Source: Priestia megaterium NBRC 15308 = ATCC 14581
GTDB lineage: Bacteria > Bacillota > Bacilli > Bacillales > Bacillaceae_H
DNA: 64,000 nt
Direction: 5' to 3'
Assembly: GCF_000832985.1 (NCBI RefSeq)
Contig: NZ_CP009920.1
Location: 1,116,001 to 1,180,000 of the forward strand
The notes under the pieces: model-generated
Seen by the model: the letters and a program-made list of their open reading frames with translations, nothing else
Databases searched by the model: none
Told to the model about the DNA's origin: nothing
Position numbers and translations under genes: made by a program
In this document: positions 1-64,000 of the stretch, piece after piece
Numbering within the stretch: position 1 is the stretch's first letter
Layout: every line of letters starts with the position of its first letter

Positions 1-802
1 CTACTAAATCCTTTGTCTGCTTAGGCTCTTTAGCTTTTTGTACTTTAGGCTTCTCTTGATAGTTTTGTGGAAAGTAGGTTAAATAAGATTTGGCATACGA
101 AATAGCTTCTTCTTCAGAATAAGCTAACACATCTCCACATCCGCTAACGCTGCAGTGCATATGTGCTCCTCCCATTTCCTCTAGCGTAACCTTTTCTCCA
201 ATAACAGCTTCGGCCATACGCGGCGAACCTAAGTACATAGAAGCGTTTCCATCTACCATCACAACAATATCACAAAATGCAGGGATATATGCTCCTCCAG
301 CTGCTGACGGACCGAAGAGCAAACAAATTTGAGGAATGACGCCGGAAAGTTTTACTTGATTGTGAAAGATCCGTCCAGCGCCTCGACGGTTTGGAAACAT
401 ATCTAATTGATCCGTAATACGTGCTCCTGCAGAATCCACTAGGTACAGCAAAGGCACATGCAGTTTTTCTGCTACTTCTTGAATACGAATAATTTTCTCT
501 ACTGTTCTGGCCCCCCAAGACCCTGCTTTTACAGTAGAGTCATTAGCCATTACACAAACTGTTTCACCGTTTACTTTTCCAATTGCGGTTACAACACCGT
601 CTGCCGGCAACCCTTCGGCTTTATTATTTGCAAACATGCCGTCTTCTTCATATTTCCCGTCATCAAATAAAAGCGCTAAACGATCTCTTACAAAAAGCTT
701 CTGTTGTGTTGCAAGTTTCTCTTTGTACTTCTCCGCGTTGCCACGCTCTACTTTTTGACGATTTTCATCATATTTTTTCTGAGATTCACCTGTATGTATC
801 AT
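1..802 (-). CDS. Acyl-CoA carboxylase, carboxyltransferase beta subunit (partial)
   Basis: Carboxyltransferase subunit of a biotin-dependent acyl-CoA carboxylase of the propionyl-/methylcrotonyl-CoA carboxylase family; it moves the carboxyl group from biotin to an acyl-CoA in the cytoplasm. About 267 N-terminal residues are present of a family length near 510, so the C-terminal half lies beyond the left edge. The crotonase-like fold is visible: DRLALLFDDG near residue 42, then VMANDSTVKAGSWG, DSAGARI and GPSAAGGAY. It starts at ATG 802 behind GGAGAGATATC. The biotin carrier and biotin carboxylase genes lie directly upstream in the same operon, as in the yng leucine/acyl-CoA degradation cluster of B. 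subtilis (yngE-like). The true substrate (propionyl-, methylcrotonyl- or another acyl-CoA) cannot be settled from this half. Confidence 0.88.
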   Translation of the reverse strand, partial: MIHTGESQKKYDENRQKVERGNAEKYKEKLATQQKLFVRDRLALLFDDGKYEEDGMFANNKAEGLPADGVVTAIGKVNGETVCVMANDSTVKAGSWGARTVEKIIRIQEVAEKLHVPLLYLVDSAGARITDQLDMFPNRRGAGRIFHNQVKLSGVIPQICLLFGPSAAGGAYIPAFCDIVVMVDGNASMYLGSPRMAEAVIGEKVTLEEMGGAHMHCSVSGCGDVLAYSEEEAISYAKSYLTYFPQNYQEKPKVQKAKEPKQTKDLV

Positions 803-821
803 GATATCTCTCCTTTATGAG

Positions 822-1034
822 TTATGAAATAGTCACCAAAACGTCGCCTTCGTTCACAAAATCCCCCACGGCTATATGGACAGTCTCTGCAATACCAGCT
901 TGATCGCTTTCAATAGGAATTTCCATTTTCATAGATTCTAATACAACAACAACTTCTCCTTTGGCTACACTTGCACCTTGCTGAACAAACACATTAAATA
1001 CCATGCCTGCCATTGTCGCTTTGATTTCACTCAT
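822..1034 (-). CDS. Biotin/lipoyl attachment carrier protein (YngHB-like)
   Basis: Small 70-residue biotin carrier protein that shuttles carboxybiotin between the biotin carboxylase upstream and the carboxyltransferase downstream. The whole protein is one biotinyl domain: the signature ESMKM carries the biotinylated lysine at residue 36, and glycine-rich turns (MAGMV, VKKG-like VAKGE) sit where the family has them. The start overlaps the biotin carboxylase stop by 4 bases (ATGA), which indicates translational coupling. Free-standing carriers of this size are typical of yngHB-type clusters, whereas the fatty-acid-synthesis carrier AccB is about twice as long. The identification of the domain is firm; the acyl-CoA substrate of the complex is inferred. 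Confidence 0.9.
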   Translation of the reverse strand: MSEIKATMAGMVFNVFVQQGASVAKGEVVVVLESMKMEIPIESDQAGIAETVHIAVGDFVNEGDVLVTIS

Positions 1035-2383
1035 TGTGGTGCTCCTCCTTTATTTAATACGGTTGATAATAACGATGTGTTATATGTGCCTTTTTCATAT
1101 AACTCTTCATTTAACAACTGCTTAAATAGAGGAATATTCGTTTTGATTCCCTCTACAACAGCTTCCGTAAAATATGATTTAGCTAGTTCAATTGCATTTG
1201 AACGCGTACGACCAGTAATGATAACTTTTGCAATCATTGGATCATAAAAAGGTGTAACCGCATTCATATCACTGTAGCCACTGTCTACGCGCGCATAGGT
1301 TCGCTCCGGCAAGTGATAACCCGTAATTTTTCCCGGAGCCGGTAAAAAAGTAAACGGATCTTCTGCATAAATTCGAAATTCAATGGCATAGTTATTTGCT
1401 GCTATTTCCTCTTGCAGACGAGGAAGCTTTTCTCCGCGCGCAGCTAAGATCTGCCACTTAACTAAATCGACCCCTGCAATTTGCTCGGTGATCGGATGCT
1501 CAACTTGCAGCCGCGTGTTCATTTCAAGAAAATAAAAATTTTCGTCTTCATCCACGATAAACTCCACCGTACCTGCATTATAATATCCGATTGCTTTAGC
1601 CGCTTGAACGGCTTGGTTTTGCATGGCTTGTCGCGTACTTTCTTTTAAAGAAAGCGCAGGGGCTTCTTCAATCACTTTCTGATTTCTTCTTTGTACGGAA
1701 CAATCGCGTTCAAAAAGATGAACGACATTACCATGCTGATCTCCAAACACCTGTACTTCGATATGTTTTGCGTTTGTGATAAGCTTTTCAATAAACATTC
1801 CTTCTTGACCAAAATATGCTTTTGCTCTTGCTTTTGTTGAGGCATACACTTGTTTTACTGCTTCTTCGTTATCGCAGCGCACCATCCCAATTCCTCCGCC
1901 GCCTCCGCTTGCTTTTAACATAACGGGATATCCAATTAGACTCGCTACTTTACAAGCCTCTTCAACTGACGTCACATCGCCTTCGCTGCCGGGGACAACA
2001 GGTACACCCGCTTCTTTCATCGCGGCACGAGCAGCAATTTTGTCGCCCATCATCGAAATGATTTCGGGAGAAGGACCGATAAAACAAAAACCTTCATCAA
2101 TCGCTCTTTTAGCAAATGCACTATTTTCCGATAAAAATCCATACCCAGGATGAATGGCATCTACTTTTTCTTCATGACTAATTCGCAGCAATTCTTCTAC
2201 ATTCAAATATGACTTTTGCACAGGGGGCTCTCCAATTCGACGTGCTTTTGTAGCTGCTTGAACATAAGGAAGCCCTACATCTGCATCGGAATAGACAGCC
2301 ACCGTTTCAATGCCCATTTGTTTGCATGTATGAATAATACGAAGAGCAATTTCTCCTCGATTTGCAATCAGTATTTTTTTCAC
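1031..2383 (-). CDS. Biotin carboxylase subunit of acyl-CoA carboxylase (YngH/AccC-like)
   Basis: ATP-dependent carboxylation of biotin on the carrier protein; 450 residues, the usual AccC length. The N-terminal domain begins KKILIANRGEIALRI. The ATP-grasp glycine loop KASGGGGGIGM lies near residue 160, the EAPALSL segment and the EMNTRLQVEHPITE active-site motif follow. A GTG start at 2383 is preferred over the longer frame because AAAGGGGAGA lies just upstream and the family starts here. It is first in the carboxylase operon, ahead of the carrier and the beta subunit. Since the partner genes are the acyl-CoA type, this is likely the catabolic YngH-type paralogue and not the AccC of fatty-acid synthesis. 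A cre-like site at 2461-2474 suggests catabolite repression. Confidence 0.9.
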   Translation of the reverse strand: MKKILIANRGEIALRIIHTCKQMGIETVAVYSDADVGLPYVQAATKARRIGEPPVQKSYLNVEELLRISHEEKVDAIHPGYGFLSENSAFAKRAIDEGFCFIGPSPEIISMMGDKIAARAAMKEAGVPVVPGSEGDVTSVEEACKVASLIGYPVMLKASGGGGGIGMVRCDNEEAVKQVYASTKARAKAYFGQEGMFIEKLITNAKHIEVQVFGDQHGNVVHLFERDCSVQRRNQKVIEEAPALSLKESTRQAMQNQAVQAAKAIGYYNAGTVEFIVDEDENFYFLEMNTRLQVEHPITEQIAGVDLVKWQILAARGEKLPRLQEEIAANNYAIEFRIYAEDPFTFLPAPGKITGYHLPERTYARVDSGYSDMNAVTPFYDPMIAKVIITGRTRSNAIELAKSYFTEAVVEGIKTNIPLFKQLLNEELYEKGTYNTSLLSTVLNKGGAPQ

Positions 2384-2460
2384 CTTTCTCTCCCCTTTCC
2401 TCAAATTTCTACTTTCCCCCATATAATTCTACAATAATTTTAAAACTCCTCTACAATTTT

Positions 2461-2474
2461 TGAAAACGCTTTCT
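2461..2474. promoter_or_regulatory. Candidate cre site (CcpA) upstream of acyl-CoA carboxylase operon
   Basis: TGAAAACGCTTTCT fits the CcpA operator consensus WTGNAANCGNWNNCW and is nearly palindromic about the central CG. It lies about 80 bases before the biotin carboxylase start, a position that suits repression of a catabolic operon in the presence of sugar. Binding is inferred from the motif only. Confidence 0.6.
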
Positions 2475-2640
2475 ATTTGAATCTCACTTTCCTTTTGCTT
2501 CCTTTCTAAAAAGTGATGCTTATAGTAATGTATTCTTCGTATTTAACTGAAAGAATTCATTTTTCCTCATGTGCATTGAATATTCGTTCACCAATCATGA
2601 AAACAGAATATTTTGTGTTTTTGTTATATAATATTAGATG

Positions 2641-2661
2641 AACGAACCAAGCCAGTTCGTT
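2641..2661. repeat. Perfect inverted repeat upstream of ylbP
   Basis: AACGAAC and GTTCGTT form a perfect 7-base inverted repeat with a 7-base spacer. It begins nine bases after a TATAAT hexamer (2627-2632) and ends about 35 bases before the ylbP start, so it would sit at the very 5' end of the transcript. It could be an operator or an mRNA hairpin. No known regulator was recognised from the motif. Confidence 0.45.
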
Positions 2662-2696
2662 TGTCTAGCAAGGAGACATAACAAGGGGGATATGGG

Positions 2697-3167
2697 ATGA
2701 ATTACGAAGTGAAGCATTTAAAAATTAATTTTAAAACGCTAGAAGAGTTCAAGAAATTCAAAGAATATGGCATTCAAGAACTTTCAATGCTAGAAGAATT
2801 ACATGCCAAAATTTCCGATAATGAAATAAATTCTCCGTTTTACGGTATTTATTTTGGAAATAGCTTAGTGGCTCGGATGAGTCTCTATAAGCGAAACAAA
2901 CAGTACGATCAATATTTCGAGCCGCCTCAAACGTATATTGAAGTGTGGAAACTCGAAGTGCTCAGCGATTTTCAGCGCAAAGGATTGGGTCAAACGCTCG
3001 TTGAATACGCCAAATCCTTTCAATTACCTATCAAAACAAGCCCACGAGTAAAATCGAGTGATTTTTGGTCAAAAATGGGGTTCGTACCTGTAACGTATGA
3101 TATCGATCGTGATTTGGGAGAAAACCCTCTTATTTGGCTACCAAACGGTGTAAGCGAACAAAAATAA
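2697..3167 (+). CDS. ylbP: GNAT-family N-acetyltransferase YlbP
   Basis: Putative acetyl-CoA-dependent N-acetyltransferase of 156 residues; substrate unknown. The acetyl-CoA binding region is visible as LEVLSDFQRKGLGQTLVEYAK (motif A, about residues 84-104; R/Q-x-x-G-x-G/A with RKGLGQ), followed by a C-terminal segment SSDFWSKMGFVPV typical of the fold. GGGGGATATGGG precedes the ATG. In B. subtilis ylbP adjoins ylbO/gerR, as here, although in this window the two genes converge and share a terminator. The family call rests on order and length as well as motifs; the biochemical role is unknown. Confidence 0.8.
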   Translation: MNYEVKHLKINFKTLEEFKKFKEYGIQELSMLEELHAKISDNEINSPFYGIYFGNSLVARMSLYKRNKQYDQYFEPPQTYIEVWKLEVLSDFQRKGLGQTLVEYAKSFQLPIKTSPRVKSSDFWSKMGFVPVTYDIDRDLGENPLIWLPNGVSEQK

Positions 3168-3193
3168 ACAGCTGATTTCCAGCTGTTTATTTT
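3161..3193. terminator. Bidirectional terminator between ylbP and gerR
   Basis: AAATAAACAGCTG and CAGCTGTTTATTT pair around a 5-base loop, flanked by A and T runs on both sides. It overlaps the ylbP stop codon and serves two convergent genes. Confidence 0.8.
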
Positions 3194-3248
3194 ATATCTA
3201 TGTGGTATATATGATCAACATGAAGTAGGGAGCATTCAAACTGTCGCT

Positions 3249-3851
3249 TTACTTTTGAACTTTTTCTAAATTTAAATTTTTATCCACTTGAAATTTCACT
3301 TTTCTACTTTTTTCATCCTCTTTTAATACAACCATTTTACGAGCCCTCTCCATAATTTCAATAAGAGCTTTATAGTCATCTTCTACAATTAACAAGTTGT
3401 TTTGCAAAGCTTTTTTTTCTTTTTCCAAAATCGTTACTTTCTCTTGTAAACGTTCAATCTTTTGCTGCAGTTCTTCATTAGCTTCGAGAAGCTCTGACGA
3501 GTGCCTTTGCCCTTGATCTACATTTTCTAAATATTTAATTACCTCATTAAGCGAAATATGTTTCTCTGCTTCCATATATGATAAGCGTGCAGGCTGCTCG
3601 TCATCTTTTGAAACAGTTCTTGCTTTTAATTCTTTTCTCTGTTTTTTCGCAAGATCAATACCAGTCTTGTATTGTTTGCGCACAAAAGAATTCCAGCGGA
3701 AGCCACAAGCTGCTGATGTTCGTGTAAGTTTCTTCCCCACTTCTTCAAATGCAGCTAGCTGAGTGCCACCTTCACGTATATGACGCAGTACAATTTCTGC
3801 GAGTAATAAATCTTCATCATGAGTCCATGCATCTTGACGAGAAGAAGTCAT
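3249..3851 (-). CDS. gerR: RsfA-family sporulation transcription factor GerR (YlbO)
   Basis: Transcriptional regulator of the RsfA family; in B. subtilis GerR acts in the mother cell under sigma-E and affects spore coat genes. The N-terminal 60 residues form a Myb/SANT-like DNA-binding domain (W9-T-H-D-E-D-L, later FRWNSFVRKQY), and residues about 118-165 are a leucine/glutamate-rich coiled coil (ELQQKIERLQEKVTILEKE) that should dimerise the protein. Length 200 residues. The ATG at 3851 is backed by AAGGAGGGATAGAAA. The ylbO-ylbP order identifies it as GerR and not its paralogue RsfA, but the two are similar and this choice depends on synteny. Confidence 0.82.
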   Translation of the reverse strand: MTSSRQDAWTHDEDLLLAEIVLRHIREGGTQLAAFEEVGKKLTRTSAACGFRWNSFVRKQYKTGIDLAKKQRKELKARTVSKDDEQPARLSYMEAEKHISLNEVIKYLENVDQGQRHSSELLEANEELQQKIERLQEKVTILEKEKKALQNNLLIVEDDYKALIEIMERARKMVVLKEDEKSRKVKFQVDKNLNLEKVQK

Positions 3852-4029
3852 TTTTCTATCCCTCCTTATCCGTACTTATTAAATGAATATGCACCTACTA
3901 GATAAGATAGACTATTGTTCCTCTTCTCAATCAAGAAAATCTTTCATATACTTTGAAGCAAAATGGGAAACCCGTGATTCTTTCATCTTTCGCTTATTCA
4001 CTATATTGCTATGGAAATGCAGTTCATAA

Positions 4030-4797
4030 CTATGTTTTTTTAACGATGACCTTTTGAACCGCTTCTTCATGCTCAGGCGACTCCCACAATATCGAACAGC
4101 GATGAATTTCTTGTTCCATCCGATTCCAAACCCGGCTTTGCTCCCATTTCTCAATAGCGATTTCTTTGTAAGCTTGCAATACCTGGGTCGGTTTATGAGT
4201 GATAGGCGCTAACCACTCCTCACACCTCATAGTTAGCTCTTTAAACGACGTGACATAGGAAAGAAATCCAATTTGCTTTGCTCGTTCTACTCCATACAGC
4301 TGAGCACTGTAGATCATTTCCATCGCCTCTTGATAACGCAGCTTTTCAAGAAGAATGGTTCCTCCTCCCCAGCCTGTTGTAATTCCTAAATTCCCTTGAA
4401 TAAAGCCCATTTCGCTATGTGTTGCACTTATACGGAAGTCACATGCAATCGCAAGCTCACATCCTCCTCCAACCGATGTTCCATTCAAAAGAGCAACTGT
4501 TGGTTTTGGGAGTGTTAAAATCTCATAAAGAATTTCCCCCATTTTCGTTAACATTTGAGACGCCTCTTTCGAAGTCTTTAGCTCATGAAATACGCTTAAA
4601 TCTCCTCCGCTGCAAAATGCGTCTGAACCAGCACCTGTAATTACAAAAGCTTTTACTAACTGATCATGTTTCACATAATCTACAGCTTGCTGCAGTTCAT
4701 TCATAACATCATAATCAATAGCATTACGCTTTTCAGGACGATTAATCACAAACGTAGCAATGCCTTGGCTTGTAGTAAACAGCTCGCTTTTTTTCAT
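4030..4797 (-). CDS. Enoyl-CoA hydratase/isomerase (crotonase) family protein, possible acyl-CoA decarboxylase
   Basis: Crotonase-fold protein of 255 residues. The oxyanion-hole segments are visible (FCSGGDL near residue 61; GTSVGGGCELAIACDFR at 106-122). The first catalytic glutamate is present as E114, but the second, which hydratases carry four residues before the conserved glycine, is Q134 (GFIQGNLGI), followed by TTGWGGG. Loss of this glutamate argues against simple hydration; a GW-GGT-like region is reminiscent of ethylmalonyl-CoA decarboxylase (ECHDC1). A decarboxylase would make sense near a promiscuous acyl-CoA carboxylase, but that is inference. AAGGAGGAAAAAGC precedes the ATG. It sits between gerR and rpmF, in the same direction, but two terminators separate it from rpmF. 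Confidence 0.75.
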   Translation of the reverse strand: MKKSELFTTSQGIATFVINRPEKRNAIDYDVMNELQQAVDYVKHDQLVKAFVITGAGSDAFCSGGDLSVFHELKTSKEASQMLTKMGEILYEILTLPKPTVALLNGTSVGGGCELAIACDFRISATHSEMGFIQGNLGITTGWGGGTILLEKLRYQEAMEMIYSAQLYGVERAKQIGFLSYVTSFKELTMRCEEWLAPITHKPTQVLQAYKEIAIEKWEQSRVWNRMEQEIHRCSILWESPEHEEAVQKVIVKKT

Positions 4798-4882
4798 GCT
4801 TTTTCCTCCTTATAGAAAAGATATAAATCCTTTTACAACAGTAATTGTTTATTTAAAAAGAGTTCTTGTTCTATAAAAAAAA

Positions 4883-4910
4883 TCCTTCTCTTCCAAAGGA
4901 CAGAGAAGGA
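4883..4910 (-). terminator. Distal terminator after rpmF
   Basis: TCCTTCTCT and AGAGAAGGA form a 9-bp stem around a 10-base loop; on the minus strand a run of eight U follows. It backs up the stronger terminator at 4928-4951. Confidence 0.7.
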
Positions 4911-4927
4911 AAAAAGGCAAAAAAAAT

Positions 4928-4951
4928 AAAAGACCCTTAAGAGGGTCTTTT
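4928..4951 (-). terminator. Terminator after rpmF
   Basis: AAAAGACCCT and AGGGTCTTTT form a 10-bp stem with a TAAG loop, then a U-rich tail on the minus strand. It ends the ylbN-rpmF transcript. Confidence 0.88.
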
Positions 4952-4965
4952 ATTTAAATAAGCAA

Positions 4966-5139
4966 TTATTTGCTTACTACGTCATTTCCTTTGTAAGTAC
5001 CACAAGCTTTACATACGCGGTGTGATAGTTTCATTTCACCACAATTTGGGCACTCTACCATACCAGGAACTTGTAATTTAAAGTGCGTACGACGCGTTCT
5101 TTTCTTCATTTTAGATGTTCTTCTAAAAGGTACAGCCAT
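4966..5139 (-). CDS. rpmF: 50S ribosomal protein L32
   Basis: Ribosomal protein L32, 57 residues, part of the large ribosomal subunit. The sequence begins [10 protein letters not shown] and holds the zinc-ribbon form of L32: CPNC near residue 30 and CKAC near residue 43. The start at 5139 follows AAGGAGGTGGGAATA, a near-perfect ribosome binding site; a longer frame starting three codons earlier would overlap that site. It is the second gene of the conserved ylbN-rpmF pair (yceD-rpmF in other bacteria), 66 bases after ylbN, and is followed by tandem terminators. Bacillus genomes can carry a zinc-independent L32-like copy elsewhere; this one is the zinc-binding form. Confidence 0.97.
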
Positions 5140-5204
5140 TATTCCCACCTCCTTAAAAGAATTTTAAAATCATATGAAGGCCCGAAAGCCGGATCTTCGC
5201 ATTT

Positions 5205-5723
5205 TTATTTCTTTTTGTCTTTAAAGAAATTTTCGAGTACGGCTAAGCGGGGATCTACTTTTTCCTGCTTTTCTTCTTCGGTAACAACTTCCCAGTCTTT
5301 TCCTGACTGTGGAGCTGCTCCTGCCGCTTGCTGATTTTCACTAAATACCTGCAGAGGAATTTCAACAATAATTAACTCTTGAATCAAAGGTTGTAACTCA
5401 ACCGTTTCTCCCTCTACAATGCGTACTTCAGCATCTTCTTCATAATCAGCATTCACATTCAATAAAAACGTTTCAGTTGCGTTAATTTCAAACGGATACG
5501 GAACGTCAACTAATGTACGAGCACAAGGCAACGTCATTTTTCCTGAAATTTTAAGGTGAAACGTTACTTTCGAAGAACTAATGTCGGCTCTTCCTTTCAC
5601 GTTTACATCTGACATTCTACGAATTTGAGGATCAGCATTCATAAACTCTTTGCCGTCAATCACTTCGTCAAATGTTAGACCTTTATTTTGCAACTGATAC
5701 AATTGATGTATTGTCCATTTCAT
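5205..5723 (-). CDS. ylbN: YceD/DUF177 family protein YlbN
   Basis: 172-residue DUF177 protein. The family (YceD in E. coli, Duf177 in plants) is linked to 23S rRNA accumulation and lies upstream of rpmF in most bacteria, as here. The conserved core is visible around residues 44-75: DISSSKVTFHLKISG then MTLPCARTLVDVPYPF, with the family cysteine in LPCARTL. The C-terminus is lysine-rich (ENFFKDKKK). AGGTGATTAACA precedes the ATG at 5723. Transcription should begin at the strong promoter at 5752-5780. The exact molecular role is not settled for the family. Confidence 0.9.
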   Translation of the reverse strand: MKWTIHQLYQLQNKGLTFDEVIDGKEFMNADPQIRRMSDVNVKGRADISSSKVTFHLKISGKMTLPCARTLVDVPYPFEINATETFLLNVNADYEEDAEVRIVEGETVELQPLIQELIIVEIPLQVFSENQQAAGAAPQSGKDWEVVTEEEKQEKVDPRLAVLENFFKDKKK

Positions 5724-5751
5724 TGTTAATCACCTCAAGGCAACAAAGGTT

Positions 5752-5780
5752 ATTATAGCTTTCACAAGATTATTTGTCAA
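5752..5780 (-). promoter_or_regulatory. Sigma-A promoter of ylbN-rpmF
   Basis: On the minus strand TTGACA (5775-5780), a 17-base spacer and TATAAT (5752-5757): a perfect consensus. It lies 28 bases before the ylbN start. Its -35 box overlaps the -35 box of the divergent tmcAL promoter. Confidence 0.88.
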
Positions 5781-5802
5781 TATTTTTTCTTTACACTATA
5801 AT
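5774..5802 (+). promoter_or_regulatory. Sigma-A promoter of tmcAL
   Basis: TTGTCA (5774-5779), a 17-base spacer and TATAAT (5797-5802) on the plus strand. The start codon of tmcAL is 100 bases downstream. The -35 hexamer occupies the same bases as that of the leftward ylbN promoter. Confidence 0.82.
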
Positions 5803-5902
5803 GTACTTAAATATGCTTTTTTGTAAAAATTTCTTACTTTCATAAAAAAATGTTTTTAAAACAAAGAGCTAGACTAAAAATAATAAATTAAAAGGAGACA
5901 TT

Positions 5903-7102
5903 ATGCAAGCAGTTGGAATAATTGTCGAATATAATCCTTTTCATAACGGACACGCTTATCATTTGCAACAAGCGAAACAACAAACCGGAGCAGATTGTGT
6001 GATTGCTGTGATGAGCGGGCACTTTTTGCAGCGCGGAGAGCCTGCTCTTGTATCAAAATGGTCCCGCACAAGAATGGCTTTAGCCGCTGGTGCAGACTTA
6101 GTCGTTGAATTACCCTATGCTTTTTCTACTCAGAAAGCTGAAACATTCGCAAGCGGCGCTATTTCTATTTTAGAATCCCTTCGCGCTGACTTTATATGCT
6201 TTGGCAGCGAAAATGGCAATATTGACTCATTTACCCGCACCGCTGATTTGCTCGAAGCTCATGAATCAGAACTATCCGCTTTAATTCAACAAGAGATGAA
6301 AAAAGGGAACAGTTATCCAAAAGCAGCTTCCAATGCTTTCTTACAGCTTTTCACGAAGGCTCCTATTGATCTATCTCAGCCAAATAATGTGCTTGGAATG
6401 AGCTATGTAGCTGCCATCAAAAAACAGCATGCATCTATTAAACCATATACAATCACTCGAATTCAATCACATTATCACGATGATTCCCTGTCTTCCTCTT
6501 TTATTTCAAGTGCTACAAGCATACGTAAAGCTATTTTTGACAGCAGCAGCCATGGGGACCTGAGCAAGCACATGCCAGTTAGTACGGCAAATGAATTAAC
6601 AGCTTACAAGCAAGCACACGGACAGTTTCATCATTGGGAGCATTATTTCCCATTTTTGAAATACAAATTATTAACTACTCCACTTTATGACTTACAGCGT
6701 ATTTATGAAATAGAAGAAGGTATTGAACATCGGCTCCTATCTTATATTTCTTCAGCTACTTCATTTGAAGATTTTTTAACAAATGTTAAAACGAAGCGAT
6801 ATACGAGAACCCGTTTACAGCGCATGTGCGTTCACCTTTTAACCAATACAACAAAAAGTGAGATGCAACAAGCTGATCCTTATATTCGCTTATTGGGAAT
6901 GTCTAAGACAGGACAAGGCTATTTAAAAACGAGTAAGAAAAAGCTGTCCCTTCCTATTGTATCCACTGTATCGCAATGTAAACTAAAAGAAATTGATACC
7001 GATATTAAAGCGACACATGTTTATAGTATGCCGTTTCAAGAGCCTCTGCGCTCTCAATTTATGAAACAAGAATACACGCAGCCTCCTATCATTTGGCCAT
7101 AA
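5903..7102 (+). CDS. tmcAL: tRNA(Met) cytidine acetate ligase TmcAL (YlbM)
   Basis: Enzyme that forms N4-acetylcytidine at the wobble position of elongator tRNA-Met from acetate and ATP, through an acetyl-adenylate. 399 residues. The nucleotidyltransferase motif HNGH is at residues 14-17 (EYNPFHNGHAYH), followed by GHFLQRGEPALVSKWSR (residues about 39-55) and FGSEN near residue 99. A lysine/arginine-rich C-terminal region (KTKRYTRTRLQRM) suits tRNA binding. AAAAGGAGACATT precedes the ATG. The gene is divergent from ylbN and convergent with ylbL, with a terminator between. In B. subtilis the same gene is ylbM in the same position. Confidence 0.93.
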   Translation: MQAVGIIVEYNPFHNGHAYHLQQAKQQTGADCVIAVMSGHFLQRGEPALVSKWSRTRMALAAGADLVVELPYAFSTQKAETFASGAISILESLRADFICFGSENGNIDSFTRTADLLEAHESELSALIQQEMKKGNSYPKAASNAFLQLFTKAPIDLSQPNNVLGMSYVAAIKKQHASIKPYTITRIQSHYHDDSLSSSFISSATSIRKAIFDSSSHGDLSKHMPVSTANELTAYKQAHGQFHHWEHYFPFLKYKLLTTPLYDLQRIYEIEEGIEHRLLSYISSATSFEDFLTNVKTKRYTRTRLQRMCVHLLTNTTKSEMQQADPYIRLLGMSKTGQGYLKTSKKKLSLPIVSTVSQCKLKEIDTDIKATHVYSMPFQEPLRSQFMKQEYTQPPIIWP

Positions 7103-7130
7103 AAAAATCGTCTGCAAGAGACGATTTTTT
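7102..7130. terminator. Bidirectional terminator between tmcAL and ylbL
   Basis: AAAAAATCGTCT and AGACGATTTTTT pair around GCAAG; A and T runs allow termination on both strands for the convergent genes. Confidence 0.88.
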
Positions 7131-8145
7131 ATGGTTTCAGCTTTTCCAAATACGTTACGGCGTCCGAAAATGAATCTACGGGTACAATTTTCATATCACT
7201 GTCTATTTTTTTAGCTGTCTTCACTGCTTCTCGGTAGTTAGAGCCCGCAGCCCCTTTTTCATTTGGTGCAAAGAAAATCTCTGCTCCTTCTTTATCTGCG
7301 GCTACAATTTTTTGCGAAATACCTCCGATTGGTCCTACCTCTCCTTTATCATTGATAGTCCCTGTACCTGCAACGAGATGGCCTTTTGTCATGTCCTCTT
7401 TAACAAGCTGATTATAAATTTCAAGCGAGAACATCAGTCCAGCTGAAGGCCCTCCTATTTTTTCAGTATCAATATGTATATCGGGCTTAACTTTTAGTTC
7501 TTGGTTCGTTTCTAAGGCAATTCCTAGGCCTACTCGTTTCGGCTCGTCAGGGAATGCTTTAACTTTTAGAGTATGTTTGCTTTCTTTGCCATCTCTTTTT
7601 ACATAAATTGATACTGAATCTCCTGCTTTTTTAGTCGATACGTAGTTGATTAAGTCCTCAGCAGTTTGAATTTTTTCCCCGTCTACTTTCGTCACTACGT
7701 CTCCAACATGAAGTTTTCCATGTGCAGGCATATTTTCTACGACATATGTAACATATACGCCTTTATTGAGATAGGAAACGCTCTTTCCAGCTGCTTCGTA
7801 TGCTACTGAAATAGCAGCATTTTTTGACGTATCCATCATATGTAATTGCCTTGTCGAGTAATCTTCATCGCTTTCACCTTGCTGCAAAATTTGCTTTGTA
7901 GGGAAAATTTCATGAAAGTCCTGTATTTTCGCAAGACCATATGAAAGAGGAGTTGCTCTGCCCATTCTTACAGTTGTCAGCATAAACGTCCCTTTTTCAT
8001 GGTATCCATCTTCTACCTTAATAATAGGAGCAAGTTCTTCTGCCATTCCAGGCTTTGTAATGTAGTACGGCAAAGGATAAAAACAAAGCATTGCCACCAC
8101 TGCAATAACAGCCAAATATACCAAAATTCTAATTCTAGATTTCAC
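7129..8145 (-). CDS. ylbL: PDZ-containing Lon-like serine protease YlbL
   Basis: Membrane-anchored protease of about 338 residues. Order of parts: one N-terminal membrane segment (ILVYLAVIAVVAMLCFYPLP), a PDZ domain (about residues 120-195; LHVGDVVTKVDGEKI), then a Lon-type (S16) proteolytic domain with the catalytic serine in GGPSAGLMFSLEI and the lysine in GGISQKIVAA. B. subtilis YlbL cleaves a DNA-damage checkpoint inhibitor together with CtpA. The GTG start at 8145 is chosen because AAGGAGAAC lies 10 bases upstream and the extended frame runs into ylbK coding sequence; the two genes then overlap by 11 bases and are probably cotranslated. Confidence 0.9.
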   Translation of the reverse strand: MKSRIRILVYLAVIAVVAMLCFYPLPYYITKPGMAEELAPIIKVEDGYHEKGTFMLTTVRMGRATPLSYGLAKIQDFHEIFPTKQILQQGESDEDYSTRQLHMMDTSKNAAISVAYEAAGKSVSYLNKGVYVTYVVENMPAHGKLHVGDVVTKVDGEKIQTAEDLINYVSTKKAGDSVSIYVKRDGKESKHTLKVKAFPDEPKRVGLGIALETNQELKVKPDIHIDTEKIGGPSAGLMFSLEIYNQLVKEDMTKGHLVAGTGTINDKGEVGPIGGISQKIVAADKEGAEIFFAPNEKGAAGSNYREAVKTAKKIDSDMKIVPVDSFSDAVTYLEKLKP

Positions 8146-8932
8146 TTTTTTTGTTCTCCTTCCAATGATCAATTGCTTGCAGGATAGAAGGCAACTGCTC
8201 ATGTGCTGCTTGTTCACCAATTGAAATCATTTCTTGAATGTTTGTAAACGCTCTGGAACTAAAAGTATCGAGATTAGGACGAATCATAATGTCTGAAGCA
8301 ATGGTCCGATGAGCTACTAGCTCATCTTGCAAAATATCTAAACTTTGCATAATGACATCAAAAATAGAGCTGATTTCTGCATTCACTTTCGCTTTTGATA
8401 CATCGACTCCAATGACAATATCAGATCCCATTTCTTTTACAACCGATACAGGAATACGGTCCACTACCCCGCCGTCTACAAGCAATCGTCCATCAATTAC
8501 TTCGGGAGCAAAGATTCCTGGAATTGAAATACTTGCTCTCACCGCTTCAGCGATAGGTCCTTTTTTAAACACCACTTTCTCTCCTGTTTTCAAATCTGTC
8601 GCTACAATGGCAAACGGTACAGATAGCTGTTCAATGGTTCTATTTTGCGTAAAGGTGCGAACCAACGATTTTACTCTGTTTCCCGTAATAAATCCCATTT
8701 TAGGCACGGTAAAATCCAAATAATACTTTCGTTTGAACGTTAGCGCCATTTTATAAAGAGTTGCCAGTTCAATACCTGACGCATATAGTGCACCAACTAA
8801 AGCTCCCATACTGCTGCCAGCTAGAAAATCAATAGGAATGTTATTTTCTGTTAGCGTTTTGATTACTCCTAAATGTGCAAAACCTCTAGCTCCACCTGAG
8901 CCTAACGCAACTCCTATTTTTGGGCTTTCCAC
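8135..8932 (-). CDS. ylbK: Patatin-like phospholipase family protein YlbK
   Basis: Predicted cytoplasmic serine lipase/esterase of 265 residues. The patatin signature is complete: glycine-rich oxyanion loop GSGGARG at residues 11-17, nucleophile elbow GSSMG with serine 41, and the catalytic aspartate in LLVDGGVVDRIP near residue 153. The substrate is not known. It begins with GTG at 8932, after GAGGGGGCAGG. It forms an operon with ylbL through an 11-base overlap and is divergent from ylbJ across a 436-base gap. This matches the ylbK-ylbL pair of B. subtilis. Confidence 0.9.
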   Translation of the reverse strand: MESPKIGVALGSGGARGFAHLGVIKTLTENNIPIDFLAGSSMGALVGALYASGIELATLYKMALTFKRKYYLDFTVPKMGFITGNRVKSLVRTFTQNRTIEQLSVPFAIVATDLKTGEKVVFKKGPIAEAVRASISIPGIFAPEVIDGRLLVDGGVVDRIPVSVVKEMGSDIVIGVDVSKAKVNAEISSIFDVIMQSLDILQDELVAHRTIASDIMIRPNLDTFSSRAFTNIQEMISIGEQAAHEQLPSILQAIDHWKENKKSEI

Positions 8933-9368
8933 TTTACCTGCCCCCTCGTTTTACCTTATAGACTTCTAAAAATGTAAAAACATTTGATGAGCTTCTCTAT
9001 CATTGTTGCCCTGTATTCGGTAGGACTATTCTTCATTTTCTATTTGTTCATTTAGTATGAAGCTAAAGATATGTTTTGCTCAATACACGGTGGTTATTAA
9101 GCATTATACTATACTGAAGGTTGTTTTAAGAAATTCTTACTCTTCGCTTGCTGCATATACGTTTTTTTACTCCTTGACTATCCTAGGAGTGCATTGATTT
9201 ATGTATATGAATTGTATTTCCAAATGTGACAAGACGCCTTTTTATTCAATATGAATTTATTTTCTCCTTACTCATAGGCATAAAGTCGATGCATAGCTTC
9301 GTATATTGATATATAGAAGAACTTGTACATTCGCCTAAAACTCCTCATTTCATTCATATCAAGATGAC
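8933..9368. other. Divergent intergenic region ylbK/ylbJ
   Basis: 436 AT-rich bases between two divergent genes. It must hold both promoters but I find no clear sigma-A pair. GTATATT at 9301-9307 with TGTACATT at 9324-9331 resembles a sigma-E promoter (expected for ylbJ), though the 16-base spacing is long. No open reading frame of note was seen. Confidence 0.4.
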
Positions 9369-10610
9369 GTGAGCTTAGAAAAGGAGATGAATCGTTCGTT
9401 GAATAAATCAATGGTGAAAACACTTCTGCTCGGGACGAGCGTAACGCTTCTCGCTATTGCGCTTATTGTATATCCAAAAGAAGCGCTAGAAGGTTCAGTA
9501 AGAGGTCTCAACACATGGTGGAAGGTCGTCTTTCCTTCTCTGCTGCCCTTTTTTATTGTTTCAGAAATGCTTATTGGGTTTGGCGTAGTGAAGTTCATTG
9601 GGATCTTATTAGAGCCGTTTATGAGGCCTTTATTCCGAGTACCTGGAGTAGGGGGTTTTGCTTTAGCAATGGGCATGGCTTCTGGGTTTCCTTCAGGTGC
9701 AAAAATCACTTCCCGGCTGCGTCAAGAAAAGCAGCTAACAGCTATCGAAGCTGAAAGACTCGTATCATTTACTAACTCATCTAACCCTATTTTTATTTTT
9801 GGAGCTGTGGCAGTTGGCTTTTTCCACAATCCAGCTGTCGGTATCATATTAGCTCTCTCACATTACATAGGGAATATTTGTGTAGGATTGGTGATGCGGT
9901 TTTATGGATCAGCAAAACCGAAAGGACAAGTAACTCAAAAACCTTCTTTATCGTTAGCTTTTCATGAAATGCATAAAACGCGTTTAAAAGATAAGCGTCC
10001 TATCGGGAAGCTTCTAGGAGATGCGGTTACTTCTGCTGTTCAATCTCTCTTAATGATTGGCGGTTTTATCATTTTATTTTCTGTATTAAACAAACTTTTA
10101 TATGTTACTCATATCACGGCCGTTTTAAGCAGCGGTCTAGCTTATTTATTTTCCCTGTGTCATATAGGGCCTGAACTGAGCCTTCCCTTTATTTCAGGGC
10201 TTTTTGAAATCACACTAGGAAGCCGTCTAGCAAGTGAAGCACCAGACACGCTGCTGTTTCATCAAATTATCATCGTTAGTTTTGTATTAGGCTTCAGCGG
10301 TTTCTCCGTTCAAGCACAAGTGGCTAGCATACTCGCCGAAACAGATATTCGATTTTTCCCGTTTTTTATTGCACGCATTTTTCACGGCTGTTTTGCGGTA
10401 GTATTCACTATCTTTCTATGGGGTCCTCTTCGAGAATCCATTACTACTTTTCAAGCATCTGAAGGAGCACTGCCGGTTTTTTCTCACTTGGAGTCCGTTA
10501 CGATTCTATCGCAGTGGCTAAACGTGTACGGTCCGCTCTTAACGATTTTTACGCTGTGCTGCTATATTTATATATATTCAAAACGAACGTTTCTTCATCG
10601 TTCCCAGTAA
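9369..10610 (+). CDS. ylbJ: Sporulation integral membrane protein YlbJ
   Basis: Polytopic membrane protein of the nucleoside-recognition (Gate) family, needed in B. subtilis for a heat-resistant spore cortex and expressed under sigma-E. About eight hydrophobic segments are visible, among them VVFPSLLPFFIVSEML and LMIGGFIILFSVLNKLLYV, with the Gate motif GMASGFPSGAK near residue 102. The start is uncertain: GTG 9369 has no good binding site, ATG 9387 lies directly on AAGGAG, and TTG 9399 has AAGGAG at a good distance. All are in frame. It is divergent from ylbK and convergent with coaD. Confidence 0.88.
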   Translation: MSLEKEMNRSLNKSMVKTLLLGTSVTLLAIALIVYPKEALEGSVRGLNTWWKVVFPSLLPFFIVSEMLIGFGVVKFIGILLEPFMRPLFRVPGVGGFALAMGMASGFPSGAKITSRLRQEKQLTAIEAERLVSFTNSSNPIFIFGAVAVGFFHNPAVGIILALSHYIGNICVGLVMRFYGSAKPKGQVTQKPSLSLAFHEMHKTRLKDKRPIGKLLGDAVTSAVQSLLMIGGFIILFSVLNKLLYVTHITAVLSSGLAYLFSLCHIGPELSLPFISGLFEITLGSRLASEAPDTLLFHQIIIVSFVLGFSGFSVQAQVASILAETDIRFFPFFIARIFHGCFAVVFTIFLWGPLRESITTFQASEGALPVFSHLESVTILSQWLNVYGPLLTIFTLCCYIYIYSKRTFLHRSQ

Positions 10611-10662
10611 AAAAAGAACGCGACGTTTTCTTATCGGCAAAGAAAACGTCACGTTCTTTTTT
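10609..10662. terminator. Bidirectional terminator between ylbJ and coaD
   Basis: A long stem: AAAAAAGAACG then GACGTTTTCTT pairs with AAGAAAACGTC then CGTTCTTTTTT, one mismatch, loop of about 7 bases, flanked by A/T runs. It overlaps the ylbJ stop. Confidence 0.88.
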
Positions 10663-10665
10663 ATC

Positions 10666-11187
<522 letters not shown>

Positions 11188-11195
11188 TCATTGAT

Positions 11196-11765
11196 TTAGT
11201 CAACTGATTCTTCTTTTTTGTATGTATAAATAGAAACACCAATGATACCGTACGTTTCGCTTTTTATTTTTTCAAATAAACCAATCTCATCATCTAACTG
11301 TACATCATGAGAATGCTCCGCTACAATAATTCCTGTTTTTGCTAGAAGATTTTCTTCACTTACCGTTTCGATAAGCGCTTTCAACTTTTGTGCTTTATAC
11401 GGTGGATCAAGCAAAAGTAAATCGACAGTCAGCTCCCTTTTCTTTATCGCTTTCAGTGCACGTTCTGCATCATTTCGATACACTTCAGCGCGGTCTTCTA
11501 ACCGGCAAGATGCTAAGTTTGCTTTAATCGTCTGAATCGCTTTGCCATCCCGATCCACAAAAATGACTTTATCTATTCCTCGGCTTAGAGCTTCAATTCC
11601 CAAGCCACCGCTTCCACCGAACAAATCAAGAGCTGTTCCACCTTCAAAAAACGGTCCAATCATATTAAAAATAGCTTCTTTCACCTTATCTGTTGTAGGG
11701 CGGGTTGAGTATCCTGGAACCGCCTTTAACGCATGGCCTTTATATAAACCTGCTACTACTCTCAT
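11196..11765 (-). CDS. rsmD: 16S rRNA (guanine(966)-N(2))-methyltransferase RsmD
   Basis: SAM-dependent methyltransferase for G966 of 16S rRNA; 189 residues. The SAM loop DLFGGSGGLGIEALSRG lies near residues 45-61 and the catalytic DPPY motif of N2/N6 methylases is in LLLLDPPYKAQ near residue 120. The N-terminus MRVVAGLYKGHALKAVPG matches the family start; ATG 11765 has AAGG about 11 bases upstream, while the GTG three codons earlier is too close to it. It is ylbH in B. subtilis. A structured leader family (ylbH leader) is known upstream of this gene in Bacillus, so the 611-base region upstream deserves a covariance search. Confidence 0.94.
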   Translation of the reverse strand: MRVVAGLYKGHALKAVPGYSTRPTTDKVKEAIFNMIGPFFEGGTALDLFGGSGGLGIEALSRGIDKVIFVDRDGKAIQTIKANLASCRLEDRAEVYRNDAERALKAIKKRELTVDLLLLDPPYKAQKLKALIETVSEENLLAKTGIIVAEHSHDVQLDDEIGLFEKIKSETYGIIGVSIYTYKKEESVD

Positions 11766-12125
11766 CCTTATCACTACCTTACTTTTACTTCCTTATTCTT
11801 CATTATCCTAACATATTTTGAATTACAAAGACTAGCAAAAATCCTCAATTTATTCAATGCTGTATACATTCTATGCAGTAACCAGCAGCTTGCTTTTATG
11901 CTGGACTTTTACGGCCGTGTCCTTAGATACACTGATTCTTTTCTAAAAGATACACCTATGAAGATCATTCGGCATTTCGTTCATAGAAGAATTCCTTTAC
12001 TTTAATATGTCATAACAAACGTAAATTTACCCTTTTTCTCTGTTATGTTATCAGTCTTTTATGTATTAAAAAGTGAATTTCACAAGACAGGTATATGAAC
12101 GTTTAAAACGGACATACTGACTAGT

Positions 12126-12300
12126 AACAACATCATCTAACCGATGTTGTTGCCAACCGCGGAGAAGACTTACGTTTCCCCATAAGTTCTTCCTCCGGTT
12201 TCTCCTCTCCCTTTGCCTTCATCAAGGTGCTTGTAATCGCAGAGGTGATTACACCCCTTTATTGAAGGGCCCTACAATGAGTAGTTGTAGGGATTTTTTT
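12126..12300 (+). ncRNA. Candidate structured RNA / terminated leader
   Basis: The region between rsmD and a plus-strand gene folds into consecutive stems. First, AACAACATC pairs with GATGTTGTT (12126-12134 with 12143-12151), 9 bp perfect. Second, CCG-GGAG-AGACTTA pairs with TAAGT-CTCCGG (about 12158-12198) with small bulges. Third, CCTTCA/TGAAGG encloses GGT/ACC and GTAATC/GATTAC (about 12217-12268). A terminator with seven T follows. No open reading frame explains it. It may be a cis-acting leader of the downstream gene or a free small RNA. I recognise no riboswitch class. The strand is set by the terminator. Confidence 0.5.
12270..12300 (+). terminator. Plus-strand terminator ahead of DUF7147 gene
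   Basis: CCCTACAA and TTGTAGGG form an 8-bp stem with a 7-base loop, then A and seven T. It lies 77 bases before the start codon at 12377 with no gene to terminate upstream on this strand, which points to a leader or small RNA. Confidence 0.82.
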
Positions 12301-12376
12301 ATTTACTCTTAAAATATTCAGTGATACATTAAACTACGTGAGTTTGCTTTTTTAATACATAAAGGGGGAAATACAT

Positions 12377-12763
12377 ATGATTCAGCGTTTTATTGAGCTC
12401 GGAGAAGGGTATTCAGATATTTATGAGCTGTTAGAGATTGTCAAAAGCAACAAACACCGTCTTGCTCATCTTATTATGCTGCGAACAGGAAAAGAAGATC
12501 GACAAGTAGCTTCTTTTGTCGCTGTCTTGCATCCAACAGCTGAAGGGAATTTCCAACCGCTTTACGTTTGCCGAGAAGGAATTGTTTTAAAACAAAACGA
12601 CAGCAAGCGCGTTGAGTTATTTAAACGAGCTGCTGAGGAAGCGGGAAAAGAAATTGTGGTACTCGATGTCAAACCATCTACTACATTTCCAGAAACAGCA
12701 CTCTACTATCAGCACCTTATTGGCATTTTGCGAATGAACCGCTTTATTCCGCCAATGCAATAA
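12377..12763 (+). CDS. DUF7147 family protein, function unknown
   Basis: 128-residue soluble protein with no signal peptide or membrane segment. It resembles the conserved Bacillaceae family DUF7147, which has at times been labelled methylthioribose kinase without support; nothing kinase-like is visible. Visible features are a hydrophobic N-terminal helix region (FIELGEGYSDIYELLEIV), a beta-rich middle (VASFVAVLHPT) and a C-terminal segment LYYQHLIGILRMNRFIPPMQ. AAAGGGGGAAATACAT precedes the ATG. It is a single gene reading against its neighbours, between rsmD and ylbG, and B. subtilis has no gene at this point. Expression may be set by the terminated leader at 12126-12300. Confidence 0.7.
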   Translation: MIQRFIELGEGYSDIYELLEIVKSNKHRLAHLIMLRTGKEDRQVASFVAVLHPTAEGNFQPLYVCREGIVLKQNDSKRVELFKRAAEEAGKEIVVLDVKPSTTFPETALYYQHLIGILRMNRFIPPMQ

Positions 12764-12805
12764 TCTCATCCCTGCCTATTCGTTTACGAAGGGCAAGTAA
12801 AATAA

Positions 12806-12836
12806 AAAAAAGGAATGTAAATAACATTCCTTTTTT
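12806..12836. terminator. Bidirectional terminator between DUF7147 gene and ylbG
   Basis: AAAAAAGGAATGT and ACATTCCTTTTTT pair perfectly (13 bp) around AAATA. Confidence 0.9.
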
Positions 12837-12838
12837 GT

Positions 12839-13114
12839 TTAAATTCCTATCTTATAGTCATATTCCTTCGCCTTATCCGGCTTTGAATTTTCGAATTCTG
12901 TTTTTAAAAACGGCCGATAAGAAGGATCTACTTTCTTCACAAAAGGTAGAGACTGAAGTTTATGGATTGTTTTTTCAATGCCATCTTGGTTGCAATATAA
13001 GACAACATACTTTAATTCTTTAGATACGTAATGTACATTTCCGTACTTTCGCAATGCTTTTGCTTGCTTAACAGAATGCACATACGCCACAATTCCTTGA
13101 CGTTCAACAAACAT
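12839..13114 (-). CDS. ylbG: YlbG family protein (UPF0298)
   Basis: 91-residue cytoplasmic protein of the YlbG/UPF0298 family (DUF2129), found next to ylbF across Bacilli; function unknown. The family core is visible: [28 protein letters not shown] (residues 4-31) and the YVVLYCNQD strand near residue 36. The start at 13114 is chosen over a frame 15 codons longer because AAAAGGGGAACTAAAT immediately precedes it and the family begins MFxxRQG. It has its own promoter, since a strong terminator (13320-13356) lies between it and ylbF. Confidence 0.92.
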
Positions 13115-13319
13115 ATTTAGTTCCCCTTTTGCATACGTTATATTGGTTTTCTTTATCATAAATTCTTTTATATGAAGTAGGTGCTTTATGTATGAATTTA
13201 GATGATATCTGGATGCTCTTTCTTACTCATTTTAACGAGCAGAGAGCTATTGAACAAGTCATTTTCAAAAAAATCACAAATATACCCTTTTTGTATATAA
13301 ACACATCAATTAAGCGTAG

Positions 13320-13356
13320 AAAAATAGATGAGCTTCTAGAAGCTTCATCTATTTTT
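13320..13356 (-). terminator. Strong terminator between ylbF and ylbG
   Basis: AAAAATAGATGA and TCATCTATTTTT enclose a second pairing GCTTC/GAAGC, 17 bp in total with one bulge. It ends ylbF transcription and can act on both strands. The rest of the 397-base gap 13115-13511 holds only spurious frames. Confidence 0.85.
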
Positions 13357-13511
13357 GCTACATCCAATACAAATGCTACGTGGCGCTCAACTTTTGTCAG
13401 AAGTCAGCATCTTACTTATGTTTATCAGCATAGGTTTTACGTTCCACAGCGTAAAATGGCCTGCTGCGGAAATTCCTGTGCTGATTGCGTTCGATTTATA
13501 CAGTGAACGGC

Positions 13512-13958
13512 TTATGCGCTGCACCCACAGCTTCCCCCAGATCCGCAGCCACCGCCGCAGCTGCTTCCCGTATCAAAAAACGGATTTCCCGTTGGTACTT
13601 TCACATGCTCTGAAACAGCTTGACCAAGGATAACGCTAATTTCATCAAGCAGCTTTTGTAATTCACTTTCTGCTTTTTTGAACGCAGCGATTGTCGCGTG
13701 TAAATCAACTTGACGCTTTACATCACGCACTTGTCTCGTAATGGTTTTATAATCAGGATGATATTTTCCAAATCGCTGAACATCCTCATACTGTTCCTTT
13801 ATTTTCACAAATTCAGCAATTAATGCCTGTGCATGTGAATCTTTATTTAATCTATATAAACATTGACGATAGTTCTCGGCTACGTCTGATTGTAACACCA
13901 TGTTCGCTACGTGATCAGACTCATCGAGTAATTCAACAGTTCTCATTGTTGTCAGCAT
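13512..13958 (-). CDS. ricF: RicF (YlbF), subunit of the RicAFT complex
   Basis: 148-residue helical protein of the YlbF/YmcA family. In B. subtilis it forms the RicA-RicF-RicT complex that carries iron-sulfur clusters, steers RNase Y mRNA processing and promotes competence, biofilm and sporulation. The helical core ENYRQCLYRLNKD (residues 29-41) and IKEQYEDVQRFGKYHPDY are typical. The C-terminal tail is cysteine/glycine-rich with Cys134, 138, 144 and 146, which suits cluster ligation; it differs from ordinary YlbF-domain proteins without such a tail. AACGGAGGTGCACAGCC precedes the ATG. Gene order ylbE-ylbF-ylbG is kept except for an inserted lipoprotein gene upstream. Confidence 0.92.
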   Translation of the reverse strand: MLTTMRTVELLDESDHVANMVLQSDVAENYRQCLYRLNKDSHAQALIAEFVKIKEQYEDVQRFGKYHPDYKTITRQVRDVKRQVDLHATIAAFKKAESELQKLLDEISVILGQAVSEHVKVPTGNPFFDTGSSCGGGCGSGGSCGCSA

Positions 13959-14008
13959 GGCTGTGCACCTCCGTTTTTATCTTATCACGTTTTGGATCTA
14001 AAGAAAAA

Positions 14009-14049
14009 GAACTTGCTAAAACAGCTTACACTGATTTACTACAAGTTCT
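14009..14049 (-). terminator. Likely terminator after lipoprotein gene
   Basis: AGAACTTG and CAAGTTCT form an 8-bp stem with a long loop; on the minus strand U-rich UUUUCUUU follows. It lies 10 bases after the lipoprotein stop. Confidence 0.55.
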
Positions 14050-14058
14050 ACTTTTTAA

Positions 14059-14445
14059 CTATATAATTTCAACCGTAAAGGTATTCCTCACTTGATAACT
14101 TTCTTCTTTAGATTTCATCAGTTCAATCGTAACAGTATGAGATCCTTTTGGAAGATCACTTAAAACAAAGGCTGCTTGCTTCATTTCTTTAGATGGTTTT
14201 CCATCTACTTTGATTTGAAGGAATCCACTCTCTGTTGAAAATGAAAACCCGCTTAGAATACATTCGACGTATACGTTTTGTCCTTTCACATGCTGGTGTA
14301 CCATCAGTGAAGGTTTTGTATTCATTGCACCAAACGTTTCAGCTGCCCGCGGCTGAGAGGAAATTTTAGTTTCAGGTTTTGGTTTATCATGGTTGCATCC
14401 TAGCAGAGAAACTACACATAAGACCGTCGTTAATAGTAAGCGCAT
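14059..14445 (-). CDS. Small putative lipoprotein, function unknown
   Basis: 128-residue secreted lipoprotein. The N-terminus MRLLLTTVLCVVSLLGCNHDK is a signal peptide ending in the lipobox SLLGC, so cysteine 17 should be lipidated and the protein anchored on the outer face of the membrane. The mature part is beta-rich; the C-terminal half (LSDLPKGSHTVTIELMKSK) has the look of an immunoglobulin-like strand pattern. I do not recognise a named family. It stands between ylbE and ylbF, where B. subtilis has no gene, and each side has a terminator, so it is probably a single transcription unit. Confidence 0.78.
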   Translation of the reverse strand: MRLLLTTVLCVVSLLGCNHDKPKPETKISSQPRAAETFGAMNTKPSLMVHQHVKGQNVYVECILSGFSFSTESGFLQIKVDGKPSKEMKQAAFVLSDLPKGSHTVTIELMKSKEESYQVRNTFTVEII

Positions 14446-14517
14446 AATACCATTCCTTTATCATTCGTTTCTCCATAGTGTTTACAAACTCTTTGTTTTT
14501 ACTCATGACGTGCAAAA

Positions 14518-14545
14518 ATCTCTGCATCGCTATGTATGCAGAGAT
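14518..14545 (-). terminator. Terminator after ylbE
   Basis: ATCTCTGCAT and ATGCAGAGAT form a 10-bp perfect stem with an 8-base loop, followed on the minus strand by UUUU. It touches the ylbE stop codon. Confidence 0.75.
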
Positions 14546-14781
14546 CATTGATTTTTCATGGACTGAAACATATGAAACATCATGTTTGCCATTTGAATCG
14601 AATTCGAAAACTTTTCGACTTTATGAGGAATCGTTTGTTTGTAGTAGTGCTTAGATTCTAATTCAAATTTCTCCAGTTCTTCAGGATTTCTAGATAAACG
14701 CCGGTACCACATTGGCTGTTCACGAACGAAGTCGTTGAGTTTAGGACGAGACTGCATATACTCGTATATATCTTTTCTCAT
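14545..14781 (-). CDS. ylbE: YlbE-like family protein
   Basis: 78-residue protein of the YlbE family; function unknown. The characteristic segment IYEYMQSRPKLNDFVREQPMWYRRLSRNP occupies residues 5-33, followed by a helical C-terminus. AGGAAAGATTAAACGCA precedes the ATG. It follows ylbD with a 5-base gap, so the two are cotranscribed, and a terminator follows. The ylbD-ylbE order is that of B. subtilis. Confidence 0.9.
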   Translation of the reverse strand: MRKDIYEYMQSRPKLNDFVREQPMWYRRLSRNPEELEKFELESKHYYKQTIPHKVEKFSNSIQMANMMFHMFQSMKNQ

Positions 14782-14786
14782 TGCGT

Positions 14787-15197
14787 TTAATCTTTCCTAA
14801 AGCCAAATGGATTCCCTGGCCCGGAAGCTGCTCCTCCACCGGATGGCTTAGATGGCTGAAATTGCTGCAGTACTTGTTGAATATTGGAAATAGCTGAATT
14901 TACATTTGTGATATGATTTTGCATTTGATTCAAGTCCATGTTTTTCAGCGAGGATACGATTGTACCCATGATATCTTTTTTCTCCTCTGTTGCAGCAGTT
15001 GGTTCAGCCTTTGCACTTTCTTCTGAACGATATGCCTCCCACATTGGATCTTCTGCACCGAATAAATACCAATCTTCATAAAGCTCTTTCCACGTTTTTT
15101 GCTGCTTTCGAACCTGTTCTACTAATTTGGGATGTGATTTTACAAATTGTTTAAATTCCACAACGGACGGATGAAGCTCTCGTTTGGTTTCCTTCAC
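14787..15197 (-). CDS. ylbD: YlbD family protein, putative coat protein
   Basis: About 136 residues, YlbD family; the B. subtilis member is annotated as a putative spore coat protein, without a known activity. The conserved N-terminal part is HPSVVEFKQFVKSHPKLVEQVR and WKELYEDWYLFGAEDPMWEAYR; a long helix with asparagine-rich heptads (MNQMQNHITNVNSAISNIQ-like) and a proline/glycine-rich tail (PSGGGAASGPGNPFG) follow. Start is uncertain between GTG 15203 and GTG 15197; the second has GAGGTGA at a better distance. It is the last gene of the ylb block; the next gene, ypjA, belongs to a different locus in B. subtilis. Confidence 0.87.
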   Translation of the reverse strand: MKETKRELHPSVVEFKQFVKSHPKLVEQVRKQQKTWKELYEDWYLFGAEDPMWEAYRSEESAKAEPTAATEEKKDIMGTIVSSLKNMDLNQMQNHITNVNSAISNIQQVLQQFQPSKPSGGGAASGPGNPFGFRKD

Positions 15198-15279
15198 AGT
15201 CACTCACCTCATACTTAAATATAGCCTACTATATCTTAGAAAAAGAGAGCTCGTTTCGTGCGCCTATTTCAAAAATTTT

Positions 15280-15867
15280 TTATAGCTGTTTTTTCGAAGA
15301 AGCACGAACTGTGAACCAGTATGTAATGAAAATAGATAAAATGCTTAGCCAAAATGTAAAATAACCAATTTCAGACATATACGCATTGAGCATGCTGTAT
15401 CTTGGCATCATAGAAAAAACGTAATCAATGATATCATTATGTACAGCCCATACAGCGGCAACAGCTACATGCCATAATTTAATGCGGTAAAACGGTACGT
15501 ACAAAAGCCCTTGAAAAGCCATTGCTGCATGAGAAGCCATTAACATAAGCATCATCCAATCAATGTATCCTGTTAACACATAGACCAATACATTCATTAC
15601 GACGGCCCAAATCCCGTATTTAAACAGCGTGATCATGGCTAAAGCTTCAAACAGTGAAAAATGCTTTCCAAGTAAAAGACCGATAAGTACAATAACAAAA
15701 AACAAGCTTGCCGTTGGACTATCAGGCACAAATATTAAAAACTTCTTAGGTGTTTCCGCTAATTGACTTCCATACCAAATATATCCGTAGATTGTTCCTA
15801 GTATATTCACAATCAGCAAAAGCGTTAAAAAACGCTTATCTTTTAAGGTATACCATAACCAAGCCAT
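15280..15867 (-). CDS. ypjA: DUF1405 integral membrane protein YpjA
   Basis: 195-residue membrane protein of the DUF1405 family; function unknown. Six or so membrane segments can be traced, e.g. LLLIVNILGTIYGYIWYG (15-32), SLFFVIVLIGLLLGK (54-68), YGIWAVVMNVLVYVLTGYI and FWLSILSIFITYWFTV. The ATG follows AAAGGAGACTTTCTAA. As in B. subtilis it stands directly downstream of qcrABC, but a terminator after qcrC lies between them. Next to it on the left is ylbD, which is not its neighbour in B. subtilis. Confidence 0.9.
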   Translation of the reverse strand: MAWLWYTLKDKRFLTLLLIVNILGTIYGYIWYGSQLAETPKKFLIFVPDSPTASLFFVIVLIGLLLGKHFSLFEALAMITLFKYGIWAVVMNVLVYVLTGYIDWMMLMLMASHAAMAFQGLLYVPFYRIKLWHVAVAAVWAVHNDIIDYVFSMMPRYSMLNAYMSEIGYFTFWLSILSIFITYWFTVRASSKKQL

Positions 15868-15974
15868 TTAGAAAGTCTCCTTTACATTTAATCTCTTCTT
15901 TATTATGTACAGTTTTTGAACAATAGCAAGCACCTATCTCATTGATGTAAAACACAGCATTAAATAAATTCAAA

Positions 15975-15998
15975 AAAACCAGCCCTTTGGCTGGTTTT
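15975..15998 (-). terminator. Terminator of the qcrABC operon
   Basis: AAAACCAGCC and GGCTGGTTTT pair perfectly around CTTT, with a U run on the minus strand; it follows the qcrC stop directly. Confidence 0.9.
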
Positions 15999-16000
15999 CA

Positions 16001-16768
16001 TTATTCTTTTCCTAAGTTGCCGACAAACTCCGAGAGCGTTTTCAATTCTTTATCTGAACCTTTGAAAACACCTTTTGGCATATTGCCTCTACCATTTTTT
16101 GCGATCTTGGCGATTTCTTCAGGAGATAAATCAATTCCTGTTAAAGCCGGAGCCGCAGGACCTCCCTGTAAGTTATCACCATGACAGGTTAAGCACGTTT
16201 GCTTTTGCATGATTTTGTAGCCTTCTGAATTTTTGTCAATCGCTACTTCTTCTCTAATTTTCCCTTGCTCTTCACGCGCTTTCCAGTCCACCTGTGTCGC
16301 TGACTGCCACGTTAGGAAATAGACTGCTGCTATAGCCAAAAGCATGAATCCTGTTGCAAACGGCCTCTTAGCTGGTCTTCTTTCTGGTCCTCGATCAATG
16401 AACGGAGCAAGCATTAATGCGCCAAATGCAATCCCTGGAATAATAAATGCACCTATAATATTATATGGACCAGAAGCAAATGAATATTTAAGCAATTGAT
16501 ATAGGAACAAAAAATACCAGTCAGGAAGAGGCAAGTACCCCGTATCAGTCGGATCGGCAATACGTTCAAGAGGAGATGGATGAGCGATGGTTAAACATAG
16601 ATAACCGATTAAAAAAACTGCCCCTACCATCCATTCTTTTAGTAAAAAGTTTGGCCAGAATGCTTCTGTTTTCCCTGGAAATTCAGAGTAATCTTTTGGA
16701 ATATTGGGTTTTCGTTCTGCAGGAACACGTGAATCTCCAACAAACTTCATCCCTTTACCACGATGCAT
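16001..16768 (-). CDS. qcrC: Menaquinol:cytochrome c reductase, cytochrome c subunit
   Basis: 255-residue fusion of a subunit IV-like membrane part and a cytochrome c domain, third subunit of the Bacillus bc complex. Three membrane segments lie at about 47-63, 103-122 and 138-154. The heme c motif CLTCH is at 192-196 on the outer side; Met230 in GNMPKG is the likely sixth ligand. It transfers electrons from the Rieske/cytochrome b core towards cytochrome c oxidase. The ATG at 16768 has AAAGGAGGGAGAAC upstream; a seven-codon longer frame starts inside a poorly placed region. It ends the qcrA-qcrB-qcrC operon. Confidence 0.96.
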   Translation of the reverse strand: MHRGKGMKFVGDSRVPAERKPNIPKDYSEFPGKTEAFWPNFLLKEWMVGAVFLIGYLCLTIAHPSPLERIADPTDTGYLPLPDWYFLFLYQLLKYSFASGPYNIIGAFIIPGIAFGALMLAPFIDRGPERRPAKRPFATGFMLLAIAAVYFLTWQSATQVDWKAREEQGKIREEVAIDKNSEGYKIMQKQTCLTCHGDNLQGGPAAPALTGIDLSPEEIAKIAKNGRGNMPKGVFKGSDKELKTLSEFVGNLGKE

Positions 16769-16878
16769 GTTCTCCCTCCTTTTTCTCACTGTTCTAGTGA
16801 AAGTACTAACAACGGAGTATGTGCTTGATGCATATGATGACTAGTGTGATTGAATACTTGAATAAAGTGTATAAAATT

Positions 16879-17553
16879 TTATAGTGGTCCTGAAATTCCT
16901 TGTTTACGAATCATTAAGAAGTGGGCACCCATTAAGCCAAGTAGAGCTCCGGGTAAAAAGAATACGTGAATGGCGAAAAAGCGAGTTAGTGTTTGAGCAC
17001 CAACGATGTCTGGATGTCCTGAGAGTAATGTCTTCACTTGCTGGCCTATAATTGGTGTGGATTCAGCAATTTGCAAACCTACTTTCGTTGCAAATAGCGC
17101 TTTCATATCCCACGGCAACAAATAACCTGTAAAACCTAAACCTAACATAACAAAGAAAATTAACACACCCACAATCCAGTTTAACTCGCGGGGTTTTTTG
17201 TATGCTCCTTGGAAGAAAACACGCAGTGTATGTAAAAACATCATGACGATAACCAAACTTGCTCCCCAGTGATGCATACCTCGAACAATTTGTCCGAAAG
17301 CGACTTCATTTTGCAGATAATAAACGGATTCCCATGCATTTTTTATATCTGGTACATAATACATGGTTAAAAACATGCCTGATAAAATTTGAATAACGGT
17401 AACAAAAAACGTTAATCCACCAAAACAATACACAAATGCTGAAAAGTGATGTGCAGGATTTACGTGCTCTGGCACTTCATGATCGGCCACATCTCGCCAT
17501 AAAGGAGTAATATCTAGCCGTTCATCCACCCAGTCATAGATTTTATTCAACAT
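16879..17553 (-). CDS. qcrB: Menaquinol:cytochrome c reductase, cytochrome b subunit
   Basis: 224-residue cytochrome b6-type subunit with four membrane helices and two b hemes, where menaquinol is oxidised. Heme-ligating histidines are seen in RGMHHWGASL and HTLRVF on one side and IHVFFLPG on the other. Cys43 (FVYCFGG) matches the cysteine that in B. subtilis QcrB binds an extra heme covalently. The start codon follows qcrA by 3 bases. Length equals the B. subtilis protein. Part of the qcrABC operon in the cytoplasmic membrane. Confidence 0.97.
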   Translation of the reverse strand: MLNKIYDWVDERLDITPLWRDVADHEVPEHVNPAHHFSAFVYCFGGLTFFVTVIQILSGMFLTMYYVPDIKNAWESVYYLQNEVAFGQIVRGMHHWGASLVIVMMFLHTLRVFFQGAYKKPRELNWIVGVLIFFVMLGLGFTGYLLPWDMKALFATKVGLQIAESTPIIGQQVKTLLSGHPDIVGAQTLTRFFAIHVFFLPGALLGLMGAHFLMIRKQGISGPL

Positions 17554-17556
17554 TTT

Positions 17557-18057
17557 CTATGCCCCTCCTTGTGGTTTGGCTTTTCCTAGATATAACGTAC
17601 CGCCTTTTACTTTTTGAACGTATACATCTAACGGTCCCATCGGTGGTGTCCCCGGTACATTTTTACCGCTTTTTTCATACATTCCCCCATGACAAGGGCA
17701 GTAGAAACGGTGTGGATAGTTTTTGTCACCAGCCCAGTTAACCGTACAGCCTAAATGCTTACAAATTGGTGACAGCGCGACGATTTCACCTTTATCAGTT
17801 TTGTACACCCAAGCCGATCTTGGCTCTTCTGATTTATGCCACGCATCCACTTGCTTGATTTTAAAATCGACACGTTTCGGCTCTTTTGTAATGTCTTTAA
17901 CCTGCGCCACAGCTACTAAATCCTGACCCGCTTCTTTTTCTAAAATTGGATCTACTGCGAAGCGCACCATTGGCATTAACATTCCAGCAGCCATAAATCC
18001 CCCTACACCAGTGAGCGTATAGTTTAAAAACTGTCGTCTTGATACCCGATCACCCAT
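17557..18057 (-). CDS. qcrA: Menaquinol:cytochrome c reductase, Rieske iron-sulfur subunit
   Basis: 166-residue Rieske protein. A twin-arginine signal/anchor SRRQFL (residues 6-11) precedes a hydrophobic helix, so export is by Tat in folded form. The 2Fe-2S cluster ligands are C99 and H101 (CKHLGC) and C120 and H123 (CPCHGG), with the disulfide cysteines C104 and C122. The start at 18057 lies behind AAAGGGGGGAAAAGC; the longer frame would read through this site. It is the first gene of qcrABC, with a candidate promoter at 18138-18166. Confidence 0.96.
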   Translation of the reverse strand: MGDRVSRRQFLNYTLTGVGGFMAAGMLMPMVRFAVDPILEKEAGQDLVAVAQVKDITKEPKRVDFKIKQVDAWHKSEEPRSAWVYKTDKGEIVALSPICKHLGCTVNWAGDKNYPHRFYCPCHGGMYEKSGKNVPGTPPMGPLDVYVQKVKGGTLYLGKAKPQGGA

Positions 18058-18137
18058 GCTTTTCCCCCCTTTAAAAAAGTTCAGTCCAGAGAATTTTGGA
18101 CACATGATGGACCATTCTATTAAACTAGGACATAATC

Positions 18138-18166
18138 ATGATATATTAATATTTCTGGAAGGTCAA
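18138..18166 (-). promoter_or_regulatory. Candidate promoter of qcrABC
   Basis: On the minus strand TTGACC (18161-18166), a 17-base spacer and TATCAT (18138-18143), about 80 bases upstream of qcrA. The match to sigma-A is good but not perfect. Confidence 0.55.
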
Positions 18167-18261
18167 TACAATAAAAACCTAAAACATGGAAATAATCTTT
18201 ATTTTTCTAAATTTTTCGTCATTATTTTGTTTGCGCTTCCATTACTTATTCTACAGTCTTT

Positions 18262-18825
18262 TTAAACACTCCATTTCTCTAAAAAAATCGGCAGGAGCTG
18301 TTGAACTTGTTCATGTATGAGCGTATACTTATGCGACTCGTCTATATGCTCAAGCGGTAAAGCAGGTATCCAAATGCAGTGAGCCCCTATTTCTTTTTCA
18401 TATTGCAGCCAGTCTCGGTCGCTAGTAAGCACAAAAAGATGTTTGACTTCATTGTCATTTATATGCTCATTCCAACGAAGTAATGTTTCATAAACAGCAG
18501 CTACTCCATCTTTTTTTAAATATGTAAAACTAGGTGTTAAAATCACTCTTCCTTTAAATTGCCTCTCTAACTCTTCAGTAAGAGCAGTCGTATATTCACT
18601 CATAGATGCAGTAAGCTTTAAATCTTCTCCGAAATCAATCGGAATGAGTGGAACCAATACAGTATCAACATAACTTTTGGATTGTAAGTATACATCCATT
18701 TCCTTGGCCTGAAGCTTCAACTTCCTTCTCCTCTCAGCAAGCCCGCTAAAGCTTGTCTTATTTATTTTCCAAAATGAATAAGGAGATAAAAAAAGAGATT
18801 GACCTTTTTCTAAGAAGCTAGCCAA
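18262..18825 (-). CDS. ypiF: DUF2487 family protein YpiF
   Basis: 187-residue protein of the YpiF/DUF2487 family with unknown function. No signal peptide or membrane segment is evident. Recognisable stretches are VDTVLVPLIPIDFGEDLKLTASMSEYT (residues about 53-79), GRVILTPSFTYLK and IWIPALPLEHIDES. It begins with ATG 18825, 12 bases after the ypiB stop, so both are on one transcript (ypiA-ypiB-ypiF), and it lies just upstream of qcrA as in B. subtilis. The position next to the bc complex has led to no established role. Confidence 0.88.
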   Translation of the reverse strand: MASFLEKGQSLFLSPYSFWKINKTSFSGLAERRRKLKLQAKEMDVYLQSKSYVDTVLVPLIPIDFGEDLKLTASMSEYTTALTEELERQFKGRVILTPSFTYLKKDGVAAVYETLLRWNEHINDNEVKHLFVLTSDRDWLQYEKEIGAHCIWIPALPLEHIDESHKYTLIHEQVQQLLPIFLEKWSV

Positions 18826-18837
18826 TCCCTCATTTAT

Positions 18838-19383
18838 CTACTGTACATAATGGTTATTTAAATATTCGCTTAAGCGCTGAAATTCCTCTTTATCGTTTTC
18901 ATCTAATGCTTTATCAATTAGTTCCATGATTTTTGATCGCTGAAACTTCTGAATAGATTCTTCCAATATTTGCTCAGCTAATACTCTGTCTTTTTCATTT
19001 GTTTGATTAGCTTTTGGCATATACGGATTGTCTTCCAGTACAGCCACATATTGAGGCGATGAATACAACGATCGGAAGTTTAATTGAATATAAATGTCTT
19101 CTTCTCGATTCAAACGAATATCATGAAATGATTTTTCTGCATCAGTTGTCATGATATTTTCTTTATAAAAACGAAATGGAGGGTCTTCCACACAGTGCGT
19201 AGACATCACCATCCCGCGAGGACAAAACTGTGCTTGCTCAACGAAGTGAACTCGTTTCATCAATTGATCATGGCTCATCAAATAATTTAAAATCCATACA
19301 CATTCTCTTCGCTTCAGCTGATAATTCGTTAAAAACCAGCGAACAAATTCTTTTTTCTCGTTGACAGTAACAGGGGTCGTCAT
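18838..19383 (-). CDS. ypiB: YpiB/ReoY family protein (UPF0302)
   Basis: 181-residue protein of the YpiB family. The Listeria homologue ReoY works with ReoM and ClpCP to control turnover of MurA and hence peptidoglycan synthesis; whether YpiB does the same in this species is inferred from family. The family signature [29 protein letters not shown] spans residues 7-35; an IDEAL-like C-terminal segment [25 protein letters not shown] ends the protein. AGGAGGGAAGTGAGAAT precedes the ATG. It is flanked by ypiA and ypiF in the same direction. Confidence 0.9.
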
Positions 19384-19480
19384 ATTCTCACTTCCCTCCT
19401 CTGTGTTTAAACTCTCAGTTAAAACACCTTTTACAGTTATTTATTCCACACGGCAGCAATAAAATCCTCTGAACTATTAT

Positions 19481-20737
19481 TTATTCTTCTAATTGAAATA
19501 ATATGTCTTGAATTTCATCTACTGTTGGATCCATTGCTAATAAGGCTTGGAAAATCCCCTTCGCTTTCGAGCGCTGTCCTTCTTCTAATAAGAAGTAGCC
19601 ATACTCTTCTAAAAACGCATACTCTTCTTTAAAAACAGTGTATGCAGATTCGTAGTATTTTAGCGCTGCTTCATAATTTTCTAATTCTTGGTGAGCTTTT
19701 GCTAAATCCCATTCAAAATGAGGATCATGCTCATTATATTCTTTAGCGTGCTCGATATTCTCTACTACATCTTCATATCTCTCTTGACTCATATAAAGTT
19801 TAGAGAGAGTTAAAATGGCTTCAATATACCCTGGATCTAGTGCAATCGCTTGTTGAAATGCCGATTCAGCCTCTTCTTCTAGACCGCGCTTTAATGCTAT
19901 CTTCCCTTTAAAAAAGTAAAGTTCTTTTTGAAATTCATCCTGCGCAATACCTTCGTTAACAGCCACCGCAGCCTCTTCTAGCATCTCTTCATGTTCATAT
20001 GATTTTGCTAAATATAAATAAAGAGAATGGTACTCACGGTCTAGCTCTTTTAGTTCTGTGAACTTTTCAATAGCGGTCTGATAATGACCTGCTTGATACG
20101 CTGAAATCGCATATTCAAATAGTGTGTTAATCTCAAGCTTATCTTTTAGCGCTTGATCAAAGTAAGGAAGCGCTTCTTCGAACTGACCGATACCTGCTAA
20201 ACTTTCAGCTAATCGCTGACGAAGATCTGTGCCGTTAAATTCTTTTTCTGTTTTTAGCAGCGTTTGATAAAAAGGAATCGCCTTTTGATAAATTCCTTGA
20301 CTGCTGTAAAATTCACCGAGCCCAAAATCTATAACCGGCTCATTTGGAAGCATTTTTTTCGCTTCCATTAACTTTTGCTCACTTACTTCACTAAGGCCTT
20401 GCATTTGATATAAGTCAGCTACAAGAAGCAGAGCTGGCACGTAGTTATCATCTTCGCTGCTAATTTGATTTAAAATATGAATCGCTTCTTCTTCTTCTTC
20501 TAAATCGATAAGCATTTCAGCTTTTAATAAATACAGCTCGCCTTCTTCTGGGTATTTAGCGATGAGCTCGTCTATTAAAGGCAGCGCATCATTTACTAGT
20601 CCCCACTCTTGAAGCTGTTCAGCCATTAAAAATTTTTCTTCGTCTGTAGCTTTATCTTTCAATTCATGAATAAGGGCAAGACCTTTTTCAATTTCATTGG
20701 ATTCTACGTAACCTATCGCGCGGTCTAGTTCTTTCAC
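19481..20737 (-). CDS. ypiA: TPR-repeat protein YpiA
   Basis: 418-residue protein made almost entirely of tetratricopeptide repeats, about ten helix-turn-helix units (e.g. PEEGELYLLKAEMLIDL, AESAFQQAIALDPGYIEAI, ALKYYESAYTVFKEEYAFL). It is acidic and has no membrane segment; TPR proteins of this type are binding platforms, and the partner is not known. The GTG at 20737 is chosen because AAAGGAG lies 8 bases upstream and the family starts there; the in-frame ATG 14 codons earlier has no binding site. It heads the ypiABF transcript. Confidence 0.88.
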   Translation of the reverse strand: MKELDRAIGYVESNEIEKGLALIHELKDKATDEEKFLMAEQLQEWGLVNDALPLIDELIAKYPEEGELYLLKAEMLIDLEEEEEAIHILNQISSEDDNYVPALLLVADLYQMQGLSEVSEQKLMEAKKMLPNEPVIDFGLGEFYSSQGIYQKAIPFYQTLLKTEKEFNGTDLRQRLAESLAGIGQFEEALPYFDQALKDKLEINTLFEYAISAYQAGHYQTAIEKFTELKELDREYHSLYLYLAKSYEHEEMLEEAAVAVNEGIAQDEFQKELYFFKGKIALKRGLEEEAESAFQQAIALDPGYIEAILTLSKLYMSQERYEDVVENIEHAKEYNEHDPHFEWDLAKAHQELENYEAALKYYESAYTVFKEEYAFLEEYGYFLLEEGQRSKAKGIFQALLAMDPTVDEIQDILFQLEE

Positions 20738-20905
20738 ACACAATTCTCCTTTATTATTACATTCACTTTTTATATACAAATAAAACGAATTAATTTTCTA
20801 TTCTTTTCAAACCGAAGCAAGAACACATGCTTCTATACACCATGATAAAATAGTTTGAGCGTTTGTTCAACAAATCAATTTGAATACGCTTACATTTTTC
20901 AAATA

Positions 20906-20961
20906 AAAATCCGAACGAGTTTGATTCTCTATTAAGAATATCAATTCATCGTTCGGATTTT
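20906..20961 (-). terminator. Terminator of the aro/trp supraoperon
   Basis: AAATCCGAACGA and TCGTTCGGATTT pair over 12 bp around a loop of about 30 bases that has weak inner pairing; U-rich UUUAUUUG follows on the minus strand. It lies 36 bases after aroA. Confidence 0.75.
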
Positions 20962-20996
20962 CCTTCAACCAAAATGCGCTTGTTCCAGCCTCTTTC

Positions 20997-22286
20997 TTAT
21001 TCGCTTAGTTTATCAAGATCTTCAAAGAAAGTAGGATAGGAGACGTGAATAGCTTCACTTCTCATTAGTGTGACCTCTCCCGTTGCAATGGCTGCTGCGA
21101 CCGCAAGCATCATTCCAATTCGATGATCTCCATAGCTGTCTACTTCACCACTTTTTAGAGCCGTCTTGCCTTCAATGATGAGGCCATCAGCTGTTGGAGT
21201 AACAGAGGCACCGAGCTTGCTTAACTCCGTTGCAACCGTATCGATACGGTTCGTTTCTTTTACTTTTAATTCTTCGGCATCTTTAATAACTGTTTTCCCA
21301 TTGGCCTGAGTCGCCAAAAGAGCGATTACTGGAATTTCATCAATTAAACGAGGAATTACATCCCCCCCAATTTCAATCCCTTTCAACTGAGACGTTTCAA
21401 TCGTCAAATCGCCAATAGGCTCTCCATTTTGAATACGTTCATTAGAAATTGTAAGGCGTGCACCCATTTGCTGAAGCACATCAATAATACCTGTTCTTGT
21501 AGGGTTGAGTCCGACGTTTTTCAAAACGATTCGGCTGTTTGGAACAATGGCTCCTGCAACAAGAAAGAACGCGGCTGAAGAAATGTCACCAGGTACGTAT
21601 ACATCCGTTCCGCGCAGAGATTGTCCTCCTTCAATGCTTACAGTCGTTCCATCTACCTCTACGTCTACTCCAAAGGCGCGAAGCATACGCTCTGTATGGT
21701 CCCGTGATGTAAAAGGCTCGGTTACTTTTGTTGTGCCTTCCGCATGAAGTCCCGCTAGTAAAATCGCTGATTTTACTTGTGCACTTGCTACAGGAGAATG
21801 GTAATGAATTGCTTTTAAAGCTCCTCCTCGAGTGGATAAAGGCGTATATTGGCCGTGCTCACGCCCATCAATCTTTGCACCCATAGAGCGCAGGGGCACC
21901 GTAACGCGGCTCATAGGACGCTTGGCAATCGACTCATCTCCAATTAGAGACGTATGAAATGGCACACCTGCAAGAATCCCAAGCATTAAACGAGTAGTCG
22001 TTCCTGAATTTCCTACATCTAAGATAGAAGCAGGTTCACTTAACCCTTCGATACCTTTACCTTCTACTTCGACATACTCGTCTTCTCTTTTAATCGATAC
22101 GCCCATCTTTTCAAAACACGAAATCGTACTTAAGCAATCTTCCCCTGCTAAAAAATGATTAATCGTTGTTTTCCCTTCTGCCATCGCTCCGAACATCACA
22201 GCTCTGTGAGAAATCGATTTATCTCCAGGAATAGAAATTTCTCCTTGGAGAGATGAAAGATTAGTTTTTAATTGTTTTCCACTCAT
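20997..22286 (-). CDS. aroA: 3-phosphoshikimate 1-carboxyvinyltransferase (EPSP synthase)
   Basis: Sixth step of the shikimate pathway: shikimate-3-phosphate plus phosphoenolpyruvate to EPSP. About 429 residues. Motifs: [18 protein letters not shown] near residue 21, [15 protein letters not shown] near residue 89, [15 protein letters not shown], and near the C-terminus [11 protein letters not shown] and [11 protein letters not shown]. The segments are those of the class II (Bacillus-type) enzymes, called aroE in older B. subtilis naming. ATG 22286 is favoured over the GTG three codons upstream because AAAGGTG is at the right distance. Last gene of the trp-hisC-tyrA-aroA run. Confidence 0.96.
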
Positions 22287-22307
22287 TTCATTCACACCTT
22301 TCGTACA

Positions 22308-23408
22308 TTAAGAAATAAACGTCTGATATTGATGCTGATGGAGACACGCTCTTGCCCGCTTTCTATCTTCCTCTGTTTGAAAGCTCAAACGTAATACTCC
22401 GTATATGTCTTCTCGTGTTTCTAAAATTCGAATGTTTGTAATACTGATTTCATCTTCTGCTAAATAACCCGTTACTTCTGAAATAATCCCCGGATAGTCA
22501 GGAACATCCACATAGAGATCATAAAAGGATGGAATCGCTCCTTTGGTTCGTACAGGAAGCTGATCTCTAAATTGTTTTGCTTGTGAAAAATATGTATAGA
22601 TATCGTTCGCGTCTTTTCGTTCGATCATATTTCGCACGTCGTTCATTTCTTCAAGCCAGTGGTCAAACATTGAAAGAAGCGCATCCTGGTTATGAAGCAA
22701 GATATCTCTCCACATCGCTGGACTGCTTGAAGCAATACGTGTAATATCACGAAACCCTCCAGCTGCCAGCTGCGAAACTAGCTGGTTGTCTTGTTGGTAA
22801 TATTCTGCTTGATGAACAAGGCTTGCAGCAATAATATGAGGAAAATGGCTGATGACACCCGCTAATTTATCATGTTCTTTTGGTGACATCACAATAATTT
22901 TAGCTTTTGTACCACTTAGCAATTCCTTTAAACTGCCTAAAGCCTGCGAAGAAGTAGAAGATGAAGGTGTTAATACATACATTGCATTTTCAAACAAATG
23001 AGCTTTAGAAGCAGCTACTCCGCTTTTATGAGACCCAGCCATTGGGTGACCGCCGATAAACTCAATACCTTTAGCAATAAGAGCTCCCGCTGTTTTCACG
23101 ACCTCTTCTTTTGTACTTCCTACGTCTGTGACGATAACAGACTGTTTAAGCGTAAAATATTCTAACTGTTTTAGCACTTCCGCTGCTTGAGTGACCGGAA
23201 TGGCAATAACAATATAATCCGCTTGCTCCGCGCCTTGTTGTAAAGAAGAAGCCGCTTGGTCAATTACACCTAGAGTTTTGGCAAGCTCCAGCTGCTCTTG
23301 ATTAATGTCAAAACCTATTACATCAAGATGATGATGCGTCTTTTTTATATTAAGTGCCAGCGATCCTCCAATTAACCCCAAACCTATAACAAAAACATTT
23401 TCTTTCAC
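22308..23408 (-). CDS. tyrA: Prephenate dehydrogenase with ACT domain
   Basis: NAD-dependent oxidative decarboxylation of prephenate to 4-hydroxyphenylpyruvate for tyrosine. 366 residues: Rossmann fold with GLGLIGGSLAL at residues 9-19, prephenate-binding GGHPMAGSHKSG near residue 119, FRDITRIASSSPAMWRDI near 218, and a C-terminal ACT domain (about 295-366, VDVPDYPGIISEVTGYLAEDEISI) expected to sense tyrosine. The start is GTG behind GAGGTGAAGGAAA. Between hisC and this gene lies a 15-bp perfect hairpin without a U run. The histidine-rich catalytic region and order match B. subtilis. Confidence 0.95.
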   Translation of the reverse strand: MKENVFVIGLGLIGGSLALNIKKTHHHLDVIGFDINQEQLELAKTLGVIDQAASSLQQGAEQADYIVIAIPVTQAAEVLKQLEYFTLKQSVIVTDVGSTKEEVVKTAGALIAKGIEFIGGHPMAGSHKSGVAASKAHLFENAMYVLTPSSSTSSQALGSLKELLSGTKAKIIVMSPKEHDKLAGVISHFPHIIAASLVHQAEYYQQDNQLVSQLAAGGFRDITRIASSSPAMWRDILLHNQDALLSMFDHWLEEMNDVRNMIERKDANDIYTYFSQAKQFRDQLPVRTKGAIPSFYDLYVDVPDYPGIISEVTGYLAEDEISITNIRILETREDIYGVLRLSFQTEEDRKRARACLHQHQYQTFIS

Positions 23409-23433
23409 TTTCCTTCACCTCATTGTACATATG

Positions 23434-23465
23434 AAGATGAGAGTGTGAAATCACACTCTCATCTT
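23434..23465. repeat. Perfect 15-bp inverted repeat between hisC and tyrA
   Basis: Bases 23434-23448 (AAGATGAGAGTGTGA) are the exact complement of 23451-23465. On the transcribed minus strand no U run follows, so it is not a typical terminator; it may be an RNA processing or stability element within the operon. Confidence 0.7.
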
Positions 23466-23480
23466 TTACTATATTAGGTA

Positions 23481-24584
23481 TTAAGCTTTCGCTGCTGCTT
23501 GGTTAACAAACTGCTGAAGCAATTCAATAATTTGTTCATTTTGTTCTTTTGTTCCCACTGTAATACGAACGGAAGTTGGGAAGCCTAATGCATTCCCTGA
23601 ACGAACAATAAATCCGCGTTGCAATAAAAATTGAAACACTTCATCGCCTTGACGGCCAAAATCGATTAGAACAAAATTAGTGAAAGACGGATAATAGTTT
23701 AAGCCATTCTTATCACAGAAAGCATAGTATTGCTGCAAACCTTCTTCATTTTTCTTTTTACACTCTTCAATGAACGCTTGGTCTTCAAGAGCAACGATTG
23801 CTGCTTTTTGAGCCATGCGGCTTGTATTAAAAGGTTCACGAGCCGGCTCAATTTTTTGTAGCAATGATTCGTTTGCAATACCGTAACCAATGCGCAAAGA
23901 AGCTAAGCCGTATGCTTTTGAAAATGTGCGAAGTACAATTAAGTTTTCGTATTCATTCAAAAACTCTACCGTATCCGGATAGTCGGCTTGATCTGCTGCA
24001 TACTCAAAATAGGCTTCATCCATAACGATTAATGTATGCTTAGGAACTTGTTTCATAAAAGAAATTAACTCATCGCCCTTCACATACGTTCCCGTTGGAT
24101 TATTAGGACTGCATACCCACACAATTGTCGTATTTTCATCAATTGCACGAAGCATAGCATGTAAATCATGATCTCCGCCGCGCAGCGGTACTTCACGAAT
24201 TTCTGCACCTTCAATTACGGCATTGTGCTTATATTGAGGAAATGACGGCGTCGGCATGACAGTATTGGTATCAGCCGATAGCAAAGCTCGGCAAATAATT
24301 TGAATGACTTCATCAGACCCATTTCCAAAAATCAGCTGATCTTGCTCTACGCCTACGTGCTTTGCTACTGCTGCACGCAGTTCAGCTGCATAGCCGTCTG
24401 GATAAAGCGCCATATTTTCGATTTCTGCAGCAATCGCCTCTTTTACTAAAGCAGAACTGCCGTAAGGATTTTCATTAGACGCTAATTTTACAACGCGATC
24501 TAAATTAAATTCACGCTTTACTTCTTCAATTGGCTTACCTGGTTTATATGGAGATAAAGTTAGTAATTGTTCTTTTACCTTCAA
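23481..24584 (-). CDS. hisC: Histidinol-phosphate / aromatic aminotransferase
   Basis: PLP-dependent class I/II aminotransferase of about 367 residues. In Bacillus this single enzyme serves histidine synthesis and the last transamination to tyrosine and phenylalanine, which explains its place between trpA and tyrA. Motifs: LASNENPYG (substrate loop, near residue 35), [20 protein letters not shown], and the PLP lysine in [16 protein letters not shown]. The start is TTG at 24584, 4 bases after the trpA stop and 7 bases after GAGGTG; the longer ATG frame overlaps trpA and does not match the family. Confidence 0.94.
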
Positions 24585-24588
24585 CGTG

Positions 24589-25404
24589 TTACACCTCGCA
24601 TTTTTGTATAGGCGAAACGATGGATGCAACATACTCCTCAATTTGATTTAATCCGTCTCGGCGTGTATCCTTATTTAAAAGAACTTGTTCAAGCTGGCCA
24701 ATTTTATTAACAATTGCACTTCCAATTACAATGCCGTCGCTATGTTCTTTTAATACCTCTACTTGTTCACTTGTTGAAATCCCAAAACCGACGGCAACCG
24801 GTATAGAAGCTGCTGCTTTCACATCTTCTAAAAAGGTGCCAATATCAACTGGCAACGTAGAGCGAACCCCAGTAACGCCTAAAGACGACACGCAATATAA
24901 GAAGCCCGTTGCATCTGCAGCGATTTTTTGGATACGCTCTTTAGATGTAGGAGCAACCATTGAAATGTAGGCAACTTCATTTTCAGCGGCAAGCTCTCGG
25001 ATACGGCCACTCTCTTCGTACGGTAAATCCGGAATTAGCACTCCATCTATTTCATTTTCTCGCATTAACGCGAAAAAGGATTCTAAACCTAATTGTAACA
25101 CAGGATTAAAATAGGTAAAGAGAATTACCGGTATTTTCACACCTTTTTTTCTCATCACCGATACAAGCTTAATGGCTTTTGAAATAGACATGCCGCCAGA
25201 TAAAGCTCTTTTAGACGCCTCTTGAATAATTGGACCATCTGCTAAAGGGTCAGAATATGGTACGCCCAGCTCTAAAATAGAAGCACCTTGCTTTTGCAAA
25301 GACAAAGCAATTTCCACCGTTGCATCTTCATGAGGATCTCCTGCCGTAATAAATGGAATAAACAATGTTTCATGTTTAGGTAGTCTCGCTTCAAACGTAT
25401 TCAT
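24589..25404 (-). CDS. trpA: Tryptophan synthase alpha chain
   Basis: Cleaves indole-3-glycerol phosphate to indole and glyceraldehyde-3-phosphate, passing indole to TrpB. 271 residues, TIM barrel. Catalytic residues E45 ([10 protein letters not shown]) and D56 (ADGP) correspond to E49/D60 of E. coli; the phosphate-binding GFGIST and IVIGSAIV stretches are near residues 209 and 230. It overlaps the trpB end by 14 bases and is followed by hisC after 4 bases. Confidence 0.97.
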
Positions 25405-26605
25405 GTTCTTCTTCCTTCCCTTCTAGCAAGTTTACTAATGTATGAACGTCCTTATCTCCTCGACCTGACAAGCAAATTAAAATGGTTTCTTCTTTCGTCA
25501 TGCTTTTGGCCAGTTCAAATGCTTTTGCCAACGCATGGGCGGACTCAATAGCCGGGATGATTCCCTCTGTTTTCGCCAGCAGCTGAAGAGCTTCGATTGA
25601 CTCATCATCCGTTACACTTTCATATTCTACTCGTCCAATAGATGAAAGGTGAGAATGCTCTGGACCGATACCTGGATAATCCAAACCTGCTGAAATAGAA
25701 TAAGGCTCTGTAATCTGACCATTTTCATCTTGAAGTAAATACGTGAGCGTTCCGTGAATAACACCTTTTGTGCCTTTAGCCATTTTAGCAGCATGGAGGG
25801 CTGTATTTAGTCCTTTCCCTCCTGCTTCTACGCCGATCAAGCGTACATTTTCTTCTTTAATAAAATCATAAAACATTCCGATTGCATTACTGCCGCCTCC
25901 GACGCATGCCACGACAGCATTCGGAAGTTTGCCTTCTACCGCTGTAAACTGTTCTTTTGCTTCTTCTCCAATAATTTTTTGGAAATCTCGAACCATTTTA
26001 GGATAAGGGTGCGGTCCAATGGCCGAACCAATTAAGTAAAAATGATCTTCGCAATGTTGAACCCAGTAGCGAATTGCTTCATTTGTTGCATCTTTTAGCG
26101 TTTTTGTCCCAGAAGTTGCAGGAATGACTTCCGCTCCTAGAAGCTTCATGCGAAAGACGTTCAACGCCTGACGTTCAATATCTTCTTCTCCCATGAATAC
26201 TTTACATTCCATTCCGAACTTTGCAGCTACTGTAGCTGTGGCTACCCCGTGCTGACCCGCTCCTGTTTCAGCAATAATTTTTGTTTTTCCCATACGTTTA
26301 GCAAGTAAAATCTGTCCAATGGCATTATTGATTTTGTGAGCACCCGTATGATTTAAGTCTTCACGTTTCAAATAAATTTTTGCCCCGCCGAGCGTTTCGG
26401 TAATATTATCAGCATATGTTAAAGCTGTTGGTCGCCCAGAGTAGTTAACAAGTAAGGATAGATACTCATCTTTAAATGCCGGATCTTTCATTGCTTGATT
26501 CAAAGCTGCTTCTACTTCTTCAAGTGGCTTCATTAATGTTTCAGGTACGTATTTTCCGCCAAATTCACCAAAGCGGCCAAATTCATCAGGATGATTGTAT
26601 GTCAT
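25391..26605 (-). CDS. trpB: Tryptophan synthase beta chain
   Basis: PLP enzyme condensing indole with serine to tryptophan. 404 residues, standard length. The N-terminus [16 protein letters not shown] is typical; PLP lysine K91 is in [10 protein letters not shown]; phosphate-binding [10 protein letters not shown] lies near residue 234; [12 protein letters not shown] precedes it. It shares ATGA with the trpF stop (4-base overlap) and overlaps trpA by 14 bases, signs of tight translational coupling in the trp operon. Confidence 0.98.
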
Positions 26606-27228
26606 AGTATGATCTTCCTTTCAATCTCTATAATTTTTGTATAGTCCTTCGTTCCATTTGTTTCAATACCGCCAGAAATATCAATCGCCCCAGGCTTGTA
26701 GGGTAACAAGTTCTCAATGTTACAAGCATTGATTCCTCCAGCAATAAAGCATTTTTTACCTAACCTTTGGGCAGCTGATTCATACTGAGGAACGAAACTC
26801 CAATCAAAAGCGACGCCCGTTCCTCCAAATTGTTCTTTAACCTTGCTATCAATTACATACCCGTCAGCCTTTTCATATACATGCATTTGCTGCACCGTTT
26901 CTTTATTGTGAGGGAGCGCTTTCCATACTTCATATCCACGCTGCTTTAACCGACGTACGTCCGCAGCTGTTTCTTGCCCGTGGCACTGAATTACATCTAA
27001 ATTTGTTACGGAGGCAATTTCAAGTATTTGATCTACCGGTGTATTAACAAATACCCCTACTAGCGAGACTTGTTTTTTTATTTCATCCGTTACAAACTCA
27101 TTTACTCGTTCAGGCTTTACATATCGTTTACTTCTAGGATAGAAAATAAAGCCAATGTGAGTAGCAGCCGACTTTTCGATTAAAGCTATATCTTGTTTTG
27201 ATCGAATACCACAGTACTTAATGAGCAT
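26602..27228 (-). CDS. trpF: Phosphoribosylanthranilate isomerase
   Basis: Amadori rearrangement of phosphoribosylanthranilate, third step of tryptophan synthesis. 208 residues, TIM barrel. The catalytic cysteine is in KYCGIRS (residues 4-10), the catalytic aspartate in [19 protein letters not shown], and the phosphate-binding end reads [10 protein letters not shown] and [12 protein letters not shown]. The ATG at 27228 is preferred over the frame nine codons longer, which lies within trpC; GGGGA stands 8 bases before it. It overlaps trpC by 11 bases. Confidence 0.96.
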
Positions 27229-27985
27229 ATTCACTTTCCCCAAACAGCTTTTCAATCGCTTTGGTTTGATTATCCTGTCTCATAAGCGATTCCCCTACTA
27301 AAATAGCTTTTGCTCCCGCTTCTTTTACGTAGGAAACATCATCGTATAAGTAAATTCCGCTTTCACTCACTAGCAGCTGATTTTTCGGAACATGCTTGGC
27401 TATTTCTTTGGTCTGTTGCACGCTGGTTTCAAACGTGTGAAGATTTCGATTATTAATACCAATAATCTTTGGGGTAAATACAGCTAGCAGCTTTTCAAGC
27501 GTTTCTAGAGAATGCACTTCTACTAAACAATCTAACTCTTTTTCAGCAGCTTGAAGATAAAGCTCTTGCAATTTTAATGGTTCAAGTACTTCTCCAATGA
27601 GTAAAATAGCATCAGCACCGATTCTTGCACTTTCTTCCACTTGAATGGAATCAATGATGAAATCCTTGCGAAGCACAGGGATAGAGACATGCTGTTTAAT
27701 GTCACTTAAAAACGTTCGGTTTCCTTGAAAATAGTGCTGATCTGTTAACACAGACAAAGCATCTGCTTTCCCTTTCTCGTAGGCTTTAGCAATTTCCACA
27801 GGCTGAAAATTCTCTTTTATTAATCCTTTGGAAGGAGAAGCTTTTTTCACTTCTGCAATAAGAGCCAGCTCTCGATTCGGATTTGATAAAGCGTCTAAGA
27901 ATGATCGTTTTGCAACATTTTGCTGTTCGGGTAACTGTAAGTTTTGAATTTCTTCTTTTTTTGTTTCAATAATTTTATTGAGCAT
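27218..27985 (-). CDS. trpC: Indole-3-glycerol-phosphate synthase
   Basis: Ring closure of the carboxyphenylamino-deoxyribulose phosphate to indole-3-glycerol phosphate. About 255 residues. Motifs: [14 protein letters not shown] (catalytic lysine, near residue 45), [35 protein letters not shown] and [11 protein letters not shown] 27985 follows AGGTGG by 6 bases; the frame begins two codons earlier with TTG but lacks proper spacing. It overlaps trpD by 11 bases and trpF by 11 bases. Confidence 0.97.
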
Positions 27986-29000
27986 GTTCAACCACCTTTT
28001 TCGATTTCAATCGTTGTAATTGTGTGTATGCAGCACCTGATTCAATTGTTTCTAAAGCTACAGCTACTCCTTCTTCAAAAGTAGAAACGTTTCCGCTAAC
28101 GTAAATAGCTGCAGCAGAGTTTAATACGACTGCGTTTTTAGCAGTTACATTGCTTTTATTTAAAAATAGCGATTCAATAAGCTCGGCACTCGATTTCGCA
28201 TCTTCTACCACTAAGTCTTCAAGCTTCCCTCTCTGTAAGTGTACATCCTCTGGTGCAAGCGTATATTCTGTAATGACATTGCCCTGTACTTCTACAACAT
28301 CCGTTACAGCCGTGGCACTGATTTCATCTAAACCGTCTCTGCCCGCAACCAGAAGGACGTGGTTAGCTCCCAGTACAACAAGCGCTTCTGCTAATTTTCG
28401 TGCAAGCTCAATGGAATAAACGCCAATTACTTGCTTTGTGCAGTTAGTAGGGTTTGCTAATGGACCTAATGCATTAAAAACCGTTCTAAATCCTAATTCC
28501 TTTCGAGTAGCAGCAACGTGTTTCATAGCAGGGTGATAAAGCGGCGCAAATAAAAAGGACATATTGAGGTCAGCCACCGCATTTTTCACTTCTTTTTCAT
28601 TTCCTTGAATCCATATATCCAGATGTTCTAACACGTCGGCGCTTCCACTTTTAGAAGATACGGCTCGATTCCCATGTTTCGCAACCTTTACTCCCGCAGC
28701 AGATGCCACAATTGCACTAGCCGTTGAGATATTAAACGTAGAGGCCCCGTCTCCTCCGGTACCGCATGTATCTACTACGTTTAATTCTTCTAGAGAAATA
28801 GCATTCATATTATTTTTCATACCTCGGACAAAACCAACAATTTCATCGACGGTTTCTCCTCGGTACGTTAAGATGGTTAGTACGCTAGCAATTTGAGCTG
28901 CCGGGACTTTACCGTTCATAATATCATTCATAATTTTTTCTGCTTCTTCCGCTGAAAGTGACTCACCGCGCAAACACTTTTTTAACAATTCTTTAAACAT
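27975..29000 (-). CDS. trpD: Anthranilate phosphoribosyltransferase
   Basis: Transfers phosphoribose from PRPP to anthranilate, second step of the tryptophan branch. About 341 residues. The PRPP-binding [17 protein letters not shown] motif (near residue 77) and [18 protein letters not shown] (near residue 105) are intact, as is [13 protein letters not shown]-type anthranilate site [29 protein letters not shown] precedes the ATG at 29000. It overlaps trpE by 8 bases. Confidence 0.97.
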
Positions 29001-30507
29001 ATACATCCTCCTTTTTATCGTAGATGTCTTGGGCTAATTGAATTGTTTTGATTAAAGCGCTAGCTTTATTGCGGGTTTCTTTCCACTCAAGCTCCGGTTT
29101 TGAGTCAGCAACCACTCCTGCTCCAGCCTGGATATAAGCGGTCTGATCTTTCAAAAGAATGGTCCGAATCGCAATGCACGAATCAATGTTTCCATCAAAT
29201 CCGAGATATGCTACGGTTCCTGCATATACATTTCGCGCCACTGGTTCAATTTCATTTAAGATTTGCATCGCTCGCACTTTTGGAGCGCCAGATACGGTAC
29301 CCGCTGGAAATGCAGAAAGCAGCGCATCAATGGGATGTACTTTTTCGTCAAGGCGCCCTGTCACTTTAGAAATCAAGTGCATGACGTGCGAAAAGTTAAC
29401 CTGCTGCATTAATACTGGTGTTTGGACACTTCCATACTGTGCAACTCGGCCGATGTCATTTCTTGCTAAGTCCACGAGCATATAGTGTTCTGCCCGCTCT
29501 TTTTCATCGTTAATTAAGTCTTCGTATAAGCGCGCATCTTCTTCTGCATCCCTGCCACGTCTTCTCGTTCCTGCAATCGGATGAATTTCTAAATGGCCGT
29601 TTTCAATTTGAATCAACCGCTCAGGAGAACTTCCAATTAGCTCCACGCCTTTTACTTTCACGTAAAATAAATAAGGAGAGGGATTAACTAATCGCAATAC
29701 TCTGTAAATATCAAATCCAGCTACGGTCGTATCAATTTGAAATCTCTGCGACAATACGGCTTGAAAAACATCTCCGCTTTTAATGTATTCCTTAATTTTT
29801 TCCACATCTTGCACAAATTTATCTTTTTGGTATGACGATGTCACGCCTTCAAAGCTAACTTCGCGCTGCTCGCTTTCAAACATCATTGGCTTTTCTTTCA
29901 CCGTCTGCGCTATTCTTTCAACATATCTATTGATCTCTGCTAGAGCTTCACGGTATTTTTCTTTTTTCTGCTGCTCTTTGTCTTGCTCATTAAGCTGAAT
30001 GTAGTGAATCACCATAAGCTCTTTTGTTTGATGATTGTACGCAAGCATCGTTTGACAATAGATAAAGTGAAAAGTAGGCATGTTCAAATCATTTTGGGCA
30101 TGTACGTTCACTTTTTCAATTTGCGATACGGCGTCGTAGCTGATAAACCCTACTGCTCCTCCTTTAAAAGGAAGTGCAAGGTCTGGTACTTTCACTTTCA
30201 GCTCTTGCTGAATTTTACAAAACACCTCTTTAAAGCTGTCTCCTTGCAGCATAGGCTGAAGCTGCTTGTTTTTTGCTAGATAGCTTCCGTTTTCTTCCTC
30301 AACATACAAAAATGGATTTAAGCCAATAAAAGAATAATTGGACCATGGTGATGATTCATCATTACTTTCAAGCAAATATACGGCTTCATCTTTTACTTGT
30401 TGAAAAAGATCAACAGGTGTCATGCTATCGATAAATATTTTTTTTATAATTGGAATGGTTAAATACTCTGTAGAGTCTTCTAAAAAAGAAGTATACGTGT
30501 TCGTCAT
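28993..30507 (-). CDS. trpE: Anthranilate synthase component I
   Basis: Makes anthranilate from chorismate and ammonia/glutamine, the committed step to tryptophan. About 504 residues. The tryptophan feedback site LLES is near residue 45; the chorismate-binding domain shows IAGTRRRG, DLARNDIGRVA, SGAPKVRAMQI and YAGTVAYLG. No glutamine amidotransferase gene lies in this operon, as in B. subtilis, where pabA in the folate operon serves both. ATG 30507 has GGAGG 10 bases upstream. The leader has a sigma-A promoter, an eleven-repeat TRAP site and a terminator, so expression is attenuated when tryptophan is plentiful. Confidence 0.97.
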   Translation of the reverse strand: MTNTYTSFLEDSTEYLTIPIIKKIFIDSMTPVDLFQQVKDEAVYLLESNDESSPWSNYSFIGLNPFLYVEEENGSYLAKNKQLQPMLQGDSFKEVFCKIQQELKVKVPDLALPFKGGAVGFISYDAVSQIEKVNVHAQNDLNMPTFHFIYCQTMLAYNHQTKELMVIHYIQLNEQDKEQQKKEKYREALAEINRYVERIAQTVKEKPMMFESEQREVSFEGVTSSYQKDKFVQDVEKIKEYIKSGDVFQAVLSQRFQIDTTVAGFDIYRVLRLVNPSPYLFYVKVKGVELIGSSPERLIQIENGHLEIHPIAGTRRRGRDAEEDARLYEDLINDEKERAEHYMLVDLARNDIGRVAQYGSVQTPVLMQQVNFSHVMHLISKVTGRLDEKVHPIDALLSAFPAGTVSGAPKVRAMQILNEIEPVARNVYAGTVAYLGFDGNIDSCIAIRTILLKDQTAYIQAGAGVVADSKPELEWKETRNKASALIKTIQLAQDIYDKKEDVYV

Positions 30508-30577
30508 ATCTTTCAATCCTCCATTTCATGGAGAATGAGAATAGATGAGGTTATATAAAAGAGGATATAATAAATAA

Positions 30578-30610
30578 ACCCAAAGACACATCAAAAATAG
30601 GCCTTTGGGT
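30578..30610 (-). terminator. trp attenuator (terminator in trpE leader)
   Basis: On the minus strand ACCCAAAG pairs with CTTTGGGT around a 17-base loop, followed by UUAUUUAUU. It lies between the TRAP-binding repeats and trpE, the arrangement of TRAP-controlled attenuation. Confidence 0.85.
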
Positions 30611-30629
30611 ATACGAATGGTAAAATTCA

Positions 30630-30691
30630 CTCAACTAAACTCTGCTCAACTGTCTCATTCTCGTCTACCCTAATCTCAACTAAACTGTCTA
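30630..30691 (-). promoter_or_regulatory. TRAP-binding site: eleven (G/U)AG repeats in trp leader
   Basis: Reading the minus strand from 30691 down, the triplets are UAG, UAG, GAG, UAG, UAG, GAG, GAG, GAG, GAG, UAG, GAG: eleven in all. Most spacers are 2 or 3 bases; those between repeats 1-2 and 7-8 are both ACAGUU (6 bases). TRAP is an 11-subunit ring that binds eleven such triplets, so the site is complete. Further AG-containing triplets lie upstream at 30699-30716. Confidence 0.9.
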
Positions 30692-30733
30692 TTGTTTTCT
30701 CATAACTAAAATCTCTAAACTAACTTGTTACCA

Positions 30734-30763
30734 ATTGTAGTACGTTTCAAATTCATTTGTCAA
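30734..30763 (-). promoter_or_regulatory. Sigma-A promoter of the trp operon
   Basis: On the minus strand TTGACA (30758-30763), an 18-base spacer and TACAAT (30734-30739). Transcription should start near 30727, placing the TRAP site at about +36 to +98. Confidence 0.85.
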
Positions 30764-30790
30764 CTACTATCTACTTGACTTTAGACGAAA

Positions 30791-31873
30791 CTAAGCTTTA
30801 AGCTCTTCATTCAGCAGTTTAAGAATCACTTCATCTTCTACTTGTTGAACAAAAGGTTTGCCTATGCCTTCAAGCAGTACCATGTGAACATTGCTTGATT
30901 TAGACTTCTTGTCCGCTTTCATTCTTACAAGCAGTTTTTCAGCTGAAAGATGGTTTGGGACAGACGTCTTGTAGCCAAATTTTTCAAACCATTTCGCAAT
31001 GTCGTCCACAGAGAACTGACTTTTTTCAAGAACATTGCTGACTTTCATAGCAAACAGCATACCAATCGCTACGCCTTCTCCGTGACTGATTTTTCCATAG
31101 CCGCACTCCGCTTCGATCGCATGCCCTAGCGTATGTCCAAAGTTCAGATGAGCGCGAACGCCAGCTTCTGTCTCATCTTCTTTTACAACAGATGCTTTGA
31201 CTAAAATACCGTTTTGAATAGCATAAATTAATTTTTCATCTTTTAAATCAGTCAGCGATTGTATATTTTGCTGAAGCCATTTATAAAATTCTTCATCGTG
31301 AATAAAAGCGTGTTTAATCACTTCTGCAAAACCGGAACGCCACTCTCTTTCGGGAAGCGTTTTAAGAAGATCAATATCATAAACAACCGCTTCAGGCTGA
31401 TAAAAAGCACCAATCATATTTTTTCCAAGCTCATGATTAATGGCTACTTTACCGCCTACAGCACTATCGTGAGCAAGAAGCGTCGTTGGCACTTGAATAA
31501 AAGAAATTCCTCTCATATAAGTAGCGGCTACAAATCCAGCTAAATCGCCTACTACCCCTCCGCCAAAAGCAATAACGAGCGCATTGCGGTCAAGCTGCTG
31601 TTCGAGCGCAAATGTCTGACAATCGTAGTAATGTTGAAATGACTTTGCATGTTCACCGCTTGGCACTACGTATTTAGCCACTTTAAACTTTGTATCGATC
31701 GCTTTTACAACCGCTTCTCCATAATATGAATCTACAGCTGAATCGGTGATGATTAACACGGACGACAGATTAGGTTTTACACTCTCGATAATAGAAGGCA
31801 GCTTTTCAATTAATCCATTTCCTAAATAAAGAGGATATGTTTTGGATAAAGTTTGAATATCAATTTGCAACAT
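30791..31873 (-). CDS. aroB: 3-dehydroquinate synthase
   Basis: NAD- and metal-dependent cyclisation of DAHP to 3-dehydroquinate, second step of the shikimate pathway. 360 residues. NAD-binding PSGEHAKSFQ (near residue 71) and GGGVVGDLAGFVAATYMRG (near 104), metal-binding GFAEVIKHAFIHD and LNFGHTLGHAIE are all present. Its start codon overlaps the aroC stop (TAATG), so it is coupled to aroC. In B. subtilis aroH (chorismate mutase) follows; here no aroH is present and the trp promoter region follows directly. Confidence 0.97.
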   Translation of the reverse strand: MLQIDIQTLSKTYPLYLGNGLIEKLPSIIESVKPNLSSVLIITDSAVDSYYGEAVVKAIDTKFKVAKYVVPSGEHAKSFQHYYDCQTFALEQQLDRNALVIAFGGGVVGDLAGFVAATYMRGISFIQVPTTLLAHDSAVGGKVAINHELGKNMIGAFYQPEAVVYDIDLLKTLPEREWRSGFAEVIKHAFIHDEEFYKWLQQNIQSLTDLKDEKLIYAIQNGILVKASVVKEDETEAGVRAHLNFGHTLGHAIEAECGYGKISHGEGVAIGMLFAMKVSNVLEKSQFSVDDIAKWFEKFGYKTSVPNHLSAEKLLVRMKADKKSKSSNVHMVLLEGIGKPFVQQVEDEVILKLLNEELKA

Positions 31874-33045
31874 TAAAACTCCCTCGCATGTGCACGCATT
31901 TTCTCAATATTTTCAGCAATTAAATCAATTCGGTCTTGTCCAAACTGTTCGATTAGCGCATCAGCCAATTCCCAAGCTACAACGGCTTCTGCTACAACGC
32001 TTGCCGCCGGCACAGCGCAGCTGTCTGAACGTTCGATGCTTGCCTCGAAGGCTTCTTTTGTTTCAATATCAACACTTTTTAACGGCTTGTAAAGCGTTGG
32101 AATAGGCTTCATTACTCCGCGTACTACAATTGGCATACCTGTTGTCATGCCGCCTTCAAAGCCGCCTAAGTTGTTTGTTTTACGGGTATACCCGTTCTTT
32201 TCATCCCATAGAATTTCGTCATGAACTTCGCTTCCTGGTCTGCGAGCCGCTTCAAATCCAATCCCAAACTCAACGCCTTTAAATGCATTAATGCTCATAA
32301 CAGCTGCAGCAATCTTCGCATCTAATTTACGATCGTAATGAACATAGCTGCCTACTCCTGCTGGCACGCCTTCAATAATAACTTCTACTACGCCTCCGAT
32401 AGAATCGCCATTTTTCTTAGCATCATCGATTGCTTGCATCATGTCTTTCTCAACAGCTGAGTCAAAACATCTTACTGGAGAAGCTTCAGTGACTTCTTGA
32501 AGTTCCTCTAAGCTTTTGTATTGAGGCGGATTTGCCTGTACGCCGCCAATTTCTAATACATGTCCAGCTACAGAAATCCCGAACTGAGCAAGAATTTGAC
32601 GAGCGACAGCACCTGCTGCTACCCTTACAGTTGTTTCGCGAGCTGAAGAACGTTCTAATACATTTCTCATATCGCGATGACCATATTTAATAGCGCCGTT
32701 TAAATCGGCATGCCCTGGTCTTGGTCTTGAGATTTTACGCTTTACTTCTTCTGATTCTTCTTCAGAAATTGGCTCGATGCCCATAATTTTTGTCCAGTGT
32801 TTCCAGTCGTTATTTTCTACCGCTAACGTAATAGGAGATCCTAGCGTATAGCCGTGGCGGACACCGCTTAAAATTTCCGCTTGATCTTTTTCAATTTGCA
32901 TACGTCTTCCGCGACCATGACCTTTTTGTCTTCGCGCTAAATCTGTATTGATGTCTTCGGCTGTTAAAGGAAGCCCTGCCGGAACACCCTCTAAAATAGT
33001 AGTCAATTGTGGACCATGTGATTCTCCTGCTGTTAAATATCGCAT
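31873..33045 (-). CDS. aroC: Chorismate synthase
   Basis: FMN-dependent elimination turning EPSP into chorismate, the branch point for Trp, Tyr, Phe, folate and menaquinone. 390 residues. Signature segments: [19 protein letters not shown] at 7-25, [17 protein letters not shown] (near 38), [32 protein letters not shown] (near 110-141) and [13 protein letters not shown]-type tail [29 protein letters not shown] precedes the ATG. It is aroF in older B. subtilis naming and starts the aromatic cluster, 135 bases after cheR. Confidence 0.97.
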
Positions 33046-33179
33046 AATCGTACCTCCGCTTAATATGTATTATTCGTCAGAATTTTTCCATTTTTAAATA
33101 TGACTATACCATACTATAACATAAGAATGTACAAAAAGTTTCACCTCAGCTTTTAAGAAACCGCTTCAGGTTGTCTCGG

Positions 33180-33962
33180 TTAAATGGTCTTTACTTTTCT
33201 GTAAAAAAACGTATCAGCCGTTTCAAATCCATACTTTTGCGGAGTAAAAACCTGCTCTGTGCTACCTACAAATAAGATACCGCCAGGTGCTAAAGCTCTG
33301 CTAAATTTTTCATATAAAGCATGCTTTGCTTCATCTGTAAAATAAATAAGCACATTTCGACAAACAATCAAGTCAACGTTTTTTGGAAAAGAGTCTGACA
33401 GTAAGTTATGTTTCTGAAAAACAACTGTTTTTTTGATTTTTTCATCTAATAAGTACCCGGTTCCTCTTTGTTGAAAGTACTTATTTTTCATCGAAACAGG
33501 CATCTCCTGAAGTGAACGTTCATCATAAAAGCCTATTTTTGCTTTTTCTATCACTTTTTCATCCAAATCAGTCGCTAATATAGAAATACGCGAAAGAGGA
33601 AACAATGTTGATAAAACCATCGCTAGTGTATATGGCTCTTCCCCTGTTGAACAGGCAGCGCTCCACACTTTCAGGTCTGTTTTTCCTTTTACAAGAGCCG
33701 GTAAAATTTTTTGCTCCAATATATCCCACCGCTGATAGTTACGATAAAACTCTGAAACGTTAATCGTCATCCGATCTAAAAACTCCTCAAGCAGTTCGCT
33801 GTTACTGCTCATCGCTCGATAATATTCAAAAAAACTAGAAAAACCTTTTTTTTCATAAAGGGAGGTGAGGCGGCGTTTCATTTGAGACTGCTTATATAGT
33901 GATAAATCAATGCCTGTTTTTATTTTTATTTTCTCCACAAACGCGTCGTATTCGTCTATCAT
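33180..33962 (-). CDS. cheR: Chemotaxis protein methyltransferase CheR
   Basis: SAM-dependent methylation of glutamates on chemoreceptors, for adaptation. 260 residues. The N-terminal helical domain (residues 1-75) contains SLYKQSQMKRRLTSLYEK; the SAM-binding domain shows VWSAACSTGEEPYTLAM (near 99), ILATDLDEKVIEKA and DLIVCRNVLIYFT. AAAGGAGAGTCGAAA precedes the ATG. It stands between ndk and aroC as in B. subtilis. A sequence fitting the flagellar/chemotaxis sigma-D promoter lies upstream, which would link it to motility control. Confidence 0.95.
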   Translation of the reverse strand: MIDEYDAFVEKIKIKTGIDLSLYKQSQMKRRLTSLYEKKGFSSFFEYYRAMSSNSELLEEFLDRMTINVSEFYRNYQRWDILEQKILPALVKGKTDLKVWSAACSTGEEPYTLAMVLSTLFPLSRISILATDLDEKVIEKAKIGFYDERSLQEMPVSMKNKYFQQRGTGYLLDEKIKKTVVFQKHNLLSDSFPKNVDLIVCRNVLIYFTDEAKHALYEKFSRALAPGGILFVGSTEQVFTPQKYGFETADTFFYRKVKTI

Positions 33963-34048
33963 TTTCGACTCTCCTTTCTCATTTCTATACGTTTATGTTA
34001 GACGTATAAGGAAATAAAACCTTTATATACGCTTATCTTCTTATTAAT

Positions 34049-34076
34049 ATATCGGAATACATTGTGAAAATGTTTA
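34049..34076 (-). promoter_or_regulatory. Candidate sigma-D promoter of cheR
   Basis: On the minus strand TAAA (34073-34076), 16 bases, then TCCGATAT (34049-34056), against the sigma-D consensus TAAA-N15-GCCGATAT: one base off in the -10 box and one base longer. It is about 90 bases upstream of cheR. Confidence 0.55.
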
Positions 34077-34132
34077 TGTAGAGAGATATTCGCAATCAAT
34101 AGCCTAGTACCTATGTATAAACACAATAAAAA

Positions 34133-34156
34133 AGACGAATGAAAATTCATTCGTCT
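34133..34156 (-). terminator. Terminator after ndk
   Basis: AGACGAATGAA and TTCATTCGTCT, 11 bp perfect, with a U run on the minus strand. Confidence 0.88.
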
Positions 34157-34172
34157 CCTTGCGCTATCTAAA

Positions 34173-34622
34173 TTAGTAAATCCAAGCGTCTGCGTCTTTT
34201 TTATAGAAAGTCAGCTCTTCACTTTCAAAGAATAAGCTGATTTCACGCTCCGCACTTTCTGGTGAATCTGAGCCGTGAATAATATTCTTATCAACAATCA
34301 GTCCATAATCACCTCGAATAGTTCCAGGAAGCGCTTCTTGAGGGTTAGTTTTCCCCACCATTTGACGTGATACTGAAATCACGTTTTCACCTTCCCATAC
34401 CATAGCAAAAACTGGACCTGATGTGATAAATTTCACTAACTCACCGAAGAAAGGTTTCTCTTTATGTTCACCGTAGTGTGTTTCAGCTAATTCCTGCGAA
34501 ATATGCATAAGCTTAGCTCCGACTAATTGAAAACCTTTTTTCTCAAAGCGAGAAATAACCTCACCAATAATGCTTCTTTGTACCCCGTCTGGTTTGACCA
34601 TTAAAAACGTTTTTTGTATCAT
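34173..34622 (-). CDS. ndk: Nucleoside diphosphate kinase
   Basis: Phosphate transfer between nucleoside tri- and diphosphates through a phosphohistidine; keeps NTP pools balanced. 149 residues. [22 protein letters not shown] starts the protein; the active-site histidine is in [16 protein letters not shown] near residue 115. ATG 34622 follows GGAGAGTAAA; a GTG four codons earlier is badly spaced. It is a single gene ended by a strong terminator, with a possible cre site upstream at 34665-34678. Confidence 0.97.
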
Positions 34623-34664
34623 TTTACTCTCCACCCCTGAAGTTCATGATATGTAAACAAGTTT

Positions 34665-34678
34665 TGAAAGCGCAATCA
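34665..34678. promoter_or_regulatory. Possible cre site upstream of ndk
   Basis: TGAAAGCGCAATCA fits the loose CcpA consensus WTGNAANCGNWNNCW; the right half is imperfect as a palindrome. Weak evidence. Confidence 0.3.
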
Positions 34679-34737
34679 CACCTCATGAAGATATTAACAT
34701 TGTTTCGAGCAGTTTACAACTTATGAAAGTAAATAAA

Positions 34738-35703
34738 TCAAAATTTCCGTTTTCCAATGTACTTCGCAATTTGATGCAGCGTTTTTTTCGCCTTGTTTGG
34801 CGGCAGTTCTTCTAAAATGCTCATCGCTTTTTGCAGATAACGATCGCTCATCTCAAATGAACGTTCAATGGCGTTAGAAGATTTAATATCAGAAATAATT
34901 TCATTGATCAGCTCTTGCTCATATTCCCTCTCAAAAAGCTGTTCTACTTTATCTCGAAACTCAGCATTTTCAATGGCATACAAAACTGGCAGCGTAATAT
35001 TTCCTTGCAGTAAGTCGCTGCCAACTGGTTTCCCAAGCTGTTCTTCTGATGAGATAAAATCTAAAATGTCATCGGTAATTTGAAATGACATTCCCACGTA
35101 ATATCCAAACCAAAATAAACGTTTATGTATATCTTCAGGAGCTCCCGCTGCAATTGCACCTAACTGACAGCTTGCAGCAATTAGTAGTGCCGTTTTACGT
35201 TTAATTCTACGCAGATACACGCGTAAGTTTTGGTTTAGATTGTATTTGTCCTTAATCTGTTCAATTTCACCGAGCGTTAATTCCACCATCGTATTAGATA
35301 AAATTTTATGTGCTTCCACATCTTTAACCTCACTCATAACTTCAAGCGCACGAGCAAAGATGTAATCCCCTGTATACATAGCAATACGATTGTCCCATTT
35401 TGCCTTAATTGTTGGTTTTCCGCGTCGCTTATCAGCGTCATCAATAACATCATCATGAACAAGAGACGCCATATGAATCAGCTCAAGCGCTACTGCCACG
35501 TGTTTGATTTGGTCGATGTTGTAATGCCCAAATTTAGCTGCCAACAAAACAAATACAGGGCGAATTCGTTTCCCCCCTGCTTGTAAAAGGTGAAGAGAAG
35601 CATCTGTGATAAGTGTTTCATCGGTATGAACAGTTTGTTCAAGTTCTTTCTCAATAAGGGTAATATCCGTATTCAAAAAAGCGTACATCATTTTTAGTTT
35701 CAT
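34738..35703 (-). CDS. hepT: Heptaprenyl diphosphate synthase component II
   Basis: Catalytic prenyltransferase subunit that builds the C35 side chain of menaquinone-7 together with HepS. 321 residues. The first aspartate-rich motif is in LVHDDVIDDADKRRGKPT (near residue 82), the second in QITDDILDF (near 208). The ATG at 35703 is preceded by AAGGTGAGTCCA. It completes the hepS-menG-hepT operon, 81 bases after menG. Confidence 0.96.
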   Translation of the reverse strand: MKLKMMYAFLNTDITLIEKELEQTVHTDETLITDASLHLLQAGGKRIRPVFVLLAAKFGHYNIDQIKHVAVALELIHMASLVHDDVIDDADKRRGKPTIKAKWDNRIAMYTGDYIFARALEVMSEVKDVEAHKILSNTMVELTLGEIEQIKDKYNLNQNLRVYLRRIKRKTALLIAASCQLGAIAAGAPEDIHKRLFWFGYYVGMSFQITDDILDFISSEEQLGKPVGSDLLQGNITLPVLYAIENAEFRDKVEQLFEREYEQELINEIISDIKSSNAIERSFEMSDRYLQKAMSILEELPPNKAKKTLHQIAKYIGKRKF

Positions 35704-35784
35704 TGGACTCACCTTGCATTATATATTCATTCTTTACTCCTTATCCTACAGGCTGTTGCACCTGTAGGACAAGCTTTTTCTCTT

Positions 35785-36489
35785 TTATCGTTTGTACCCT
35801 AGATGCATCGCTGCTACTCCACCTGTGTAAGATTTCACTTCAACATCTGTCAAACCGGCTTCACGGAACATATCAGCCAATTGCTTTTGACCTGGAAAGT
35901 CCCTTGCTGACTCTTGAAGCCATGAATATTCATCATAGCTTTTAGCGACCATCTTTCCAAGCGCAGGCATAATATACTTAAAGTAAAGCAAGTACATTTG
36001 TCGGTAGCCGACCATCGTGGGCTGAGACGTTTCAAGGCAAACCACTTTTCCGCCAGGTTTCACGACGCGCTGCATTTCCTTTAAAACTTGAAGGTAATCG
36101 GGCACGTTGCGCAGTCCGAATCCAATCGTTACATAGTCAAATGAATTATCTTCAAAAGGAAGTTCCATTGCATTGCCATGTAGTAAGGTAATATTTGAAA
36201 AAGGTGAGTTTTTTACTTTCTCTTCACCAATCTTTAGCATATTTTGACTAAAATCCAGGCCAACTGCCTCTCCTGTTTCTCCAACTGCTTCAGCCATAGC
36301 TAGCGTCCAATCCGCAGTTCCGCAACAAACATCTAAAGCTTTTGTTCCTTTTTGAACATTCATTCGCTTCATCGTATCTTTGCGCCATGCCTTATGACGC
36401 TGAAAACTAATAACAGAATTCATTTGATCATAATTTTTGTATATTTTTTCAAATACGCCATGGACACGCTGTTCTTTTGATTGCTGCAT
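35785..36489 (-). CDS. menG: Demethylmenaquinone methyltransferase
   Basis: SAM-dependent C-methylation, last step of menaquinone synthesis (UbiE/MenG family). 234 residues. Family signatures: [17 protein letters not shown] near residue 20, SAM loop [17 protein letters not shown] near residue 49, and [24 protein letters not shown] near 122. Starts 4 bases after the hepS stop behind AGAAGGATAGAGAT. It sits between the two subunits of heptaprenyl diphosphate synthase, so side-chain synthesis and ring methylation are made from one operon. Confidence 0.97.
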
Positions 36490-36493
36490 ATCT

Positions 36494-37285
36494 CTATCCT
36501 TCTCCTACGACATTTTTCAGCACTTCTAAGCTAGATGTAAGTTCATCTAAGTGCTCTCTTAAAAACTCATTCATCACAAATTCACTTCGTAAGTATCCTC
36601 TAACAATGTTTACAGACTGTTGAGTATACGAATAAAGGTATTCTTTTATTTGTTCTTGATTCATACCAATTTGTTTGCAATAGTTTAGCAAGAGAGTAGA
36701 CTCTTTATGCTGCAATGACTTTAATTGCTTTAATATCCCGTTCAAATACGCTGCATGTTTTAAAAGTTCTTTCCACTCTTCACGTTCAAAATAGTCACAT
36801 AAGCATCTTACAAACGATGATTCTGCTGCTAAAAAACTATTCATAACGTCGTGTGGATTAGTAGAGCGATTGTTATAAATGTGTATCTTAGCGATATTAA
36901 TTTCTTTAATAGCAGATGCTATAACTTTCATTAAATTCAGCTGGTTGCTTTGAGCTAAATAGTAATAGTACAGGCCGCTGTAATAATCTCCGGCCAAAAC
37001 TACCAGCTGCCGCTCATGCAGCTTTCCTTCATTTCCGCTAACATTTTGAGTGGAGACTAGATCGTGGGTATCAAGTGCGGTTTGAACGAGCATCACAGAT
37101 AGCACAGAGCTGTTCTTTTTTTCTTCTTCCATTGAAAGAGTATCTAAGAACGAACACATGTACAGTAATCTATTTTCATCAATACGCGGATGATGAATAT
37201 ATTTTTTTACATATGGATGACTTAATTCAACATGAAGCTGTTCTTTCATGTTGGCCACAATATCATAGATGGTTTTTACGCTCAT
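36494..37285 (-). CDS. hepS: Heptaprenyl diphosphate synthase component I
   Basis: Non-catalytic helical subunit that sets chain length and activates HepT. About 263 residues. It is poorly conserved; the family segment [25 protein letters not shown] near residue 15 and the ALDTHDLVS motif near 82 support the call, as does position before menG and hepT. Two adjacent ATG codons (37288 and 37285) are possible, both served by AGGGAGACAAGG. Confidence 0.9.
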
Positions 37286-37547
37286 CATCCTTGTCTCCCT
37301 TTCCATCACTATTTGTTTAAAGTTCTTTTAACTCCAAATCGATAGTGTCAATTATAACATAATTACATTATAAAATATCCTTTAAATTCTTTTGAAGCTT
37401 TTTCACGGTTTAAATCATTTAGCTGCTCATCCGCTTGAACACCGTTCATCTACATACCATCTGGATTTCTTAGACAGTAATTTAAGATATTGCTTTTAGT
37501 TTCACCATGTTTTTCCTGTTCTTATTCATTTATTTTAAATATAAATA

Positions 37548-37568
37548 AAAGCAGGAAAATCCCTGCTT
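37548..37568 (-). terminator. Terminator after mtrB
   Basis: AAGCAGG and CCTGCTT pair around a short loop, followed on the minus strand by UUUAUUUAU. Confidence 0.7.
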
Positions 37569-37797
37569 ATTTTTTCGTATCGGATTCAATTTCTCCGTGA
37601 ACAGTCTGAATGACGGCTTTGCCACGAATTTTAATTGCGGATGTATGCTCAGTAAACTGCGCAATCATTACTTCGCCTTTATCTAGTTTTTCTGAATGAT
37701 GAAATCGCGTATCTGCTCCTCGCGTTAAGCCAATTACGTTAACTCCATCTTCGACCGCTTTAATGACAATATACTCCGGCGTTCCTTTTTGTGTCAT
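37567..37797 (-). CDS. mtrB: Trp RNA-binding attenuation protein TRAP
   Basis: Forms an 11-subunit ring that, with bound tryptophan, wraps (G/U)AG repeats in RNA and causes termination in the trp leader. 76 residues. Conserved parts: [36 protein letters not shown] with the RNA-contacting lysine and arginines ([20 protein letters not shown]). GAAGGAGAAGAGAAT precedes the ATG; the in-frame ATG eight codons upstream lies at the end of folE. It shares an operon with folE (mtrA-mtrB), and its target at 30630-30691 is in the same window. Confidence 0.96.
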
Positions 37798-37822
37798 ATT
37801 CTCTTCTCCTTCATCATCCACA

Positions 37823-38389
37823 TTATGATTTAATCAGTGATAAAACTTCAGCTCTAGAACTTGCATCGTGTTCTAACACTCCGCGTACAGCAGAAGTGAT
37901 TGTCATAGCTCCAGGCTTTTTAATGCCTCGCATGGTCATACACATGTGCTCTGCTTCCACTACTACCATTACCCCGTGCGGCTCTAATGTTTCTACAATA
38001 GAATCCGCCACTGTAGATGTAATTCTCTCCTGAAGCTGAGGACGTTTCGCAACAGCTTCTACTGCTCTTGCCAGCTTACTTAAACCGGTCACTCGTCCGC
38101 CTTTTGGAATATACGCAACATGAGCTTTTCCATAAAAAGGCACTAAGTGATGTTCACACATAGAGTAAAAAGGAATATCTTTTACAAGCACTAGCTCTTC
38201 ATGATCTTCTCCAAAAACTGTTTTAAAATGTTCTTTTGGATCTTCATTCAACCCGGAAAAGACTTCCTCATACATTTTAGCTACTCGCTTTGGTGTATCT
38301 AATAATCCTTCACGGTTTGGATCTTCGCCAATTGCTTCTAAAATTAGTCTCACGGCTTGTTCGATCTGTGGTTTATTTACAGATGACAT
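37823..38389 (-). CDS. folE: GTP cyclohydrolase I
   Basis: First step of folate synthesis: GTP to dihydroneopterin triphosphate (type IA, zinc enzyme). 188 residues. Zinc ligands are seen in [21 protein letters not shown]-like stretch (CEHH near residue 75) and the cysteine in MCMTMRGI; the LSKLAR motif and [10 protein letters not shown] are intact. GGAGGGCAACAAC precedes the ATG at 38389. It is mtrA of B. subtilis, cotranscribed with mtrB 26 bases downstream. Confidence 0.97.
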
Positions 38390-38465
38390 GTTGTTGCCCT
38401 CCAATTCGTTGCATTACGACTTTATGAAAAAAATTCTAGCATATGTATATACCAAAGGCAAAAAA

Positions 38466-38491
38466 GAAAGGTCGCAAATGTGCGACCTTTC
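38466..38491 (-). terminator. Terminator after hbs
   Basis: GAAAGGTCGCA and TGCGACCTTTC, 11 bp perfect, loop AATG, followed by a U run on the minus strand. Confidence 0.88.
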
Positions 38492-38537
38492 AAAGCTCTT
38501 CATCAACGGCTATGAATAAAGCCATTTTATGTAGATA

Positions 38538-38810
38538 TTATTTTACAGCATCTTTAAGAGCTTTACCTGGTTTGAATGCAGGAACTTTGCTAGCAGGAAT
38601 TTCGATTTCTTCGCCAGTTTGTGGATTGCGTCCTTTACGAGCAGCACGTTCACGTACTTCGAAGTTACCAAAACCGATAAGTTGAACTTTGTCCTCAGCT
38701 TTTAAAGCTTCTAAAATTGTATCGAAAACAGCATCAACTGCTTTTGTAGCATCCTTTTTTGAAAGCTCACTTGCTTCTGCAACAGCATTAATTAATTCTG
38801 TCTTGTTCAT
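38538..38810 (-). CDS. hbs: DNA-binding protein HU
   Basis: Histone-like nucleoid protein, 90 residues, the exact HU length. It starts [20 protein letters not shown]; the beta-arm tip has [15 protein letters not shown] and the C-terminal helix [15 protein letters not shown]. The ATG at 38810 follows GGGAGGAGGTGAATGGC; the longer reading frame upstream has no family support. It is a single gene between folE and spoIVA, as in B. subtilis. Confidence 0.97.
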
Positions 38811-39183
38811 GCCATTCACCTCCTCCCAAAATCGGATCATATAATAACTAAAAACCTTGTTAGAAAAGGAATCTAGTAATTCGTTATATCTCATTCTTTA
38901 ACAAAACAAATGGATATTATACATAACCTATGTATCGACAAGCCTAATCATAAACGATTGAACTAAATAATTCAATGTTTTTCATTCATCTGCCGTATGT
39001 ATGTAGTGAAAACAGTATGATCGATCGATTTCTGTTAAAAGATTAACATATTGAACAAGGCATAGCAAGCAGAAAATAACGCAGGAATAGGATAACCACG
39101 CGATCTATCACAATATATGTAAAGTTTTGTATGATCTATCCAAAAAGAAGAGGCTCCTTTATGAGGAGCCTAACGTTACATGC
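38811..39183. other. Intergenic region hbs-spoIVA
   Basis: 373 AT-rich bases. The hbs promoter should be here: ATTATA at 38916-38921 reads TATAAT on the minus strand, with TTGTCG only 14 bases further upstream, so the pair is imperfect. At the far end, 39151-39171, lies the spoIVA terminator. Nothing else was recognised. Confidence 0.4.
39151..39171 (-). terminator. Terminator after spoIVA
   Basis: AGGCTCCT and AGGAGCCT form an 8-bp stem; on the minus strand CUUCUUUUU follows. Confidence 0.65.
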
Positions 39184-40662
39184 TTATAGAATAATCGCGA
39201 TTAAACCTCCGGATCCTTCGTTAATAATCCGTTCTAGCGTTTCTTTTAACTTATATCGTGCATTTTCAGGCATCAGCGACAGCTTTCCTTGAATTCCTTC
39301 TCTTACAATTGAACTTAGAGAGCGGCCAAATATATCTGAATTCCAAATTGAAAGCGGATCATCTTCAAAGTCTTGCATCAAATAACGAACTAATTCTTCG
39401 CTTTGCTTCTCCGTTCCGATAATCGGCGCAAATTCTGATTCTACATCCACTTTAATCATGTGTATAGAAGGTGCCACTGCTTTTAAACGAACTCCAAAAC
39501 GCGATCCTTGGCGAATAATTTCAGGTTCATCAAGGCTCATATCCGAAAGCGAAGGTGCAGCTACACCATAACCCGTTTGTTTAACCATACGAAGGGCATC
39601 AGAGACTTGATCATACTCGGTTTTTGCATGCACAAAATCTTGCATTAACTGCAGCAAATGATCTCTTCCGCGAATTTCTACTCCCACGATTTCTTTCAAA
39701 ATCTGGTCGTATAAGTCATCTGGAGCATATAAGTCAATTTCAGCAATTCCCTGCCCCATCTCAATTCCGGCTAATCGAGCCTGATCGATAAATTCAAACT
39801 GGCTAAATTGCTCTACTACCCGTTCAACGTCTCTCAGCCTCTTAATATCTTTTACCGTTTCTTTAACGGCTTCTTGATAGCTTTCACGCAGCCAATGTTT
39901 ATCTTTTAAAACCATTACCCAGCTTGGTAGATTAACGTTGACTTCTAATACAGGGAACTCGTAGAGTGCTTCTCTTAATACGTTCATCACATCAGTATCG
40001 CGCATGCTTTCCACGCTCATCGCTAATACTGGAATATCATATTTTTCATTAAGCTTTGCACGAAGCTTTTCTGTATCAGGATGATATGGCTGTACGGTAT
40101 TAATAACCATGATAAATGGTTTGCCTACTTCTTTTAATTCATTAATGACGCGCTCTTCTGCTTCCACGTAATCTTGACGAGGTATATCTCCAATTGAGCC
40201 ATCTGTTGTAATGACGACACCAATCGTTGAGTGTTCTTGAATTACCTTTCTCGTTCCAATTTCAGCCGCTTCGTGAAATGGAATGGGTTCTTCATACCAA
40301 GGTGTATTGATCATTCGAGGTCCGTTTTCATCTTCGTACCCTTTAGCCCCTGGCACCGTATATCCTACACAATCTACTAACCGTATGTTAACTTCTAGCC
40401 CGTCATCTACCAAAACATTAACTGCTTGATTCGGTACGAATTTCGGCTCAGTTGTCATAATCGTTTTTCCAGCTGCACTTTGTGGTAGTTCATCTTGTGT
40501 GCGAGCTCTTTCTGCCTCGTTCTCGATGTGAGGCAGGACCACCAGCTCCATAAATTTTTTAATAAATGTAGATTTTCCTGTTCGAACTGCTCCCACCACA
40601 CCTAAATATATATCGCCTCCTGTACGTTCAGCGATATCTTTAAATACATCCACCTTTTCCAA
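39184..40662 (-). CDS. spoIVA: Stage IV sporulation protein A (spore coat ATPase)
   Basis: ATP-hydrolysing cytoskeletal protein that polymerises on the forespore to form the base of the spore coat and is needed for cortex. 492 residues, equal to B. subtilis. Walker A GAVRTGKS is at 24-31 and a switch-like DCVGYTVPGA near 113; the C-terminus ends GGLIAIIL, the membrane-localising tail. The start codon is TTG at 40662, 7 bases after GGAGG. A candidate sigma-E promoter lies at 40731-40760. Confidence 0.97.
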   Translation of the reverse strand: MEKVDVFKDIAERTGGDIYLGVVGAVRTGKSTFIKKFMELVVLPHIENEAERARTQDELPQSAAGKTIMTTEPKFVPNQAVNVLVDDGLEVNIRLVDCVGYTVPGAKGYEDENGPRMINTPWYEEPIPFHEAAEIGTRKVIQEHSTIGVVITTDGSIGDIPRQDYVEAEERVINELKEVGKPFIMVINTVQPYHPDTEKLRAKLNEKYDIPVLAMSVESMRDTDVMNVLREALYEFPVLEVNVNLPSWVMVLKDKHWLRESYQEAVKETVKDIKRLRDVERVVEQFSQFEFIDQARLAGIEMGQGIAEIDLYAPDDLYDQILKEIVGVEIRGRDHLLQLMQDFVHAKTEYDQVSDALRMVKQTGYGVAAPSLSDMSLDEPEIIRQGSRFGVRLKAVAPSIHMIKVDVESEFAPIIGTEKQSEELVRYLMQDFEDDPLSIWNSDIFGRSLSSIVREGIQGKLSLMPENARYKLKETLERIINEGSGGLIAIIL

Positions 40663-40730
40663 AAGATCCCCTCCGATCTATGAGTTCATGGAATATGACA
40701 TCCATTGCGAGAGTAAATTAGGACACTATA

Positions 40731-40760
40731 TAGTTATGACGTTGTCCTATTAAAATATGA
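40731..40760 (-). promoter_or_regulatory. Candidate sigma-E promoter of spoIVA
   Basis: On the minus strand TCATATT (40754-40760), a 15-base spacer and CATAACTA (40731-40738), close to the sigma-E consensus KMATATT-N14/15-CATACANT. spoIVA is sigma-E controlled in B. subtilis. Confidence 0.5.
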
Positions 40761-40846
40761 CTTTTGATAGAAAAATTTATGATTTTTTTCATGCACATGC
40801 TGACTTAGTCATTCTGATTATCATTATTGGTGTACAAGAAAGAGAA

Positions 40847-40885
40847 AACCCCTTCTCTCTGAATATTATTCAAGGAGAAGGGGTT
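40847..40885 (-). terminator. Terminator after yphF
   Basis: AACCCCTTCTC and GAGAAGGGGTT pair over 11 bp; the loop holds a further GAAT/ATTC pairing. A U-rich stretch follows on the minus strand. It overlaps the yphF stop region by lying just downstream of 40892. Confidence 0.8.
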
Positions 40886-40891
40886 CATGAC

Positions 40892-41614
40892 TTATTTTTT
40901 AAAAAATATTGGTTCATTCTTATCGTTGACTGTATAAGGAAGAGAGTAAGCAGGTACAAAATCACTGTTTTCCACAAGGAGCTTTCGTATATCTTCACCA
41001 GGTTTGTAGGAGCTTTTATGCTTTTGAATGGCATCATACAAATCAGGACGATAATCTACAAATACATCTCCCTGCCCATTAACAATTAAAGAAAGACTAT
41101 TCCCTGTATATGGGCTAGTAACGACAGGAGGCTCTTTCATATTCAATTTTTTATAATTAATAGAGAATACGCCGGGAGCGATGACGTCTTTAAACGGTAC
41201 GTACCCTTTATGATTTTGACGGTATATATTCAAATGTACGTTAACATCTTGAATCGTATCCGCCATCCGTAAGTCTAATAATTTAACCGTGGGCTTTGTT
41301 TCTGCATCCACAAGTACGTACGCAAATACCCCTCCGCTTTCATATGAATTTCCAGGTGCGTCTTGCATGTATCTAGGAACAATTTTCGTAAAGTCAATCG
41401 GATATTTTTGATAAATCGGCGTGTCCATATCTTTCGTTTTTATTGGCAATAAGCCTCCGCTTTCTTGTTTAAATTGATCAACCGCCGTTTGCACGGAAGC
41501 AACTTGATCTTTATAAGGAACTTGATTTTGAGACATTCTTTCCGTCGGGTACAAACAACCGGATAATACAAAAATGGTTAACCCAACAATAGACGTTAGC
41601 ATGAATTTTTTCAT
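40892..41614 (-). CDS. yphF: Lipoprotein YphF
   Basis: About 240-residue lipoprotein of unknown function. The signal peptide MKKFMLTSIVGLTIFVLSGC ends in the lipobox LSGC, so the mature protein begins at cysteine 20, anchored outside the membrane. Regions DQVASVQTAVDQFKQESGGLLPIKTKD and YKPGEDIRKLLVENSDFVPAYSLPY are visible. ATG 41614 follows AGGGTG at 6 bases; the GTG three codons upstream is too close. It is followed by spoIVA and preceded by yphE, the B. subtilis order. Confidence 0.87.
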   Translation of the reverse strand: MKKFMLTSIVGLTIFVLSGCLYPTERMSQNQVPYKDQVASVQTAVDQFKQESGGLLPIKTKDMDTPIYQKYPIDFTKIVPRYMQDAPGNSYESGGVFAYVLVDAETKPTVKLLDLRMADTIQDVNVHLNIYRQNHKGYVPFKDVIAPGVFSINYKKLNMKEPPVVTSPYTGNSLSLIVNGQGDVFVDYRPDLYDAIQKHKSSYKPGEDIRKLLVENSDFVPAYSLPYTVNDKNEPIFFKK

Positions 41615-41638
41615 TTTTCTCACCCTACCATATGTACA

Positions 41639-41842
41639 TTAAGCATCTGTCGGCCCGCTGAATACAACAATTACCATAATAAGACCTGCTACAATCATAA
41701 GCAAATAGGCAATGAAAGCGAGTACAATTTTACCAATGCGGTTCGTAATTTTATAACGACTAAAGTAAATAGAAAATACCGAAATAAACATAAATACAAT
41801 GGAGCCCAATGAAATCCACATCTTTAACAAACCTGGCGACAA
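41639..41842 (-). CDS. yphE: DUF2768 small membrane protein YphE
   Basis: 67-residue membrane protein with two predicted helices (about residues 9-27, MWISLGSIVFMFISVFSI, and 38-63). Function unknown. The start is TTG at 41842: AAGGAG lies 9 bases upstream and the family begins MSxGLxKMWISLGS; the ATG seven codons later would lose this part. It leads the yphE-yphF pair, with a 24-base gap. Confidence 0.85.
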   Translation of the reverse strand: MSPGLLKMWISLGSIVFMFISVFSIYFSRYKITNRIGKIVLAFIAYLLMIVAGLIMVIVVFSGPTDA

Positions 41843-42157
41843 ATTGCATCCACTCCTTTTTTCACCGTTATTATAACATAAGGACTTATAGTTAAGATGG
41901 ATATTGATAGAACTTTCTAAATTAACTATTTATTTACCTTCCAGTGATTCATGGTCTATAGTAATTACTTTCCTATTAAATTGACAAATTCCTGCTTTTT
42001 CACATAAAAAAAATCGAAGCGAAGGGGGCTCTTCGCTTCGATCATAACTAAATATTCCCATACTAACAGTTCTACTCATCTTTATTTACACGTTATTTTA
42101 TGCAAGTAAATGATTTTGGGTATCACCAATTGCCTATTTTTTCATATTTCTTTGCAC
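41843..42157. other. Intergenic region yphE-gpsA
   Basis: 315 bases. The gpsA terminator is at 42013-42042. A possible yphE promoter reads TTGTCA (41982-41987), 18 bases, TACTAT (41958-41963) on the minus strand. A second TATAAT stands close to the ribosome binding site. The stretch 42043-42157 shows nothing. Confidence 0.4.
42013..42042 (-). terminator. Terminator after gpsA
   Basis: ATCGAAGCGAAG and CTTCGCTTCGAT, 12 bp perfect, loop of 6, followed by eight U on the minus strand. It lies 115 bases past the gpsA stop. Confidence 0.9.
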
Positions 42158-43189
42158 TTAATTTAATTTTTCTCCTAAAACATTCGCTAAATCTTCCATT
42201 TCATGTGTTTTAGTACGAGACATAAGCGCGTCTACTGCATCCTTTGCCTTCACATCATTAAACAGTACATTATATAAAGCATCAGCAATCGGCATTTTTA
42301 CGTCATATTTTTGAGATAGCTGGTAAGCTGCTTTCGTGGTGCGTACACCTTCTACAACCATTCCCATATTTTCTAATACTTCGTCTAAATTTTTGCCTTT
42401 TCCAAGAAGATTACCAGCGCGCCAATTTCGAGAATGAACGCTTGTACACGTTACAATCAAGTCTCCAATCCCCGTTAAACCTGAGAACGTCAGAGGATTA
42501 GCACCAAGCACAGTACCTAAACGAGCGATTTCAGCCAAGCCACGAGTCATAAGAGCGGCCTTCGCATTGTCACCATATCCAAGTCCATCCGTGATACCAG
42601 CAGCAAGAGCAATAATATTTTTTAACGCTCCCCCAATTTCCACACCAATCACATCAGGATTTGTATAAACACGGAAGTACTGCTGATTATTAAATAAATC
42701 CTGCACTTTTTCTGCTGCTTGTATGTTTGTTGAAGCTGACGTCACAGTTGTCGGCTGCCTTCTACTTACTTCTTCAGCATGACTCGGACCTGATAAGACA
42801 ACGATGTCTTTTGTATCAATTTCTTGTTGAATCATTTGAGATATACGTAAAAGAGAATCCGGTTCAATCCCTTTACTTACGTGAACAATTGTAAATAGTT
42901 CATCGGTAAGGGATTTTAGCTGCTGCAACACTTCACGAATCGCCTTCGTTGGAACAGCTAAAATAAGGGTTTCAACACCTTCTATTGCCTTTTCTAATGA
43001 CGTAAAACCTTTAATCTGATGAGGAAGCTCTACACCAGGCAAATATTTTTCATTCTTATGCGTCTCGTTGATTTGATCAATGACTTGTTGTCTATGTCCC
43101 CAAATGCGAACATCGTGTCCATTTTCCGCCAATACGAAAGCTAATGCAGTTCCCCAGCTTCCTGCTCCTAGTACAGCTATTCTTTCCAC
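42158..43189 (-). CDS. gpsA: Glycerol-3-phosphate dehydrogenase [NAD(P)+]
   Basis: Makes sn-glycerol 3-phosphate from dihydroxyacetone phosphate for phospholipid synthesis. About 343 residues. NAD(P)-binding [20 protein letters not shown] starts near residue 8; the catalytic lysine lies in [28 protein letters not shown]. The GTG at 43189 is preferred because GAGGATG is at a proper distance and the family starts here; a GTG three codons earlier is also in frame. It follows der by 17 bases, so they are cotranscribed. Confidence 0.95.
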
Positions 43190-43206
43190 GCCGATCACAT
43201 CCTCTG

Positions 43207-44517
43207 TTATTTTCTTGGTCTTGCAATAATTTTAATTGGAGTTCCTTCAAATCCAAAAGCTTCACGAAGCTTATTTTCTAAGAAACGTTTATATGAAAAA
43301 TGCATTAGCTCAGGATCATTTACAAACACAACAAAAGTTGGCGGCTTAATTGCTACTTGAGTTGTGTAATAGATTTTTAAGCGGTTGCCGTTGTGAGTAG
43401 GCGTAGGGTTCATTGCTACTGCATCCATAATCACATCATTTAAGATGCTTGTTTCTACACGTACCGCATGGCTTTCGCTTGCAAGATCAATCATTGGCAA
43501 TAGCGTATGCGTACGTTTTTTCGTTTTAGCTGAAAGGAATACAATTGGAGCATATGTTAAGAACTGAAAATGCTCACGTATATTCTCTTCAAATTTTTTC
43601 ATTGTTTTTTCATCTTTTTCTACTGTATCCCATTTGTTTACAACGATGACAACAGCTTTTCCAGCTTCTTGTGCATAGCCAGCAATCTTCTTATCTTGTT
43701 CAATAATACCCTCTTCAGCATTTAATACAACTAAGACAACATCTGAGCGTTCAATTGCCTTTAATGCGCGCAGTACGCTGTATTTTTCAGTACTCTCGTA
43801 CACTTTTCCACGCTTTCTCATTCCAGCTGTATCAATAACAACATATTCTTGATCTTCTTTTGTAAACTTTGTATCAATGGCATCGCGTGTCGTGCCGGCA
43901 AGATCACTGACAATAACACGGTCTTCACCTAGAAGAGCATTAACTAATGAAGATTTCCCTACGTTAGGACGACCAATCAATGAAAATTTAATGACTTCTT
44001 CTCCGTAATCTTCGTCTTTTTCTTTTGGAAAGTGCTTAGCTGCCTCGTCTAGCAGGTCACCTAAACCTAAACCATGCGTTCCTGAGATTGGGAACGGTTC
44101 TCCATATCCTAGTGCGTAGAAATCATAGATTAATTCTCTCATTTCAGGATTATCTACTTTATTAACAGCTAGGACAACGGGCTTTTTGGATTTGTATAAA
44201 ATTTTCGCCACTTCTTCATCAGCTGCAGTAATTCCATCGCGTCCATTTACTAGAAAAATGATTACGTCCGCTTCATCAATTGCAATTTCTGCCTGCTGTT
44301 TGATCTGTTCTAAAAATGGCTCATCTCCAATATCAATACCGCCGGTATCAATAATGTTAAAGTCCACATTCAGCCACTCACCTGAACTATAGATACGATC
44401 ACGAGTTACACCCGGAATATCTTCTACAATAGATACTCGCTCTCCTACAATTCGGTTGAAAATTGTTGATTTTCCTACGTTGGGACGACCAACAATCGCA
44501 ATAATTGGTTTTGGCAT
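43207..44517 (-). CDS. der: Ribosome biogenesis GTPase Der (EngA)
   Basis: Essential GTPase with two tandem G domains that assists 50S subunit assembly. 436 residues. G1 motifs GRPNVGKS occur twice (residues 9-16 and about 182-189), each followed by DTxG (DTGGID, DTAGMR) and NKxD (NKVDNP, NKWDTV); a KH-like C-terminal domain carries [39 protein letters not shown] precedes the ATG. It is cotranscribed with gpsA. Confidence 0.98.
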
Positions 44518-44629
44518 ACGATTCTTCCCTTTCCTTGATCTTTTTTATGTATCGGCAACCAGTCTTTAATCGACTAAAGGTATTTATCTACATGTACAAA
44601 TAAATAAGATCATTCTTTTTTCAAAAATT

Positions 44630-44655
44630 GAGGCCATGCAGCGTGGCATGACCTC
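44630..44655 (-). terminator. Likely terminator after yphA
   Basis: GAGGCCATGC and GCATGACCTC pair with one G-U/mismatch; AAUUUUUG follows on the minus strand. It lies 160 bases past the yphA stop. Confidence 0.6.
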
Positions 44656-44814
44656 TACTAATCGATCATAAGCGATAAAGCAGGCTTTTTATCAGCTCTA
44701 TTTTACATCAAGCTGATTAACTGCCTATCCGCTGAATAAGCATTACTCTTTCAATCAAACAATTTTATCAAAAATCACCGGTAACAACAATATAATTTTA
44801 CGAAATCTCTTCTT

Positions 44815-45420
44815 CTATTTGTAAGTACTTTGCTTTTGCCTGTGAGACTTCAGCACGTACAAATCTAAATAAGCAGAGAAATAAACCAGCATCTCCCAAA
44901 TAAACATAGCTCCTACTGCTGTTGCTAAAACGTCGAGTGTCCGAAGAGACCCTACTTCATAAGATGCAATATCTCGAATGACAACTGCGTATAAAAAATC
45001 TCCTCCAACTACACCTAAAATGAGCGCTGCGAATCTTTTTTCAGCATCTTTAATCACCATAAAGCAAATATATAAGATAAGTCCAGTCAAAATCCACTTA
45101 CGGTCAATAAAAATCCATACAGGATCATAGAGCTCAAGTAAACAAAAACCAGCATAGGCAATTATTATTATGCCGCATACAATAACATAATATAACTGCT
45201 GAAACCTGCTGTAGCCTGAAGCATAAACACACGCTACCCCCACTAAAAACAAAGCGGTATAGCTACATGAAAACTGAGCCATATGCATGTTCATTCCGCT
45301 TAGGAGTATACTGATTAATATAATGGCTGCTACCTTCCAACGCCTAAGTGTTTTGGGCATAAGAAAAGTCGTAACAATCCATCCCATCCACGAAAGCCAA
45401 TAAAAGAAAATTCCGTCCAC
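44815..45420 (-). CDS. yphA: Integral membrane protein YphA
   Basis: About 201-residue polytopic membrane protein, function unknown. Six or seven hydrophobic segments: FFYWLSWMGWIVTTFLM, VAAIILISILLSG, YTALFLVGVACVYAS, YYVIVCGIIIIAYAGFCLL, WILTGLILYICFMV, FAALILGVVGGDFLYAVVI and VGAMFIWEMLVYFSAYLDLYV. A GTG at 45420 gives the family N-terminus (x-D/E-GIFFYW) with GAGGAGG 9 bases upstream; the GTG four codons earlier coincides with that site. It lies between ypzI and der as in B. subtilis. Confidence 0.87.
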   Translation of the reverse strand: MDGIFFYWLSWMGWIVTTFLMPKTLRRWKVAAIILISILLSGMNMHMAQFSCSYTALFLVGVACVYASGYSRFQQLYYVIVCGIIIIAYAGFCLLELYDPVWIFIDRKWILTGLILYICFMVIKDAEKRFAALILGVVGGDFLYAVVIRDIASYEVGSLRTLDVLATAVGAMFIWEMLVYFSAYLDLYVLKSHRQKQSTYK

Positions 45421-45540
45421 TGAATATGGCACCTCCTCTACCTGTCATCAGTATGTATCAATTTGGTAAAACTTAATCGGAGTTTTAGAATAGAACCTCT
45501 TATTTTGGACAACCTATCAGAAAAAAGGAGGGAATCTAAA

Positions 45541-45678
45541 ATGGGAAAAGATCGTCAAGAGAAAAAATTAAAAGAATCAAAACGAGTTGAATCTGACCGT
45601 GATCAAGGACTTCACTATCCGGGAGCAACTAGCTTGCAAAGTCCTGAAGAAGCGCGCGAGTTAAATGAGCATAAATAA
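45541..45678 (+). CDS. ypzI: YpzI family small protein
   Basis: 45-residue highly charged protein of the YpzI family. It begins MGKDRQEKKLKESKRVESDRD and ends with SLQSPEEARELNEHK; half of the residues are charged. Function unknown. AAAAGGAGGGAATCTAAA precedes the ATG at 45541, which fixes the start against the longer frame upstream. It reads rightwards, opposite to its neighbours, and ends at a strong bidirectional terminator. Confidence 0.9.
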   Translation: MGKDRQEKKLKESKRVESDRDQGLHYPGATSLQSPEEARELNEHK

Positions 45679-45711
45679 AAAAATGCGCTGACTAAGTCAG
45701 CGCATTTTTTT
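45677..45711. terminator. Bidirectional terminator between ypzI and MFS gene
   Basis: AAAAAAATGCGCTGAC and GTCAGCGCATTTTTTT, 16 bp perfect with a TAA loop. Confidence 0.93.
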
Positions 45712-46924
45712 ATTTTAAAACTGGATGTGAAACAGGATAGGAACGTTCTTTCTTTCCTGTAAACAAAAAGAGAACTCCTCCCACTAACAATAGTGCTCCT
45801 GACAAATAAAACCCGAATTCCATACTTCCAAGTTTATCTGCAAAATATCCGGTAATGTAAGGTGCAAAGATCGATGACAGCATGCCGCTGAAGTTGAAAA
45901 AACCGTACACTTTAGAGTACATGGACGATGGAGTAATATCCGCCATATACGAAATCAAAATCGGATCTAATGCTAATTTACCTATCAAACCGTACACAAT
46001 TAAGCCGATTAATAGCCAAGAATAACTCTCTGTATAGGGAATAAAAAATTGACACAAAGCGCCCGCTACTGACAAACTCACAATTAATGCTTTTTTATTT
46101 GCAATTCGATCAGATATATACCCAAAGAAGATTGCTCCTGGAATGGACGCCCAAGGTACTAAAGATGCTATGATGCCTGTTTGAGACCCTTCTAAGCCTC
46201 GCGAGTGCTGCAAATAATAAGGAAGCCAAGTCAGCATCCCAAAAAATCCGTAAAGAGAGCAGAAGATTAAAATGTATACGAAAATATGATTTTTTGTAAA
46301 TAATACTTTTAGCGACTGCTTTGTTTCTTTATTTAGCGAATTTTTTTCTTGATCCCTTTGCTTATCTTTTACAAAGAAAGCTATTAAAATAGCTATTACT
46401 ATAGTTGGAATAGCAAATAAGTAAAAAGTAAACTGCCAGTCTTTTTCTAACGTATATGTAATGTATGTAGAACCGATAAAACCAAGTGATATACCAAAAG
46501 CCATTCCACTATTAATGAGCGCCGACACTAAACCTCGGTATCGTTCAGATGTGATGCTCGAAGAAATTCCGTATTGTGAACCATAATACGTTCCTTCTCC
46601 AAGTCCTGTCAGCGCCCGCATAAGTAAGAACATACCGAAAGTAGTTGTAAGTCCTGTAACAAATGTGGCAACTCCAAACAAGATGTATCCAGCTACTAAG
46701 ATCTTAACGCGACCAAATTGATCTGCCAAAAAACCCGTTGGAATTTGCATAGCTGCATATGCTGCAAAAAATACGGTAGACATTAGCCCAAGTTCAGATT
46801 TATTAAGATCCCACTGCGCACCGATATCTCCCATAACCGGAGATAAAATATTACGATCTGCATACATGAAAACCCAACCTAAAAAGAAAAGAAAAATTGT
46901 AAATATAGGATGTCCCTTTTTCAT
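45710..46924 (-). CDS. MFS transporter, anion:cation symporter-like
   Basis: About 404-residue major facilitator with twelve membrane helices split by a charged central loop (KDKQRDQEKNSLNKETKQ, near residues 190-207). The first-loop MFS motif is GFLADQFGRVK (near residue 64). Features such as MYADRNILSPVMGDIGAQW and MRALTGLGEGTYYGSQ are close to the organic-anion (ACS, glucarate/phthalate/hexuronate) subfamily, so a sugar acid or carboxylate is likely, but the substrate is not determined. GAGGTGGCGTG precedes the ATG at 46924. B. subtilis has no transporter between ypzI/yphA and fni, so this is an insertion into the core order. Confidence 0.82.
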   Translation of the reverse strand: MKKGHPIFTIFLFFLGWVFMYADRNILSPVMGDIGAQWDLNKSELGLMSTVFFAAYAAMQIPTGFLADQFGRVKILVAGYILFGVATFVTGLTTTFGMFLLMRALTGLGEGTYYGSQYGISSSITSERYRGLVSALINSGMAFGISLGFIGSTYITYTLEKDWQFTFYLFAIPTIVIAILIAFFVKDKQRDQEKNSLNKETKQSLKVLFTKNHIFVYILIFCSLYGFFGMLTWLPYYLQHSRGLEGSQTGIIASLVPWASIPGAIFFGYISDRIANKKALIVSLSVAGALCQFFIPYTESYSWLLIGLIVYGLIGKLALDPILISYMADITPSSMYSKVYGFFNFSGMLSSIFAPYITGYFADKLGSMEFGFYLSGALLLVGGVLFLFTGKKERSYPVSHPVLK

Positions 46925-47070
46925 CACGCCACCTCTTTTTTCTGATTTTTCTGTTTGTTTTACTTATTATAAGGGGCTAACGTTTGGGATTTCATGCTTT
47001 TTGTCACTTCTTCTGCCAACATTTTTTGTTTTTTTAAATGAAAACGCGATCATTCATCTTTTAAAGAAAT

Positions 47071-47100
47071 AAAAAAGCACGCAGTCAACTGCATGCTTTT

Positions 47101-47102
<2 letters not shown>
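47071..47102 (-). terminator. Terminator after fni
   Basis: AAAAAAGCA-C-GCAG pairs with CTGC-A-TGCTTTTTT (13 bp, one mismatch), loop TCAA; it reaches the fni stop. Confidence 0.85.
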
Positions 47103-48156
<1,054 letters not shown>

Positions 48157-48169
48157 TCATCACCATTAC

Positions 48170-49306
48170 TTATCTTAATTTTTTTAATTGATCCCCAATC
48201 ATATCACCTAATTGGAAACCTTTTGACTCTTCTTGTAATTCATAGTCACCGTAATCTTCTTGTTCTTCTTCCTCAAGATCACGAATGCTTAACGAAACGC
48301 GTCGTTCTTGTTCATTCACATCAAGTACTTTCACCGTCACTTTTTCGCCTTCAGAAAGCACTTCATGCGGTGTCCCGATATGCTTATGGGAAATTTGAGA
48401 AATGTGTACAAGTCCTTCTACTCCAGGTAGAACTTCCACAAAAGCTCCAAAAGATACAAGTCTTTTAACGGTTCCATCTACTACATCACCTTGGCGAAGC
48501 TTCGTAGAAATGTTGGACCATGGACCTTCTAACGTATCTTTAATAGATAATGAAACACGCCCCGTTGATTTGTCAACAGACAATACTTTGACTTTCACAG
48601 CATCTCCCTCAGCTACTACATCTGAAGGTTTTTCTACACGCGTATGTGAAAGCTGAGAAATGTGCACTAACCCATCTACTCCGCCTACATCTACAAACGC
48701 TCCAAAGTCTGTTAAGCGCTGAACGGTTCCTTCTAAAACCTGACCTTCTTTTAATGACTCAAGAACATTTTCTTTTTGTTGTACAAGCTCTTCTTCTACA
48801 ACTGCACGATGCGAAAGGATCACGCGATTTTTTTCTTTATCTAATTCCACTACTTTGACCGTAAGAGTTTGATCTTGATACTCTGCAAAATCATCAACGA
48901 AATGAGTTTCAACAAGAGAAGCTGGAATGAACCCTCTTACACCAATATCTACTACTAATCCGCCTTTGACAATTTCTTTGACTACCGCTTCAAACACTTC
49001 ACCTGAAGAAAGTTTTGCTTCTAAACCATCCCATGCTTTTTCAGCATCTACAGCTCGTTTAGATAGCACAAGCAAATCGTCTTCCACTTTAATTACTTTC
49101 GCTTCGACTTCGGCACCTTCTTGGATTACATCGCCTGCTTTTTCAATATGTAAGCTCGCTAATTCACTAATTGGAATAATACCGTCTAGTTTGCTGTTAG
49201 GTACATCTACATACACTTGCTTTTCTTCTACTTTTGTAATAGTACCTTTTACTGTTTCTCCTACTTCTAATGACGTTACCTCTACTTGATTCATATCTTC
49301 TGTCAT
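48170..49306 (-). CDS. ypfD: S1 RNA-binding domain protein, 30S ribosomal protein S1 homologue (YpfD)
   Basis: 378-residue protein with four S1 domains (about residues 10-80, 98-163, 185-253 and 270-338). The last two are the best conserved: GAFVDVGGVDGLVHISQLSHTRV and GAFVEVLPGVEGLVHISQIS. Annotated as S1 homologue, but Bacillus lacks a typical essential S1, and the B. subtilis protein is dispensable. An acidic tail (LEEEEQEDYGDYE) follows. ATG 49306 has GGAGGAAAAGACG upstream. It lies downstream of cmk-plsC. Confidence 0.93.
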   Translation of the reverse strand: MTEDMNQVEVTSLEVGETVKGTITKVEEKQVYVDVPNSKLDGIIPISELASLHIEKAGDVIQEGAEVEAKVIKVEDDLLVLSKRAVDAEKAWDGLEAKLSSGEVFEAVVKEIVKGGLVVDIGVRGFIPASLVETHFVDDFAEYQDQTLTVKVVELDKEKNRVILSHRAVVEEELVQQKENVLESLKEGQVLEGTVQRLTDFGAFVDVGGVDGLVHISQLSHTRVEKPSDVVAEGDAVKVKVLSVDKSTGRVSLSIKDTLEGPWSNISTKLRQGDVVDGTVKRLVSFGAFVEVLPGVEGLVHISQISHKHIGTPHEVLSEGEKVTVKVLDVNEQERRVSLSIRDLEEEEQEDYGDYELQEESKGFQLGDMIGDQLKKLR

Positions 49307-49468
49307 CGTCTTTTCCTCCTCCAATATCCATCTACAATATGTATTCCCTTGTAAGAGTTCTTCACTCTTTTAGCTCATCATTATTGTATATAGCTCTGTA
49401 TAGAAAAAACTCTCTTTGTTATTAACTTCTAATAAATAGAATCTTTTGTCAAGTCATAAGGTTACAAA

Positions 49469-50056
49469 CTATTGATATTTTTCAATTAATTCACCAATGC
49501 TTTTCATAATAACTTCGGTCACTTCGTCGGCTGATGCTTTTCGTTCGCGAAGCTCATCCATCTGAATTGGCGGTCCGTACACTACTTTTAACCTTGCAAA
49601 ACGCTTGTATGGACCAATAACAGCGCAAGGCACAACAGCTGCTTTTGAACGCAAAGCAAAAAAGCCTACTCCAGCCATCCCTTTGCCTAATTCCCCATCT
49701 TTACTTCTTGTTCCTTCGGGAAATAATCCAAGCACTTTTCCTTCTTTTAAAATCTTTAACCCTTGGCGCAAAGCTTCACGATCTGCCATCCCGCGCTTTA
49801 CAGGGAATGTTTCTAACTTTGGCAGAACCGTCTTCAGAAAAGGTGCTTTAAACAGCTCTGCTTTTGCCATAAACGAAATAGGTCTTGGACATGTCACACC
49901 TACAGTAGGCGGATCTAAGTTGTCAATATGATTTGAACAAAGTAAAACTCCGCCTTCTGAAGGGATATTTTCTGCACCGATTACTTCATAACGATAAACT
50001 GGTGTTAAAATGCCTTTTACAATGGCACGTGCAAACATATAAAAGCTCAAAATCAT
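49469..50056 (-). CDS. plsC: 1-acylglycerol-3-phosphate O-acyltransferase
   Basis: Converts lysophosphatidic to phosphatidic acid. 195 residues, membrane-associated. PlsC family blocks: [10 protein letters not shown] (block I, NH-x4-D, near residue 37), [15 protein letters not shown] (block II), [13 protein letters not shown] (block III, near 114) and [12 protein letters not shown] (block IV). It overlaps the cmk stop by 4 bases (ATGA), so it is coupled to cmk. In B. subtilis 168 the plsC gene (yhdO) is elsewhere; the cmk-plsC pair is frequent in other Bacilli. Confidence 0.93.
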
Positions 50057-50727
50057 CCAATCCTTTCTTTTGTAATAGAAAGTATTTTTTCTACAACTCC
50101 TTCAATCGATAAGGAAGTTGTATCGATTTCAATTGCGTCTTCAGCTTTTTTAAGAGGTGCTACTTCGCGCTCAGAATCCAGCTTATCTCTGCGGGCAATT
50201 TCTTCTTTTAAACGCTCTAAATTTGATTCAAAACCTTTTTTTATGTTTTCGTCATGGCGTCGCTGTGCTCTTTCATCCACAGACGCTAATAAAAAGATTT
50301 TAACTTCTGCGTGAGGAAGCACGTGTGTACCGATATCACGTCCGTCCATTACAACGCCTCCATCTTTAGCAAGGCCCTGCTGTCTCGCTACCATCTCTTC
50401 ACGAACTGCACGATGTTTCGCTACGAGGGATACAGAGTTAGTTACTTCTGCGGAACGAATTTCACTTGTAACATTCTGCCCATTTAAGATGACTACCTGT
50501 CCAGATTCAGACGGCTTTAAATCGATGACTGTTTCGTTAAGTAAATGCAATAGCTCTTCTTCATTTTGCAAATCTACCTGGTTTTTCTGCGCTTGATACG
50601 TTAGAGCACGATACATCGCTCCTGTATCAACATAAATATATGATAAGGTTTCTGCTATAATCTTTGCCACTGTACTTTTCCCAGCAGCTGCAGGACCGTC
50701 AATCGCGATTGAAATTTGTTTTTCCAT
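50053..50727 (-). CDS. cmk: Cytidylate kinase
   Basis: Phosphorylates CMP and dCMP with ATP. 224 residues, same as B. subtilis. P-loop [12 protein letters not shown] is at residues 11-22; [13 protein letters not shown] (near 33) and [24 protein letters not shown] (near 102) are the substrate and lid regions; R-R-D-x-x-D ([15 protein letters not shown]) is near 162. The ATG at 50727 follows AGGGAGGCACTT; the frame extends seven codons further without a binding site. Confidence 0.97.
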
Positions 50728-50820
50728 AAGTGCCTCCCTTAATTTCAAAACAGGAACAAACCACTTTCATCTTTTATACAATGAGCCATTTTATATGAAG
50801 CGTTTATAAACGAAAAAAAG

Positions 50821-50841
50821 AGCAGGGGGTCTTCTCCTGCC
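50821..50841 (-). terminator. Likely terminator after ypfB
   Basis: GCAGG and CCTGC pair around nine bases, followed by CUUUUUUU on the minus strand. Short stem, good U run. Confidence 0.6.
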
Positions 50842-50889
50842 TGGTGTTCACTGCATGTTTCTTTCCTAGTTATTCTACCATACGTCCGA

Positions 50890-51066
50890 CTACTGGTCGA
50901 ATGTTTCAATAATTTTATTAAAATTATTTTTGCTAACTCCCTCATACTGAATAACCTTTGAGAAATATGTACTGTGACTGCTAGATAGTAAAATACATTG
51001 AGCAATTATTAAAAACACAAATTGAATAACCACTAATTTAATTAAAATTCGTTCTATTCGATTCAC
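50890..51066 (-). CDS. ypfB: YpfB family (DUF5359) small membrane protein
   Basis: 58-residue protein starting with GTG at 51066 and ending with TAG at 50890. The translation begins MNRIERILIKLVVIQFVF and continues LIIAQCILLSSS, one N-terminal membrane segment, then SKVIQYEGVSKNN, which agrees with B. subtilis YpfB as I recall it. AAAAGGAGAAAAAAG stands directly upstream. It lies between ypfA and cmk, as in B. subtilis. Function unknown. Its GTG start and small size make it easy to miss; another, longer frame over the same bases is not coding. Confidence 0.82.
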   Translation of the reverse strand: MNRIERILIKLVVIQFVFLIIAQCILLSSSHSTYFSKVIQYEGVSKNNFNKIIETFDQ

Positions 51067-51135
51067 CTTTTTTCTCCTTTTGTAAGAAGTAATACCTTTG
51101 CTTACAGTTTAGGAAAGAGAAGTTTTTTTTATACG

Positions 51136-51801
51136 CTAAAGAAGACCTTTTCTTCTTAGGTCGAGCTGACGCTTTAAGGTATAACGAATCATCATTTCTT
51201 TCGTTTGTTTTTCCATGTCCATAAATTTAATAGATAGCTGACCTACTTTACAAGAAGTCGGGGCGGTAATTCGTACAACTTCCCCTTTTAATTCAAGATG
51301 CTGCAAAGCTCCCTCACGATTAGGAAGACTTAATCGTACAACAACCGAATCTTTCTCATTAAAAAGCAGCGAGTGATGGAAGGAGCCGGCTATTCCACCT
51401 GCACTGATGTTTTTAGTCATGATTTCCATTACATCCTGCTGTTCTTGCTCACTTTCTATCACCGCCTTCACTGTAAGCGGCACACGGAAAAAATTTCTTC
51501 TTTGGATAGATTTTAACTTTTTATCGCCCGGGTAAAAGAGCTTCACAACAGGCATGCCTTTTATTTCACGCCCTGTTACTTCAGTTGGAAAAGTATATAC
51601 ATTTTGATCATATCCAATAAACGTAGCAAGCAATTTTGTACCTTTTAGTAAAAAAGCACTTCGCTGCGTTTCTTCATTTAGCGGATAGCTAATATAAATC
51701 ACGTCTTCCGTAAACTCAACTACTTTACATCGATATGTTTGTTGTAATGTAGACTCTCTGTGCCCGCTCTCTAACGTCAGCCTCATTCCCGCTTTTATCA
51801 T
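51136..51801 (-). CDS. ypfA: Cyclic di-GMP-binding PilZ/YcgR-like protein YpfA
   Basis: 221-residue c-di-GMP receptor (DgrA/MotI in B. subtilis), which slows the flagellar motor when c-di-GMP is high. N-terminal YcgR-like domain (residues 1-95, MIKAGMRLTLESG) and C-terminal PilZ domain with both nucleotide-binding motifs: RRNFFRVPL (R-x-x-x-R, near 100-108) and the NISAGGIAGS (D/N-x-S-x-x-G) near 132. GAAGGAGAGAGAAG precedes the ATG. It is next to ypeB and ypfB as in B. subtilis. Confidence 0.93.
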   Translation of the reverse strand: MIKAGMRLTLESGHRESTLQQTYRCKVVEFTEDVIYISYPLNEETQRSAFLLKGTKLLATFIGYDQNVYTFPTEVTGREIKGMPVVKLFYPGDKKLKSIQRRNFFRVPLTVKAVIESEQEQQDVMEIMTKNISAGGIAGSFHHSLLFNEKDSVVVRLSLPNREGALQHLELKGEVVRITAPTSCKVGQLSIKFMDMEKQTKEMMIRYTLKRQLDLRRKGLL

Positions 51802-51919
51802 CTTCTCTCTCCTTCAGTTCCACTATATACACTTTTTCCCTTTATTTAAACATAGTTAAATATGTTTATTTTGTAAATACAAATTAGTCATTTAGACTCA
51901 ATAAAATATTAAAAAAACA

Positions 51920-51949
51920 AAAAACCGGTGTCTATAGACACCGGTTTTT
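51920..51949 (-). terminator. Terminator after ypeB
   Basis: AAAAACCGGTGTCTA and TAGACACCGGTTTTT, a perfect palindrome with A/T flanks, 10 bases after ypeB. Confidence 0.9.
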
Positions 51950-51956
51950 ATCAACT

Positions 51957-53306
51957 TTACACTTCATTATATAAAGGTTCTGAGTTTTGCAGTTTTTCGA
52001 CTTTTTCTTCAAAACCCGTATCGGCATTGATGAAAATACGATACGTATCATTTTTTATTGTCCCTAAAAACTCATAGCATAGCACTTCTTCGTTTAAATC
52101 ATTCGTAATAATTGCCAAGCGGTCTTCCATCACTTTTACATTCGAATTCAGCTTGGTTTTTGCCTGTTCTTTCGAAATTTTAGGTTTTGGAATATCTCTT
52201 GTACGATGTTTTAATAAGAAGTCTTTAGCTGAGAAACCAATCACAGATCCATCTTCTAAAGACATTTTCATTTTAACTGAATCCGGATAAATCCGAACTC
52301 CACTTTCCGTTTGCTCTACGAATGTAAAGACTCCCATGTTATCATATTGAGCGCTTTCAGCCATTACTAGGCTTTCAAAACGATGATCTTTTAAAAACTT
52401 AGTCGCTTTGTTCATAGCATCGTTTAAACTAATATTTTGTTTTTTAATATCTCGATCTTCGAGCACCCAAAGCGGATATCCGCCTTTTTGTGTAATATCC
52501 ATATACGTTTCTTGTTTAGTCTTTGGATCTGTAATGGTTAAGCTGTACACCTCATAATCGGCATCTTTTCCGCTCTTTACAATATGAATTTGTTCATTTC
52601 CTTTTAAATCCAAAAACGAACGCGCCACTTGTTTTGCAACATCTTCACTAACTTCTCTGCCTTTTAATTGATGAAAAGCATTTTTTTCCTGCTCATTCGT
52701 TGCATTCATAACGCCCAAATCTGTTTCGGCAAAAGAATCCATACTTTTTTCAACGGTTTTTAATCCGTCAATAATCGTATTGTCCCCTTGCTTTTCTTTT
52801 GTAGCTAGGGCTAGCTCAACATCCATCCAGCGCAAGTTATTATCAATGACTAGATGCTGTACTTGGCGCATTTCATTTTGAATTTCTCCTGACTGATCAT
52901 AAAGCGAATTTAACGTTTTATACTCTTTATCTGTTAAGGGTGATTTGCTTAGATCCCTTACCGCCACTTTGTACGTAAAATCCCCAACATCTGAAAGAAA
53001 CTCTTCTGTTTTATTGAACGGCAAAAGCGATAAAGGCAGCTGCCCTACATTGTTATGAGCTTCAGAAGTTAAACGCCATACTTCTGCAAGCGCGGGCGAA
53101 AGCTGATCTCTCGAACTCATGGCGAGCGTGCCACCGATTTTATCATTTAATAAATCTAGCTGATATGACAAATCATGAAATGCTCGTTGATACGTATTCT
53201 CCGCTTGAAGCAGCACAGCATCTTTTTCTTGATGTTCGCTGTACCCCCAATACCCTACACCTACAACACCAATAGCTAACAATACAATTAAAATTGTTCG
53301 AATCAT
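51957..53306 (-). CDS. ypeB: Germination protein YpeB
   Basis: 449-residue spore protein required to stabilise and hold SleB in the spore. N-terminal membrane anchor (IRTILIVLLAIGVVGVGYWGY, residues 2-22), a helical N-terminal domain and PepSY domains in the C-terminal half (e.g. NISLNDAMNKATKFLKDHRFESLVMAESAQYDN and ISKEQAKTKLNSNVKVMEDRLAIIT). AGAGAGGTGAAGGAAAC precedes the ATG. It is 17 bases downstream of sleB in a sleB-ypeB operon, forespore-expressed (sigma-G) in B. subtilis. Confidence 0.96.
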   Translation of the reverse strand: MIRTILIVLLAIGVVGVGYWGYSEHQEKDAVLLQAENTYQRAFHDLSYQLDLLNDKIGGTLAMSSRDQLSPALAEVWRLTSEAHNNVGQLPLSLLPFNKTEEFLSDVGDFTYKVAVRDLSKSPLTDKEYKTLNSLYDQSGEIQNEMRQVQHLVIDNNLRWMDVELALATKEKQGDNTIIDGLKTVEKSMDSFAETDLGVMNATNEQEKNAFHQLKGREVSEDVAKQVARSFLDLKGNEQIHIVKSGKDADYEVYSLTITDPKTKQETYMDITQKGGYPLWVLEDRDIKKQNISLNDAMNKATKFLKDHRFESLVMAESAQYDNMGVFTFVEQTESGVRIYPDSVKMKMSLEDGSVIGFSAKDFLLKHRTRDIPKPKISKEQAKTKLNSNVKVMEDRLAIITNDLNEEVLCYEFLGTIKNDTYRIFINADTGFEEKVEKLQNSEPLYNEV

Positions 53307-53323
53307 GTTTCCTTCACCTCTCT

Positions 53324-54256
53324 TTATCGACAGAAAATGTGTTTCCCGATTTGCTTAATTTGAGGACGTGACCAAATCCACGCGCTTGTTGCTGTATCCG
53401 GATTAAAGTAATAGATAGCATTCCCAGTAGGATCCCATCCGTTAATAGCATCCATAACCGCTTTTTTAGATGTTGGGTTGGGTTCAAGCCAAATTTGCCC
53501 ATCTGCTACGGCAGTAAATGCACGCGGTTCAAAAATAACTCCCGCGACTGTGTTTGGAAATGCCGGACTGTTAACTCGGTTTAAAATAACGGCTGCTACG
53601 GCTACTTGGCCATTATATGGTTCACCCCGTGCTTCACCATGAACGGCATTTGCCATGAGCTGAATATCATTTTGTGAAAACCCGCTCGGTACATTCACCG
53701 CTGTTGGCTTTTGTGCTTTTTCTTTCTGTTGTTCAGAACTTCCGTTAGACGTATTACGCTGCGGCTGACTGGCAGGTTTTTTTGCTTGAGAAGATCCGCT
53801 TTGTGATTTTTGCTGACCATTGTTCCCGCTGCTTTTTCCACTGCTACTGCTTCCTTTAGACTGCTGATCAAGAGGCTTACCGCCATAGTGCGTAAACTTA
53901 TTTCCTTTTCTAATTTGATTTTTCACATAGTTTTCGTGATATTTTGTTGCGTTGGCTAATTTAATCTTTGTTTGCCAGCCTGCTAAACCGTCAATCTTTT
54001 TAATGCCAAATTCATATTGAAAATTGCGCAGTGCCCAGTATGTGCTCCATCCAAATACACCGTCAATTTTCCCGTTATAATAACCTAAATACTGAAGTCT
54101 CGACTGCAGCTCAATAACGTCATCTCCAACTGCTCCGTGTTGAATGACTTGATTTGAAAACGCGTGAGCGGCCTTTGGGCTCACAACGGACGCTGCAATA
54201 AATGAACATATGCATATGAGACATGCATACTTTTTAAAACATCGAAATGATAACAT
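53324..54256 (-). CDS. sleB: Spore cortex-lytic enzyme SleB
   Basis: Lytic transglycosylase that degrades muramic-delta-lactam cortex during germination. About 310 residues: signal peptide (residues 1-33, ending AAHAFS), a peptidoglycan-binding domain (GAVGDDVIELQSRLQYLGYYNGKIDGVFG, 41-69), a long serine/glutamine/lysine linker (about 135-190), and the hydrolase_2 catalytic domain with glutamate in ANAVHGEARGEPYNGQVAVAAVILNRV. ATG 54256 follows TGTAGGAGGTTTTGTC; the extra 28 codons upstream are not coding. The linker is long relative to homologues. Confidence 0.96.
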   Translation of the reverse strand: MLSFRCFKKYACLICICSFIAASVVSPKAAHAFSNQVIQHGAVGDDVIELQSRLQYLGYYNGKIDGVFGWSTYWALRNFQYEFGIKKIDGLAGWQTKIKLANATKYHENYVKNQIRKGNKFTHYGGKPLDQQSKGSSSSGKSSGNNGQQKSQSGSSQAKKPASQPQRNTSNGSSEQQKEKAQKPTAVNVPSGFSQNDIQLMANAVHGEARGEPYNGQVAVAAVILNRVNSPAFPNTVAGVIFEPRAFTAVADGQIWLEPNPTSKKAVMDAINGWDPTGNAIYYFNPDTATSAWIWSRPQIKQIGKHIFCR

Positions 54257-54360
54257 GACAAAACCTCCTACATCGTATGTAACTGATAAGATGATAGGAG
54301 TATTTTTTGTAAAGGTTGTTTTTTTATACAAGATGCGCAAAATTTACCGAAATGAAAAAA

Positions 54361-54400
54361 CTCAGCTCGTAAATCTCTCAAAAAAGATTTACAAGCTGAG
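54361..54400 (-). terminator. Terminator after prsW
   Basis: CTCAGCTCGTAAATCT and AGATTTACAAGCTGAG, 16 bp with one mismatch, followed by six U on the minus strand; it starts one base from the prsW stop. Confidence 0.88.
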
Positions 54401-54401
54401 C

Positions 54402-55052
54402 CTAGACAATCGATGGCTGTTTGGCCTTTTTTACTTTTCTTAACGCCAGCCACCATAAATAAATCATAAATGGAATAATAATAAATACCCAATGATCCAT
54501 TGTTTTTAAAATATAATCATATGTTCCGTGTAAAATGAGCGGCACAAATACGGAGTACAGCGTCCACTTCGTTTTTTCCTTTCCTTCAGAAAACTTTGCT
54601 TTCCCTAAATAATATCCCATAATGACACCGAATAAAGCATGACTAGATACGGGTAAAAAGGCTCTTCCTAACGCTGATTCTAAACCATTTGCAAATAAAT
54701 ATAAAATATTTTCAACGGTAGCAAAACCTAATGAAACAGCTGCCCCGTAAACAATTCCATCATAATGCTCATCAAATTCCACGTGCTGATAAATCGTGAA
54801 ATATAAAATGAACCATTTGAAAAATTCTTCTAAAAAGCTTGTCGTGAAAAATGCTTCAAGAAAAGGTGATTGAAAAACGTGCTCTTCACCAAATACATAT
54901 TGTATAAACATAATTGGCAAAACAAGCATTGCTCCAAAAATAAATGTTTTTAATACCATTGAAATAGGCTCAGTTTCATATTCATCTTTCAAATAAAAAA
55001 AACTTAACAATGCCAATCCTGGCGCAATGCCTGCAGATACAATCGCCAACAT
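54402..55052 (-). CDS. prsW: Intramembrane metalloprotease PrsW
   Basis: Site-1 protease that cleaves the anti-sigma factor RsiW in response to envelope stress in B. subtilis. 216 residues, several membrane helices. Catalytic motifs of the PrsW family: EEFFKW (EExxK type, near residue 82), FATVEN (near 118) and [14 protein letters not shown] (near 140). GGAGATGAGGCGCTATTT precedes the ATG. Between ansA and sleB; ypdC in B. subtilis. Confidence 0.95.
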
Positions 55053-55191
55053 AAATAGCGCCTCATCTCCTCTATTTTTTTTAATAGTAACATGTTATCT
55101 TTAGGATGAAAATCTCCGTCTATAATGTCCTTATCTTTATATGTAAATGCTCACATAACTTGCTGTCGATTTACAAAGCCTAACAAAGACC

Positions 55192-55220
55192 TTAAACAAG
55201 TATACCAAAAAATGTATCAT
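55192..55220 (+). promoter_or_regulatory. Candidate promoter of ansA
   Basis: TTAAAC (55192-55197), a 17-base spacer and TATCAT (55215-55220), 30 bases before the ansA start. Moderate match to sigma-A. Confidence 0.45.
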
Positions 55221-55250
55221 ACTTATATGGAAAATTGAAAGGAGCTCTCT

Positions 55251-56222
55251 ATGAAAACTGTTTATATTCTTCACACCGGCGGCACAATTTCTATGAAAGA
55301 AGACATGGCAACTGGATCGGTAACACCAGATATTCAAAACCCGCTTCACCGCTCAACATCATCTGTTTCAGGTATGGCCAATGTAATCGTAGAAGAAGCA
55401 TTCCATCTGCCTTCTCCTCACATTACTCCTAAGGAAATGCTTATACTTTCAAAAAAAATACGCGATAAAATTGATGAAGGCAAAATTGATGCAGTCGTGT
55501 TAACCCACGGAACGGACACGCTGGAAGAAACTGCTTATTTTTTAGATTTAACAGTGCATACAGATATTCCAATTGTCTTAACTGGAGCCATGAGATCAAG
55601 CAATGAAATTGGTTCAGACGGTCCTTATAATTTTATATCCGCGGTTCGGGTGGCTATTAGTGACGGTGCAAAAGGAAAAGGTGTCTTAGTTGTGATGAAC
55701 GATGAAATTCATACCGCTGAGAATGTGACCAAGACCCACACAAGCAACGTGGCGACATTTCAAAGCCCTCAGTACGGGCCAATAGGATTAATCACAAAAC
55801 GCGGCGTATCTTTTCACCACATGCCTACAGAACATGAATTTTATCCTGTTAATCAGATAGATAAACAAATCACTTTATTAAAAGCTTATGCAGGAATGGA
55901 CGACCATTTATTTCAAGCAGTGGCGTCAATGGATGTTGATGGACTTGTAATTGAAGCTCTCGGTCAAGGAAATCTACCTCCCCTTACACTTCCGGGGATT
56001 CAGTTGCTTTTGAAGCGAAAGATACCCATCGTGCTCGTTTCTCGCTGTTTTAATGGAATTGCTCAAGATGTATATGGATATGAAGGCGGTGGCAAGCAGT
56101 TAAAAGAGATGGGCGTTATTTTTTCAAATGGCTTAAATGGTCCTAAAGCACGCATTAAGCTGTTAGTTGCTCTCCAAGTAACGAGGAATCACGATGAATT
56201 GCAGCAGCTGTTTAATCATTAG
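55251..56222 (+). CDS. ansA: L-asparaginase
   Basis: Hydrolyses L-asparagine to aspartate and ammonia. 323 residues, no signal peptide, so cytoplasmic (type I). Catalytic threonine T12 in HTGGTIS, second signature THGTDTLEETAYF with T88 and D89, and the catalytic lysine in MRSSNEIGSDG region downstream (family lysine expected in VLVVMNDEIH vicinity). GAAAGGAGCTCTCT precedes the ATG. It stands alone on the plus strand between prsW and ypdA; a similar placement occurs in other Bacillus species but not in B. subtilis 168, whose ansA is in the ansAB operon. Confidence 0.93.
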   Translation: MKTVYILHTGGTISMKEDMATGSVTPDIQNPLHRSTSSVSGMANVIVEEAFHLPSPHITPKEMLILSKKIRDKIDEGKIDAVVLTHGTDTLEETAYFLDLTVHTDIPIVLTGAMRSSNEIGSDGPYNFISAVRVAISDGAKGKGVLVVMNDEIHTAENVTKTHTSNVATFQSPQYGPIGLITKRGVSFHHMPTEHEFYPVNQIDKQITLLKAYAGMDDHLFQAVASMDVDGLVIEALGQGNLPPLTLPGIQLLLKRKIPIVLVSRCFNGIAQDVYGYEGGGKQLKEMGVIFSNGLNGPKARIKLLVALQVTRNHDELQQLFNH

Positions 56223-56223
56223 T

Positions 56224-56255
56224 AAAACAACGCATAGAAGCCTATGCGTTGTTTT
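56224..56255. terminator. Bidirectional terminator between ansA and ypdA
   Basis: AAAACAACGCATAG and CTATGCGTTGTTTT, 14 bp perfect, loop AAGC; it overlaps the ypdA stop. Confidence 0.92.
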
Positions 56256-57213
56256 TGTTGAGAATATGAGAAGCGATTGATTTCCCATGAAAACGTCCAT
56301 TTTCAATAAAAATCTCATTAGCATTATTTCCTGCAGCAATCACACCAGCGATATAAATTCCTTCCACGTTTGTTTCCATCGTCTCTTCGTTAAAAGAAGG
56401 GCGACCTGTTTCATCATCTAATTCCACACCCATTTTTGTTAAAAACGAGTGATCAGGGTGATAGCCAGTCATGGCAAAAACGAAATCGTTACTAATTGTA
56501 GACTCTTTCCCTTCCTGCTCATATGTTACCGTGTCATCCGTTATCTTTGTTACATGAGCATTAAAATGCATCCCAATCGTTCCATTTCGAACCAGCGCTT
56601 CGAATTCAGGCAATATCCAAGGTTTTACGCTCGGGGAGTAATCTGAGCCACGATAAATAACCGTCACCCTTGCATCACACTTCACCAATTCCAGAGCTGC
56701 ATCAACGCTAGAGTTTTTTCCGCCTATAACGACTACATCTTTATCAAAGTAAGGATGCGCTTCTTTGAAATAATGAAATACCTTTGATAAATCTTCACCA
56801 GGAACATTCATATAATTAGGATGATCGTAATAGCCCGTAGCTATAATGACATTCTCCGCTTCATATGTCTCTTTAGATGTTGTGACAATAATTTGGTTTT
56901 CCGCTTGTTTGTCTACTTGCAAGACACGTTCAAACGGCTGAATTCGAACTTGCTTGCGCTTCACCACTTCTCGGTAGTAAGCAAGAGCTTGGTTGCGCAC
57001 AGGCTTGCGATTTTCGGTAATAAAAGGGACATCCCCTATTTCCAGTTTTTCACTTGAACTAAAAAACGTTTGGTGGGTCGGATAGTTATAAATTGCATTC
57101 ACAATATTCCCTTTTTCAATTACAAGGGCATCAATACCTGTATGTTGAAGCTCAATAGCTGCTGAAAGCCCGCATGGTCCTCCGCCAACAATAATTACTT
57201 TTTCTTTCTTCAT
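56242..57213 (-). CDS. ypdA: Bacillithiol disulfide reductase YpdA
   Basis: NADPH-dependent flavoprotein that reduces bacillithiol disulfide and supports the bacilliredoxin pathway. 323 residues. FAD-binding VGGGPCGLSAAIEL at 9-22 contains Cys14, the residue conserved in YpdA enzymes; the NADPH fold VVIGGKNSSVDAALEL is near 168; a C-terminal FAD contact GIYIAGVIAAG follows. ATG 57213 has AAGGAG 8 bases upstream; the in-frame GTG three codons earlier lies on that site. It follows gudB with a terminator between. Confidence 0.94.
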   Translation of the reverse strand: MKKEKVIIVGGGPCGLSAAIELQHTGIDALVIEKGNIVNAIYNYPTHQTFFSSSEKLEIGDVPFITENRKPVRNQALAYYREVVKRKQVRIQPFERVLQVDKQAENQIIVTTSKETYEAENVIIATGYYDHPNYMNVPGEDLSKVFHYFKEAHPYFDKDVVVIGGKNSSVDAALELVKCDARVTVIYRGSDYSPSVKPWILPEFEALVRNGTIGMHFNAHVTKITDDTVTYEQEGKESTISNDFVFAMTGYHPDHSFLTKMGVELDDETGRPSFNEETMETNVEGIYIAGVIAAGNNANEIFIENGRFHGKSIASHILNKNNA

Positions 57214-57272
57214 GCCTGTCACTCCTTCAGTTGTAAACGCACCTTTTTTTTATTTTAACGCAGTGTAAAACA

Positions 57273-57306
57273 AAAAAATCTCCTCATTAATGATAGGAGA
57301 TTTTTT
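57273..57306 (-). terminator. Terminator after glutamate dehydrogenase gene
   Basis: AAAAAATCTCCT and AGGAGATTTTTT, 12 bp, loop of 10, U run on both strands. Confidence 0.88.
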
Positions 57307-57337
57307 CTATTTACGCAATTGTTCTGCTGTTCTGTTT

Positions 57338-58618
57338 TTAAATCCAGCCTCTGAAACGAGAGCCTTCCGCCATTTTTCTTACGCCTATCATATAAGCAGC
57401 TAGGCGCATGTCGACTTTTCGAGTTGTAGAAGTTTCGTAGATGTTATTAAATGATTTAACCATTACTTTTTCAAGCTTTTCTTCTACTTCTTCTTCCGTC
57501 CAATAATAACCTTGGTTATTTTGCACCCATTCAAAATAAGAAACTGTTACACCGCCCGCACTTGCCAAAACGTCTGGAACTAATAAAATCCCTCTCTCTG
57601 ACAAGATGCGCGTTGCTTCAAGAGTTGTTGGTCCATTTGCTGCTTCTACCACAATACTCGCTTGAATGTTATGGGCATTTTCTTCTGTAATTTGATTTTC
57701 AATCGCAGCTGGAACTAGGATGTCACAGTCAAGTTCAAGCAGCTCTTTGTTGCTGATGGTATTATTGAATAATTTCGTTACTGTACCAAAGCTATCGCGT
57801 CGATCCAATAAATAATCAATGTCTAAACCATTAGGATCGTGCAGCGCTCCGTATGCATCAGATATCCCTACAATTTTAGCGCCAGCGTCGTGCATGAACT
57901 TAGCTAAAAAGCTTCCTGCATTTCCAAACCCTTGTACTACTACCCGTGCACCTTGTAATTCAATGCCGCGTTTTTTCGCTGCTTCATGAATACAAATAGT
58001 TACTCCTTTTGCAGTCGCTGTTTCACGGCCGTGCGAACCACCTAAGACAAGGGGCTTTCCAGTAATAAAGCCAGGCGAGTTAAATTCATCAATCCGGCTG
58101 TATTCATCCATCATCCAAGCCATAATTTGTGAATTTGTAAACACATCCGGCGCTGGAATATCCTTTGTTGGTCCAACAATTTGGCTAATCGCACGAACAT
58201 ATCCGCGGCTTAAACGCTCTAATTCTCCAAAAGACATATTTCGAGGATCACAAACAATTCCACCTTTTCCTCCACCGTAAGGAAGGTCAACGATTCCACA
58301 TTTTAAACTCATCCATATAGATAGAGCTTTTACTTCTTTTTCAGTTACGTTTGGGTGAAAACGAATTCCGCCTTTCGTAGGACCAACTGCATCGTTATGC
58401 TGCGCTCGGTGACCTGTAAAAATCTTAACTGATCCGTCATCCATACGAACAGGAATTTTTACTGTCATCATTCGTAATGGCTCTTTTAATAGTTCATACA
58501 CTTCATCAGGATAGCCTAGTTTTTCTAACGCTTTATGTATCACTGTTTGTGTAGATTTTAAAACATCATGCTTCTCTTCTTGACTATTTTTACTGTCTTG
58601 CATCTTGTCGGCTACCAT
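57338..58618 (-). CDS. gudB: Glutamate dehydrogenase, NAD-specific (GudB/RocG type)
   Basis: Oxidative deamination of glutamate to 2-oxoglutarate and ammonia. 426 residues. Catalytic lysine region LPYGGGKGGI (near 122), TKGGIRFHP (near 83), Rossmann GFGNAGSF (near 233), and substrate site SHGRETATAKG are intact. The VKALSIWMSLK stretch has no tandem repeat, so it is the active form, not the duplicated inactive allele of B. subtilis 168. TTAGGAGGTTTACAG precedes the ATG. It lies at the gudB locus between mecB and ypdA; a cre-like site upstream suggests carbon control as seen for rocG. Confidence 0.94.
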   Translation of the reverse strand: MVADKMQDSKNSQEEKHDVLKSTQTVIHKALEKLGYPDEVYELLKEPLRMMTVKIPVRMDDGSVKIFTGHRAQHNDAVGPTKGGIRFHPNVTEKEVKALSIWMSLKCGIVDLPYGGGKGGIVCDPRNMSFGELERLSRGYVRAISQIVGPTKDIPAPDVFTNSQIMAWMMDEYSRIDEFNSPGFITGKPLVLGGSHGRETATAKGVTICIHEAAKKRGIELQGARVVVQGFGNAGSFLAKFMHDAGAKIVGISDAYGALHDPNGLDIDYLLDRRDSFGTVTKLFNNTISNKELLELDCDILVPAAIENQITEENAHNIQASIVVEAANGPTTLEATRILSERGILLVPDVLASAGGVTVSYFEWVQNNQGYYWTEEEVEEKLEKVMVKSFNNIYETSTTRKVDMRLAAYMIGVRKMAEGSRFRGWI

Positions 58619-58685
58619 CTGTAAACCTCCTAAAATGTATCGAAAATTATTCGTTTTTAATTGAATGGTGCTTCTTTCATGACAT

Positions 58686-58713
58686 AGTATACACCCTTAG
58701 TTTTACATTGCAA
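58686..58713 (-). promoter_or_regulatory. Candidate promoter of gudB
   Basis: On the minus strand TTGCAA (58708-58713), a 16-base spacer and TATACT (58686-58691), about 70 bases upstream of the start codon. Confidence 0.5.
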
Positions 58714-58753
58714 AGGAAAATATCGAACTTTTAGTATTTTTTGTGTTCTCCTA

Positions 58754-58767
58754 AGAAAACGCTTCCA
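58754..58767. promoter_or_regulatory. Degenerate cre-like site upstream of gudB
   Basis: AGAAAACGCTTCCA differs from the palindromic cre TGAAAACGCTTTCA at two positions. It lies about 40 bases upstream of the candidate -35 box. Confidence 0.35.
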
Positions 58768-58846
58768 ATAACTTTACAAGGTATGCTACAATGTTTTAAG
58801 TCTGCCTCTTTTCTAGTATGCTTTAATCGTCTAAAAAAAATAAAAA

Positions 58847-58941
58847 ACACCCGGTGATAAAGAGCACTTTCAACAACTTTGTACAAGCTGAAAGTGCAGC
58901 CACTCTTATTTTAATAAAAGTGCTTTATCCTTCACGGGTGT
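58847..58941 (-). terminator. Large terminator with alternative pairings after mecB
   Basis: On the minus strand ACACCCG (58935-58941) pairs with CGGGTGT (58847-58853), then U-rich UUUUUAUUUUUUUU. Inside, GATAAAG-CACTTT (about 58916-58929) can pair with AAAGTGC-CTTTATC (about 58856-58870). A middle segment GCACTTTCA (58890-58898) can instead pair with TGAAAGTGC (58864-58872). The two pairings exclude each other. It starts 20 bases past mecB. Confidence 0.7.
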
Positions 58942-58960
58942 AATTATTTCAATTAAACAA

Positions 58961-59563
58961 TTAAGAAAAGACAGAATTAATATACTCCAAAGCTCTCTTT
59001 TCTACTAACATTTTTCCATATTCATTTACGCGGTGCTTTGTAATTGTAGAGGGATTTCCATACTCCGCCAAAACCGCAATCATATTCCCAACTTCAGCCG
59101 GTGACAGCATGTGATAATCCAACAGCACGTAAAAACGTTTTTCAAATGAATAGAGCACGCTATCCGTATCGTAAAAGTTTGACATGCGTTTGGTCAGCTG
59201 AATGACATCTTCAAATGAATCAAACTCAAAAAACATGTCTTCGCTTTCATCTAGCATGACCTGCATTTCAATGAAGTCTTCGAACTCGTCTTCATCGAAC
59301 TCACCGTAGCTGGTTTCTTCTTCATACTGCTTTGTCACAAATACAACCATTCCCTGTGCTTGAAGTGAAAAAACTTCTACCGAAAGAGAATTTGTAGGTT
59401 CAAAGTTCAGTTCTTGAGAAGCTTGCTCTATCATCTCACGAAAAAGCTGTTTTACTTTGAATGTATCTGTCCATAGATCTTCTTTTGTTAACCCTCTTTC
59501 TTTTAAATCATCGTAGGTCAAAAAAACTTTTAGCTTATTATAGTTTAATCGTTCAAGCCTCAT
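58961..59563 (-). CDS. mecB: Adaptor protein MecB (YpbH), MecA family
   Basis: ClpC adaptor paralogue of MecA; in B. subtilis it targets proteins to ClpCP and affects competence and sporulation. 200 residues. MecA family N-terminus MRLERLNYNKLKVFLTYDDLKERGL, an acidic middle linker (YGEFDEDEFEDFIE) and the ClpC-binding C-terminal part (SVLYSFEKRFYVLLDYHMLSPAEVGNMIAVLAEYG). GGGAGGGACGCTA precedes the ATG. Placed upstream of gudB as ypbH is in B. subtilis. Confidence 0.93.
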   Translation of the reverse strand: MRLERLNYNKLKVFLTYDDLKERGLTKEDLWTDTFKVKQLFREMIEQASQELNFEPTNSLSVEVFSLQAQGMVVFVTKQYEEETSYGEFDEDEFEDFIEMQVMLDESEDMFFEFDSFEDVIQLTKRMSNFYDTDSVLYSFEKRFYVLLDYHMLSPAEVGNMIAVLAEYGNPSTITKHRVNEYGKMLVEKRALEYINSVFS

Positions 59564-59690
59564 TAGCGTCCCTCCCCGCTTGCACTCATAACCACATGGT
59601 TCGATAATGCAGTATATGTATTTTTTGGAAAACGGTTCGTGATGTTTACTTACGAGTTTACAGGTTTATGATAGGAAAGACAAGCTATTC

Positions 59691-60602
59691 TCAATCAATT
59701 TCTGCTAATTTTTTTGTTAGCCAGCTATTCCACTCTTCTTTTGTATTTCCTAAAATAAACGGCTGGGCCTCGCCTTTTCTTTTGCTATCTAAAACATCAA
59801 ACACATAACCGCCTAATCCTACTTTAAGATGGGGGAATTTCTTTATCATTTGGTTCGTCAAGTTTAGTGTTTTCTCGGCATTTTCCAACATTGTGCATGA
59901 CATAAATAAAAATGTTGGGTCTACTTCTTTAACAATTAACTCGACATCTTTATCTTCAATGCTGCTTCCTAAATAAATAACTTCAAACCCTTTACGGCGT
60001 AAAAATAGCGTAAAGACTAGGAGTCCCACTTCATGTGTCTCATTAGGTCCGCATACAGCAATCGCTTTAGGTAATAAGCCATTTGAAGGCAGCGAATAAA
60101 AAATCATGCTGATACGCGTTTTTAATACTTGAGTCGTATAATGCTCATGAGCACTTGTAATTTGCCCTTTTTCCCACATATCTCCAACCGTCACGAGTAG
60201 AGAACCCAAAATATCAATAACCACTTTTTCTACCGAATACAGGCTAAAAGCATGATTAATTAAATCCTGTGCTTTTCCTTCTTCAAAAGATAAAAGCATC
60301 GTTAACAGCTCATCCCTAATTTTTTGAGGGGAATCTACTTCTCCTTCTTCTTCAAACGTTCCTACTGTACTGCTTTCCGTTTCTAATAACGAAACCGCTT
60401 GACTGATGGTAAAACCTCCGCTCACTTTTTCCGTGAGCCATTTTAATTTCCGCAAATCTTCCTCTGTATATAACCGATGCCCCGAATCGTTGCGGACAGG
60501 ATTTAAAATTTGATAACGTCGTTCCCATGCACGCAAAGTTCCCGGCTGGATTCCGACCATATTTGAGATGGCTTTAATATTATACTTCCCTTCGTGAGCC
60601 AT
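59691..60602 (-). CDS. litR: MerR-family adenosylcobalamin-dependent photoreceptor regulator (LitR/CarH type)
   Basis: 303-residue light-sensing repressor. N-terminal MerR DNA-binding domain (residues 7-75; ISNMVGIQPGTLRAWERRYQILNP), a helical bundle (about 90-170) and a B12-binding Rossmann domain (about 178-300). The residues that define CarH photoreceptors are complete: W143 with E153-H154 (W-x9-EH, capping the adenosyl group) and E188-x-H190-x-x-G193 (cobalt ligand), with the spacing of Thermus CarH. Family behaviour: in the dark AdoCbl-bound tetramers repress; light breaks them. GTAGGAGGTTACGT precedes the ATG. No carotenoid genes are in this window, so its targets lie elsewhere. A palindrome in its own promoter suggests autoregulation. 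The gene symbol is by family. Confidence 0.88.
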   Translation of the reverse strand: MAHEGKYNIKAISNMVGIQPGTLRAWERRYQILNPVRNDSGHRLYTEEDLRKLKWLTEKVSGGFTISQAVSLLETESSTVGTFEEEGEVDSPQKIRDELLTMLLSFEEGKAQDLINHAFSLYSVEKVVIDILGSLLVTVGDMWEKGQITSAHEHYTTQVLKTRISMIFYSLPSNGLLPKAIAVCGPNETHEVGLLVFTLFLRRKGFEVIYLGSSIEDKDVELIVKEVDPTFLFMSCTMLENAEKTLNLTNQMIKKFPHLKVGLGGYVFDVLDSKRKGEAQPFILGNTKEEWNSWLTKKLAEID

Positions 60603-60646
60603 ACGTAACCTCCAACTACTCTTCGTGAACTGTATCTATTAATTGA

Positions 60647-60675
60647 ATTATAGGATAAGTTATCCTGTGTGTAAA
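60647..60675 (-). promoter_or_regulatory. litR promoter with palindromic operator in the spacer
   Basis: On the minus strand TTTACA (60670-60675), a 17-base spacer and TATAAT (60647-60652). AGGATAA-G-TTATCCT (60652-60666), a perfect 7-1-7 palindrome, fills the space between the boxes, where MerR-family operators lie. TGTA-type hexamers at 60670, 60679 and 60690 (plus strand) flank it. Confidence 0.72.
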
Positions 60676-60709
60676 ATTTGTATATGCTATGTAAAGAGTT
60701 TGTTCAAGG

Positions 60710-61477
60710 CTATTCTTTCCTTTTTAAAGTGATATAATGCGTTTGGGCTCTAGCTTGTAAACGGAGAGGCAAAGAGGTTGTACCATATCCGTTACTGACA
60801 AAAAGAGGAATCTTTCTTTTTTCTTTCAGCCCTCCTAATTCATACATACCCAAATTAAATAAGCGTATCTGTCCCCCGTGTGTATGCCCGCTCAAAATTA
60901 AATCTACTTTTGATTCTTCATCTACATAATAGATAACATCAGGATTATGGCTTAGAAGAATGGTAAGCTGTTCAGGTTCAATGGAAGAAACAGCTCTCTT
61001 TAGATTCATCTGACCTTCTGATAAATCATCTACCCCCGCAAAGTGGCATGTAGTACCATATTTAGAAACGGCAAAGACATGCTCATTTTTAAGGGCAATA
61101 ACTCCTTCATCTTTAAGCATCTGCTTCAATTGCATCTGACTTACTTCGTAATCATTATTTCCCCACACAAAATAGACGGGTCCTAGCGTTTTAAGCTGTT
61201 GAATATTTTGACGAGCCCGCACTAAAGGGACTCCTCCTTCTAGTAAATCACCGCCTATGATCACAAAATCTACTTCGCCCGGTATTTTTTCCAACAGCTT
61301 CGACGAAACTGTTCGCTTATGTATATCCGATATAAAAAACAGGCGCAAAGGCTGCTGATTTTTAGGAAATCTTGATAAATGAATCGTTCTTTCTTCGACA
61401 TATGTACGATGGGCTTCTGAAAACATAAAAATCAGCAAGCCTATGCCTAACGCTAAAACAATTAAAAGAATAACCAT
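60710..61477 (-). CDS. ypbG: Metallophosphoesterase YpbG
   Basis: 255-residue calcineurin-like phosphoesterase anchored by an N-terminal membrane helix (residues 2-20). All metal-binding motifs are present: DIHKRT (near 51), GGDLLEGG (near 75), GNNDYE (near 106), SHNPD (near 174) and SGHTHGGQIRLF (near 194). This is the UDP-2,3-diacylglucosamine hydrolase/YkuE-like branch with unknown substrate. AAGAAGGAGAATAT precedes the ATG. Twenty bases separate it from the next gene upstream, so they share a transcript. Confidence 0.92.
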   Translation of the reverse strand: MVILLIVLALGIGLLIFMFSEAHRTYVEERTIHLSRFPKNQQPLRLFFISDIHKRTVSSKLLEKIPGEVDFVIIGGDLLEGGVPLVRARQNIQQLKTLGPVYFVWGNNDYEVSQMQLKQMLKDEGVIALKNEHVFAVSKYGTTCHFAGVDDLSEGQMNLKRAVSSIEPEQLTILLSHNPDVIYYVDEESKVDLILSGHTHGGQIRLFNLGMYELGGLKEKRKIPLFVSNGYGTTSLPLRLQARAQTHYITLKRKE

Positions 61478-61497
61478 ATATTCTCCTTCTTTTCATT

Positions 61498-61872
61498 TTA
61501 TACCCGATGTGTTTCCTTTAAAGAAGAAAGGGCATAAATTATCGCAATTGTTAACAAACCTACTACTTGATAAAGTGCAATGGCACTTAACGATAAAATT
61601 CCTATCACACATAGACATGAAACAAGGTATTCATGCCATTTTACCTTATAGCCTTTTAGAAGCAACCGACTTTGCAGAAACACTTTACGAACTGCCGCCG
61701 ACAGACAAAAAAGAGCCGTAAAAAACAAGATTATAACACTAAACACATCTAACGGATGTAAAATCATTTGAATAAGTAAATAGGTTAACGAAGCTTTTGA
61801 GCCTACAGCCGTTAAACTGCTGATATAATAACTGCATAACCACGCAGCCAGCAAGTTAAACCAATCCCTCAC
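61498..61872 (-). CDS. Hypothetical membrane protein
   Basis: 124-residue protein with about four membrane segments (LLAAWLCSYYISSLTAV, MILHPLDVFSVIILFFTALFCL, YLVSCLCVIGILSLSAIALYQVVGLLTIAIIYAL). I do not recognise a family. It starts with GTG at 61872 behind AAGGGGGTTTTTTT. It stands between ypbG and ypbF, where B. subtilis has no gene. The gap to ypbG is only 20 bases, so it is probably in an operon with it. Confidence 0.7.
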   Translation of the reverse strand: MRDWFNLLAAWLCSYYISSLTAVGSKASLTYLLIQMILHPLDVFSVIILFFTALFCLSAAVRKVFLQSRLLLKGYKVKWHEYLVSCLCVIGILSLSAIALYQVVGLLTIAIIYALSSLKETHRV

Positions 61873-61926
61873 AAAAAAACCCCCTTCACTAAACTTCTAT
61901 GTAAAAAGAGGCTTTTTCATGCGATT

Positions 61927-62379
61927 CTATTTGTTTTCATGATATAAATTAATTCCATAGGTTGACTGCATCCAGCGGAACGTTTCTTTTCGGTGCTCCC
62001 ATGTTTCAGGCGTCGCCCATAGCTCTTTGCTTCTTTTAATAATCTCACAGCGCAAATCTTGAAAAGTCTTTTCTGCTTTCTCGCTTTTTTTCTGCAGCTG
62101 TACAGTATAAAAGTAAAGTGAGAAGGTAAGCAATAGAAACATCAAATGTCCCATGTTGCCTAACAAAAATGAAAAAAATTCGCTAAACGTCCTAAAAAAA
62201 CCGCTTTGAAATATGAAAAAAAAGTAGCTAATAACAGCCGTTACACTGGCTAAAAACAAAAGCTTCCATTTTTTCTCTTTAGCTTTCAGCTTATTGACTG
62301 TCTCTTTTCTTTTAATAACGCTAGCTAATATATATTGAAGTGTTTCATCGTTTTCAAAGTCTACCACTTTGTTTTCCAT
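61927..62379 (-). CDS. ypbF: DUF2663 membrane protein YpbF
   Basis: 150-residue protein with two membrane helices (about residues 44-60, LLFLASVTAVISYFFFIF, and 73-92, LLGNMGHLMFLLLTFSLYFY), then a long charged helix (QKKSEKAEKTFQDLRCEIIKRSKEL) and the tail WATPETWEHRKETFRWMQSTYGINLYHENK. Function unknown. AGGGGGGGTGGAATA precedes the ATG. In B. subtilis it is followed by ypbE, a LysM protein; here ypbD follows directly. Confidence 0.88.
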   Translation of the reverse strand: MENKVVDFENDETLQYILASVIKRKETVNKLKAKEKKWKLLFLASVTAVISYFFFIFQSGFFRTFSEFFSFLLGNMGHLMFLLLTFSLYFYTVQLQKKSEKAEKTFQDLRCEIIKRSKELWATPETWEHRKETFRWMQSTYGINLYHENK

Positions 62380-62472
62380 TATTCCACCCCCCCTCTTATG
62401 CTAGTACAACATATGAGGGAACATAAAAGATTATGTGGGGAGTATTGAAAATAATGGCTGTTTCCTTAACCT

Positions 62473-63078
62473 TTACTGAATTAATTCTTCTGGCTGTGCA
62501 GATTCCCCTTTTGATTTTCGTATCTGCAGGCCCAATAAAAAATCAATGAGAAAATGAGTAAAAATCGTAACATACAAATTTTCAGTCCACCAAAAAAGCA
62601 ACCCTATTAAAAAGCTTAAAAACACAACCGAAATAAAAAGAAACCACTTTTTTAAATATCGAATGTGAACGAGTGCAAATACAATACTCGCCCAAATGAG
62701 GCCAAACTGAACTTGTATAACCCCTCGAAATAATATTTCTTCTGAACATGCAACGATTATGCAAATAAGGATCAGATGAGGAACAGAACGATTAGCAAAT
62801 AAACGTTCATTGATCCCTCCGTCATCGTATAAATGCTCAGGTACGCATTTCATTAGAAGTATATCTCCTCCTACTACAAAGAGAGCCGTTCCTCCCCCGT
62901 ACAATAAAATAGAAGACCAATCCAGCTGAAAAAACTGCAAAAAGGAATTCCACGAATCGAATGTAAAAAAACCGATGCCTAAAGCAATGAAGCAGATGAG
63001 CAGCTGTGTTACATATAAATTTTTAACTAGCTCTGCATCTGTCATGGATGAAATAAGCTCTTGCTGTGATTTTGCCAT
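62473..63078 (-). CDS. ypbD: CPBP-family intramembrane protease YpbD
   Basis: 201-residue multi-pass membrane protein of the CPBP (Abi/CAAX protease) family. The catalytic motifs are present: SEEILFRGVIQVQ (EExxxR, near residue 112) and FALVHIRY (FxxxH, near 134), with a later HFLIDF. The substrate is not known. ATG 63078 overlaps the recQ stop in TAATG, behind AAGGAGAGATATA, so the gene is translationally coupled to recQ. The frame extends 20 codons upstream inside recQ but is not coding there. Confidence 0.91.
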   Translation of the reverse strand: MAKSQQELISSMTDAELVKNLYVTQLLICFIALGIGFFTFDSWNSFLQFFQLDWSSILLYGGGTALFVVGGDILLMKCVPEHLYDDGGINERLFANRSVPHLILICIIVACSEEILFRGVIQVQFGLIWASIVFALVHIRYLKKWFLFISVVFLSFLIGLLFWWTENLYVTIFTHFLIDFLLGLQIRKSKGESAQPEELIQ

Positions 63079-64000
63079 TATATCTCTCCTTGACGAAGCA
63101 AACGAGCTAATTCTAATTCCCAGCCTTGAAATGTCCATTGCTCCTGCTCACCATTTGTTTTTTTATAGTTTTCTAAATCCAAGCCGCAGCAATCGCAACA
63201 ATTCTCAAGCTCTGATTTTCCCGTTTCATCGAAATAGCCAAGCAGCACGTGACGACGGCATTCTTTTGTCTCAATAAACCCCTTCATCGCACGATACTTG
63301 TCATGTTTGTTTCGAAGACGTTTATTTACAGCCGCAACAATCGTTTCATGCAGCGATGCAGGAATTTTCCAGGGTTCGACATATTCATTTTTCACTACAT
63401 TTTCTTTGTACAAATAATAACGAATAAATCGCCAATGTGTTTCTTGAACACCCACTGTATAAAGAAAGTGAGACTCTACTTGTTTTAAAGGAATGGCCTG
63501 ATCATGGTTTCGTAAATACGACAAGCAGTATAAGATGGTATCTGAAGAAGGAAGCTCAATTTCAAGTAAAGAATGAGCAAAATCATCGTCTCCTTCAGCA
63601 TAAAGCAAGATCGCAATACTGTTTCGCTGATCACGTCCACTTCTTCCAATTTCCTGTACATATGCTTCTAACTGCGTAGGTGTATGAAAATGAATAACAA
63701 AGCGAACATTCGATTTGTTAACCCCCATTCCAAATGCACTTGTGCAGCAAATGATATCAAGCTGATTTTCTAAAAATTGCTGTTGAACAAGCATTCTTTC
63801 ATTCGGTTCCATTCCCCCATGGTAATACTGCACTCGCTGTATCCCATTTTCCTTTAGAAGCTGCGTTAATGCTTCTGTCCAAGATCGGCTGGAACAATAG
63901 ATAATTCCCGGACCTTGCAGTTCACTAACGTACATCAGTAATTTCTCTTTTTTTTCTTCAATACTTGCAACAAAATCAACTTCCATCGCAATATTACTTC
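63078..64000 (-). CDS. recQ: ATP-dependent DNA helicase RecQ (partial)
   Basis: C-terminal 307 or so residues of a RecQ-family helicase; the frame is open to the right edge, so the ATPase motifs I-III lie outside. Visible parts: IIYCSSRSWTEALTQLLKENG (motif IV region), CCTSAFGMGVNKSNVRFVIHFHTP (motif V) and EAYVQEIGRSGRDQ (motif VI), then the zinc-binding region ECRRHVLLGYF followed by CCDCCGLD. The ATG at 63986 is internal. It forms an operon with ypbD, as recQ-ypbD in B. subtilis. Confidence 0.93.
   Translation of the reverse strand, partial: SNIAMEVDFVASIEEKKEKLLMYVSELQGPGIIYCSSRSWTEALTQLLKENGIQRVQYYHGGMEPNERMLVQQQFLENQLDIICCTSAFGMGVNKSNVRFVIHFHTPTQLEAYVQEIGRSGRDQRNSIAILLYAEGDDDFAHSLLEIELPSSDTILYCLSYLRNHDQAIPLKQVESHFLYTVGVQETHWRFIRYYLYKENVVKNEYVEPWKIPASLHETIVAAVNKRLRNKHDKYRAMKGFIETKECRRHVLLGYFDETGKSELENCCDCCGLDLENYKKTNGEQEQWTFQGWELELARLLRQGEI

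Follow-up and report, generated by a model that had tools for sequence, protein, structure and literature searches.

The window, i.e. the whole 64-kb stretch of DNA that was analysed, carries the gene rsmD (ylbH; 11196-11774, minus strand) and, on the plus strand, a gene (12377-12763) assigned to DUF7147 by Pfam at 182 bits. The gap between these two flanking genes holds a structured element, referred to below as csfG, with the following features:

12091..12095, plus strand: putative sigma-F/sigma-G-like promoter, -35 element GTATA, from the pattern and the known consensus
12110..12119, plus strand: putative -10 element GGACATACTG, from the pattern
12126..12300, plus strand: csfG, very probably the gene of the small RNA CsfG, about 175 nt, with the start placed by promoter spacing and the end by the terminator
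12126..12151, plus strand: 5' hairpin with a perfect 9-bp stem (AACAACATC, 12126-12134, and GATGTTGTT, 12143-12151), outside the Rfam model
12157..12302, minus strand: match to the Rfam family RF00516 'ylbH leader', antisense of csfG, scoring 100 bits where the gathering score is 50
12160..12197, plus strand: central hairpin with a bulge and the loop UCCCCA at 12177-12182, all alignment cells paired (100%)
12189..12201, plus strand: complementarity to 16S rRNA, AAACCGGAGGAAG, over 13 nt, unexplained and possibly accidental
12195..12211, plus strand: invariant CCGGUUUCUCCUCUCCC, the same in 123/123 loci, its single-stranded part being 12199-12211
about 12216..12268, plus strand: variable hairpin closed by CCUUC/GAAGG, with an inner stem at 12232-12253 and covariation of the closing pairs
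12270..12300, plus strand: intrinsic terminator, stem 12270-12277/12285-12292, then A and seven T (12294-12300), seen in the sequence

The three hairpins—one perfect over 9 bp and two compound—and the terminator with seven T described for this gap by the sequence-only reading were all found, and csfG has its own terminator. Between 12100 and 12320, the plus strand has a folding energy of -64.6 kcal/mol; 200 dinucleotide shuffles average -43.6 (z -5.1), and none of them reaches so low a value. Two of the three C-rich stretches in csfG—the loop UCCCCA (12177-12182) and 12199-12211—are predicted to be unpaired at a probability of 0.87, a feature typical of small RNAs of the RoxS and FsrA type, and the stretch between them, CUUCCUCC (12189-12196), is mostly paired (unpaired probability 0.14).

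Concerning known families, the suggestion to check the opposite strand for the ylbH leader family proved sound, the Rfam search yielding RF00516 on the minus strand as the sole match at gathering score within the window. Other weak Rfam matches in the gap (rliA and others) score far under their gathering scores and were set aside. The RF00516 model opens with AUAAAAAAA and then a G+C-rich hairpin, i.e. with the reverse complement of the intrinsic terminator, and therefore looks drawn on the antisense strand; it is, moreover, devoid of the 5' hairpin of csfG. Rfam files the family as a cis-regulatory leader of rsmD (ylbH), and in favour of such a minus-strand leader, the covariance match does sit on the rsmD strand, the minus strand of the gap also folds better than its shuffles (z -3.8, 0/200 as low) and csfG adjoins rsmD in 109/109 loci (69/69 and 40/40).

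The strand was approached through an alignment of the gap from relatives, in which the compensatory changes to be looked for were present in all four helices. In this alignment of 61 sequences, 96.4% of the cells are paired on the plus strand and 93.0% on the minus strand, slid versions of the same alignment giving 38-54%. Over its 35 pairs, G-U exceeds A-C on the plus strand by 93 to 20, a bias that speaks against a leader of rsmD, and 20 of the 35 pairs change on both sides compared with 9.6 in shuffles, the structure having been partly read off the same sequences that tested it. By helix, such changes affect 7/9 pairs of the 5' hairpin, 2/13 of the central hairpin (both stemming from the single sequence L033), 4/5 of the variable closing stem and 7/8 of the terminator. 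A strand-neutral stem finder applied to 110 loci, a set from which two loci without a T run and duplicate segments were dropped, counted 216 G-U against 88 A-C (p 1e-13, ignoring relatedness).

The signals for the beginning and the end of a transcript were compared in 70 loci, namely the window, 60 from the order and nine more of the family. A promoter pattern based on the generally known sigma-F/sigma-G consensus, composed post hoc after the loci were seen, matches upstream of csfG on the plus strand in 65 of the 70 loci, as against 37/2512 control windows on the same strand and 44/2512 on the other; the spacer between the -35 and -10 elements is 14 or 15 nt in all 65. We infer a forespore promoter of the sigma-F/sigma-G type. 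On the minus strand, a sigma-F/sigma-G-like site precedes the RF00516 match in 1/70 loci, the comparison being confined to this type of promoter. At the plus-strand end, a run of at least five T is present in 70/70 loci; on the minus strand, such a run past the 5' hairpin is found in 8/70. The sequence-only reading was thus right in that the structured RNA is genuine, ends in a terminator of its own and lies on the plus strand.

The arrangement of the neighbouring genes was compared in the 109 loci, which were drawn from strong RF00516 matches and thus say little about diverged copies elsewhere. In 105 of them csfG points away from rsmD, and in four—L038, L114 and L115 from one genus and L096 from another family—it is inverted. 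The inverted copies retain terminators and promoter-like sites, L038 being among the 65 loci matching the pattern and L114, L115 and L096 having been judged by eye. The sequence-only reading had also considered the element a riboswitch-like leader of the DUF7147 gene, and a leader or attenuator of this kind would suit the window itself, where 76 nt separate the terminator from the start codon that follows on this strand. A constant downstream gene on the same strand was, however, not observed: DUF7147 follows csfG within the fetched 1-1.5 kb in only 34/109 loci and in 0/36 loci from other orders (by tblastn queried with the DUF7147 protein of the window, which could miss distant relatives), and in the genus g64 csfG points away from it. 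Control of DUF7147 is thus very unlikely to be the role of the element. Owing to the inversions beside rsmD and the presence of DUF7147 downstream in just those 34 loci, the unit appears not to serve either neighbour as a cis-element. The DUF7147 gene, located between csfG and ylbG in the window, is found at this place in only a part of the order. As a side observation, the 104-codon plus-strand frame at 13192-13506, which has no Pfam match, recurs near csfG in 23/69 related loci with 33-97% identity and is therefore probably a real gene.

An RNA on the rsmD strand upstream of rsmD is accordingly at odds with the strand bias, the terminator, the promoter and the loci in two lineages where the element is inverted. 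A northern blot of B. subtilis, described in PMC3574147, likewise failed to detect the ylbH-strand RNA, while its reverse complement gave a strong signal and was equated with the CsfG of Marchais et al. 2011; an Hfq pull-down in the same organism, described in the same paper, also assigns the element to the CsfG strand rather than to a ylbH leader. Two further papers list the ylbH motif (PMC4342826) and report that the ylbH leader was sought with no expression found (PMC4634765). A cis-regulatory leader of rsmD, as filed by Rfam, is in our view highly improbable. The sequence-only reading had named a clear opposite-strand match to a known family as a ground for abandoning its plus-strand RNA. 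Such a match did occur with RF00516, but since this family has itself been filed on the wrong strand, the match tells what the RNA is and does not refute it.

The conserved part of csfG contains an open frame as well, and the RNA might thus encode a 13-codon peptide, MLLPTAEKTYVSP, from 12144, either alone or as a dual-function RNA. There is, however, no ribosome-binding site just upstream of this frame and, judged by eye, a one-base deletion shifts it in L014, L048, L060 and L076, GTG replaces ATG in several aligned rows and the third codon positions look no less invariant than the others. Such a coding function appears hardly credible.

With regard to sporulation, 299 genomes drawn evenly from the order were searched with RF00516 and scored for sigma-F with TIGR02885, those below the cut-offs being inferred from tallies and E-values and six being assigned by their absence from the result table. 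RF00516 exceeds its cut-off in 269/288 genomes with sigma-F and in 0/11 without it (Fisher p 1.5e-12, ignoring relatedness), so that in this sample csfG is confined to endospore formers. The 11 genomes lacking sigma-F represent six genera of four families, and one of them, G261, has an RF00516 match at E 3e-4, under the cut-off. The 19 exceptions with sigma-F, which count against this link, comprise 10 genomes of the genus g43, five of g91, one that is 80% complete and three with weak matches. Applied to the 30 genomes without an over-cut-off RF00516 match, our own model, R1, found three, identical to the three with weak matches. The 15 genomes of g43 and g91, all with sigma-F over the cut-off, match neither RF00516 nor R1, which means that csfG is either dispensable or unrecognisable there. 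In the other 27 of the 30 genomes, rsmD could be located in 26; a search for C-rich motifs in about 430 nt next to it gave nothing in 20/26, a degenerate csfG-like stretch in L146 (genome G054) and a single short motif in each of L141, L143, L155, L156 and L159. The loci L139-L153 belong to g43 and g91, i.e. to sigma-F-positive genomes without a csfG match, and the csfG-like stretch of L146 lies between rsmD and DUF7147.

The distribution extends beyond the order. Class-wide, RF00516 matches 183/299 genomes, 152 of them over the cut-off. Across the phylum, R1 matches 19/199; 14 of these, all weak, were fetched and 13 have the core and RsmD beside it, the remaining one, L135, having neither. 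An exact 30-nt pattern scan of named genomes yielded 70 loci, including Moorella, Tepidanaerobacter, Dethiobacter, Syntrophomonadaceae and Hydrogenibacillus; seven contigs in two of the searches of the relatives have equal lengths and are probably the same. RsmD lies within 600 nt, in divergent orientation, in 57 of these 70 pattern loci and was undetected in 13, in four of which the contig extends for less than 700 nt on that side. At gathering score, RF00516 misses 18/18 tested pattern loci, most of them named as clostridia-type lineages, and R1 recovers 15/20 at E 0.01. Two csfG-bearing records, L185 and L244, the former with RsmD beside it, are metagenome-assembled genomes titled Desulfovibrio sp.; Desulfovibrio is not known to form endospores, so these titles may be wrong.

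Based on the above results, the element very probably represents the ortholog of CsfG, a known small RNA of the developing spore, encoded on the plus strand; it would be transcribed away from rsmD and act in trans. The sequence-only reading had offered a small RNA as its alternative to a leader, and this is the alternative that was borne out. Its statement that the RNA fits no riboswitch class known to it gave way, as RF00516 matches the minus strand at 100 bits and the structured RNA itself is already known, namely as CsfG. The conserved sequence and fold as well as the position beside rsmD (ylbH) on the opposite strand agree with CsfG, and so does, at the level of sequence only, the sigma-F/sigma-G promoter. 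In B. subtilis, CsfG is reported to be expressed in the forespore under sigma-F and sigma-G (PMC8216469). Other papers list CsfG at ylbG-ylbH with a length of 107 nt in RNA-seq of B. licheniformis (PMC3871023), say in passing, citing the 2011 paper, that it regulates sporulation mRNAs (PMC12456014) and report no identified target and, upon disruption of such small RNAs, no obvious sporulation defect (PMC9147052). It should be pointed out that CsfG is named S547 in PMC8216469, while PMC9147052 uses that name for another small RNA. Comparison across genomes supports the predicted fold and strand, the independence from both flanking genes and the absence from genomes without sigma-F; the inversions on the rsmD side in two lineages and that absence lend independent support to CsfG as an autonomous sporulation RNA.

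As to its mode of action, the 17-nt CCGGUUUCUCCUCUCCC is identical in 123/123 loci (110 and 13) from several classes and is preceded by UCCCCA in 115/123 of them. Its single-stranded part (12199-12211) is likely to be the pairing site. The exposed C-rich stretches, i.e. the loop UCCCCA and the invariant UUUCUCCUCUCCC, could base-pair with purine-rich ribosome-binding regions and, in the manner proposed for RoxS and FsrA, block translation in the forespore; our analysis slightly favours this pairing mechanism. Antisense sites were sought in eight genomes by a near-perfect pattern search with the complement of the invariant 17 nt at up to three mismatches. With no mismatch, each genome contains a single site, that of csfG itself. 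In the P. megaterium genome, no antisense partner besides csfG was found at up to two mismatches, which counts against the pairing mechanism, and at up to three there are three sites against five in the reversed-pattern control. Two mismatches are shown by one site in G058 and three sites in G042. Six of the other seven genomes exceed the reversed-pattern control, four of them still doing so after csfG is set aside, an excess that could reflect some extra partial partners. The weak second matches of the RF00516 search in the taxonomic family, entertained as CsfG paralogs, were discarded, 7/11 being RoxS/RsaE and the other four falling under every Rfam gathering score.

Instead of many mRNAs, the main partner of CsfG could be one invariant molecule, such as 16S rRNA or a protein; this would concern the mechanism and not the identity of the RNA. 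Besides the identity of CCGGUUUCUCCUCUCCC in all loci from several classes, such a partner would suit the constancy of rsmD as a neighbour, this gene being known for its 16S rRNA methylase. Also in its favour, CUUCCUCCGGUUU and 16S rRNA show 13 nt of complementarity in each of the three genomes examined, a length reached by 2/1000 shuffles. For comparison, a RoxS stretch has 8 nt of complementarity with 16S, and among 79 chunks of the window used as a control one reached 13 nt; at 37 nt, it is taken to be the csfG locus read from the opposite strand. The 13-nt pairing is, however, kept in 116/123 loci and broken in 7/123; the change in L033 partly follows the hairpin, and in G306, from which L121 comes, the 16S is unchanged. 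The energy of the CsfG-16S duplex is reached by 6/200 shuffles, 23S being nearly equal (-36.2 vs -37.1 for 16S), and the complementary 16S stretch lies within a helix of the folded subunit. The complementarity is thus a weak lead and probably a by-product of the pyrimidine-rich core. A single invariant partner is therefore improbable, and the same low probability holds for its example, an action of CsfG in the forespore on the 30S subunit or on 30S assembly, which would draw on the invariant 17 nt, the rsmD neighbour kept through inversions and the 16S complementarity. Pairing with ribosome-binding regions remains the reading we lean towards, and what the extreme conservation of CsfG serves is a testable question.

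As far as the literature found shows, with Marchais et al. 2011 known via papers citing it, the inversions beside rsmD, the sigma-F test in 299 genomes, the strand error in Rfam and the missed relatives outside Bacilli are new. The entry RF00516 has the wrong strand and function and lacks the 5' hairpin; in Rfam release 15 it is still filed as a cis-regulatory leader, antisense to CsfG (12157-12302 in the window), and any annotation built on it consequently reports a ylbH leader instead of a sporulation small RNA.

In comparison with known systems, the element thus shares its DNA with the ylbH leader of RF00516 (100 bits) but occupies the opposite strand and possesses the 5' hairpin that the model is without. 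With RoxS/RsaE (RF01820) and FsrA, it has in common the unpaired C-rich stretches (PMC4409812), although these RNAs are other genes at other loci, and RF01820 has no match to the window at its gathering score. Its closest counterpart, as compared through the citing papers, is CsfG of B. subtilis, likewise positioned between ylbG and ylbH (rsmD) on the strand opposite to ylbH, with C-rich regions and—as far as the nucleotide pattern goes—a sigma-F/sigma-G-type promoter, the difference being the DUF7147 gene that here sits between csfG and ylbG.
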